NCBI GenBank assembly: GCA_017540175.1
Contig: JAFYBN010000037.1
Coordinates: forward strand, 1 to 41,176
Length of the DNA: 41,176 nt
From: Clostridia bacterium
GTDB taxonomy: Bacteria > Bacillota > Clostridia > Oscillospirales > CAG-272
Reading direction: 5' to 3'
How positions within the stretch are numbered: position 1 is the stretch's first letter; each line of letters begins with the position of its first letter. The notes below the pieces were generated by a model. The model was not told the DNA's origin, searched no databases, and worked only from the letters and a program-made list of their open reading frames with translations. Both the position numbers and the translations under genes were made by a program. This document shows positions 1 to 41,176 of the stretch, piece by piece.

Positions 1-1
1 C

Positions 2-1954
2 GCGCAGAACGCCGCGCAGACGCCGCCCCGGGCTGCCGCGCCGCAGAACGCCGCGTACGGACCTGCCGCGCAGTCCCCAACTCGGGCAGCTGCGGCACAG
101 TCCCCGACTCGGGCTTCCGCCGCGCCGCAGAACCCCGCGCACGCGGCCGCCGCGCACGGATCCCCGGCGGAAAATCCCGCCGCCCAGCCCGTGCGGGAGT
201 CCGCCGCCGCGCCGATTTCCGCCGCGGAGACGGGAGGCGCCCGGGAACTCGTCCGCACGGGCGCGCAGCCCGCGCAGAAGCCCGTCGAGCAGAGACGCGC
301 CGAGCCGGTTCCCGAACCGGCGAAATCCTCCGCCCCGGTCAGCAGCCGGATGATGAAGACGAAGGAATCCGAGCTGCACATCTATCCCGTGCCCCGCGCG
401 GTGAAAGGCACCGCGGACAAGAGCGGCGGCAAGAAGAAAAAGAAGGAAAAGACCGGCAGCGACGAGGGCAGCAACACCGTCCTCAGCATCGTCAAGGCGG
501 TTGTCTATATCATCTTCGTTCTCGTGGTGTCCATCGCGCTCTCGATCTTTACCATCTCCGTGGCGAACGACGTTTTCGCGTTCGTCAAGGACGACGAGGC
601 GGTGCAGATCACCATTCCGGAAAACACCACCCTCGACGAGCTTTCCGACATCCTCTATCAAAACGGCGTGATCCGGTATCCGCGCGTGTTCAAGCTCTAC
701 TCGGTCGCGAAACACGACGACCAGCTGTATGTTCCTGGCGACTATACCGTATCCCCGATGATGAACTACTCGAGCCTCCTTTCCGAATTCAAGGAAAAGA
801 TCGTCATCGACACCGTCACCGTCACCATACCGGAAGGTTATACCACGGACGACATCATCACCCTGTTCGTCGACCGGTACGGCATCGGCACGCGGGAGGG
901 CTTCGAGGATGTGATCCAGAATCACGAATTCGACTTCTGGTTCGTGAAGGAGCTGGAGGAGAACGGCATTCCCGAGGGGCGGATCTACCGCCTCGACGGC
1001 TACCTCTTCCCGGACACCTATGAGTTTTACAGCAATTCGAGCGAGCTGACCGTCGTGACGAAGCTTCTGAGACGCTTCGGTCAGATCTTCTCGAAGGAAT
1101 ACCGCTCGGTATCCGCGGAGCTCGGCTTCACGGTCGATCAGATCGTGACGCTCGCCTCCATGGTCGAAAAGGAAGCCGCCGCGCCGTCCGAATTCTTCAA
1201 GGTGGCGTCCGTCTTCCTCAACCGTCTCAAGCCCTATTCCGGCTTCCCGCGGCTCGAGAGCGACGCGACCGTGGTTTACGCGATCCAGCACGACACGGGT
1301 GAGCGCACAGTCGATCTGTTCTACGAAACCCCCTACAACACCTACCAGCACGAGGGCCTGCCTCCGGGACCGATCGCGAATCCTTCCGCGTCCGCGCTCC
1401 TTGCCGCGCTGACCCCGTATGAAACCAATTACTACTATTTCGTTTCCGACAACGGCGAGACCTTCTTCTCCGAAACGAAGGAGGAGCACGATCAGCACAT
1501 CGACGACATCCGAAAGGATATCCTCGCGCGCATCCAGGCGGAGAACCCGACGCCGGTCATTCTCCCGCCCGAGGAAGGCGCGGAGACGGAGCCCGCTGAG
1601 GGAACCGGAGAGGTGAGCGAAGGCGGCGAAACCTCCGCCGGCACCGAACAGACGCCGGCGGGGCTGCCGGCAGGGCCGCCCGAGGGGACTCCGGAGGGGA
1701 CCGCGGAAAATCCGTCTGATCAGCAGCCGCAGCAGACCTGGACGCCTCCCGCTGAGACGCCTCCCGCTGAGACGCCTCCCGTCGAGCAGCCTGCCGAAGA
1801 GCAGCAGACGTGGACGCCTCCCGCCGAGACGCCCGCCGGGGGAGAAGGCGGCGAGAACGCCGGTACCGGAAGCTCCGGATCTGCGCCCGACGAGTGGTTC
1901 ATCAGCGGCGGCGCAGGTACGCCCGCGGCGGAATGGAGCGCCGGGAATCCGTGA
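2..1954 (+). CDS. mltG: Endolytic murein transglycosylase MltG (5' end outside the window)
   Basis: MltG cleaves nascent peptidoglycan glycan strands in the membrane-proximal wall and so sets their length. The reading frame is open from base 2, so the true start lies upstream; a GTG at 191 is internal. The visible protein starts with about 150 residues rich in Ala, Pro, Gln and Arg, then a Lys-rich stretch (KKKKKEK, about 430-455). One membrane helix follows (about 480-570), then an extracytoplasmic YceG/MltG domain. The family active-site region reads ASMVEKEAAAPSE at about 1154-1192, with the catalytic Glu in VEKE. A Pro/Glu/Thr-rich tail of about 130 residues follows the catalytic domain, longer than usual. 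A hairpin directly after the stop ends the transcript. Family assignment is secure; the roles of the tails are unknown. Confidence 0.92.
   Translation, partial: AQNAAQTPPRAAAPQNAAYGPAAQSPTRAAAAQSPTRASAAPQNPAHAAAAHGSPAENPAAQPVRESAAAPISAAETGGARELVRTGAQPAQKPVEQRRAEPVPEPAKSSAPVSSRMMKTKESELHIYPVPRAVKGTADKSGGKKKKKEKTGSDEGSNTVLSIVKAVVYIIFVLVVSIALSIFTISVANDVFAFVKDDEAVQITIPENTTLDELSDILYQNGVIRYPRVFKLYSVAKHDDQLYVPGDYTVSPMMNYSSLLSEFKEKIVIDTVTVTIPEGYTTDDIITLFVDRYGIGTREGFEDVIQNHEFDFWFVKELEENGIPEGRIYRLDGYLFPDTYEFYSNSSELTVVTKLLRRFGQIFSKEYRSVSAELGFTVDQIVTLASMVEKEAAAPSEFFKVASVFLNRLKPYSGFPRLESDATVVYAIQHDTGERTVDLFYETPYNTYQHEGLPPGPIANPSASALLAALTPYETNYYYFVSDNGETFFSETKEEHDQHIDDIRKDILARIQAENPTPVILPPEEGAETEPAEGTGEVSEGGETSAGTEQTPAGLPAGPPEGTPEGTAENPSDQQPQQTWTPPAETPPAETPPVEQPAEEQQTWTPPAETPAGGEGGENAGTGSSGSAPDEWFISGGAGTPAAEWSAGNP
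1730..1833 (+). repeat. Short tandem repeats coding the PAETP tail of MltG
   Basis: A 15-base unit (cctcccgctgagacg) is repeated in tandem at about 1745-1785. A longer block beginning cagcagac.tggacgcctccc occurs at about 1730 and again at about 1804. The units encode PPAET/QQTWTPPAETP motifs in frame, so length changes of 15 bases would keep the gene intact. Confidence 0.75.
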
Positions 1955-1962
1955 TACAGACA

Positions 1963-1999
1963 AAAGAGGCAAACGCCCGCGAAAACGGTTTGCCTCTTT
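1963..1999 (+). terminator. Intrinsic terminator hairpin after mltG
   Basis: Perfect 12-base arms, AAAGAGGCAAAC (1963-1974) and GTTTGCCTCTTT (1988-1999), flank a 13-base loop 8 bases after the mltG stop. The right arm ends in TTT but no long T run follows. The A-rich left arm would also give U residues on the other strand, so it may also serve the converging yihY gene. Confidence 0.75.
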
Positions 2000-2061
2000 G
2001 TTATGCGGTTCTGCGGTTTCCCGGGGAAAAGCCGCGCGGACCCGGAAGCGCGGATCGGAGC

Positions 2062-2916
2062 TCACCCCTCCGCCCCCTCCTTCCGGCTCCCGAAAAAACG
2101 GAAAAGATGCTTGTTCAGCTCCGCGCCGAGGAAGAAGATGATCATGCAGAAATACAGCCAGAGCATGATGAGGCAGACCGCCGCGAGGCTGCCGTAGATC
2201 GCGGACGCGCGCGGGAAATACCGGAGATAGAGCGAATAGAAGAGGGAGAAGACGAGCCACCCCGCGGCGGAAAACAGCGCCCCCGGGATGTGCGCGGGCA
2301 GATGCTTCGGCAGGCTCCGGCTCCGCCTTCCGACGGAGAAATATATGAGCGTGAACGCGACGGCGAGCAGGGCGATGAAGACCGGCGTGCCGAAATGCGC
2401 CGAGATGTCGGAAAACACGCCGCCGAACAGCGCGGAAAGCCGGTCTCCGAAAATGAAGAGAAGCGACGCGGACGGAATGGCGACGATCATGACCGCGGTC
2501 GAAAGCAGGGATTTCAGCCGGTGGGTCAGGATGTTCGCGCTCAGCTCCGCGTCGTAGATCCGCGCGAGTCCCGAACGGACGGCGGCGGTCCCGCGGGAAG
2601 CGGACCACAGAGTCGCCGCGGCGTTGAGGGACAAAAGAGAAACGCTCGGCGCGGTGCTGATCTCCTCCGCTATGAGGCGGAGCAGTTCGCCGAGGGCGGC
2701 GGAAAAGGGCGGGCTCGGAAAGAGCGCCGCGCGGACGTCCTCCGGAAGCAGATGCCCCGTCAGGGTGATGAGGAGGGACAGAAACGGCACCGCGGACGTG
2801 ATGAGAAAAAACGAAGTCTGCGCCGCGCTCAGGGAGACGCGGTCTTCTTCGAGCGTTTTCAGGAAACACCCGAACCGGTTTGCCGCGCCCCTCAGCGTTA
2901 GGACCTTGGATCTCAA
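2062..2916 (-). CDS. YihY/BrkB family membrane protein
   Basis: A 284-residue integral membrane protein with about six hydrophobic segments. It belongs to the YihY/BrkB (formerly 'RNase BN') family by the N-terminal pattern of a soluble helix followed by SLSAAQTSFFLITSAVPFLS, and by the family-typical W/Y-rich segment late in the protein. The biochemical role of the family is not settled; the old ribonuclease label is not supported for it. The start is TTG at 2914-2916, preceded by GGGGAG seven bases upstream on the minus strand. It is transcribed toward mltG and away from gatC, as a single-gene unit. A TATAAT lies at 2949-2954 on the minus strand without a convincing -35 box. Confidence 0.85.
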   Translation of the reverse strand: MRSKVLTLRGAANRFGCFLKTLEEDRVSLSAAQTSFFLITSAVPFLSLLITLTGHLLPEDVRAALFPSPPFSAALGELLRLIAEEISTAPSVSLLSLNAAATLWSASRGTAAVRSGLARIYDAELSANILTHRLKSLLSTAVMIVAIPSASLLFIFGDRLSALFGGVFSDISAHFGTPVFIALLAVAFTLIYFSVGRRSRSLPKHLPAHIPGALFSAAGWLVFSLFYSLYLRYFPRASAIYGSLAAVCLIMLWLYFCMIIFFLGAELNKHLFRFFGSRKEGAEG

Positions 2917-3020
2917 GGCAAATCTCCCCGATGAACATTGCTGCCCGTATTATACGCGGTTTTGAAACAGAAAATCCGTCCGGCCTCCTGCGGGTCGGGC
3001 GCGCGAAGGAGTAAAAAAAC

Positions 3021-3320
3021 ATGGAAGACAATACGCTGACCGAAATGGCGATGCTCGCGCCGGACTCCGAAGCGGGAGCCGAGCTCGCCGAGGATTTCCG
3101 GAGGATCCGTCAGCGGATCGACCGGGTCGTGCGTTCCCCCATCGCCGGGGGCACGCCTCCCGACGGCCCGATCCACGCCGAGGAGCATACCGTTCTGCTG
3201 CCTGAGGAATGCGGCGCGGACGACGGGGACACGACGGAGCAGAGCCGGGAGATTTTGCTCGGCGGCAGCGCGCGGTACGAGGAGCCGTATATCACGGTCC
3301 CGCGCATCGTAGGAGCATGA
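3021..3320 (+). CDS. gatC: Asp-tRNA(Asn)/Glu-tRNA(Gln) amidotransferase subunit C
   Basis: A 99-residue GatC, the small subunit that wraps around and stabilises the GatA-GatB interface in the enzyme that amidates misacylated Glu-tRNA(Gln) and Asp-tRNA(Asn). The family pattern is visible: an N-terminal helix with MAMLAPDSE, a central helix ending in a conserved Asp/Arg-rich segment (FRRIRQRIDRVV) and a loose C-terminal tail ending EEPYITVPRIVGA. AAGGAG lies nine bases before the ATG. gatA begins 17 bases after the stop, so the three subunits are co-transcribed. The sequence is diverged, and the call leans partly on its place directly before gatA and gatB. Confidence 0.85.
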   Translation: MEDNTLTEMAMLAPDSEAGAELAEDFRRIRQRIDRVVRSPIAGGTPPDGPIHAEEHTVLLPEECGADDGDTTEQSREILLGGSARYEEPYITVPRIVGA

Positions 3321-3336
3321 AAGGACGACAGGGACC

Positions 3337-4803
3337 ATGGGACATGACATCGTCAGCCTGACGATCGCGGAACTTCAAAAAGGACTCGCGGACCGGGCGT
3401 TTTCCGCCGCGGAAGCGGCTGAGGCGTATCTCGGACGCATGGAAGAGAAGGAGCCCGTCGTAAACGCCTATCTCACAAAAACGCCCGCTCTCGCGCGGGA
3501 GCAGGCGGCGCGCGCGGACGAGCTCCTCAAAAATGGGGAGCATGCCCCCCTGCTCGGCGTGCCCTATGCCCTAAAGGACAATCTCGCGGTGCGGGGCGTG
3601 CGGCTCAGCTGCGCCTCCGCCATGCTCGCGGACTTCGTCCCTGCGTACGACGCGGCGGTTTACGAAAAGCTCTGCGGCGCGGGGGGCGTTCTGCTCGGCA
3701 AAACCAATCTGGACGAATTCGCGATGGGCTCCTCCACGGAGCGCTCCATCGCAGGTCCGACGCGCAATCCCCTCGATCCTTCCCGCTCCGCTGGCGGCTC
3801 CTCCGGGGGCTCCGCGGCGGCGGTCGCGGCGGGGGAGGCGGCGTTCGCGCTCGGCTCCGACACCGGGGGCTCGGCGCGTCAGCCCGCCGCGTTCTGCGGG
3901 CTTGTCGCCATGAAGCCGACCTACGGACTCGTTTCCCGCCGCGGGATGATCGAGCTCGCGTCCTCGCTGGACTGTGTCTGCCCGATCACACGAACGGTGA
4001 CCGACTGCGCCGCCGTTCTGAACGTTCTTGCAGGGCAGGATCCCGGCGACATGACGACCTTCCCCTCCGGGGAGGATTATCTCTCCGGTCTTGAGAGCGG
4101 GGTTCGCGGCATGCGCTTCGGCATCGTCGGAGAGGACATGCTCGACGGGTGCGCGGACGCCGTGAAATCCGCCGTGCGGCGAGCGGCATCTCTGCTCGAA
4201 AAGCTCGGCGCGCAGATCGAACAGGTCCGGCTTCCGCTGGAGATGGCGCTCGAGGTCTACCTCGTCGTCGCGTCCGCGGAGGCGTCCTCGAACCTCGCGC
4301 GGTTCGACGGCATCCGGTACGGACTCGCGGGAGAAGGGGACAGCGCGCTTCAGATCATGAAATCCTCCCGCACGAAGGGACTGGGCGACGAGGTCAAGCG
4401 CCGCATCGTCACGGGCGCGTACGCCCTGTCCTCGACCTGGGGCGGGGGATACTACCGCAAGATCAAAACGGCGCAGCAGACTCTGTGCCGCGAAACGGAC
4501 GAGATCCTCGCGGGCGTGGACACGGTCCTGCTCCCCACGGCGGCGGGCGCGGCCTTCCCGCTCGGCTCGTGGGCGGAGAACCCGACGGCGCAGTACGTCA
4601 GCGATCGCTTCACCACGATCGCCAATCTGACGGGCTCCCCCGCGATCCAGTTCCCGGGCGGCGGGGACGGGGAAATGCCCGTGGGACTGACCCTGATGGG
4701 CAGAAAACGCTCGGAATCCGTTCTGCTCCGCGCCGCGTTCGCGCTCGAGGCGGAGCTCTCGGAGACCGTGAGAAAGGAGGCGGGCCGGTATGAGCGGATT
4801 TGA
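3337..4803 (+). CDS. gatA: Glutamyl-tRNA(Gln) amidotransferase subunit A
   Basis: GatA is the glutaminase subunit: it releases ammonia from glutamine and passes it to GatB. The protein is 488 residues, the usual length. The amidase signature is complete. The catalytic Lys is K80 (YALKDNL), the cis-Ser S155 lies in GGSSGGSAAAVAAG, and the nucleophile S179 lies in DTGGSARQPAAF. This spacing matches the Lys-Ser-Ser triad of characterised GatA enzymes within one residue. The 3' end overlaps the gatB start by 14 bases, which suggests translational coupling. Presence of a full GatCAB implies that this organism makes Gln-tRNA and/or Asn-tRNA by the indirect route. Confidence 0.97.
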   Translation: MGHDIVSLTIAELQKGLADRAFSAAEAAEAYLGRMEEKEPVVNAYLTKTPALAREQAARADELLKNGEHAPLLGVPYALKDNLAVRGVRLSCASAMLADFVPAYDAAVYEKLCGAGGVLLGKTNLDEFAMGSSTERSIAGPTRNPLDPSRSAGGSSGGSAAAVAAGEAAFALGSDTGGSARQPAAFCGLVAMKPTYGLVSRRGMIELASSLDCVCPITRTVTDCAAVLNVLAGQDPGDMTTFPSGEDYLSGLESGVRGMRFGIVGEDMLDGCADAVKSAVRRAASLLEKLGAQIEQVRLPLEMALEVYLVVASAEASSNLARFDGIRYGLAGEGDSALQIMKSSRTKGLGDEVKRRIVTGAYALSSTWGGGYYRKIKTAQQTLCRETDEILAGVDTVLLPTAAGAAFPLGSWAENPTAQYVSDRFTTIANLTGSPAIQFPGGGDGEMPVGLTLMGRKRSESVLLRAAFALEAELSETVRKEAGRYERI

Positions 4804-6268
4804 GGAAAAATACGAGGCGGTCATCGGGCTCGAGGTCCACGTGGAGCTCAAAACGGGGCGAAAGATCTTCTGCTCCTGCTCGCCGCGCTTCGGGGACGAG
4901 CCGAATACCAAGGTCTGTCCCATCTGTCTCGGCATGCCCGGGACGCTTCCCCGATTCTCCGACGAGGCGGCCGCGCTTGCCGTCCGCGCCGGGCTGGCGT
5001 TCGGATGCAAGATCAACCGCAAATCGTGGTTCGACCGAAAGAATTATTATTATCCCGACCTTCCGAAGGGCTATCAGATCACGCAGGCGTCCCGCCCGAT
5101 CTGCGTCGGCGGGGCGGTTCCCATCGAAACCTCCCGCGGCGCGCGCCGGATCGAGCTGACCCGCATCCACATGGAAGAGGACGCCGGGAAGCTCATTCAC
5201 CGGGGCGGGGAGACCCTGATCGACTACAACCGCGCGGGCGTCCCCCTCATCGAGATCGTGTCCGAGCCCCAGCTGCGCACACCGGAGGAGGCGAAGGCGT
5301 ATCTCAACGCCCTGCGGCGGACCCTGCGCTACATCGGCGTCTCGGACTGCAAGATGAACGAGGGCTCCCTGCGGTGCGACGTGAACATCTCCGTGCGGCG
5401 GCGCGGGGAAGGGGACCTCGGCGTGAAATGCGAGATCAAGAACGTCAACTCCGTGAACTACGTCGGACGCGCCCTCGAAGAGGAGATCATCCGCCAGACG
5501 TCCCTGCTCGAGCGCGGGGAGGCCGTCGAGGCGGAGACGAGACGGTTCAACGAGGACACGGGGCACACGGAGAAAATGCGCAAAAAGGAAGCGCAGGTGG
5601 ATTACCGCTATTTCACCGAGCCGAACCTCCCCGTCATGGTCCTGACCGACGAATGGTTCGACGCCGTGCGCCGCGCCATGCCGCCCCTGCCGGACGACGC
5701 CGCGAAAGAGCTCGTGGAAAAACACGGCGTGCGCGGGGAAAACGCAACCCTGCTCACCGATTCCCCGGAGCTGACGGAATATTTCACGCGCTGCATCGAG
5801 GCGACGCCGTACCGCGCACAGGGGGAAAACCTCTTCATGAGCGAGCTTTGGGAAAAAGCGGCGGAAGGGGAGGAGCTCCTTTCCCCGCAGGCCTTCGGCG
5901 AGATCTGCGCCTTCTTCGGAGAGGGCAGGCTCGTGAGCACCAACGCCCGCCGCCTGATTCGCCTGACGGCGGAAAGCGGGGAAGAGCCGCGGCTCATCGC
6001 AGAGCGGGAAAAGCTCTTCAAGCTCTCCGCCGCAGAGACCGCGCCCTATGTGGAGCGGGCGATCGCCTCGTGCGAAAAGGCCGCGGCGGATTTCCTGCGC
6101 GGAAAGCGGACGGCGGCGCGGCAGATCCTCGGCGCCGTCATGCGGCTGAGCGAGGGAAGAGCGGACCCGATCGAAGCGGAGGCGCTGCTCATCGAGCGGC
6201 TCGAACAGCTTGGGCAGTCCGAACAGTCCGAGGGACCGGATCATCCGGAGCGCCCCGGGCAAGCCTGA
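4790..6268 (+). CDS. gatB: Aspartyl/glutamyl-tRNA amidotransferase subunit B
   Basis: GatB activates the misacylated tRNA as a phosphoester and accepts ammonia from GatA. The 492-residue protein starts with the family signature EAVIGLEVHVEL, followed by a Cys-rich zinc-type segment (FCSCSPRF...KVCPICLGMPG). It carries the long catalytic cradle (IDYNRAGVPLIEIVSEP, KCEIKNVNS) and ends with the helical and YqeY-like tail domain. The start overlaps gatA and is preceded by GAAAGGAGG inside gatA. The last 16 or so residues (after IERLEQLG) are low-complexity and run into a repetitive non-coding stretch, so the extreme C-terminus is probably not conserved. Confidence 0.97.
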   Translation: MSGFEEKYEAVIGLEVHVELKTGRKIFCSCSPRFGDEPNTKVCPICLGMPGTLPRFSDEAAALAVRAGLAFGCKINRKSWFDRKNYYYPDLPKGYQITQASRPICVGGAVPIETSRGARRIELTRIHMEEDAGKLIHRGGETLIDYNRAGVPLIEIVSEPQLRTPEEAKAYLNALRRTLRYIGVSDCKMNEGSLRCDVNISVRRRGEGDLGVKCEIKNVNSVNYVGRALEEEIIRQTSLLERGEAVEAETRRFNEDTGHTEKMRKKEAQVDYRYFTEPNLPVMVLTDEWFDAVRRAMPPLPDDAAKELVEKHGVRGENATLLTDSPELTEYFTRCIEATPYRAQGENLFMSELWEKAAEGEELLSPQAFGEICAFFGEGRLVSTNARRLIRLTAESGEEPRLIAEREKLFKLSAAETAPYVERAIASCEKAAADFLRGKRTAARQILGAVMRLSEGRADPIEAEALLIERLEQLGQSEQSEGPDHPERPGQA

Positions 6269-6474
6269 ACGCCCCGCGCGGTTTGCACGGCCCGTGTGGC
6301 CCGAACGCCCCGAACACTCCAAACGACCCGACCGACCCGACCTCTTAAACGGACTCAAAGGCGGGACGGCAGGGGAGGAAAATCCCACGCGCGGCACGCT
6401 CCGATCCCGCCGTGCGCCCTCTTGTAAAAGTACCGGATCGGAACGCTATAGATGCCATTAATTACCAAAACTGG
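6269..6474. other. Low-complexity spacer between gatB and mraZ
   Basis: No gene is visible here. The first 80 bases are degenerate short repeats of the types CCCGAACG, CGACCCGACC and CCGAACAGTCCGA that continue the repetitive last codons of gatB. The rest is unremarkable. The terminator and the mraZ promoter follow. Confidence 0.5.
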
Positions 6475-6511
6475 AAAACGCCGGAAATTGCGCAAAGCTC
6501 CGGCGTTTTTT
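6475..6511 (+). terminator. Intrinsic terminator after gatCAB
   Basis: AAAACGCCGGA (6475-6485) pairs perfectly with TCCGGCGTTTT (6499-6509) over 11 bases with a 13-base loop. A run of six T residues (6506-6511) overlaps the 3' arm. It separates the gatCAB transcript from the mraZ promoter about 80 bases downstream. Confidence 0.88.
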
Positions 6512-6589
6512 GCGTTTCCGGGACGGCTGAAACGCGGAAATTGCCCGGAAAAATCAGTGAAAAAAGTTTCTGAAATCTTTCGTGCCCCC

Positions 6590-6618
6590 TTGATTTTCCA
6601 AAACAAATAGAGTATAAT
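6590..6618 (+). promoter_or_regulatory. Sigma-A promoter of the dcw cluster (mraZ)
   Basis: TTGATT (6590-6595) and TATAAT (6613-6618) are separated by 17 bases, in an A/T-rich block within otherwise GC-rich DNA. Downstream, TGGA/GGGA words at 6627, 6647 and 6657 sit at 10-base multiples and could be MraZ-binding boxes, since MraZ represses its own promoter through short TGGG-like direct repeats in other bacteria. The box reading is tentative. Confidence 0.85.
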
Positions 6619-6676
6619 GTGTACGGTGGAATAAAATCCCACGAAATGGAACGAAAGGGAGGACAAAGACGCGAAA

Positions 6677-7099
6677 ATGCTGCTCGGAAAGTATTATCAT
6701 TCGCTCGACGCGAAGAACCGTCTCGTCATCCCTTCGAAGCTCGCGGACGAACTCGACGGCAAGCTGACCATCGCTCCTTCGGTCACGGAGCCCTGCATCC
6801 TCCTCTACGGGGAAGAGGCATGGCGCGCCTATTACAACAAGGTGACAAGCCTTCCGGCGTCGATGGTGCACGAAATCGCCCGTTACCTCTTCTCGGGAGC
6901 GCAGCAGGTCGTACCGGACGCGCAGAACCGGATCGCCATTCCGACGAACATGATCACCGACGCGAAGATCAAGCATAACATCGTCACGGTCGGGATCGGC
7001 GAATACTGCGAAATCTGGGGCGAGGAAGTTTACAACGACATGGGCATCGGCAAGCCGCCCGAAAACATGCTCGAGATCCTGCGCTCGCTCGGACTGTGA
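6677..7099 (+). CDS. mraZ: Transcriptional regulator MraZ
   Basis: MraZ is the DNA-binding regulator encoded first in most dcw clusters; it binds its own promoter as a ring-shaped oligomer. The 140-residue protein has two SpoVT/AbrB-like halves, each with the family signature: YYHSLDAKNRLVIPSKLADE near residue 7 and VPDAQNRIAIPTNM near residue 77. The start ATG follows GGGAGGA (6657-6663). The rsmH gene begins 10 bases after the stop, and the mraZ stop codon overlaps the likely rsmH ribosome-binding site (GAGG). Confidence 0.96.
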   Translation: MLLGKYYHSLDAKNRLVIPSKLADELDGKLTIAPSVTEPCILLYGEEAWRAYYNKVTSLPASMVHEIARYLFSGAQQVVPDAQNRIAIPTNMITDAKIKHNIVTVGIGEYCEIWGEEVYNDMGIGKPPENMLEILRSLGL

Positions 7100-7108
7100 G
7101 GCGCGCGG

Positions 7109-8047
7109 ATGGAATTCTCCCATGTACCCGTACTGCTTGACGAGGTTCTCTCCGCTCTCGAACCCTCCCGCGGCGGCGTCTACGTGGACTGCACGGCGGG
7201 CGGCGGCGGACATTCCTTCGAGATCGCGAAGAGGCTTCTGCCCGGCTCCCGCCTGATCGCGCTGGACCGGGACGACGACGCCCTTGAAGCGTGCACCGCG
7301 AGACTCGCGCCGTTTTCCGACCGGGTCACGGTGCTCAAATCCAATTTCCTGAATCTTTCCGCGGCGCTTGAGCTGTGCGGGGCGGACCGGATCGACGGCG
7401 CCCTCTGGGACCTTGGCGTCTCCTCCCATCAGCTCGACGACGGCGACCGCGGCTTTTCCTATCAGACCGACGCTCCCCTCGACATGCGCATGGACCGGAC
7501 GGGGGAGAAAACCGCGTTCGACGTCGTGAACACCTACGGCGAGGATGAGCTTGCGCGCATCCTGAGAGACTACGGCGAGGAACGCTTCGCCGCCCGGATC
7601 GCGCACAGAATCTGCGAGGCAAGGGAGCAGGCTCCCATCGAAACCACCCTCGAGCTCGCTGAGATCGCCGCCTCCGCCATCCCGGCGAAGGAAAGGCGGC
7701 GCGAGGCGCAGCACCCCGCGCGGCGCACGTTTCAGGCGGTGCGCATCGAGGTCAACGGCGAGCTTGACGCCATCGCCCCGTCTCTTCGGGCGGCGGCGGA
7801 GAGAATGAATCCCGGCGGGCGGCTCGCGGTCATCACTTTCCATTCGCTCGAGGACCGCGTCGTGAAGGACGTTTTTCGGGAGCTTTCGACCGGATGCACC
7901 TGTCCGCCCGAATTTCCCGTCTGCGTCTGCGGCAAGAAGCCCCTCGTCCGCCTCGTGACGAGGAAGCCCGTTCTGCCGGGCAGTGAAGAACTGAAAATCA
8001 ATCCGCGATCGCATAGCGCGAAGCTGCGGGTCGCCGAAAAGCTCTGA
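7109..8047 (+). CDS. rsmH: 16S rRNA (cytosine1402-N4)-methyltransferase RsmH
   Basis: RsmH (MraW) methylates N4 of C1402 in the decoding centre of 16S rRNA. The 312-residue protein begins HVPVLLDEVLSAL, has the SAM-binding loop VDCTAGGGGHS near residue 27, the segment GALWDLGVSSHQLDD and the C-terminal block FHSLEDRVVKD. A CxC cluster (CTCPPEFPVCVCGKKP) precedes the end, as in Gram-positive members. Length and motifs are typical. It sits between mraZ and the ftsL-like gene, its standard position. Confidence 0.97.
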   Translation: MEFSHVPVLLDEVLSALEPSRGGVYVDCTAGGGGHSFEIAKRLLPGSRLIALDRDDDALEACTARLAPFSDRVTVLKSNFLNLSAALELCGADRIDGALWDLGVSSHQLDDGDRGFSYQTDAPLDMRMDRTGEKTAFDVVNTYGEDELARILRDYGEERFAARIAHRICEAREQAPIETTLELAEIAASAIPAKERRREAQHPARRTFQAVRIEVNGELDAIAPSLRAAAERMNPGGRLAVITFHSLEDRVVKDVFRELSTGCTCPPEFPVCVCGKKPLVRLVTRKPVLPGSEELKINPRSHSAKLRVAEKL

Positions 8048-8094
8048 CCGGGGGAAACCCGATCCGGGCGTGAATCAAACGGAAGGAGGAAGCC

Positions 8095-8937
8095 ATGACA
8101 AACGGTTTTGAACTTGCGGACAAGCTGAGAGCTGAGTTCAGCGGCCGCGGCGCGGCGGTATCCGGCATCGAGGCGACCTCCACCTCCGAGCTTCTGAAGC
8201 GCGCGTCCTCGGGCAGGGACCCGAACGTCAACGTCGCGGAAGAAGCGTTCCGCGAAAACTGGGGCGCGAAGCGCATGAGCACGGGATCCCGTCAGAACAG
8301 CTCCGCCTCGCGCGATCCCTCGCGCCCGCGTCCGAGCGACGCCGGGCGGCAGAGGGGGGACCGGGTGAACGAGGAGATCGCGCACAACAACCACATCCCC
8401 TACGACCGGCCGCGTCAGAACTCCGATCCGTCCAGACCGGGCATGCGGGCGGCTTCCCGCTCGGCGGCCAAAACAAGCAAAAAGAAGAAAACCGCGCAGC
8501 CGAAGGTCCGGGGCAACCGGCGCGTCAAACAGACCGCGCCCCGCGCCGATGAGATCCGCGTCAAGCGGGGACGCTTCCCGTTCGCCGCGATCGCCGTCTG
8601 CCTGATCGTGCTCATCTTCGTCTTTTCCGTCGTTCAGAGCTGGGCGCGCGTTTACCAGACGTCCAGCCGCATTTCCAAGCTGAGCAGCGATCTGGACGCG
8701 CTGAGCGAAGAAGCGGACCGGCTGAAGCTCAAGCTGGAGGAGAAGAACGACATCCGCAACATCTGGGACATCGCGGTCGGCGACCTCGGAATGACAAAGG
8801 AGGACTCCCTGCAGAGACGCTTCGTTTCGATCTCCGACGGCGAACGCATCGAGCTTGTCGAAGCCGAGGAAGAGAACCCGTCTCCCGGCGGCGTTCTGTT
8901 CTCCGTTTTCGACGCGCTCGCCGAGCGGTTCCGCTGA
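8095..8937 (+). CDS. ftsL: FtsL-like cell division protein with long cytoplasmic tail
   Basis: A 280-residue bitopic protein in the ftsL slot between rsmH and the division transpeptidase. The order is a low-complexity, strongly basic N-terminal region (residues 1-160, with KTSKKKKTAQPKVRG near 125), one membrane helix (about 161-184), then a short extracytoplasmic heptad-rich coiled coil (SSRISKLSSDLDALSEEADR and onward) and a family-like end with DLGMTKEDS. FtsL/DivIC proteins are normally about 100-130 residues, so the N-terminal tail is an extension. The start ATG follows GGAAGGAGG. Identity rests on position and topology, since FtsL sequences are poorly conserved; it would join FtsQ and a DivIC in activating FtsW and the transpeptidase. 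Confidence 0.8.
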   Translation: MTNGFELADKLRAEFSGRGAAVSGIEATSTSELLKRASSGRDPNVNVAEEAFRENWGAKRMSTGSRQNSSASRDPSRPRPSDAGRQRGDRVNEEIAHNNHIPYDRPRQNSDPSRPGMRAASRSAAKTSKKKKTAQPKVRGNRRVKQTAPRADEIRVKRGRFPFAAIAVCLIVLIFVFSVVQSWARVYQTSSRISKLSSDLDALSEEADRLKLKLEEKNDIRNIWDIAVGDLGMTKEDSLQRRFVSISDGERIELVEAEEENPSPGGVLFSVFDALAERFR

Positions 8938-8996
8938 ACGCGGCGAAACCGTCCCGCCGGGCAGGCAGGAAAGAGCGGAACCTCCCAACAATAGCC

Positions 8997-9031
8997 ACGG
9001 GCTGCGAAACAACACGCAAGCCCGTTCCTTT
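8997..9031 (+). terminator. Possible attenuator hairpin between ftsL and ftsI
   Basis: ACGGGCT (8997-9003) pairs with AGCCCGT (9019-9025), extended by GCG/CGC with one bulged A, and is followed by TCCTTTT. It lies in a 200-base gap that is large for this cluster. It may trim read-through from ftsL into ftsI, but the U tract is interrupted and the call is weak. Confidence 0.4.
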
Positions 9032-9140
9032 TCAGCATACAGCCCGCGGGATCGGCATAGGATAACCCGGGGAGCGCCGGCGGCCGGATGACCCGGCGAG
9101 GGCGGACGGCGGGCTGCCGCCCCACGAGAGAGGGAAGCGC

Positions 9141-11501
9141 ATGAACCGAACTTCAAACCGAATCGACCGCATTACGACGCGCCGCGTGCGCCTGACCTTC
9201 GTCGTGTTTCTGCTCGCCGCGATCGTCATTGTCGGCAGGCTGGCAAAGCTGCAGATCGCCGATCACGAATACTACGAGGCAAAGGTGCTCAACCAGCTCA
9301 CGCGGGACACGAACGTCACCGCGGAGCGCGGCAGCATTCTGGACCGAAACGGCAACGTCCTCGCAACGAACAAGACGGTTTACAACGTCATTCTGTCCCC
9401 GCACGACATCACGGAGAGAATGAAGAAGGACGCGGAAAAGAACGCCGACACAAACCCCGACAACAACGTGCTCTATTCCTACGAGGACGTCGATTTCCGA
9501 ATTTTCTACAACGGCGAAAAGCTCGACGATCTCATCGCGGAAGTCTTGTCCGGCTATCTCCGCACCGACGACCGGGAAGCGCTGCGCGCCAAGATTTACG
9601 AGAAGGCGCACAAGACCGACCGCTATTACGAAATGATCGAAAAGAACGTCGAGCAGAACGTCGCCGACAAGCTCGAGACCTTCATCGCGAAGTATAATCT
9701 CGGCGACGAGGTGTATTTCGAGGCGTCTTCCAAGCGCTATTACCCCCGCAACGATCTCGCGTCCCACGTCATCGGCTTTACCAACGCCGACGGGGTCGGG
9801 GTTTACGGACTCGAGCTGTATTACAACAACGTCCTCGAAGGCACGTCCGGGCGCTACATCCTCGCGCAGGACGCGCAGAACAACGACATGCCGTTCGAGT
9901 ACGAGCGGTACATCGAGGCGACGAACGGGTACAACATCGTCACCACGCTTGACATGTACATTCAGTACGAGCTGGAAAACCAGCTCGAAAAGACCTATAT
10001 CGAATCCGGCGCGGCGGCGCGCGTCTGCGGCATCGTGATCGACGTCGACACCGGCGGCGTCCTCGCCATGGCGACCTACCCGTCCTTCAACCTCAACACG
10101 CCGAGCGCCCTCGATCCCTATTCCCAGGCGGAGCTCGACGCGATGGAGCTTGAAAAATCCTCCTCCGAATACGCGGCGGCGCGGAACCGGCTCCTGCTCG
10201 AGATGTGGACGAACAAATGCGTCACCGAGACCTATGAGCCCGGTTCGACCTTCAAGGTCGTGACCACCTGCATCGCGTTCGACGAAAAGGTCGTCCGGGA
10301 TACCGATCTCTTTACCTGCACCGGCGGTTACTACGTCGAGGGCTGGCCCGACCCGATCAAATGTGCGGAAACGAGCGGCCACGGAACGGTCACCTTCCGC
10401 CGCGGACTCGAGCAGTCCTGCAACCCGACCCTCATGCAGGTCGCGGAGCGCATCGGCAGGGAAAAGTTCTACGAGGGCTTCCTCGCGTTCGGCTACGGCG
10501 GGAAAACGGGCATCGACCTCCCCGGCGAGAGCGCCACGATTTACGACAGCTACCGGGATTTCTCAAACGTCGCCCTCGCCGTTTACTCCTTCGGGCAGAC
10601 GTTCCGCACCACGCCCATCCAGCAGGCGCGCGCCATCACGGCCGTCGCCAACGGCGGGTATCTGCTCACGCCCCATCTCTTGAAGGAGATCGTGGACGAC
10701 GACGGCAACGTCATCCAGTCCTTTGAGACCGAGGTCGTGCGGCAGATCGTCTCGACCGACACCTGCAATCTCGTGACGGAGATCCTCGAGGAAGGCGTGG
10801 ATACGGACGGCGCAGCGGCAAACGCCTACGTCAAGGGCTACCGCGTCGCGGCGAAAACCGGCACCTCCGAAAAGCGCGACGAGGTGGACGAATTCGGCGA
10901 GAGATCGTACCGAGTCGGCTCCACGGTCGCCTACGCCCCGGCGGACGATCCGAAAATCTCCGCGCTCATCATGGTGGATAAACCGCTCGCGTCCGTGCCT
11001 TACGGCGGCGTGGTGGCGGCTCCCTATATCTCAAGCCTCCTCTCCTATGTGCTCCCCTATCTCGGCGTCGAGGCGCAGTACACGGCGGAGGAACTCGCCG
11101 CGCTCGACGTCACGCTCCCGAGCTATGTAGGCTCCACCTTGGAAAACGCCGAAGCGGACCTGACCGGACGCGGCGTCCGGTGCGAGCATGAAGGAAGCGG
11201 CGGCGTCGTCACGGCGCAGGTGCCGGAGGCCGGACAGAAGATTTCAAGCGATTCGGGTCTTGTCATCCTTTATACGGGCGACGAGGTCCCCACCCCCACC
11301 GTTACCGTGCCCGATCTCCTCGGGCTCAGAGCATACAACGCCAACAGCATCGCGGTCGCGGAAGGCCTGAACGTGACCTTCACGGGCGCTACGAACGGCT
11401 CGACCGCGACGGTCATCAGCCAGTCCCCCGCGGCGAACACCGTCGTCGCGCGCGGCACGGTCATCGAGATCGGTCTAAGACACATGGACGGCACCGACTG
11501 A
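9141..11501 (+). CDS. Division penicillin-binding protein with PASTA domains (FtsI/SpoVD type)
   Basis: A class B penicillin-binding protein, the transpeptidase that cross-links septal peptidoglycan. The 786 residues comprise a short basic cytoplasmic tail, a membrane helix (about 17-36), a dimerisation domain beginning TAERGSILDRNGNVLATN, and the transpeptidase domain. The active site is intact: SxxK is S369-K372 (GSTFK), SxN is S426-C427-N428 and KTG is K572-T573-G574. Two PASTA domains follow (about 659-714 and 723-780), as in SpoVD and PBP2x. The start ATG follows GAGAGAGGGAAG. The dcw context favours the vegetative division enzyme, but a sporulation-specific SpoVD role cannot be told apart from sequence. 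Confidence 0.95.
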   Translation: MNRTSNRIDRITTRRVRLTFVVFLLAAIVIVGRLAKLQIADHEYYEAKVLNQLTRDTNVTAERGSILDRNGNVLATNKTVYNVILSPHDITERMKKDAEKNADTNPDNNVLYSYEDVDFRIFYNGEKLDDLIAEVLSGYLRTDDREALRAKIYEKAHKTDRYYEMIEKNVEQNVADKLETFIAKYNLGDEVYFEASSKRYYPRNDLASHVIGFTNADGVGVYGLELYYNNVLEGTSGRYILAQDAQNNDMPFEYERYIEATNGYNIVTTLDMYIQYELENQLEKTYIESGAAARVCGIVIDVDTGGVLAMATYPSFNLNTPSALDPYSQAELDAMELEKSSSEYAAARNRLLLEMWTNKCVTETYEPGSTFKVVTTCIAFDEKVVRDTDLFTCTGGYYVEGWPDPIKCAETSGHGTVTFRRGLEQSCNPTLMQVAERIGREKFYEGFLAFGYGGKTGIDLPGESATIYDSYRDFSNVALAVYSFGQTFRTTPIQQARAITAVANGGYLLTPHLLKEIVDDDGNVIQSFETEVVRQIVSTDTCNLVTEILEEGVDTDGAAANAYVKGYRVAAKTGTSEKRDEVDEFGERSYRVGSTVAYAPADDPKISALIMVDKPLASVPYGGVVAAPYISSLLSYVLPYLGVEAQYTAEELAALDVTLPSYVGSTLENAEADLTGRGVRCEHEGSGGVVTAQVPEAGQKISSDSGLVILYTGDEVPTPTVTVPDLLGLRAYNANSIAVAEGLNVTFTGATNGSTATVISQSPAANTVVARGTVIEIGLRHMDGTD

Positions 11502-11657
11502 CCGACTCTGCCCGAGCGACTGACCGCCTGAACGATTGACCGACCGAGGCGCACCGGACGCGCCCGTCCCTCCTTCAGAGCCTGAAAAGATGAAGGGCAG
11601 GAGGGCGAACAGGATCCGGACGGATTTTCAAACAGACGTGAAAGCAATTCACTTCCG
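11502..11657. other. Spacer with degenerate GACCGACTGA repeats
   Basis: Between ftsI and murE. The first 55 bases repeat variants of GACTGACCG and GACCGA. A weak hairpin CCTTCA (11572-11577)/TGAAGG (11591-11596) has no T run. No gene is visible. Confidence 0.4.
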
Positions 11658-11669
11658 GGAGGAGATCCG

Positions 11670-13226
11670 TTGAAATCCGAAGAATTGTTCCGCGGCGTCC
11701 CCATCGAGGGCAGCCTGCCCGAAGCGGGCTTCGGGCGCGTCGTATCCGATTCGAGGCGAGTGACGCCCGGCTGCCTGTTCTGCTGCATCGCGGGACGGCG
11801 GCGCGACGGACACGATTTCGCCGCCGAGGCAATCCGCAGAGGAGCCGCCGCCGTGCTCGCCGAGCATCCGGTGCAGGGCGTGGAGCGGGAAAAGCTGATC
11901 CTCACGCCGTCCGTGAGACGGGCGGAATCCCTGCTCTGGCACAACCTGACGGGCCGCGCGGCCGACCGCATGACAAAAATCGCGGTGACCGGCACGGCGG
12001 GGAAGACCTCGGTGGTCTTCCTGCTCGCCGCCATGCTGAGAGCCGCGGGGCTCAGCGTCGGCATGATCACGACCCCGCTCGCGTCGGCGGACGGGACCCC
12101 GATCCCGCTCGGGGAAAACGGCGGCTCGTCCGTTTCCGATATCCCCGGCGCGATGACGACCCCTGATCCGGAATATTTCTTTTCGGCGGCGAAAACCATG
12201 CGCGAGGCGGGATGCTCGTACTTTCTGTACGAGGCGTCGTCCGAATCGCTCGCGCTTTCCAAAACGGCGGCGATCACCCCCGATGCCGCGATCTTTACGA
12301 ACCTCAGCCCCGAGCACCTCGATTCCCACGGGACGATGGAGAATTACTTCCGCGCGAAGGCGTCCCTGCTGCGCGGCGTACCGTTCGCGGTCGTCAACGA
12401 GGACGACGAATGGATGGCTCGACTGCCGGGGCTTTCCCCGGGGACCGAATTCGTCCGCTGCACGGCGCAGGGAGCGAAAGCGGCGGACGCAGCCGCTCTT
12501 GAGATCCGTCCGCGCGGCACGCAGGGCATCGGATATACTTATTCTTCAAAAAACGCGGTGTTCCGCATCGAAGCGCCGCTCATCGGACGGTTTTCGGTCT
12601 ATAATACCATGGAAGCCGCGGCGTGCGCGCTGCATTTCGGTGCGGACGCCATGCGGATCCGGGAGGCGCTCACGGACTTTCGGGGCGTGCCCGGAAGAAT
12701 GTGTCCCGTCGTCACGGGGGACCGGCGCGCGCCTGCCGTGTTCATCGACTACGCGCACACCCCGGAGGCGCTTCGCGCGTCGCTCGGCACCCTGCGGGAA
12801 TGCGTAGACCGCGGAGAGTCCGGAGGGCGGTCCAGGGGGCGGGTCATCGTCCTGTTCGGATGCGGCGGGGACCGGGACCGCTCAAAACGGCCCCTCATGG
12901 CAAAGGCCGCGCAGGAATTCGCCGACGAGGTGATCGTCACAAGCGACAACCCGCGCACGGAGGACCCGGACGCGATCCTTCGCGACATCCTCGCGGGGAT
13001 CGACAAAACAAAGCCCTTTCTTGTGATCCCGGACCGCCGGCGCGCCGTACGGCACGCGGTTCTGTGCGCCCGGGATGGGGACGCGGTCCTGCTCGCCGGG
13101 AAGGGGCACGAAAAATACGAAATCACGGCGGACGGAAAGCATCCGTTCGACGAGGAAGAAATCGCGCGCCGCGCGCTCACAAAGCTTCGCGAGGCGCACA
13201 AGGAACGGGGAGCGGAGCCGGACTGA
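11670..13226 (+). CDS. murE: UDP-MurNAc-tripeptide synthetase MurE
   Basis: MurE adds the third residue of the peptidoglycan stem peptide in the cytoplasm. The 518-residue protein has the Mur ligase order: N-terminal UMP-binding domain, ATP-binding domain with P-loop VTGTAGKTS (about residue 109), the carbamylated-Lys segment YFRAKASLL, and a C-terminal domain with IDYAHTPEAL and GKGHEKYE. The DNPR motif in SDNPRTEDP points to meso-diaminopimelate rather than lysine. Two family positions deviate: GTAGKT replaces the usual GTNGKT, and YEASSESL replaces EVSSHAL. The start is TTG at 11670, seven or so bases after GGGAGGAG; no better ATG is nearby. Confidence 0.93.
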   Translation: MKSEELFRGVPIEGSLPEAGFGRVVSDSRRVTPGCLFCCIAGRRRDGHDFAAEAIRRGAAAVLAEHPVQGVEREKLILTPSVRRAESLLWHNLTGRAADRMTKIAVTGTAGKTSVVFLLAAMLRAAGLSVGMITTPLASADGTPIPLGENGGSSVSDIPGAMTTPDPEYFFSAAKTMREAGCSYFLYEASSESLALSKTAAITPDAAIFTNLSPEHLDSHGTMENYFRAKASLLRGVPFAVVNEDDEWMARLPGLSPGTEFVRCTAQGAKAADAAALEIRPRGTQGIGYTYSSKNAVFRIEAPLIGRFSVYNTMEAAACALHFGADAMRIREALTDFRGVPGRMCPVVTGDRRAPAVFIDYAHTPEALRASLGTLRECVDRGESGGRSRGRVIVLFGCGGDRDRSKRPLMAKAAQEFADEVIVTSDNPRTEDPDAILRDILAGIDKTKPFLVIPDRRRAVRHAVLCARDGDAVLLAGKGHEKYEITADGKHPFDEEEIARRALTKLREAHKERGAEPD

Positions 13227-13357
13227 AACGGCTCGGACACAAATCCGCCGGACCGGAAAAGGTTCGCGCGGGATCCCGGAAAACGAAAACGGATCAAAAC
13301 GAAATCAACCGGATCAAAAACGGATCAGATAGATATGCCGGACGGCGGGAGAGAAAA
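13227..13357. repeat. Spacer with CGGATCAAAA repeats before murF
   Basis: Three related words, CGGATCAAAA at about 13290, CGGATCAAAA at 13311 and CGGATCAGAT at about 13321, sit in an A-rich purine stretch. The murF frame is open upstream through this spacer and into murE, but there is no start with a ribosome-binding site before 13358. Confidence 0.5.
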
Positions 13358-14821
13358 ATGAGCGTTGAGTTGAAACTGAGAACCTATACGGCATCGCAGA
13401 TCGCGCGCATCACGGGCGGAGAGCTCCAGCTCTTCGGCGGCGCGGACGGGAACCGGGAAGCGCACGTACTCGCGACGGATTCAAGGGAATGCGGCGAGGG
13501 CGTTCTGTTCTGCGGGATCCCCGGCGAGCGCGTGGACGGAAACGATTTTATACCGCAGGCTCTGGAGCTCGGCTCCGACTGTTTTCTCTGCGAACGCGTG
13601 CCGGACGCGGCGAAGACTTGCGGAAAGCCGTTCGCGGCGGTCGTCGTAAAGGATACCGTCTCGGCGATCGGGACGCTCGCGGCGGAATACCGCGGGCACA
13701 CGAAGGCGAAGTTCGTGGCGATCACCGGCTCGGTCGGCAAGACGACGACGAAGGAATTCGTGTACGCGGTCGCCTCCGCGGCGTTCAAGACCCATAAAAC
13801 GCAGGGCAATTACAACAACCAGCTCGGCATGCCGCTGACCCTCTTCGGCATCGAGCCGGACGACGAGGTGGCGGTGCTCGAAATGGGCATGAGCAACCTC
13901 GGCGAGATCGAATATATGTCGAAGATCGCGCGCCCCGACATCGCCGTTGTGACGAACATCGGCACCTCCCACCTCGCCTCCCTCGGCACGCGGGAGAACA
14001 TCTGCCGCGCGAAAATGGAGATCCGCCTCGGACAGCCGGAAAACGGCATCCTGCTTCTCAACGCGGACGAACCCCTGCTCGTCGCGGAAGCGGAAAAGCT
14101 CCCGAAGAAGCCGAAGCTCATGAGCGTTTACAACCATACGGGCGATTTCCGCGCGGTGAACATCCGCCAGAAGACGGACGGAATGGTGTACGATCTCATC
14201 TACGCGAACAAGGCGGTCACGAACGTGGAGGTCCCCGCGCTCGGCAAGCACAACGTGTACAATTCCCTCGCCGCCTACGCCGTGGGCGTGCTGCTCGGCA
14301 TGACCGACGAACAGATCCGGCGGGGACTGAGGTATTTCGTCAGCGCCGACATGCGGCAGAAGATCTACGAGGTCGGCGGCATCACGGTCATCGACGACTG
14401 CTACAACGCCTCGCCCGAATCCATGCGCGCCGCGATCGACGTGCTCGTTTCGATGGCGGCAAAGCGCGGCGAGCGCCCCGCGGCGCTGCTCGGCGATATG
14501 CTCGAGCTCGGCGATTACTCCCGCCTCATGCACGATCAGGTCGGTCAGTACGCCGCGCAGATGCAGATCCAGAAGCTCTTCTGCTTCGGCATGATGGCGG
14601 ACATCGTCGCCGAAGCGGCGATCAAGAAGGGCATCCGCGCCGATAACGTCTTCGTGTGTCTCGACACGCGGGACGCGCAGGGCATGGCGGACATGATCCT
14701 CGAAGCGCTCGCACCGGGCGACATCCTGCTCGTCAAGGCGTCCCGCGCCGTCGCCGCCGAGCGCGTGATCGAGTGCATGAAAAAAAGAAAGAACAAAAAG
14801 AGAACGCGCAGACAGAACTGA
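13358..14821 (+). CDS. murF: UDP-MurNAc-tripeptide-D-Ala-D-Ala ligase MurF
   Basis: MurF attaches D-Ala-D-Ala to finish the UDP-MurNAc-pentapeptide. The protein is 487 residues from the ATG at 13358, chosen because GGCGGGAGAG lies just upstream and because the N-terminus then aligns with the family start (YTASQIARITGGEL). The ATP loop is ITGSVGKTTTKE, followed by the MurF-specific THKTQGNYNNQLGMPLTL and LEMGMSNLGEIEYMS, then IDDCYNASPESM. The tail is very basic (KKRKNKKRTRRQN). It lies between murE and mraY, as in most dcw clusters. Confidence 0.96.
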   Translation: MSVELKLRTYTASQIARITGGELQLFGGADGNREAHVLATDSRECGEGVLFCGIPGERVDGNDFIPQALELGSDCFLCERVPDAAKTCGKPFAAVVVKDTVSAIGTLAAEYRGHTKAKFVAITGSVGKTTTKEFVYAVASAAFKTHKTQGNYNNQLGMPLTLFGIEPDDEVAVLEMGMSNLGEIEYMSKIARPDIAVVTNIGTSHLASLGTRENICRAKMEIRLGQPENGILLLNADEPLLVAEAEKLPKKPKLMSVYNHTGDFRAVNIRQKTDGMVYDLIYANKAVTNVEVPALGKHNVYNSLAAYAVGVLLGMTDEQIRRGLRYFVSADMRQKIYEVGGITVIDDCYNASPESMRAAIDVLVSMAAKRGERPAALLGDMLELGDYSRLMHDQVGQYAAQMQIQKLFCFGMMADIVAEAAIKKGIRADNVFVCLDTRDAQGMADMILEALAPGDILLVKASRAVAAERVIECMKKRKNKKRTRRQN

Positions 14822-14867
14822 GCCGCGGTTCCCGGAACGTAATCGGATCAAAGGAAGTTAAAACGAT

Positions 14868-15875
14868 ATGGACAAGAGCATTCTCGCCGTCGCCGCCCTC
14901 GCAGTCGTCTTTCTCGCGACGGTCCTCATTCTGAAAAAGCTGATTCCGATCTTAAAGAGCCGGAAGATGGGTCAGAAGATCCTTGAGATCGGTCCCCGCT
15001 GGCACAAGAGCAAGGAGGGCACGCCCACCATGGGCGGCATCGCCTTCATCATCCCGGCGGTGACGGTCGGCATCCTCGCGTGCGTGTACATCGCGCTGAC
15101 GGACGGCGTGCGCGCGAGCCTTCCCCTTGTCTTCACGCTCGGCCTCGGTTTGGCGGGCGGGCTGATCGGGTGCGTGGACGATCTCGCGAAGCTCAGAAAA
15201 AAACAGAACGAGGGTTTGACCGCGCCGCAGAAATTCGTGCTTCAGGTCCTCGCGGCAGGGCTCTACCTGCTCGGCATGGGACTCGTGCTCGGCGCCGAGA
15301 CCGCGGTCTACATCCCCTTTGTCGGCAAAACGCTTGAACTCGGCATCTTCTATTGGGTCTTCGCCGTCTTCATGATCACGGGCATCATGAACAGCGTCAA
15401 TCTGACCGACGGCATCGACGGACTGTGCTCGAGCGTGACCCTGCTCGGCGGCGTCTTCTTCGCCGTCGCGGCGTTCCTGCTCGGCGGCGTCGAGCCGGAC
15501 GGCGGGCTTCTCACCCTCGGCGCGCTCCTTGTGGGTGGGTGCGCCGGCTTTCTCGTTTACAATTTCTACCCGGCACGGGTCTTCATGGGCGATACCGGTT
15601 CGCTCTTCCTCGGCGGGCTTGTGATCGGCGGCGTATTCATGATGAAGAACCCGCTGATCGTCCTCGTCTTCGGCTTCTGGTACGTGCTCGAAACGGTATC
15701 GGTGATCCTGCAGGTCGGCTTCTTCAAGCTGACCCACGGAAAGCGGCTCTTCAAGATGAGCCCGATCCACCATCACTTCGAGAAATGCGGCTGGTCGGAG
15801 ATCAAAATCGTCGCGGTCGCGTCGGCGGTCACCGCCGTCCTCGCGACGGTCGCCCTGCTGTTCGGCGTGAACTGA
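14868..15875 (+). CDS. mraY: Phospho-N-acetylmuramoyl-pentapeptide transferase MraY
   Basis: MraY transfers phospho-MurNAc-pentapeptide from UDP to undecaprenyl phosphate, making lipid I. It is a 335-residue polytopic membrane enzyme with about ten helices. Family motifs are all present: the GTPTMGGIAF segment near residue 51, the aspartate pair in CVDDLAKLRKK (about 103), NLTDGIDGL (about 178), FMGDTGSLFLGG and the cytoplasmic SPIHHHFEKCG loop. Length is typical. The next gene in most clusters is murD; here ftsW follows after 58 bases and no murD is present. Confidence 0.97.
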   Translation: MDKSILAVAALAVVFLATVLILKKLIPILKSRKMGQKILEIGPRWHKSKEGTPTMGGIAFIIPAVTVGILACVYIALTDGVRASLPLVFTLGLGLAGGLIGCVDDLAKLRKKQNEGLTAPQKFVLQVLAAGLYLLGMGLVLGAETAVYIPFVGKTLELGIFYWVFAVFMITGIMNSVNLTDGIDGLCSSVTLLGGVFFAVAAFLLGGVEPDGGLLTLGALLVGGCAGFLVYNFYPARVFMGDTGSLFLGGLVIGGVFMMKNPLIVLVFGFWYVLETVSVILQVGFFKLTHGKRLFKMSPIHHHFEKCGWSEIKIVAVASAVTAVLATVALLFGVN

Positions 15876-15933
15876 GCGCGAATCGCCGGGACCCCCCAAA
15901 ACGAACGAATAAAACCGGACGAAGGAGGCGCGC

Positions 15934-17688
15934 GTGAACAACGGCACTGACAACAGAACAAGCCGGGCGCGCCGCAGCCCGGATGCGGTGAACCGGGGCA
16001 CCCCGGTGATCCGCGACGATACGGCTGAGCGGATCGCGAACCGCGGGCGGCGGAATCAGGCATCCGCTTCACGCACTTCTGCGGAGCGGGCGGATTACGC
16101 GAGTCAGCCGACCGAATACATCCAGACCGCGCAGCGCGGCGAACCGACGCGCGCGCGTCAGACCTCTCAGGCACCGAACCGGACTGCCGCGGGAAACGGA
16201 GACCGGAACGGCGCATCCCGTCCGAACGCCGCGCCTGCTCAAAACGGCATGGTCCGACAGATCGGCGCCGTGAGGGATCCGGACCGCCGGATCGGGAACG
16301 CACAGCGGCGCATGACGCCCGTGCAGAGACCCGAAAGCCGCACCCCCGCCGCGCGGGACGGACTCGCGCCGCAGACGCGGGAAGAAAAACGGCTCGTCCG
16401 CGAGCAGAAAAGAGCGGACCGCCTCGAGCGGTTCACGGAAAACCACCTTGAAAAATGGGACCGTCAGGAAAAGGCGGAGAGCCGCTGGCAGAAGGACATC
16501 GTCCGGGTCAAAAGCGGCGTCGACAGGCCCCTCTTGATCCTCGCGATCATCCTGCTCGCGCTCGGCTCGGTCATGGTCATGAGCGCGAGTTACCCGACAG
16601 CGGTGCGCAAAAACCTGAGCGTCATGTATTTCGCGTGGCGGCAGATCATCTTCCTCGGCATGGGCGCGGCGGCAATGTTCGGCGGATACATCATCCCCTA
16701 CGAGGGACCGCGCTTCCGCAGGGTCTTTCCCATCATCGCCTACGTCCTGTCCGCGATCCTGCTCATCGTCGTGATTTTCGCCGGTATCTCCGAGGGCGAG
16801 GCGCAGCGCTGGATCCTCGTTCCCGGCGTCGGCTTTACCGTTCAGCCGTCCGAAATGATGAAGCTCGCGATCGTGATGGTGCTCGCGCTGTACGCGGACC
16901 GGTTCCGCAAGCAGCGGGAGGATGCGACGAGCCTCGGCGGGAAGTATCTCTATAACGTCCTGTTTCCCACGTTCATTCTCGGCTTCTCCTGCCTGCTCGT
17001 GCTCGTCGGAAGGCATCTGTCCGGGACCATGATCGTCGGCGCGATCGGCTTCTTTCTCGTCGCGCTGATGACCGACCGCAAGACCCCCGTGTGGTGGGTG
17101 TTCGTCACTGTCGGCGTCCTGCTCGCCGTGGCGGCGGCGGTCTACATCATCGCGGTACCCTACGCCACGACGCGCTTCATGAGCATCATCAATCCCGGCG
17201 CGGACCTGCGCAACGACTCCTGGCAGTCGACGCAGAGTCTGTACGCCGTCGGCTCCGGGGGACTGTTCGGCGTGGGCATCGGCGAGAGCCGGCAGAAATA
17301 CAGCTATCTCGCGGCGTCGCACACGGACTTCATCTTCGCCATCTGGTGCGAGGAGTTCGGCTTCATCGGCGCGATCGCCCTCATCCTTCTCTTTCTCGCG
17401 TTCCTGTGGCGCGGCTACCGCGTCGCGGCGAGGGCGCGGGACACCTTCACCATGCTGACGGCCTACGGCATCACGACGCATTTTGCCATTCAGATGATCG
17501 GGCATATGCTCGTCGATACGACCTATCTGAACACGGGCATCTCCCTTCCGTTCTTCTCCTACGGCGGCTCGTCCCTGATCGTGCAGATGTTCGAGGTCGG
17601 GATCCTTCTCCGCATCTCAAAGCACTTCTACAAGAAAAAATCCGAGCTCGAGCGCGACGAACTCCGCCGCAATGCCGGGCTTGACTGA
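15934..17688 (+). CDS. ftsW: FtsW/SpoVE-type SEDS glycan polymerase with long N-terminal tail
   Basis: A SEDS-family peptidoglycan polymerase that works with the class B transpeptidase encoded upstream. The 584-residue protein has about 195 N-terminal low-complexity residues rich in Arg, Asn, Ala and Gln, then about ten membrane helices starting at VDRPLLILAIILLALGS. SEDS motifs include FTVQPSEMMKLA, the large extracellular loop with SWQSTQSLYAVGSGGLFGVG, and the late FFSYGGSSLIVQM. The start is GTG at 15934 after GAAGGAGG. FtsW proteins are usually near 400 residues, so the tail is an extension. The cluster position fits FtsW; SpoVE is the alternative. Confidence 0.93.
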   Translation: MNNGTDNRTSRARRSPDAVNRGTPVIRDDTAERIANRGRRNQASASRTSAERADYASQPTEYIQTAQRGEPTRARQTSQAPNRTAAGNGDRNGASRPNAAPAQNGMVRQIGAVRDPDRRIGNAQRRMTPVQRPESRTPAARDGLAPQTREEKRLVREQKRADRLERFTENHLEKWDRQEKAESRWQKDIVRVKSGVDRPLLILAIILLALGSVMVMSASYPTAVRKNLSVMYFAWRQIIFLGMGAAAMFGGYIIPYEGPRFRRVFPIIAYVLSAILLIVVIFAGISEGEAQRWILVPGVGFTVQPSEMMKLAIVMVLALYADRFRKQREDATSLGGKYLYNVLFPTFILGFSCLLVLVGRHLSGTMIVGAIGFFLVALMTDRKTPVWWVFVTVGVLLAVAAAVYIIAVPYATTRFMSIINPGADLRNDSWQSTQSLYAVGSGGLFGVGIGESRQKYSYLAASHTDFIFAIWCEEFGFIGAIALILLFLAFLWRGYRVAARARDTFTMLTAYGITTHFAIQMIGHMLVDTTYLNTGISLPFFSYGGSSLIVQMFEVGILLRISKHFYKKKSELERDELRRNAGLD

Positions 17689-17721
17689 GCGAATCAAAAA
17701 TCTTCCGAAACGAGGCGAACC

Positions 17722-18864
17722 ATGCGCGTACTGATGACCGGGGGCGGTACGGGAGGACATGTGAATCCCGCGCTCGCCATCGCCCATACCATTGAACTGA
17801 ACGATCCCGATGCCGTCATCGCCTATGTGGGCACGAAGAAGGGCATCGAAAACAAGCTCGTGCCGAAGGCGGGCTATCCGCTTTACTACGTGGAGGTCCA
17901 GGGCATGCGGCGCTCGCTGTCCCCGTCCAATCTGCGGGCGGCATACCTCGCGCTGACGTCTCCCCGCAAGGCGAGGACGATCATCGAGGAGTTCAAGCCC
18001 GATCTCGTGGTTGGCACGGGCGGGTACGTCTCCTGGCCGGTCGTCAAGGCGGCGGCGGACATGGGCATTCCCACCGCGCTGCACGAATCGAACGCCATTG
18101 CCGGGATCGCGGTCAAGATGCTGCAGAAGCACGTCGACCGCATCTATCTGAATTTCGAGAAGACGGGCGAGACGCTGAGCTGCGACCGCGAAAAGCTCCT
18201 GAAGGTGGGCAATCCCGTGCTCGGCGGCTTCAACGCCATGACGCGGGAGGAAGCGCGGCGCGCGCTCGGCATCGACGACAAATACCGCTACGTGCTCCTG
18301 TCCTACGCGGGGAGCATGGGCGCGGAAAAGGTCAACGACGCGATCCTCTCCGTCATGAAGGAGTTTACCTCGAAGCACCCCGAGGTGCGCCACATCCACG
18401 CCACGGGCGCCATCGAATGGGAACTCTGCTCGACGCAGTTTAAGGAAGCGGGGCTCGACCGGTGCGAAAACATCGAGCTCGTCGAATACATCTACGACAT
18501 GCCGACGAAAATGGCGGCCGCCGATCTCACCGTGAACCGCGCGGGCGCGATGACGGTCTCCGAGCTGGCTGTCACGGGGAAATGCGCGATTTTCATTCCG
18601 TCCCCGAACGTCGCCGAGAACCACCAGTATAAAAACGCGAAGGTCCTCTATGACGCGGGCGCGGCAGGCCTCTTTGAGGAAAAGGAACTGACCGACGGCG
18701 CGAAACCGCTGGTCGCGGAGGTCAGCCGCCTGCTCTCCCCCGAGGGGGACGCCGAGCGGGCGCAGCGGAGCGAAAAGATCCGCGCGTTCGCCGTACCGGA
18801 TTCGAACAAACTGATCTACGAAGACCTCGTCCGTCTCGTGGAAGAGAAGAAAAAGAAAGCGTGA
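17722..18864 (+). CDS. murG: UDP-GlcNAc:undecaprenyl-PP-MurNAc-pentapeptide GlcNAc transferase MurG
   Basis: MurG converts lipid I to lipid II at the inner face of the membrane. The 380-residue GT-B glycosyltransferase begins with the glycine loop MTGGGTGGHVNPALA, continues with GTGGYVSWPVV and ALHESNAIAG, and has the donor-binding block NRAGAMTVSELAVTGKCAIF followed by a conserved EN-Q segment (AENHQYKNAKVL). Length and motifs are typical. murC, which often follows, is absent; ftsQ starts 30 bases downstream. Confidence 0.96.
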   Translation: MRVLMTGGGTGGHVNPALAIAHTIELNDPDAVIAYVGTKKGIENKLVPKAGYPLYYVEVQGMRRSLSPSNLRAAYLALTSPRKARTIIEEFKPDLVVGTGGYVSWPVVKAAADMGIPTALHESNAIAGIAVKMLQKHVDRIYLNFEKTGETLSCDREKLLKVGNPVLGGFNAMTREEARRALGIDDKYRYVLLSYAGSMGAEKVNDAILSVMKEFTSKHPEVRHIHATGAIEWELCSTQFKEAGLDRCENIELVEYIYDMPTKMAAADLTVNRAGAMTVSELAVTGKCAIFIPSPNVAENHQYKNAKVLYDAGAAGLFEEKELTDGAKPLVAEVSRLLSPEGDAERAQRSEKIRAFAVPDSNKLIYEDLVRLVEEKKKKA

Positions 18865-18894
18865 CCGCACCGAAATCCGACTAAGGAGGTTCCC

Positions 18895-20151
18895 ATGGAG
18901 GAAGACAGAATCTATTACGTGTATGACCGCGTCTGCACCAAGGAAGTCAAGCAGACGGAGATCCTGCGCGAATACGGGGACATCCAGATTCGGGCGGAGA
19001 ATCCGTCGCGCGACCGTCTGTATCACAGCGAGTTCGCCGAAGCGCAGCGCAGGCGCGCGGCGCAGGCGAGAAAGAACGCCCCGAGCCGTCCGGGATACAC
19101 CGGCTCAAACGGCTCCGGCAGCGCGGGCGGCGCGGGATCCGAGCGGCACGCCGGCGGCCGCCGCGCGGGCGGCGCCTCGAAGGCGAACGTCGGCGCGAGT
19201 CACGCGTACACCTACCGCCCCGGCGCGCCGGAGGGCGGCGAGGCTGCACAGGAAGAGGGAAGGGGCCGCTTCGAGTGGTTCCGCAAGCTCTTCGAAACCC
19301 TGGAGGAAAAAGGCGAGGAGGACGTGACCGCGGCGAAAAAAGCGGCGATCGCGCTCAGAAAGATCAAGGAATACCGCCATATCATCGTCACCGTGCTCCT
19401 GCTCCTTCTGGTCACGGCGTTTGCCGCGTTCGCGGTCTATAAGCTCTTTTTCGTGATCAAGGACGTCTCCGTGACCGGAAACGAACTGTATGACGAGGAA
19501 GAGATCCTCGCGGCGTCCGCGATCCGCACGGGGGACAACCTCTATTCCTTCCGGGCTTCCGGCGCGGAAAGCCGGATCACCTTCCTCTGTCCCTACGTGA
19601 AGAGCGCGGAGGTGAGCCGGACGGTTCCCGACAAGGTTTCCATCGCCGTGACGGAGGACGAGGCGGTCTTTCGCGTGAACGTCTGGGGCGATACGGTCCT
19701 TCTGTCCGCAGGCCTCAGAGTGCTCGAGGTCCGCGGCGGCGAAGAGACGAAAGAGACGCCCGAAGGCCAGCCCGACGGCCTGCCTGCGGGCCTGATCGAG
19801 CTGATCCTGCCCGCGGTGGACAAGTCCGTGGCGGGACGCGTGCTCTCGTTCTCCGAGGAACGCTCCGAAAGATACATCCGCACCGTGCTCTCCGCCGTGC
19901 TCGCTTCCGATCTCTGCAGAGAGGGCATGCTCGATCAGATCGATCTGACCGACGAATACAAGATCACGATGAAGGCGTGCGGAAAGTACAGCCTCAAATG
20001 CGGCGACGAAAAGGACATGGAACGCAAGCTGAAATTCGGCTACGCGACCCTCACCTCGTCCGATTTTGACGCGGGACTCTGCGCGAGCATCGACCTCAGC
20101 GTCGCGGGAGAGGCGAGCATCCTGTACGATTACACCTCGCAGGGCAGCTGA
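18895..20151 (+). CDS. ftsQ: Cell division protein FtsQ/DivIB with long N-terminal tail
   Basis: FtsQ/DivIB links early and late division proteins and forms a complex with FtsL and DivIC outside the membrane. The 418-residue bitopic protein has about 160 N-terminal residues, low-complexity and Gly/Ala/Arg-rich in the centre, a membrane helix (about 163-186), then a POTRA domain (VSVTGNELYDEEEILAASAI near 190) and the beta domain. The start ATG follows AAGGAGG with ideal spacing. It lies in the standard place between murG and ftsZ, but no ftsA follows. Sequence divergence is normal for this family. Confidence 0.88.
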   Translation: MEEDRIYYVYDRVCTKEVKQTEILREYGDIQIRAENPSRDRLYHSEFAEAQRRRAAQARKNAPSRPGYTGSNGSGSAGGAGSERHAGGRRAGGASKANVGASHAYTYRPGAPEGGEAAQEEGRGRFEWFRKLFETLEEKGEEDVTAAKKAAIALRKIKEYRHIIVTVLLLLLVTAFAAFAVYKLFFVIKDVSVTGNELYDEEEILAASAIRTGDNLYSFRASGAESRITFLCPYVKSAEVSRTVPDKVSIAVTEDEAVFRVNVWGDTVLLSAGLRVLEVRGGEETKETPEGQPDGLPAGLIELILPAVDKSVAGRVLSFSEERSERYIRTVLSAVLASDLCREGMLDQIDLTDEYKITMKACGKYSLKCGDEKDMERKLKFGYATLTSSDFDAGLCASIDLSVAGEASILYDYTSQGS

Positions 20152-20249
20152 GCGGCCTCCTTTTTCGCGCGGATTCGTTGAAAAGGAACGCGAATCGTGA
20201 AAACGGACCGTAAATTTGCGATTTTTTTGTGATTTTTTTTCGAAACCTA

Positions 20250-20283
20250 TTGAAATGACGGCAATTTTCGTGTATGATATAAT
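20250..20283 (+). promoter_or_regulatory. Promoter of ftsZ
   Basis: Two overlapping readings exist. TTGAAA (20250-20255) pairs with TATGAT (20273-20278) at 17 bases. Alternatively TGATATAAT (20275-20283) is a perfect extended -10 box that needs no good -35. The 150-base gap before ftsZ is A/T-rich, so ftsZ can be transcribed apart from the upstream cluster. Confidence 0.8.
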
Positions 20284-20340
20284 GTAAGGTAGTATAGGAA
20301 TCACAGTATGCCAAAATTCGCACAGGGAGGGCACTTCGAT

Positions 20341-21543
20341 ATGCCATATGAATTTGATGATACCAATTATGAGAGCGGCGTAAATATAAAAGTAATCGGC
20401 GTCGGCGGAGGCGGCAACAACGCGGTCAACCGCATGACGGGCGATCCGGTGAACGGCGTGGAATTCATCGCCATCAACACCGATATGCAGGCGCTCCATA
20501 AATCCAACGCGACGACGAAGATCGTGATCGGCGAGAAAATCACCAAGGGTCACGGCGCGGGCTCCAATCCCGACATCGGCGCGAAGGCGGCTGAGGAAAG
20601 CGAAGAGGCCATCACCGCGGCGATCGAAGGCGCGGACATGGTCTTTGTCACCACGGGCATGGGCGGCGGCACCGGCACGGGCGCGGCTCCCGTCGTGGCG
20701 CGCATCGCGAAGAGCCTCGGCATCCTTACGGTCGGCATCGTCACCAAGCCCTTCGGATTTGAAGGCAAGCGGAGAATGGATCAGGCGGAGATCGGCATCG
20801 AAAAGCTCAAGGATTACGTCGATTCTCTGATCATCATTCCGAACGAGAAGCTGCTTTCCATCGGCGAGAAGATCACCCTGATGAACGCGTTCCAGATCGC
20901 GGACGACGTGCTCAACCACGGCGTGCGCTCCATCTCCCGCCTCATCAACGAGCCGCAGTACATCAACCTCGACTTCGCGGACGTCACCTCCGTCATGCAG
21001 GACGCGGGCTACGCGCACATGGGCATCGGCGAGGCGTCCGGCAAGGACAAGGCGACCGAAGCGGCGAAGGCGGCGATCTCCAGCCCCCTGCTCGAAACCA
21101 CGATCACCGGTGCGACCGGCGTGCTCATCAGCATCACGGCGTCCCCGGACATCGCGCTCGACGACATCAACATCGCGTCCGAGCTCATCCGTTCCGAAGC
21201 GGCGGAAGACGCGAACATCATCTGGGGCGCGGGCTTTGACGACTCCCTCGAGGACACCATGCGCGTCACCATCATCGCGACCGGCTTCCAGAACAAGAGC
21301 GAAATGGACAAGACCTTCCAGAAGAAGGATCCCATCCGTCCCGTCGCTTCCGGCAAGATCGTGAACGGCGTGAAGGATACCCACATCGCGGACGGCACGG
21401 TGAAGAAGCCTCCGGTCAAGAGACCGCAGCCGGAAGAAAAGCCGGGCGATGACGCCCCGATCTCCGACGAGGACTTCAACGAGATTCTGAAGATGCTCAA
21501 CGCCGGCAAGAATCAGAACAATGGCGGCGGCCAGAGATATTGA
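20341..21543 (+). CDS. ftsZ: Cell division GTPase FtsZ
   Basis: FtsZ is the tubulin homologue that forms the Z-ring. The protein is 400 residues from the ATG at 20341, chosen because AGGGAGG (20324-20330) lies 10 bases upstream; an in-frame ATG at 20308 has no such site. Visible motifs are [15 protein letters not shown], the tubulin signature [15 protein letters not shown] and the T7 catalytic loop NLDFADV. A linker rich in Pro and Lys leads to a C-terminal peptide [18 protein letters not shown], followed by a short Asn/Gly/Gln tail. That peptide differs from the common IPxFLRR type used to bind FtsA and SepF. ftsA is absent from the cluster. Confidence 0.97.
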
Positions 21544-21561
21544 TCGAATCGGACAATTTGC

Positions 21562-21593
21562 GGGAGGAGCTTTCCGGGCGGGAAGCTCCTCCC
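21562..21593 (+). terminator. Intrinsic terminator after ftsZ
   Basis: GGGAGGAGCTT (21562-21572) pairs with AAGCTCCTCCC (21583-21593) over 11 bases, and the stem can continue inward with TCC/GGG pairs. It is followed by TGTGTGTTTGT and lies 19 bases after the ftsZ stop. It closes the dcw transcript. Confidence 0.85.
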
Positions 21594-21703
21594 TGTGTGT
21601 TTGTGCGGGCTCCCCTTCTTTTTTTGTTGTCCGCGCCTAAAAAAACGCGGCGCGGACTCCCGGATTTTCTCCATCCGGGCGGAGGAAATTTTCGCAAAAA
21701 CTG

Positions 21704-21732
21704 TTGATTCCCGCAAGGAAATGTGGTATATT
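21704..21732 (+). promoter_or_regulatory. Promoter of pgk
   Basis: TTGATT (21704-21709), a 17-base spacer, then TGGTATATT with the extended -10 TG at 21724-21725 and the -10 hexamer at 21727-21732. The pgk ribosome-binding site AGGAGAG follows 30 bases later. Confidence 0.85.
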
Positions 21733-21772
21733 ATCTTAGTATGCAAAAAATATCAAAAGCAGGAGAGAAACC

Positions 21773-22972
21773 ATGACTTACAACAAGAAATCCGTAGAAG
21801 ACGTCAACGTAGCCGGCAAGAAAGTCCTTGTCCGCTGCGACTTCAACGTCCCGCTGAAGGACGGCGTCATCACCGACGAAAACCGCATCACCGGCGCGCT
21901 CCCGACGATCAACTACCTCCGTGGCCACGGCGCGAAGGTCATCCTCTGCTCCCACCTCGGCAGACCGAAGGGCGAATTCAACATGAAGTATTCTCTCGCG
22001 CCCGTGGCGAAGCGGCTCTCCGAACGCCTCGGCGTCGAGGTCCCGCTTGCCGCCGACGTCATCGGCGAGGACGCGCAGGCGAAGGCCGCCGCTCTGAAGG
22101 ACGGCGACGTGATGCTCATCGAAAACGTCCGCTTCCATAAGGAAGAGGAAAAGAACGACCCCGAATTCGCGAAGAAGCTCGCCGCGCTGGCGGGCGACGA
22201 CGGCATTTTCGTCAACGACGCGTTCGGCACCGCGCACAGAGCGCACGCTTCCACGGCGGGCGTCGCCGACTACCTCCCGGCGGTCTGCGGCTACCTGATC
22301 CAGAAGGAAATCTCCGTCATGGGCAAGGCGCTCGAGGACCCGGCCCGTCCGTTCGTGGCGATCCTCGGCGGCGCGAAGGTCTCCGATAAGATCGGCGTCA
22401 TCAACAACCTCATCGAAAAGGTCGACACCCTCATCATCGGCGGCGCGATGGCGTACACCTTCTTCCGCGCGCTCGGCAGCACCACCGGCTCCTCCCTCTG
22501 CGAAGAGGACAAGCTCGATCTCGCGACCGAACTGATGGCCAAGGCGAGAGCGAAGGGCGTCGCGTTCATTCTCCCCGTCGACAACGTCATCGGCAGAGAA
22601 TACAAGGAAGACACCACCTTCATGCGCATTTACTCCGACTCCATTCCGGACGGCTGGATGGGTCTTGACATCGGCGAAAAGACGCAGGAACTCTACGCGA
22701 AGACCATCATCGGCGCCGGCACGGTCGTTTGGAACGGCCCGATGGGCGTTTCCGAATGGGAGAACTTCTCCTCCGGTACCCGCGCGGTCGCGAAGGCGGT
22801 CGCGGAAAGCGGCGCGGTCTCCATCATCGGCGGCGGCGACTCCGCGGCGGCGGTCGAGCAGCTCGGCTACGCGGACAAGATGACCCACATTTCCACGGGC
22901 GGCGGCGCGTCGCTCGAATTCCTCGAAGGCCTCGAACTTCCCGGCATCGCCTGCCTCGAAGACAAGGAATAA
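21773..22972 (+). CDS. pgk: Phosphoglycerate kinase
   Basis: Glycolytic enzyme that makes ATP from 1,3-bisphosphoglycerate and ADP. The 399-residue monomeric kinase shows the N-terminal signature [12 protein letters not shown] with the substrate-binding Arg and Asp-x-Asn, [31 protein letters not shown], then the nucleotide-binding half with [22 protein letters not shown] and the late [10 protein letters not shown] and [13 protein letters not shown]. Length is typical. tpiA follows after 99 bases, and the pair is probably co-transcribed. Codon use is strongly biased, as expected for an abundant enzyme. Confidence 0.98.
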
Positions 22973-23071
22973 GCGCGGGGAACGCTGAAACCAGAACTGA
23001 CCCGGCGGGGGACGGCAAAGCGGCCGTCCTCCGCTGACTCATGATTGCAGATTATATAAGGAGAGATGGAA

Positions 23072-23842
23072 ATGAAAAAAGAATCCCGCAAGGTCATTAT
23101 CGCCGGCAACTGGAAAATGAACAAGACCCCCTCCGAAACGAAGGTCGCCGTGGCTGAGACCGCAAAGCTCACCTCCGGCAAGTGCGGCTGCGAGGTCGTC
23201 CTCTGCGTTCCGTTCGTCGACATCGCGGCGGCGACGGAAGCGGCGAAGGGCACGAACGTCAAGATCGGCGCGCAGAACGTCCACTTCAAAGCGAGCGGCG
23301 CGTACACCGGCGAGATTTCCGCCGCCATGCTCTGCGAATGCGGCGTGGAATATGTCATCGTCGGCCATTCCGAGAGACGGCAGTATTTCGGCGAAACGGA
23401 CGAGACCGTCAACCTGAGGACCCGCGCCGCGCTGGACGCCGGGCTGAAGGTCATCCTCTGCCTCGGTGAAGTGCTCGAGCAGCGTCAGGCGGGCATCACG
23501 GAAGAGATCGTTTCGATGCAGACCAAGCTCGATCTCGCCGGCATCCCCGCGGAGCAGATGAAGAACGTCGTCATCGCCTATGAGCCCGTCTGGGCGATCG
23601 GCACCGGACTCACCGCCACGCCGGAGCAGGCGGAGGAAGTCTGCGCCATGATCCGTAAGGTCGTCGCCGGACTTTATACACCCGAGATTGCCGAGGCGCT
23701 CACCATCCAGTACGGCGGCAGCATGAACGACGGCAACGCCGCGGAGCTGCTCGCGAAGCTTGACGTGGACGGCGGCCTCATCGGCGGCGCGTCCCTCGTG
23801 CCCGAGAAGTTCGCGAAGATCGTCGACGCCGCGCAGGCATAA
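23072..23842 (+). CDS. tpiA: Triose-phosphate isomerase
   Basis: TpiA interconverts dihydroxyacetone phosphate and glyceraldehyde 3-phosphate. The protein is 256 residues from the ATG at 23072. That start is preferred over the in-frame ATG at 23066 because AAGGAGAG (23058-23065) lies seven bases before it, while it abuts the earlier ATG. The catalytic residues are present: Lys in AGNWKMNK, His in VIVGHSERRQYF and Glu in AYEPVWAIGTG. The phosphate-gripping IQYGGSMN and GGASL close the barrel. The last 59 bases of the gene recur as a remnant at 27288-27346, between the two kinase genes. Confidence 0.98.
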   Translation: MKKESRKVIIAGNWKMNKTPSETKVAVAETAKLTSGKCGCEVVLCVPFVDIAAATEAAKGTNVKIGAQNVHFKASGAYTGEISAAMLCECGVEYVIVGHSERRQYFGETDETVNLRTRAALDAGLKVILCLGEVLEQRQAGITEEIVSMQTKLDLAGIPAEQMKNVVIAYEPVWAIGTGLTATPEQAEEVCAMIRKVVAGLYTPEIAEALTIQYGGSMNDGNAAELLAKLDVDGGLIGGASLVPEKFAKIVDAAQA

Positions 23843-23882
23843 GCGCACAGGGTGCGAGACAAACAGAAAACGAACAGGACGG

Positions 23883-23935
23883 ACTGCGGTCGTCGGGAAG
23901 GGAGCGATCCCCCGAAGACCGCGGTTCTATTTTTT
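23883..23935 (+). terminator. Intrinsic terminator after tpiA
   Basis: ACTGCGGTC (23883-23891) pairs with GACCGCGGT (23917-23925) and, after one mismatch, TCGGG (23893-23897) pairs with CCCGA (23911-23915). TTCTATTTTTT follows. A nearly identical hairpin lies at 27388-27440 in copy 2. Confidence 0.88.
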
Positions 23936-24013
23936 GGGCTTCAAAGCGGACGAGGGAATGAGCCGCTCGGGGCATGAAATCGGTGAAAGTCCCGCACAGC
24001 CCGAAAATAACGG

Positions 24014-24042
24014 TTGAATTCGTTTCACGAATGTGCTATAAT
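24014..24042 (+). promoter_or_regulatory. Promoter of receptor-like kinase gene 1
   Basis: TTGAAT (24014-24019), 17-base spacer, TGCTATAAT with the hexamer at 24037-24042. The same promoter core is kept in copy 2, which shows that promoter and gene were duplicated together. Confidence 0.88.
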
Positions 24043-24091
24043 ATTCGGGAATCCGGACGAAATGAAGGTTTTCCGGAAGGAGGGAGCGCGC

Positions 24092-27000
24092 ATGGTCGAG
24101 TTCGCGAAAGTCATATCGCTGGTATGGCCGCAGTGGCAGGTAGAGAAGCTGCTCGGGAAAGGTTCGTACGGAAGAGTGTATCAGGTCGTGCGCAGGGAGC
24201 AAGGCGCCGAGACGCGATCCGCGGTCAAGATCATCTCCGTGCCGCCGGATCCCGCCGAGGCGGATAACCTTCGCGCGAAGGGAATGAAAGAGGATGAGAT
24301 CGTCGGATATTACCGGAAAATCGCTACGGATTTCGGTAAGGAGATCGAAATGCTCCGTGCGGTTCAGGCCTCTCCTCACGTCGTCGGTCTGGAGGATTAC
24401 AAAGTTGTTCAGTCCCGCAGCGCGGCAATGTGGTTCATCCTGATACGGATGGAGCTTCTGACCCCGTTCCAGCAGTACGCGGCGGAGCATCCCCTGCCGG
24501 AGCGGGAGGTGATCCGGCTGGGGATCGAAATGTGCGAAGCGCTGGAGGGCTGCCACGCGAAGAACATCATCCACCGCGACATCAAGCCGCAGAATATCTT
24601 CGCGGACAAAAACGGCTCCTTCAAGCTCGGGGATTTCGGCATCGCCCGCCGCATGGAGGGCATGACGGTTGTCATGCCGCAGAAGGGGACCTTCGGATAT
24701 ATGGCCCCCGAGGTCGCCGCGGGACGGAAATACAACAAGAAAGCGGATATTTGCTCGCTCGGACTGGTCATGTATCAGCTGGCGAATGGTGGAAAGGCGC
24801 CGTTCATCCTGACGGCGGAGGATCAGCACGATCCGATCAGGCGGGACGAAGCCATGCGCCGCAGGCTGTCGGGAGAAAGGCTGCCCGCGCCATCAGCGGC
24901 GTCTCCGGAGCTCGCAAGAATTATTCTGAAGGCATGCGAATACGACCCGGAAAAGCGGATCGAAAGCGCCGCGGAGCTGAAAAGCGCTCTTCTGCGGCTT
25001 GCGGATCAAAAAAAAATCGCCGGGAACAGCTCGGGCGCTTTGGCAGTGGGAGCTGTTTCTGCGGATGTTTCGCTCCGGGAAGCCGAAAAAGTGCGCAAGC
25101 CCAGCGAAACCGCCGGGGGAGCGCGCGACGGTGCCGGACCGGATGGGGCGAACCCCTCCGCACGGGCGTGGAAGAAAGGGGGCAAGCTCCCTTATATCGC
25201 GGTGTTCGCGGCGCTCGCCGTCGTTCTGATCGGCGGTCTGATCGCGGTGATCGCGAATCTGCCGCCGCGCCGACACGCCAGGGCTGAAGAATTCCCGGTT
25301 GAAACAAGGGCGGACCGGGACGCCCCGAAGCCCGCGAACCAAGCCGGGGCGGAAACGGAAGCACCCGAAACCGCTCCGCCGGAAACCGAGCCGCAGGAGA
25401 CCGAGCCGCCGGAGACCGCGGTTGGGGAAGCGCCGAAGCACGATGCGCAGGATGAAGTCCCGCCCGTCCCGGTACCTCCGGACGGTGTTCAGTTCCTGCG
25501 GGTGAAGGCCAGCGGTCAGTGTGGGGATTCTCTGTTCTGGATACTGATGGCGGATCCGTTGGACGACGAGACCGATGAGCTCATCATATATGGAACGGGA
25601 AGAATGTGGGATTATCAAAATTTGTATTCCACAGGGGTCAGTTATTTGCTTATAGGGAGTCCGTGGTATTTGAGTTTAGAGCGAAACACCAGAGTGACAT
25701 TTGAAGACGGAATCACGCATATCGGAAACAACGCGTTTAATTTCAGCTCTAGTCTTATCGGAATTACTCTTGTCGGAGAACTTGTGATCCCGGACAGCGT
25801 GACGACGATCGGAGATCGTGCGTTTAGCGGCTGCAGCGGCTTCGACAGCCTGACGATATCTCCCAGCGTGACGACGATCGGAGAATGGGCGTTTTCCGAA
25901 TGCAGCGGCTTCACCGGCAGCCTGACGATCCCGGACGGGGTGACGTCGATCGGAAACGACGCGTTTTCCCGCTGCAACGGCTTCACGGGCAGTCTGACGA
26001 TCCCGGACAGCGTGACGACGATCGGAGATTATGCATTTTCCGGCTGCAGCGGCTTCACGGGCGGCGTGACGATCGGGAACGGTTTGGAGTCGATCGGAGT
26101 TACTGTGTTCGGTAGTCCGGGATTGACTTCGATCGAGGTTTCGCAAGGGAACAAGAATTTCATTTCCTATCACGGGGTACTGTACACCGCGGACGGCAAA
26201 ACACTTGTTGAATGTCTTGGCGGCATGACGGTGTTTCCCGAGTACCATCCATTGTGTGAGATCATCGGAGATCATGCGTTTTACGATTGCGACGGATTCA
26301 CGGGCAGTCTGGCGATCCCGAACAGTGTGACGACGATCGGAAATCACGCGTTTTCCGGCTGCAGCGGCTTCACCGGCAGCCTGACGATATCTCCCAGCGT
26401 GACGACGATCGGAAATCACGCGTTTTCCGGCTGCAGCGGCTTCGACAGCCTGACGATATCTCCCAGCGTGACGACGATCGGAGAATGGGCGTTTTCCGAA
26501 TGCAGCGGCTTCACCGGCAGCCTGACGATATCTCCCAGCGTGACGACGATCGGAGAATGGGCGTTTGTCGGCTGCGATGGCTTCACCGGCAGCCTGACGA
26601 TCCCGAACAGCGTGAGGACGATCGAAGATCATGCATTTTCCGGCTGCAGAGGCTTCACGGGCAGTGTGACGATCGGGAACGGTTTGGAGGCGATCGGAAT
26701 TTCTGTGTTCCCGGATTATTGTCCGGGAGTGACCTCGATCGAGGTTTCGCAAGGAAACAAGAATTTCATTTCCTATAACGGGGTACTGTATACCGCGGAC
26801 GGCAAAATACTTGTTGAATGTCCTGCCGGCATGACGGTGTTTCCCGAGTGTCATCCATTATGTGAGATCATCAGAGATTCTGCGTTTGTCGGCTGCAGCA
26901 GCTTCACCGGCAGCCTGACGATCCCGAACAGTGTGACGACGATCGGAGAATCGGCGTTTTCCGGCTGCAGCGGCTTCACCGGCAGCCTGACGATATCTCC

Positions 27001-27277
27001 CAGCGTGACGACGATCGGAGATTTTGCGTTTTACGACTGCAGCGGCTTCACCGGCAGCCTGACGATCCCGGACAGCGTGACGTCGATCGGATGGAGGGCG
27101 TTTTCCGACTGCAGCGGCTTCACGGGCAGCCTGACGATCCCGGCGAGCGTGACGTCGATCGGGGCTTGGGCATTCGAAGACTGCAGCGGCTTCACCGGCA
27201 CCCTGACGATCGAAAACAGCGATGCGGATATTGCGGACAGCGCCTTCTACCGCTGCAATTTCTCGAATTATCCGTAA
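24092..27277 (+). CDS. Receptor-like Ser/Thr protein kinase with BspA-type LRR ectodomain, copy 1
   Basis: A 1061-residue transmembrane kinase. The start ATG follows GGAAGGAGGGAG and aligns with copy 2. Residues 1-310 are a Hanks-type kinase with all key residues: glycine loop GKGSYGRV (22-29), K46, the probable alpha-C Glu E84, HRD 161-163, DFG 181-183 and the TFGYMAPEV segment. A juxtamembrane linker leads to a helix at about 366-389 and a stalk rich in Glu, Pro and Thr. The ectodomain begins with a BspA-like CGDSLFWIL...YGTGRMWDY block (about 480-508). About 19 leucine-rich repeats of the TpLRR type (TIPDSVTTIGDYAFSGCSG, 24-residue period) follow, to a CNFSNYP end. It probably senses something outside the cell and phosphorylates cytoplasmic targets. 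Ligand and targets are unknown; no phosphatase gene is nearby. Confidence 0.9.
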   Translation: MVEFAKVISLVWPQWQVEKLLGKGSYGRVYQVVRREQGAETRSAVKIISVPPDPAEADNLRAKGMKEDEIVGYYRKIATDFGKEIEMLRAVQASPHVVGLEDYKVVQSRSAAMWFILIRMELLTPFQQYAAEHPLPEREVIRLGIEMCEALEGCHAKNIIHRDIKPQNIFADKNGSFKLGDFGIARRMEGMTVVMPQKGTFGYMAPEVAAGRKYNKKADICSLGLVMYQLANGGKAPFILTAEDQHDPIRRDEAMRRRLSGERLPAPSAASPELARIILKACEYDPEKRIESAAELKSALLRLADQKKIAGNSSGALAVGAVSADVSLREAEKVRKPSETAGGARDGAGPDGANPSARAWKKGGKLPYIAVFAALAVVLIGGLIAVIANLPPRRHARAEEFPVETRADRDAPKPANQAGAETEAPETAPPETEPQETEPPETAVGEAPKHDAQDEVPPVPVPPDGVQFLRVKASGQCGDSLFWILMADPLDDETDELIIYGTGRMWDYQNLYSTGVSYLLIGSPWYLSLERNTRVTFEDGITHIGNNAFNFSSSLIGITLVGELVIPDSVTTIGDRAFSGCSGFDSLTISPSVTTIGEWAFSECSGFTGSLTIPDGVTSIGNDAFSRCNGFTGSLTIPDSVTTIGDYAFSGCSGFTGGVTIGNGLESIGVTVFGSPGLTSIEVSQGNKNFISYHGVLYTADGKTLVECLGGMTVFPEYHPLCEIIGDHAFYDCDGFTGSLAIPNSVTTIGNHAFSGCSGFTGSLTISPSVTTIGNHAFSGCSGFDSLTISPSVTTIGEWAFSECSGFTGSLTISPSVTTIGEWAFVGCDGFTGSLTIPNSVRTIEDHAFSGCRGFTGSVTIGNGLEAIGISVFPDYCPGVTSIEVSQGNKNFISYNGVLYTADGKILVECPAGMTVFPECHPLCEIIRDSAFVGCSSFTGSLTIPNSVTTIGESAFSGCSGFTGSLTISPSVTTIGDFAFYDCSGFTGSLTIPDSVTSIGWRAFSDCSGFTGSLTIPASVTSIGAWAFEDCSGFTGTLTIENSDADIADSAFYRCNFSNYP
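25790..27255 (+). repeat. 72-base LRR-coding repeats of kinase 1
   Basis: Near-identical units of 72 bases (69 in some) encode the LRRs; GCTGCAGCGGCTTCACCGGC and close variants recur throughout. On top of this, a larger block containing the GNGLE.IG...VSQGNKNFISY...HPLCEII segment occurs twice (about 26060-26290 and 26660-26896), 600 bases apart at its start and 606 at its end because of a two-codon insertion. The low divergence indicates recent expansion or conversion. Confidence 0.88.
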
Positions 27278-27287
27278 TCTCTCCCGC

Positions 27288-27346
27288 GCGGCGCGTCCCT
27301 CGTGCCCGAGAAGTTCGCGAAGATCGTCGACGCGGCGCAGGGCTGA
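27288..27346 (+). pseudogene. Remnant of the tpiA 3' end
   Basis: These 59 bases match the last 59 bases of tpiA (23784-23842) except for about four changes. They encode the same C-terminal residues (ASLVPEKFAKIVDAAQ) followed by a stop, without any start or upstream tpiA sequence. It is a non-functional scar of the tandem duplication. Confidence 0.9.
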
Positions 27347-27387
27347 GCCCGAAGGGCGTGTGTCGAACAAAAAACGCAACAGGACGG

Positions 27388-27440
27388 ACTGCGGTCATCG
27401 GGAAGGGAGCGATCCCCCGAAGACCGCGGTCCTCTTTTTT
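27388..27440 (+). terminator. Duplicated terminator between the kinase genes
   Basis: Copy of the tpiA terminator: ACTGCGGTC...GACCGCGGT followed by CCTCTTTTTT. In its new place it can end the transcript of kinase gene 1 about 110 bases after its stop. Confidence 0.88.
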
Positions 27441-27523
27441 GCCGCGAAAAGGATGCGGAATGCGCCCCACAGGCGTGGAAACGCCGACGGCACGGCATGG
27501 ATCGGAAATCCGGAAAAGAAAAG

Positions 27524-27552
27524 TTGAATTCGCTTTGCGGGTGTGCTATAAT
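27524..27552 (+). promoter_or_regulatory. Promoter of receptor-like kinase gene 2
   Basis: TTGAAT (27524-27529), 17-base spacer, TGCTATAAT with the hexamer at 27547-27552. It is identical in its core boxes to the promoter of copy 1, so both kinases are likely made under the same basal control. Confidence 0.88.
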
Positions 27553-27597
27553 AAGAACCGGAACAAAACACAGGTTTTTCGAAAGGGGGAAGCGCAC

Positions 27598-30048
27598 ATG
27601 GACGAGCTCGCAAAAGTCATATCGACGGTATGGCCGCAGTGGCAGGTGGAGAAGATGCTCGGGAGAGGTTCGTACGGCAGAGTGTATCAGGTCGTGCGCA
27701 GGGAGCAAGGCGCCGAGACGCGATCCGCGGTCAAGATCATCTCCGTGCCGCCGGATCCCGGCGAGACGTATACCCTTCGCTCGGAGGGAATGAGCGAGGA
27801 TGAGATCTCCGACTATTACAGGAAAACCGCCATGGATTTCGGCAAGGAGATCGAAATGCTCCGGGCGGTTCAGGATACGCCCCACGTCGTCGGGCTGGAG
27901 GATTACAAGGTGGTTCAGTCCCGGGGCGCGGCAATGTGGTTCATCCTGATACGGATGGAGCTTCTGACCCCGTTCCAGCAGTACGTGGCGGAGCATCCCC
28001 TCCCGGAGCGGGAGGTGATCCGGCTGGGGATCGAAATGTGCGAGGCGCTGGAGGGGTGCCACGCGAAGAACATCATCCACCGCGATATCAAGCCGCAGAA
28101 TATTTTCGCGGACAAAAACGGCTCCTTCAAGCTCGGGGATTTCGGCATCGCCCGCCGCATGGAGGGCGTAACGGTGACCATGTCCCAGAAGGGGACCTTC
28201 GGATATATGGCCCCCGAGGTCGCCATGGGACGGAAATACAACAAGAAAGCGGATATCTGCTCGCTCGGACTGGTCATGTATCAGCTGGCGAACGGGGGTA
28301 AGGCGCCGTTCATCCTGACGGCGGAGGATCAGCACAATCCGCTCACGCGGGACGAAGCCATGCGCCGCAGGCTGTCGGGAGAAAGGCTGCCCGCGCCCTC
28401 AGCGGTGTCGCCGGAGCTCGCGAAGATCATTTTGAAGGCGTGCGAATACGACCCGGAAAAGCGGACCGAAAGCTCCGCGGAGCTGAAGAGCGCTCTCTTG
28501 CGGCTCGCGGAAAAGAAAAAAACCGCCGTGACGGGCGGGGAACGAAAGGAATCCGCCGGGAACAGCAAGGGCGCTTCGACGGCGGGCGCTGTTTCTGCCG
28601 AAGCTTCGCTCCGGGAAGCCGAAAAAGTGCGCAAGCACAGCGAAACCGCCGGGGGAGCGCGCGATGCTGCCGGACCGGATGGGGCGAACCCCTCCGCACA
28701 GGCGCGGAAGAAAGGGGGCAAGCTCCCTTATATCGCGGTGTTCGCGGCGCTCGCCGTCGTTCTGATCGGCGGTCTGATCGCGGTGATCGTAAATCTGCCG
28801 CCGCGCCGACACGCCAGGGCTGAAGAATTCCCGGCTGAAACAAGAGCGGACCGGGACGCCGCGGAGCCCGCGGACAAGACCGGAACGGAAACGGAAGCGA
28901 CGGAGACCGAATCGCCGGAGACCGAAGCGCCCGAATCCGACAAGGCGGAAACTGTTTCCGACAAGCCGAAGCCCGTTGCAATATTTGAAATTGATCCGGA
29001 GCCTGAGGGGCTGGAAGTTGAGCCGACGGAGCCTGAGGGGCGGGAAGTTGAGCCGACGGAGCCCGAGGGGCGGGAAGTTGAGCCGACGGAGCCCGAGGGG
29101 CGGGAAGTTGAGCCGACGGAGCCCGGGAGGCAGGAAGTCGATCCGGAGCCCGAGGGGCCGGAAGTTGAGCCGACGGAGCTCGGGAGGCAGGAGGTCGATC
29201 CGGAGCCCGTGGGGACCGAGGGGACGGCGCCCACGAGGCTGGAAACCGAGCCGGAGCCCGATGTGCCGGATGACGAACCGCCCGTCTCGGATACTCCGGA
29301 CGATGAAGAACCTGCCGCGAACTACAGCGGGGAACCCGTCGCTCAGATCGCGATCAAGCCGGTGAAGGCCGGCGGTCCGTGCGGGGATTCTCTGTACTGG
29401 AAACTGTTGTCGGACCCGTCGGACGACGGGATCGATGAGATCGTCATATACGGAACGGGAAGAATGTGGGATTATGACGCGATCACGACGGATGACGGCT
29501 TTCAAACCAACGCCCCTTGGAAGGAGCATTTGGAGCGAAACACCGAGGTGACACTTGAAAGCGGAATCACGTATATCGGAAATTACGCGTTTTATTACTG
29601 CCCAAATCTTGTCGGAGAACTTGTGATCCCGGACAGCGTGACGTCGATCGGGGAGGGCGCGTTTATCTATTGCAGCGGTTTCACGGGCAGCCTGACGATT
29701 CCGGACAGCGTGACGGAGATCGAACATCACGCGTTTACATGGTGCAGCGGCTTCACGGGCAGCCTGACGATCGGCGGCGGCACAAAATCGATCGGCGACT
29801 GGGCTTTCGCCGGCACCGGCTTCAGAGGCGGTCTGACCATCGGCCGCAGCGTGGTGAGAATCGGGGAGTACGCGTTCGCCAGCAGCCGTTTCACCGGCAG
29901 CCTGACGATCCCGGCCAGCGTGACGAGCGTCGGGAATCAGGCGTTCTCCGGGTGCGGCGACTTCACCGGCACCCTGACGATCAAAAACAGCGAAACGGAT
30001 ATTGCGGACAACGCCTTCGACTATTGCAATTTCTCGAATTATCCGTGA
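27598..30048 (+). CDS. Receptor-like Ser/Thr protein kinase with BspA-type LRR ectodomain, copy 2
   Basis: An 816-residue paralogue of the upstream kinase. The ATG at 27598 follows GAAAGGGGGAAG. The kinase domain is intact: GRGSYGRV (22-29), K46, HRD 161-163, DFG 181-183. The linker is about ten residues longer than in copy 1, and the membrane helix is at about 376-399. The acidic stalk differs strongly, with a run of ten-residue repeats (EPTEPEGREV type, 28998-29213). The BspA-like block CGDSLYWKLLSDP...YGTGRMWDY leads to only about seven LRRs, more diverged from each other than in copy 1. The C-terminal cap (FTGTLTIKNSE...CNFSNYP) matches copy 1. The activation loop has T194 and S196 where copy 1 has Val and Pro. 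Function is inferred as membrane signalling; ligand unknown. Confidence 0.9.
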   Translation: MDELAKVISTVWPQWQVEKMLGRGSYGRVYQVVRREQGAETRSAVKIISVPPDPGETYTLRSEGMSEDEISDYYRKTAMDFGKEIEMLRAVQDTPHVVGLEDYKVVQSRGAAMWFILIRMELLTPFQQYVAEHPLPEREVIRLGIEMCEALEGCHAKNIIHRDIKPQNIFADKNGSFKLGDFGIARRMEGVTVTMSQKGTFGYMAPEVAMGRKYNKKADICSLGLVMYQLANGGKAPFILTAEDQHNPLTRDEAMRRRLSGERLPAPSAVSPELAKIILKACEYDPEKRTESSAELKSALLRLAEKKKTAVTGGERKESAGNSKGASTAGAVSAEASLREAEKVRKHSETAGGARDAAGPDGANPSAQARKKGGKLPYIAVFAALAVVLIGGLIAVIVNLPPRRHARAEEFPAETRADRDAAEPADKTGTETEATETESPETEAPESDKAETVSDKPKPVAIFEIDPEPEGLEVEPTEPEGREVEPTEPEGREVEPTEPEGREVEPTEPGRQEVDPEPEGPEVEPTELGRQEVDPEPVGTEGTAPTRLETEPEPDVPDDEPPVSDTPDDEEPAANYSGEPVAQIAIKPVKAGGPCGDSLYWKLLSDPSDDGIDEIVIYGTGRMWDYDAITTDDGFQTNAPWKEHLERNTEVTLESGITYIGNYAFYYCPNLVGELVIPDSVTSIGEGAFIYCSGFTGSLTIPDSVTEIEHHAFTWCSGFTGSLTIGGGTKSIGDWAFAGTGFRGGLTIGRSVVRIGEYAFASSRFTGSLTIPASVTSVGNQAFSGCGDFTGTLTIKNSETDIADNAFDYCNFSNYP
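28998..29213 (+). repeat. 30-base tandem repeats in the stalk of kinase 2
   Basis: The unit gttgagccgacggagcc plus gaggggcgggaa (30 bases in all) repeats with very few changes from 29017 on, encoding ten-residue acidic EPTEPEGREV units, then decays into related units with DPEPEG. It has no counterpart of this kind in copy 1. Confidence 0.9.
29570..30035 (+). repeat. LRR-coding repeats of kinase 2
   Basis: About seven units of roughly 69-72 bases encode AF-type LRRs (NYAFYYC, EGAFIYC, HHAFTWC, DWAFAGT, EYAFASS, NQAFSGC, DNAFDYC). They share the frame and consensus of kinase 1 but are less alike among themselves. Confidence 0.8.
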
Positions 30049-30135
30049 TCTCTCGGCCGCGGCGCGTTCAGCCGCCGCAGATCCGGATGCCCGCCGCGCT
30101 TCTGAACGGCCGCCGTCCCGGGAACGGGACGAGCG

Positions 30136-30208
30136 ATGCCCCGGCAAGTGAAACATGCCCGGCAAGTAAACATGCCCGGCAAGGAAAACCTGCCTCGGCA
30201 GGAAAACC
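30136..30208. repeat. Four tandem 17-18-base repeats upstream of traX
   Basis: The word TGCCCGGCAAG(T/G)(A)AA(A)C repeats four times with drift (TGCCCCGGCAAGTGAAACA, TGCCCGGCAAGTAAACA, TGCCCGGCAAGGAAAACC, TGCCTCGGCAGGAAAACC). It lies in the 363-base gap after kinase 2, which also holds a terminator and a promoter but no gene. Function unknown. Confidence 0.75.
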
Positions 30209-30245
30209 TCCGCCCGCCCTTCAAAAGGGGAAGGCGGAGGTTTTT
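30203..30245 (+). terminator. Intrinsic terminator after kinase gene 2
   Basis: AAAACCTCCGCC (30203-30214) pairs with GGCGGAGGTTTT (30233-30244) over 12 bases, with an inner CCCTT/AAGGGG pairing and a T run. It is a strong hairpin about 150 bases after the stop of kinase 2. Confidence 0.9.
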
Positions 30246-30357
30246 CGCGCCGATCCTTCCCGTTTCTCCGTTTTTTACAAGACCTGCAGTCTTCTTTTGT
30301 GCACAACGCCGGAGTTGCCGACGGGGCAGATTTTGCGCCGAAAAACGACCGTACCCC

Positions 30358-30386
30358 TTGCATTTCCGGGCTTTTTGTCGTATAAT
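30358..30386 (+). promoter_or_regulatory. Promoter of the traX-like gene
   Basis: TTGCAT (30358-30363), 17-base spacer, TATAAT (30381-30386). A start of transcription near 30393 would leave a leader of only about 20 bases, almost all of it ribosome-binding site (AAAGGGGGGTGA, 30392-30403). Confidence 0.82.
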
Positions 30387-30411
30387 AAAAGAAAGGGGGG
30401 TGAGCCGCCGC

Positions 30412-31134
30412 TTGACGTCGTTTGTGCTGAAAATCATCGCCGCGATCTCGATGCTGCTCGATCACGCGGGGCTCATTTTGTACCCCGCTTCGGACGCGCT
30501 GAGGATCGCCGGGCGCCTCGCTTTTCCCATTTACGCGTACTGCATCGCCGAGGGCTTCCGCTATACGAGGAACCGGCTGAAATACTTTCTGCGCATCTTC
30601 CTCCTCGGCGTGCTCTGCCAGATCGTCTATACGATCGCGGAGGGCAGGCTCTACCTCGGCACGCTCATCACCTATTCGATCTCCATCCTCCTGCTCGCCG
30701 CCGCGGACTCTGTGAAAAAGGCGACGAAAGGCGAAAAAAGCGGCTTCGCGGTCCTTTCGGAAAAGCTTTTGAAGCGCGAGATGACAAGCAGCTTCGACCG
30801 GTTTTTCTCCACGTCCGTTTTCGCGGCGCTTTTGTTCCTCGTTTTCTTCCTCACAACGCGGGTCACGGTGGATTACGGCTTCTTCGGCGTGCTGCTTCCC
30901 GTGTGCGCGGGATTCTTTGAGGACAGGGGCCAGCGACTTGTGATGTTCTCCGCCGGACTTCTCGCCCTGTGCATCCATTCGGTGGATTTTCCGATCGAAT
31001 GGTACGCCCTCGCCGCCCTGCCGCTGCTCTTTCTGTACAACGGCAAGCCGGGCAGGGTGAGACTCAAGTATTTCTTCTATATCTTCTACCCGGCGCATCT
31101 CGTCATTCTGTACGGGATCTCCCTTCTCAGGTGA
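30412..31134 (+). CDS. TraX-like polytopic membrane protein
   Basis: About 240 residues with seven or eight hydrophobic segments. It resembles the TraX family by the start FVLKIIAAISMLLDHAGLIL, with the family-typical D-H pair, the segment GRLAFPIYAYCIAEGFRYTRN and the ending FFYIFYPAHLVILYGISLL. TraX acetylates F-pilin in conjugative plasmids, but chromosomal relatives in Bacillota are widespread and probably acylate other surface substrates; no conjugation gene is near. The start is taken as TTG 30412 with AAAGGGGGGTGA ending eight bases upstream. GTG 30400 is in frame but overlaps the ribosome-binding site. The HAD phosphatase gene starts four bases after the stop. Confidence 0.78.
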   Translation: MTSFVLKIIAAISMLLDHAGLILYPASDALRIAGRLAFPIYAYCIAEGFRYTRNRLKYFLRIFLLGVLCQIVYTIAEGRLYLGTLITYSISILLLAAADSVKKATKGEKSGFAVLSEKLLKREMTSSFDRFFSTSVFAALLFLVFFLTTRVTVDYGFFGVLLPVCAGFFEDRGQRLVMFSAGLLALCIHSVDFPIEWYALAALPLLFLYNGKPGRVRLKYFFYIFYPAHLVILYGISLLR

Positions 31135-31138
31135 AACT

Positions 31139-31813
31139 ATGATCCGCTTTCTCTTTTTCGATCTCGACGGCACGCTGACCGATCCGTACGAGGGCATCAC
31201 GAACTCGATTTTGTACGCCCTCGGAAAAATGGGCCGGGAGCCCGTGCCACGCGAAAGCCTGCGGCGCTTCATCGGTCCCCCTCTCATTCCCTCGTTTGAG
31301 GAATTCCTCGGAATGACCGGGGAAGAGGCGAGACGCGCCGTCACCCTCTACCGCGAATACTACGCCGTGGACGGGCTTTTCGAGAACCGGGTCTACGACG
31401 GCATGGCGGACGCTCTCAGGACACTGCGGGACGAAGGTTATTCCCTGTCCCTCGCCACCTCGAAGCCGGAGCCCTTTGCCGCCCGCATCCTCGAGCGGTT
31501 TTCGCTTGATCGGTACTTTGACGAAATCTGCGGCGCGTCCATGGACGAGAGCCGCGTGAAAAAAGGGGACGTCATCCGCTGTCTGCTCGGGCGTCTCTCG
31601 GAGAAGAACGGAGCGGACGAAAAAGAGATCGCCGCGCGCGCCGCGATGATCGGCGACCGGAGGCACGACGCCGAAGGAGCCGCCGAATGCGCGATCCGGA
31701 CGGTCGGAGCCCTGTGGGGATACGGGAGTGCGGACGAGCTGAGAGAGGCGGGATGCGCCGCCCTCGCAGCCTCCCCCGCCGATCTGCCCGCCGCGTTCAT
31801 CGCATTGGGCTGA
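31139..31813 (+). CDS. HAD-family phosphatase, phosphoglycolate phosphatase-like
   Basis: A 224-residue HAD hydrolase of subclass IA. Motif I is FFDLDGTLTD with the nucleophile D8 and the acid D10. A helical cap follows (YEGITNSILYALGKMG), then motif II in LATSKPEP, the lysine region VKKGDVI, and the motif IV segment MIGDRRHDAEGAAEC. It is close to the Gph/PpaX/YjjG-type clade, which acts on small phosphorylated metabolites; the substrate cannot be read from sequence. It is co-transcribed with the traX-like gene (4-base gap). Confidence 0.88.
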   Translation: MIRFLFFDLDGTLTDPYEGITNSILYALGKMGREPVPRESLRRFIGPPLIPSFEEFLGMTGEEARRAVTLYREYYAVDGLFENRVYDGMADALRTLRDEGYSLSLATSKPEPFAARILERFSLDRYFDEICGASMDESRVKKGDVIRCLLGRLSEKNGADEKEIAARAAMIGDRRHDAEGAAECAIRTVGALWGYGSADELREAGCAALAASPADLPAAFIALG

Positions 31814-31830
31814 GCCGCAGGAATCGCCGC

Positions 31831-31874
31831 CCGCGAATCGCCGCGAATCGCTGCGAATCACCGCGATTCGCAGC
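31831..31874 (+). repeat. 10-base tandem repeats ending in a perfect hairpin
   Basis: CCGCGAATCG, CCGCGAATCG, CTGCGAATCA and CCGCGATTCG follow each other at 31831-31870. The last two units form a hairpin GCTGCGAATC (31850-31859)/GATTCGCAGC (31865-31874) with a five-base loop. No T run follows, so it is at best a weak terminator of the traX-HAD transcript. Confidence 0.65.
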
Positions 31875-31946
31875 ACTGCCGGAAGAAGCTGAACGACTGA
31901 ATCTATGCCGGACCGCATTGACGTTCGGATCAAGGAGGTTTTACGC

Positions 31947-32516
31947 ATGAAAAAGACCGCATTCCCGTTCGCCGTATGCCTGCTTTTCTGCGCGACGCTT
32001 TTCATGGCGGTCTCATGCGGAAAACCGCAGCCGGATCCCCCGTCCGAGGACGTGGGCGTCGCCCGGCTGGTCACGACCGAATACCCCTATGAGGCGGTCT
32101 ATACGCCCTATCTGACCGACGCGCAGGGCGAACGCGCGCCCGAGGTGGGGATCATCACGTCCCGCACCGAGCTGATCCGCTTCGTATCGCTGTACGAAAA
32201 CAGCTATGATTTCACCGACAGCACGCGCTCGATGTGTTATTACGACGCCGTGACCCGGTATGACGAACAGTATTTCGAGACGCAGTCGCTTGTGGTCGTC
32301 GTGCTGACGGCAAAGAGTCCGTCGACGGAGTATAAGTCCGAGGGCATCGGAAAGACCGATACGGGATACGACGTCCGCATCCGCGCGTCCACTCCCGCGA
32401 GCGCCATCCCCGGAGAGACGGACTGGCATATTTTCATCGAAGTCCCGAACGGCAGCCTTTTCCTGCTCGAGCCCGAAAACATCCGCGTTCGCGTGGTGGA
32501 GAGCAAGAGTTACTGA
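31947..32516 (+). CDS. Small secreted lipoprotein of unknown function
   Basis: A 189-residue protein starting MKKTAFPFAV with a hydrophobic segment and a lipobox ending MAVSC, so C24 is the likely lipidated residue. The start ATG 31947 follows AAGGAGG (31932-31938); an earlier in-frame ATG at 31905 lacks a site and would bury the signal peptide. The mature part has a central FETQSLVVVVLTAKS strand segment and GYDVRIRAST, which loosely recall the C-terminal domain of PrcB-like proteins; this likeness is weak. It is expected to be anchored on the outer face of the membrane. Confidence 0.75.
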   Translation: MKKTAFPFAVCLLFCATLFMAVSCGKPQPDPPSEDVGVARLVTTEYPYEAVYTPYLTDAQGERAPEVGIITSRTELIRFVSLYENSYDFTDSTRSMCYYDAVTRYDEQYFETQSLVVVVLTAKSPSTEYKSEGIGKTDTGYDVRIRASTPASAIPGETDWHIFIEVPNGSLFLLEPENIRVRVVESKSY

Positions 32517-32683
32517 GGAAGCCTACCGACCGAAAACGGTTCATCGTACGCTTCACATTACCCCGAGCTGCACGTTGAGAGGACGCTGAACCAGTTGTAT
32601 AGTTGTATTAAAGTTTCTTACCGCACAGCCTGCTGTGCAGGGCTTCATTTTCAAAGAAGCCGCGTTTCCCCTTAGGTAAAAAA
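32517..32683. other. Intergenic stretch between converging genes, nothing assigned
   Basis: This stretch follows the lipoprotein gene and precedes the ATP synthase terminator. It holds a short palindrome GCACAGC-CT-GCTGTGC (32623-32638) and two GTTGTAT words, but no reading frame with a start and ribosome-binding site. It is more A/T-rich than its surroundings. Confidence 0.4.
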
Positions 32684-32727
32684 GGTCCGCCGCATCGCTC
32701 CCGAAAATGGGAGAAACGCGACGGACC
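32684..32727 (-). terminator. Terminator of the ATP synthase operon
   Basis: CGGACC/GGTCCG outer arms (32722-32727 and 32684-32689) with inner GCG/CGC and CTCCC/GGGAG pairings form a long hairpin 15 bases after the atpC stop. On the minus strand it is followed by TTTTTTTACC. A T run also lies on the plus side (GTTTTTTATT), so it may act in both directions for the converging lipoprotein gene. Confidence 0.85.
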
Positions 32728-32741
32728 CGTTTTTTATTCCT

Positions 32742-34462
<1,721 letters not shown>

Positions 34463-35350
34463 TCACGCGTTCGCGCCGGCGACGATTTCGGTGATTTCCT
34501 GCGTGATCGCGCTCTGCCGCGCCTGATTGTATTTCAGACTCAGGTTTTCGAGCATTTCGTCCGCGTTCTTCGTGGCGGAGTCCATGGCGGCGCGCCGCGC
34601 CGCGAGCTCGGACGCGAACGCCTCCGTCACCGAGGTGTAAAGCACGCCGGCAATGTATTCCGGAATGATGGCGGCAAGCACCGCCTCCGCGCTCGGCTCG
34701 TACTCCGTGACGCCGGCGAAGAGACTCTTCTCCGCTTCCTTCTCTTCGCCCTCAGCCTTCCCGGTCCCCGCACTGCGGCGGTTCTCCGCGAGCACCTCGA
34801 GGGGCAGAAGGTAGGTGATGTCCGGCCGCTGGGACAGCATGGACAGGAATTTCGTGGAAATCAGATTGACCGAGCCGATCTCGCACCGGTCGTAGAGATC
34901 CTTCGCAAGGTACGCCGCCCGCGCGGAATCCGCCGCGGTGAAATGCTCCACCGAGGTGAAATCCTCGGTGAGGATCTGCGTGCCTCCTCGCCCCGCGAAA
35001 TAATCGACGGCGCGCTTGCCGATGGGGACGACGTAGTCCCCCGGGCGGATCATGGTCATGGCGGAGCGGAAGATGTTATTGTTGTAGCCGCCCGCGAGCC
35101 CTCTGTCGCCCGCCACGATGAAGTAAAGGCTTTTCAGCCCGCGTTCCCGCTGGCGCGCGTAGACGCTCTTTTCGGCGGAGAGCCCGGCGAACGCGTCGAG
35201 CATCACGCTGCGGTAGAAGCGGGACTGCTCCATTCTCTGGCTTGCCCGGCGGATCTTCGAGGACGCCACGAGCTCCATGGCCTTCGTGATGTGCCGCGTC
35301 GAATCCACGGAACGGATGCGGGCGCGGATCGCTTTCGTATTGCCCGGCAT
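34463..35350 (-). CDS. atpG: ATP synthase subunit gamma
   Basis: The rotating central shaft of F1. It has 295 residues with the conserved N-terminal helix (IRARIRSVDSTRHITKAMEL), the central Rossmann-like domain (YFIVAGDRGLAGGYNNNIFR) and the C-terminal helix (EMLENLSLKYNQARQSAITQ). The start lies three bases after the atpA stop, so translation is probably coupled. A region rich in Glu and Lys at about residues 195-210 is a small insertion. Confidence 0.97.
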   Translation of the reverse strand: MPGNTKAIRARIRSVDSTRHITKAMELVASSKIRRASQRMEQSRFYRSVMLDAFAGLSAEKSVYARQRERGLKSLYFIVAGDRGLAGGYNNNIFRSAMTMIRPGDYVVPIGKRAVDYFAGRGGTQILTEDFTSVEHFTAADSARAAYLAKDLYDRCEIGSVNLISTKFLSMLSQRPDITYLLPLEVLAENRRSAGTGKAEGEEKEAEKSLFAGVTEYEPSAEAVLAAIIPEYIAGVLYTSVTEAFASELAARRAAMDSATKNADEMLENLSLKYNQARQSAITQEITEIVAGANA

Positions 35351-35353
35351 GAC

Positions 35354-36904
35354 TTAATTCTCCTCGGGCAGAATGCCGTAGACCTCGGTGCGGAATTTCT
35401 CCGTGAATCGCTTCAGCACCGCCTTCAGCTCGTCCGTGTCGTCGTCGGAGAGAAGACCTGTCTCGCGGATGCGCTTCATCAGCTCGTCGGCGTTCCCGCG
35501 GAGGAACTCGTACAGCTCGCTTTCGTAGCGGCGCACGTCGTCCAGTTCGATCTCGTTCAGATACCCGTTCGTCACCGCGAAGATGATCGCGACCTGGTAT
35601 TCGACCGGAACGGGCTTGTTCTTTTCCTGCTTGAGGATCTCCACGATGCGCCGGCCGAGCGCGAGCCGCGCCTTGGTGTCCGCGTCGAGGTCGGAGCCGA
35701 ACTGCGCGAACGCCTCGAGCTCGCGGAACTGCGAATAGAGCAGCTTCAGGGGCGCCGCCGTCTTCTTCATCGCCTTGATCTGCGCGGAGCCGCCCACGCG
35801 GGACACCGAAATGCCGGGGTTGACCGCCGGGATGATGCCGGAGTGGAAGAGCTCGGTCTCAAGGAAGATCTGTCCGTCGGTTATGGAAATGACGTTCGTC
35901 GGGATATACGCCGAAACGTCGCCCGCCTGCGTCTCGATGATGGGGAGCGCCGTGATGGAGCCGCCGCCGAATTCGGGGGCGACGCGCGCCGCCCGTTCGA
36001 GAAGACGGGAGTGCAGATAGAAGACGTCGCCCGGGTACGCCTCGCGTCCCGGCGGACGGCGGATGAGCAGGGAGAGGGCGCGGTACGCCACGGCGTGCTT
36101 CGAGAGGTCGTCGTACACGATCAAGACGTCCTTCCCCTTCGCCATGAAATACTCCGCGATGGAGCAACCGGCGTAGGGCGCGATGTACTGCAGCGGGGCG
36201 GCTTCCGAGGCGGTCGCGGCGACGATGGTCGTGTAGCGGTCCGCGCCGTTTTTGCGGATGGTCTCCGCGATGTTCGCCACGGTCGAGCTCTTCTGCCCGA
36301 TGGCGACGTAAATGCAGAGCACGCCCGTGTCCTTCTGGTTCAGGATGGTGTCGAGCGCGACGGTGGTCTTGCCCGTCTGGCGGTCGCCGACGATGAGCTC
36401 GCGCTGTCCGCGTCCGATCGGGATCATGGAGTCGATCGCCTTGATGCCCGTCTGCAGCGGGACGGAAACGCTCTTGCGCTTGATGATGCCGGGGGCGTCG
36501 TTCTCGATGGGGCGCATTTCCGTGCAGCCCGTCGGTCCCTTGCCGTCGATGGGCTGACCGAGCGCGTTCACGATGCGTCCGATCATGCCGTCCCCGACGG
36601 GAACGGAAACCACCTGCCCGGTGCGGCTGACCTTCGAGCCCTCGCGGATATGGTCGGCATTGTCGAGCATGACGATGGAGACCGTCTGCTCCTCGAGGTT
36701 CATCGCCATGCCGTATTCGCCCCCCTCGAACCGCACGAGCTCGTTGGCCATGCAGTTGTCGAGTCCGAACGCGCGCACGATGCCGTCTCCGGCGGTGATG
36801 ACCGTGCCGGTTTCCGCCTCTGCGGCGCGGTTCTCGTAGTTTTTGATCTGGTTCTTGATGATACTGCTGATTTCTTCAGGACGGATGTCCAGTCGAAGTG
36901 CCAT
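35354..36904 (-). CDS. atpA: ATP synthase subunit alpha
   Basis: Non-catalytic nucleotide-binding subunit of F1. The 516-residue protein has the N-terminal beta barrel ([20 protein letters not shown]), Walker [15 protein letters not shown], the [13 protein letters not shown] segment and the signature [20 protein letters not shown]. The C-terminal helical domain is complete. Length is typical. It is the fourth F1/stator gene in the order atpF-atpH-atpA-atpG. Confidence 0.98.
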
Positions 36905-36949
36905 ATCTGTATCTCCGAAAATGATTTGTTGAAGTGGATTGGTCCGCGG

Positions 36950-37483
36950 TCAGACCGACGCTTCCGCCAGCCGCTCTGCGATCTCGTTCAGGCGGTTCTT
37001 CACGGTGTCGTCGATCTGGCGGTTGTCGTAGAAGAGCCGCATGCCGCCGATGAGGGCGGGATTCAGAGCGTATTCCATGAGCACGCGCTTTCCGAGCCTC
37101 TTCGACAGCCGTGCCTCGAGCGCGGCCTTCTGCTCGTCCGAGAGCTCCACCGCGCTTTCCGCTTTGACGCGCACGATGCCGAACGCCTCGCACCAGAGCC
37201 GCTCGTATTCCGCGAAGCAGGCTTTCACCTCGGAGGCGAGCGAGCGCTCCACCATGAGCTTTACGAAGTTTGAGAGATGGGGGCTGACCCGCGAGTCCAG
37301 CGCCTCGCCGACGAGCCGGACGCGCTCTGCTTTCGGAAGCTCCGGATTCGTGAGAAGGCGCGCGTAATCCCGCGTGAACAGGGGGGCGAGGGCATGGGTT
37401 TCGGCGAGAAGCCTTTCCTCCTCATGTTCCTCTGCGGCGAGAGCAAAGAGACCGGCTGCGTATTCCTTGACGATTTCATTCAT
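36950..37483 (-). CDS. atpH: ATP synthase subunit delta
   Basis: Stator subunit that joins the b dimer to the top of F1. The 177-residue protein has the six-helix N-terminal domain (YAAGLFALAAEEHEEERLLA) and the conserved C-terminal segment (RVLMEYALNPALIGGMRLFY...DDTVKNRLNEIAERL). The family is variable, but length, these blocks and its position between atpF and atpA make the call firm. Confidence 0.94.
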   Translation of the reverse strand: MNEIVKEYAAGLFALAAEEHEEERLLAETHALAPLFTRDYARLLTNPELPKAERVRLVGEALDSRVSPHLSNFVKLMVERSLASEVKACFAEYERLWCEAFGIVRVKAESAVELSDEQKAALEARLSKRLGKRVLMEYALNPALIGGMRLFYDNRQIDDTVKNRLNEIAERLAEASV

Positions 37484-37497
37484 GGCGCGGCTCCGTC

Positions 37498-37995
37498 TCA
37501 GAGATTCTCAATAAACGAATCGATGAGCTCGCGGTGATCCTCCCCGCTCAGCTCCCGTCCGACGACGTTTTCCGCGATCTTCACGGAAATGTCGGAGATT
37601 TCGTTCTTGAGATCGTCCATGGCTTTCTTTTTCGCCTGTTCGATGTCTTCCTCGGCGCGCTTCATGGTCTCGGCGGCCTTGCGGTTCGCGTCCGCGATGA
37701 TCTCGTCGGACTGCCGGTCGGCACGCTGGGCGGCGGAACGGACGATCGCCTCCGCTTCCTCGACCGCGCCCGCGAGCTTCTCGGAATAGAGCGCCTTGTC
37801 CTGCTCCGCCTGCGATTTCGAATCCTCGGCGGCGCGATAAAGCTCGTCAACCTGTCCCTGCCGTTTGGCAACGACGTTCTGCACCGGCTTGAAGAGGAAT
37901 TTCTTCAGAATCAGCGTCAGAAGCAGAAGGTTGGCGATGGTCGCGACGATATGCCAGACATTCAGCGAAATAAGCTCGAGATATCCTTCGTTCAT
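37498..37995 (-). CDS. atpF: ATP synthase subunit b
   Basis: Peripheral stalk subunit. The 165-residue protein has a single N-terminal membrane helix (WHIVATIANLLLLTLILKKF), then a long charged helix rich in Ala, Glu, Lys and Arg that forms the coiled-coil dimer, with the usual KPVQNVVAKRQGQVDE start. It lies in the standard place after atpE. No b' gene is present, so a homodimer is expected. Confidence 0.95.
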   Translation of the reverse strand: MNEGYLELISLNVWHIVATIANLLLLTLILKKFLFKPVQNVVAKRQGQVDELYRAAEDSKSQAEQDKALYSEKLAGAVEEAEAIVRSAAQRADRQSDEIIADANRKAAETMKRAEEDIEQAKKKAMDDLKNEISDISVKIAENVVGRELSGEDHRELIDSFIENL

Positions 37996-38043
37996 GTTAT
38001 TCTCCGTGTTCGCGTTCAGCGCGGGAAATTGTGATCGGGGAGC

Positions 38044-38424
<381 letters not shown>

Positions 38425-38434
38425 TCACACGGAT

Positions 38435-39175
38435 TTATTCGCTCTTCGCGGCGTTTCCGATGTAGAGCATCGTCAGCATGGCGAAAATGAAGGCCTGCAT
38501 GCACGAGCTGAACACGTCGAAATAAATCGAGAGCACCGCGGGAAGACCGACCTGAAGGAAGGGGATCTTGCCGAGCAGCCCGGGCAGCCACCCGAGCAGG
38601 AGGGTCGACACGGAGGCGAGCCCCGCGTAGACGAGCGTCGAGATCACCACGCCGGAGACGATGTTTCCGAAATGACGGAAGGTCATGGAGATCGGGGTGC
38701 CGAGCTCGGACAGGATGTTGAAGGGTGTGAAGATCTTGATCGGCTCGGTGTAGCCCTTCAGATAGCCGAAGAAGCCGTTCGTCTTGATCTTGTAAAAGGT
38801 GATGAGTCCGAAGACGAGGATCGACCAGCCCGCGATGGTGTTGAGATCCGCCGTGGGGGGGTAGAGCCCGATGAGGGAAATCAGCGAGGAGAGGGCGGAG
38901 AGGGCGAGCACGGCGCAGATGAAGGGGGAGTAGGGCAGAAAGCCCTCGCCCATGTTCTCGCGCACGAGCTTAGTCACCTGCTCGACGATCCATTCCGCCG
39001 CGACCTGACGCTTCGAGATCGCGCGGGTCTTCATTCCCCGTGTGAGGAAGAGGCACAGCAAGAAGACCCCGAGGATGACGAGCAGGGAATTGACCTGGGT
39101 CTCCGTCACCGGGATCCCGCCGAAGATGGGGATGTTGAAGTAAATTTTCGCGCCGGTTATGTTGAGGTTTTCCAT
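38435..39175 (-). CDS. atpB: ATP synthase subunit a
   Basis: Membrane stator that forms the ion half-channels with the c ring. The 246-residue protein has the conserved VPTADLN-like block (YPPTADLNTIAGWS), the essential Arg in SMTFRHFGNIVSG (helix 4-5 region) and a late helix (FSSCMQAFIFAMLTMLYIGNA) with the conserved Gln. The His next to the Arg (FRHFGN, where most have RLFGN) is a less common variant. Its role follows from being next to atpE. Confidence 0.95.
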   Translation of the reverse strand: MENLNITGAKIYFNIPIFGGIPVTETQVNSLLVILGVFLLCLFLTRGMKTRAISKRQVAAEWIVEQVTKLVRENMGEGFLPYSPFICAVLALSALSSLISLIGLYPPTADLNTIAGWSILVFGLITFYKIKTNGFFGYLKGYTEPIKIFTPFNILSELGTPISMTFRHFGNIVSGVVISTLVYAGLASVSTLLLGWLPGLLGKIPFLQVGLPAVLSIYFDVFSSCMQAFIFAMLTMLYIGNAAKSE

Positions 39176-39213
39176 ATCGTATGCCTTCTTGAAGGATGAT
39201 TGCGCCGAACGCT

Positions 39214-39915
39214 TTATTCGGCGGAGCCGTTTCCTCGGTCTTTGTTATGTCGGTCGTTATTTTTTGCGCGGGAGCGCTTCTTGCCCGCTTGTCTCCGCTT
39301 TGCGTACTCCGCTTCCTCGCCCGGGATGGGACCGCGGGAGAAGAAGCCGACGAACTTTTCGAATCCGTCCTGCTCATCTTCCTCTTCATCGTTCCGCGGA
39401 GTCGGGGGAGCTTCCTTCGGAGATTCCTCTCCGAGGTCGTCTTCCTCCTCGTATTCGTATTCTTCGTCCTCGTAGTCGTCGTCCTCGTCGTCTTCTTCGT
39501 CGTCCGGGAGCGTGGTGCTCACCCCTTCCGTTCCGCGGGCGCGGGCGAAGAAGTTCCGCACGGCGATGATGATGCGGGGATAGAACACCGCCGCCACGAC
39601 GGGGATCCAGTGAATGCGGTCCGTGAGAAGGGAAAGCGCCAGGATGCCGAGCAGAATAACGGTGCGGATGAGATACGAGAGGCGCATTTTCCGCTTCGCT
39701 TTGGTCTCGTCCCCGGTCGCCAGCGCTCCCGTGATGCCGACCGACATGAAAAAGAAGTTTCCGAAAGAGAGCGCGAACCCGAGCGCGACGCCGAGGAGGA
39801 CGGACAGATCGAGCTTTCCCGCAATGAGGAAGCCGAGCGTCATCAGAAGCGAGCAGACGAGGCAGCCGATCGCCATAATTCGGTTTTCCCGGACGACCTC
39901 CGGATCGAGCTTCAT
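39214..39915 (-). CDS. atpI: ATP synthase subunit I-like protein with acidic C-terminal tail
   Basis: A 233-residue protein with four membrane helices in the first 125 residues (IMAIGCLVCSLLMTLGFLIA near the start; LSYLIRTVILLGILALSLL), a pattern fitting ATP synthase subunit I, an assembly factor for the c ring. It is the first gene of the operon. The C-terminal 95 residues are a highly charged tail, first very rich in Asp, Glu and Tyr (about 135-165), then basic at the end. Family members are mostly 100-130 residues, so the tail is an extension. The ATG at 39915 is preferred to GTG 39921 because GAGG lies seven bases before it. Confidence 0.8.
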   Translation of the reverse strand: MKLDPEVVRENRIMAIGCLVCSLLMTLGFLIAGKLDLSVLLGVALGFALSFGNFFFMSVGITGALATGDETKAKRKMRLSYLIRTVILLGILALSLLTDRIHWIPVVAAVFYPRIIIAVRNFFARARGTEGVSTTLPDDEEDDEDDDYEDEEYEYEEEDDLGEESPKEAPPTPRNDEEEDEQDGFEKFVGFFSRGPIPGEEAEYAKRRQAGKKRSRAKNNDRHNKDRGNGSAE

Positions 39916-39957
39916 ACGCACACCTCACATACGCGCCGCCGCGCAGGTATTCGTAGT

Positions 39958-39986
39958 ATTATACCACAACGCGGGCGGGAAAGCAA
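39958..39986 (-). promoter_or_regulatory. Promoter of the ATP synthase operon
   Basis: On the minus strand TTGCTT (39981-39986), 17-base spacer, TGGTATAAT with the hexamer at 39958-39963. It is the only promoter-like site seen for the nine-gene operon. Confidence 0.82.
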
Positions 39987-40322
39987 GGTCGGCAAACGAT
40001 TTTTAAGAAAAAAACGTGATGAAAAAACGCGGTGAAATCACGCGAAAAATGTGACCCCCGTCATCGGGCGCGTCCCGGAGCGCGGCGCGTCCGGCGGTTC
40101 GAGCGTCCGATCGTTCGTGTGTCTGAATGTCCGGTCGCCCGTGCGCACGTGACCGCGCGAGCCGAAAGAGGGAAGCGCGTGGCCCCGGAATCATGAACAA
40201 ATTGTAAATTCGTCTCTTTTCCGCGATTTTTTGCGCGATCGGCGTAATTATTTCGAAAAATTACCGTCTTATAGATACGAAGGGCACAGCAGGGCATTTG
40301 ACCTTTACCCCGCGGTTTTTGC
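39987..40322. other. Divergent intergenic region between atpI and the ABC ATPase gene
   Basis: No gene with a start and ribosome-binding site is visible. A GC-rich part (about 40060-40180) carries degenerate CGTCCGG/CGTCCGATCG words. The rest is A/T-rich. It separates the two divergent promoters. Confidence 0.5.
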
Positions 40323-40351
40323 TTGACAGACGTCCGCTCTTGTGGTATAAT
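40323..40351 (+). promoter_or_regulatory. Near-consensus promoter of the ABC transporter gene
   Basis: TTGACA (40323-40328), exactly 17 bases, TGGTATAAT with the hexamer at 40346-40351. Both hexamers match the sigma-A consensus at every base and an extended -10 TG is present. It is the strongest promoter by sequence in the window. A leader of about 70 bases precedes the ATG. Confidence 0.92.
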
Positions 40352-40425
40352 TGTCATAGGACGGATAACGCACGAATGAATATAGAATTTCAGAGATCAA
40401 AGATGGAGATCGGAAAGGAACGCAT

Positions 40426-41176
40426 ATGAAACTCACGCTTGACAAGGTGACCAAATCCTACGGCTCAAACCTCGCGCTGAACGCCTTCACCGCAGAGCTG
40501 GAGCCGGGCATCTACGCCCTGCTCGGACCGAACGGCTCGGGCAAATCGACCCTCATGAACATCATCACGGACAACCTCAAGGCGGACTCCGGCTCGATCA
40601 CATATACCTCCGAGGACGGCGTGTCCGAGGACGTTCTCAAAATGGGCGTGCGCTTCCGGGAAAAGCTCGGCTTCATGCCTCAGTACCCGGGACTCTACCC
40701 GAACTTCTCCGTGGAGCGCTTCATGTGGTATATGGCGGCGCTCAAGGGCATGACGAAGGAGGGCGCGCTCGAGCAGATCCCCGCGATCCTCAAAGCCGTG
40801 GAGCTGGACGACGTGCCCCGGCGCAAGATCGGCGCGCTGTCGGGCGGCATGAAGCAGCGGCTTGCCCTCGCACAGGCGGTCCTCGGCGATCCCGAGATCC
40901 TCATCCTCGACGAGCCGACGGCGGGGCTTGACCCGAAACAGCGCATTTCCATCCGCAACTATATCTCCCGCATCGCCTTCAACAAGATCGTTCTGATCGC
41001 GACCCACGTCGTGCCGGACGTCGAGTTCATCGCCCGCGACATCATCATGCTGAAAAAGGGCGTGATCGCGGACAACGCGCCGCCCGCCGAGCTGCTCAAA
41101 AAGATCGAGGGCGGCGTGTGGATCGTGCCGTGCGCGGAGGAGGACGTGCAGAGACTCCAGAACGAATACCGCGTGA
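40426..41176 (+). CDS. ABC transporter ATP-binding protein (3' end outside the window)
   Basis: The first 250 codons of an ABC ATPase; the frame is still open at the window end. Walker A is GPNGSGKST (34-42), the Q-loop lies in GFMPQYPGLYP, the signature is LSGGMKQRLALAQA, Walker B is ILILDEPTAGLDP, and the H-loop is in IATHVVPDVE. The order and the post-Walker region (IIMLKKGVIADNAPPAELLK) fit ABC-2-type exporters such as the CcmA/BcrA-like group. The start ATG follows GGAAAGGAA. The permease would be expected just beyond the window. The substrate cannot be read. Confidence 0.93.
   Translation, partial: MKLTLDKVTKSYGSNLALNAFTAELEPGIYALLGPNGSGKSTLMNIITDNLKADSGSITYTSEDGVSEDVLKMGVRFREKLGFMPQYPGLYPNFSVERFMWYMAALKGMTKEGALEQIPAILKAVELDDVPRRKIGALSGGMKQRLALAQAVLGDPEILILDEPTAGLDPKQRISIRNYISRIAFNKIVLIATHVVPDVEFIARDIIMLKKGVIADNAPPAELLKKIEGGVWIVPCAEEDVQRLQNEYRV

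Follow-up and report, generated by a model that had tools for sequence, protein, structure and literature searches.

Tandem, probable receptor-type Ser/Thr kinases with BspA-type leucine-rich repeat ectodomains represent a clostridial kinase subfamily with exchangeable ectodomains

The main finding of this work was the identification of two adjacent genes, here called K1 and K2, as one product of a bacterial kinase subfamily with exchangeable ectodomains. The genes lie on a contig of 41,176 nucleotides (JAFYBN010000037.1, assembly GCA_017540175.1), hereafter called the window, from a member of the family CAG-272 (order Oscillospirales, class Clostridia). Different ectodomains were observed on related kinases, and this subfamily, together with the tandem arrangement and unequal divergence of the genes at the K1/K2 locus, constitutes the main novelty reported here; the direction of exchange and the function are what we infer.

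Results

K1 (24092-27277, plus strand, 1061 aa) and K2 (27598-30048, plus strand, 816 aa) are receptor-type Ser/Thr kinases with an LRR_5 ectodomain, whose reading frames are uninterrupted over their full length and whose start ATGs are preceded by purine-rich stretches. Both begin with a Hanks-type kinase and end with a BspA-type LRR_5 array; between the two lie a single membrane helix and, after it, an acidic stalk. Pfam placed the kinase domain at residues 16-293 of each protein (24137-24970 in K1, E 2.9e-43; 27643-28476 in K2, E 2.1e-43) and matched LRR_5 far beyond the cut-off (E 2.1e-109 in K1, 9.5e-39 in K2), and no PASTA domain was recognised in either protein at E 0.01. The intact kinase that the initial annotation had claimed for each gene is borne out, with K46 (in AVK), HRD at 161-163 and DFG at 181-183 present in both proteins; the elements that characterize a Hanks-type kinase, namely catalytic Lys, αC Glu, HRD, DFG and APE in a kinase fold, are all found, those of αC and APE being E84 and residues 205-207 in K1. 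An AF2 model of K1 residues 1-305, built from three sequences, adopted a kinase fold (pLDDT 75.9, pTM 0.77), and its best solved-structure match by Foldseek was PknB (E 8.9e-17), whereas a full-length model from one sequence was poor (pLDDT 51).

Hydropathy indicated one membrane helix per protein, from residue 369 in K1 (25196-25264) and from residue 379 in K2 (28732-28800), with positive flanking charges on both sides, which favour neither orientation. The stalk of K1 (residues 393-470, 25268-25501) is acidic and proline-rich, with 18 D+E vs 8 K+R in 78 aa, and that of K2 (28804-29361) has 60 vs 16 in 186 aa. Repeats of 30 nt (family D4) at 28997-29203 encode acidic 10-residue units in the K2 stalk. 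The LRR domain opens with an N-cap (CGDSLFW...GTGRMWDY) at 25502-25774 in K1 (residues 471-561) and 29362-29613 in K2, and the arrays that follow, at 25775-27274 and 29614-30045, both end in CNFSNYP. Hand count of the segments gave 16 repeats in K1 and 6 in K2, in agreement with the unequal repeat numbers noted earlier for these adjacent copies, just as hydropathy, charge counts and Pfam LRR_5 matches agree on the helix, stalk and LRR ectodomain. Two of the K1 repeats exceed the 24-residue unit by 57-59 residues, and the K1 array contains an internal duplication (within 26115-27020; family D6) whose 300-nt copies, 26115-26414 and 26721-27020, are 90% identical and lie 606 nt apart. The repeats are of the LRR_5 kind by which BspA-type LRR proteins are recognised, and the ectodomain resembles solved members of that group (4fs7, E 4.6e-39).

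The spacer between K1 and K2, whose features the initial annotation did not mention, measures 320 bp and holds first a duplicate of the tpiA 3' terminus and of the hairpin-plus-T stretch behind it (27288-27441; 85% over 27288-27376 and 95% over 27378-27441; families D9 and D10), and then a promoter-like site (27524-27552) with hexamers identical to those of a site upstream of K1 (24014-24042, TTGAAT-17-TATAAT, with TG ahead of the second hexamer). The source gene, tpiA (triosephosphate isomerase; Pfam TIM, E 3.6e-95), lies upstream at 23066-23842 on the plus strand. The promoter-like motif occurs 2 times on the whole stretch vs 1.9 expected by shuffling, both occurrences being at the corresponding place upstream of K1 and K2. 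Since the spacer holds both the tpiA-tail copy and the same promoter-like site, the copied unit comprised the tpiA tail and the kinase gene, and K1 and K2 arose by tandem duplication of it. An assembly artefact as the source of the pair is ruled out, because K1 and K2 show a difference of about 8% in their kinase DNA and have arrays of unequal length. No kinase was detected near tpiA in 24 other genomes of the genus (tblastn, E 1e-5, within fetched flanks of at most 1.5 kb per side, shorter at contig ends). Directly 3' of K2, Pfam recognised a TraX-like protein (30136-31134, plus strand).

The two copies have diverged unequally. Identity is 90% between their kinases and falls to 52%, over 226 residues, in what follows the kinase. 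The dN/dS between K1 and K2 was 0.29 in the kinase (305 codons), and in the shorter segments, each with few substitutions, it was 1.1 in the juxtamembrane part (55 codons), 0.45 in the helix and stalk start (67 codons), 0.88 in the N-cap (84 codons) and 1.36 in the two repeats at the C-terminal end (50 codons). Rounded substitution counts of kinase and N-cap gave a Fisher p of 0.001, so that kinase and sensor are under unequal constraint. Recombination in the N-cap is possible, since synonymous divergence is higher there than in the kinase (0.36 vs 0.20). The suggestion of a sensor family under diversification thus holds in part: the sensor diverges faster than a constrained kinase, but positive selection and relaxed constraint are not distinguished by these values.

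Alignment places K1 and K2 in a kinase subfamily that is marked by an insert of about 19 residues between β3 and αC. From the catalytic Lys to the αC Glu column there are 38 residues in K1 and K2 and 19 in the PASTA kinase of the same genome; the spacing is 36-40 in 53 of 58 aligned rows and 37-40 in all 24 rows from the class outside the order. In the AF2 kinase model the insert residues form a predicted extra helix (residues 54-62 of K1, 24251-24277) ahead of a long αC. A search with the K1 kinase at E 1e-40 gave matches in 16 of 295 family, 31 of 394 order and 27 of 391 class genomes, these samples overlapping; the rows analysed were 34 of 35 from the family, 21 of 30 from the rest of the order and 24 of 34 from the rest of the class. 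Active-site residues are widely kept in the aligned rows, with the catalytic Lys in 58/58, the HRD Asp in 56/58 and the DFG Asp in 57/58. The nearest kinase relative of K1 and K2 is that of genome G018 (55%); a genome-contig scan gave only one distant relative, and the plasmid and phage collections searched gave distant matches only.

The set in which ectodomains were compared consists of 60 kinase ORFs (58 plus K1 and K2), including other kinases of the same genome and one named MAG, 52 of which were scanned with Pfam. Across genomes the combination of kinase and LRR_5 recurs, in 16 of the 52 scanned ORFs from 13 genomes, 12 with a membrane helix and four, all of one genus, without. Three further scanned ORFs carry LRR_4/LRR_8, and the others bear PASTA, Big_2, Big_3, F5/8C, DUF6273, NPCBM, YARHG, TPR, DUF2963, Flg_new, SPFH or nothing named; in some subfamily members the PASTA, Big_3 and F5/8C domains lie past a predicted membrane helix. 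One relative (L123:1285-3990) has a Band_7/SPFH domain and zinc ribbons past the kinase. Of the nine kinase matches in the genome itself, K1 and K2 alone share a frame with LRR_5, among the matches listed. In class kinases outside the order, the K1 LRR was found by phmmer in 0 of 24 ORFs and LRR_5 by Pfam in 0 of 10 of these.

Mapped on the kinase tree, the LRR_5 label (present in 16 of 53 labelled rows, a count that omits five incomplete, cut or unscanned rows) requires at least 10 changes, vs a shuffled mean of 13.8, with 3 of 200 shuffles at or below 10. When 11 ectodomain types were mapped on 41 rows, additionally omitting those without a named ectodomain, 18 changes were required, against a mean of 23.8 and a minimum of 21 for shuffled labels; Big_2 and Big_3 counted as one type, and the label Ig of one row (L076) comes from sequence reading and not from Pfam. 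As mapped on this tree, the LRR_5 trait is inherited in part and has also switched repeatedly, the partial inheritance in some groups being indicated by a label less scattered than random (10 vs 13.8). Because the tree leaves 17 of its 55 inner branches open and has several rows on long branches, some of which meet, direct cases weigh more than the tree. In genome G241 (C49, L120:3-6312), three tandem kinases are 74-77% identical and their post-kinase parts gave no BLAST match among them, one of the ORFs ending at the contig edge. In G220, kinases that are 69-77% identical bear DUF6273, LRR_5 or neither, with no BLAST match between the post-kinase parts. Behind the G018 kinase, the reading frame changes, and the new frame encodes a helix, then an acidic stretch, then an InlB B-repeat instead of LRR; the change of frame could be genuine or could stem from misassembly. 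The genome of K1 and K2 itself holds, on C31 (L060:4029-12210), two more subfamily kinases side by side, which bear PASTA (one each) and Big_3 domains and, in one of the two, F5/8C domains as well.

The origin of the LRR cassette was approached by BLAST of the ectodomains, confined to fetched loci, many of which had been recruited by K1 similarity. The best matches of the K1 ectodomain were non-kinase LRR_5 ORFs of the genus (58% in G001, 54% on contig C23 of the same genome, 47% in G005), and among the best 25 matches listed there was no LRR_5 kinase for K1 and one for K2 (L112, 41%). By reading, the G001 and G005 proteins start with signal-peptide-like stretches; the C23 ORF has no recognised signal. 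A motif script run on 11 loci, with LRR_5 places on C70 and C125 left out, found a lipobox-like N-terminus in five of nine LRR-rich ORFs of the same genome, and three C23 ORFs of the lipobox type have the N-cap in common with K1 and K2, two of them visibly with an acidic stalk. The CNFSNYP end, searched as a degenerate pattern, occurs at exactly three places in 25 genomes of the genus, namely K1, K2 and the C23 LRR_5 ORF, all in the same genome and encoded by the same 20 nt. Elsewhere in the window, an ATP-synthase alpha/beta-family gene (33005-34432, minus strand) has 77% DNA identity to L075:11993-12501, which lies some 0.4 kb away from the C23 ORF with this end. N-cap identity is 55% between K1 and K2, 44 and 47% to the G005 protein and 33-42% to the lipoprotein-type proteins of the same genome. 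Recruitment of the ectodomain from these lipoproteins is only partly supported, as the N-caps are closer to G005, which is another species.

The same comparison bears on topology. Because lipoprotein-type proteins of the same genome, with lipobox-like N-termini, bear a similar stalk-cap-LRR cassette, their sequences indirectly support an extracellular position of the LRR part of K1 and K2. Four LRR_5 kinases of one related genus (L146, L147, L148 and L149, from G482, G625, G660 and G620) have no strong membrane helix and a β3-αC spacing of 27-29; they are apparently soluble LRR kinases, and LRR_5 in the kinase subfamily is therefore not always outside.

Possible partners were sought across the genome, which is 93.5% complete with 3.5% contamination and gave nine kinase, three PP2C and four FHA matches. 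The PP2C matches adjoin kinases on C16, C112 and C115, and the FHA matches occur on C112 and C115, one apparently within the C112 kinase ORF (same frame length); among these genome-wide matches, none of PP2C or FHA falls on the K1/K2 contig or on C31. In G027 (C40, L063:2728-12854), three subfamily kinases that differ in their ectodomains are clustered with a PP2C, an FHA-ABC transporter and an Amidase_3 protein (N-acetylmuramoyl-L-alanine amidase), which hints at an envelope-related output for the subfamily.

Discussion

Taken as a whole, the data are probably best explained by K1 and K2 being single-pass receptor Ser/Thr kinases built on a chassis with exchangeable ectodomains. The kinase would be cytoplasmic, the helix would cross the membrane, the acidic proline-rich stalk would span the wall and the LRR_5 array would be displayed outside, presumably exposed at the surface. 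By analogy with PASTA kinases, an extracellular macromolecule bound by the array may cluster the kinases and so lead to trans-autophosphorylation, and the extra helix between β3 and αC is a likely site of subfamily-specific dimer or substrate contacts. In evolutionary terms, the kinase would be the conserved part on which ectodomains were exchanged repeatedly, in a direction that we infer; this species would have acquired an LRR_5 cassette like those borne by surface proteins of its genus that lack a kinase, after which the gene would have been duplicated in tandem with the tpiA tail, and the sensors would have diverged while the kinases stayed constrained.

An unlikely but reasonable alternative is that K1 and K2 are envelope-attached kinases, in which array and stalk serve chiefly for anchoring or adhesion and the kinase senses the state of wall or membrane like PrkC and StkP, with no specific ligand. 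BspA-type proteins are known adhesins, sister kinases bear PASTA and Ig-like domains, and the G027 subfamily kinases are clustered with PP2C, amidase and FHA-ABC transporter, all of which would suit such a role; however, the differing ectodomain types among kinases that are 69-77% identical fit variable partners better, and an N-cap that diverges much faster than the kinase fits a fixed wall signal less well. That divergence could also mean that K2, or both ectodomains, are drifting under relaxed constraint after the duplication and that no diversified sensor exists, as the N-cap dN/dS near 1, not clearly above it, and the short array and repetitive stalk of K2 would allow. We consider this improbable, since both frames are open over their full length, both promoter-like sites are kept, the kinases are constrained and both proteins retain the cap motif and the same seven C-terminal residues. 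Descent or transfer from a eukaryotic LRR receptor kinase, which the general resemblance of the parts might bring to mind, can be given almost no credence: the K1/K2 kinase groups with a class-wide bacterial subfamily that has its own insert, in a tree built without eukaryotic kinases, and the repeats are BspA-type LRR_5, the domains run in the opposite order and non-kinase proteins of the genus bear cassettes of a similar kind. Such an origin is thus disfavoured by tree and insert.

If K1 and K2 are receptor kinases on an exchangeable-ectodomain chassis, it is conceivable, and we offer this tentatively, that uncultured members of the order run an evolvable receptor-kinase repertoire, in which a conserved chassis takes surface-protein ectodomains, including LRR arrays, duplicates and diversifies them; it would match, in bacteria, the LRR receptor repertoires of plants, independently reached, and might serve to recognise partners that change, for example neighbouring microbes, hosts or phages. 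Tandem genes of this kind let different ectodomains on related kinases be read directly, in bacteria, and ectodomain swaps on one chassis make the triggers of bacterial receptor kinases beyond peptidoglycan fragments testable. The pair also offers an example of an LRR receptor kinase whose topology is reversed and whose origin is apparently independent.

The PASTA kinases PrkC, PknB and StkP have an N-terminal Hanks kinase, one helix and C-terminal extracellular repeats. K1 and K2 share this order of kinase, helix and C-terminal repeats, in their case putatively extracellular, and PknB is the best fold match of the K1 kinase; they differ in having LRR_5 instead of PASTA, a Lys-Glu spacing of 38 vs 19 and no PP2C match on the contig. 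With the plant LRR receptor kinases (LRR-RLKs), and the LRR-RKs of Dievart et al. (2011), they have in common an LRR ectodomain, one helix and a Ser/Thr-type kinase. The kinase of K1 and K2 is, however, N-terminal, which is not the plant-type order and agrees with the reversal already remarked on in the initial annotation, and it belongs to a bacterial subfamily and is joined to BspA-type repeats. Dievart et al. (2011) searched 884 bacterial genomes for plant-like structures, and the accessible part of their paper names no bacterial one (PMC3268121). Bacterial kinases plus LRRs are also seen in a Pseudomonas aeruginosa STYK, listed among kinases with protein-interaction modules in the portion consulted of Krupa and Srinivasan (2005; PMC1262709), and in the Vibrio STPKLRR, which is described, in the text available, as a secreted T3SS effector with N-terminal LRRs and the kinase behind (PMC10237653). 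The accessible parts of these two papers do not describe a kinase-helix-LRR_5 receptor, and no description of a bacterial one was found in the partly accessible literature searched, which included PMC2843621 and had thin coverage of subscription papers. Finally, the ectodomains of K1 and K2 resemble BspA-type LRR_5 surface proteins in their cap and 24-residue repeats, with 4fs7, 4gt6, 4h09 and TpLRR (6mlx) as solved relatives, and differ from those of the genus, which have no kinase and several of which have a signal-peptide-like or lipobox-like N-terminus.
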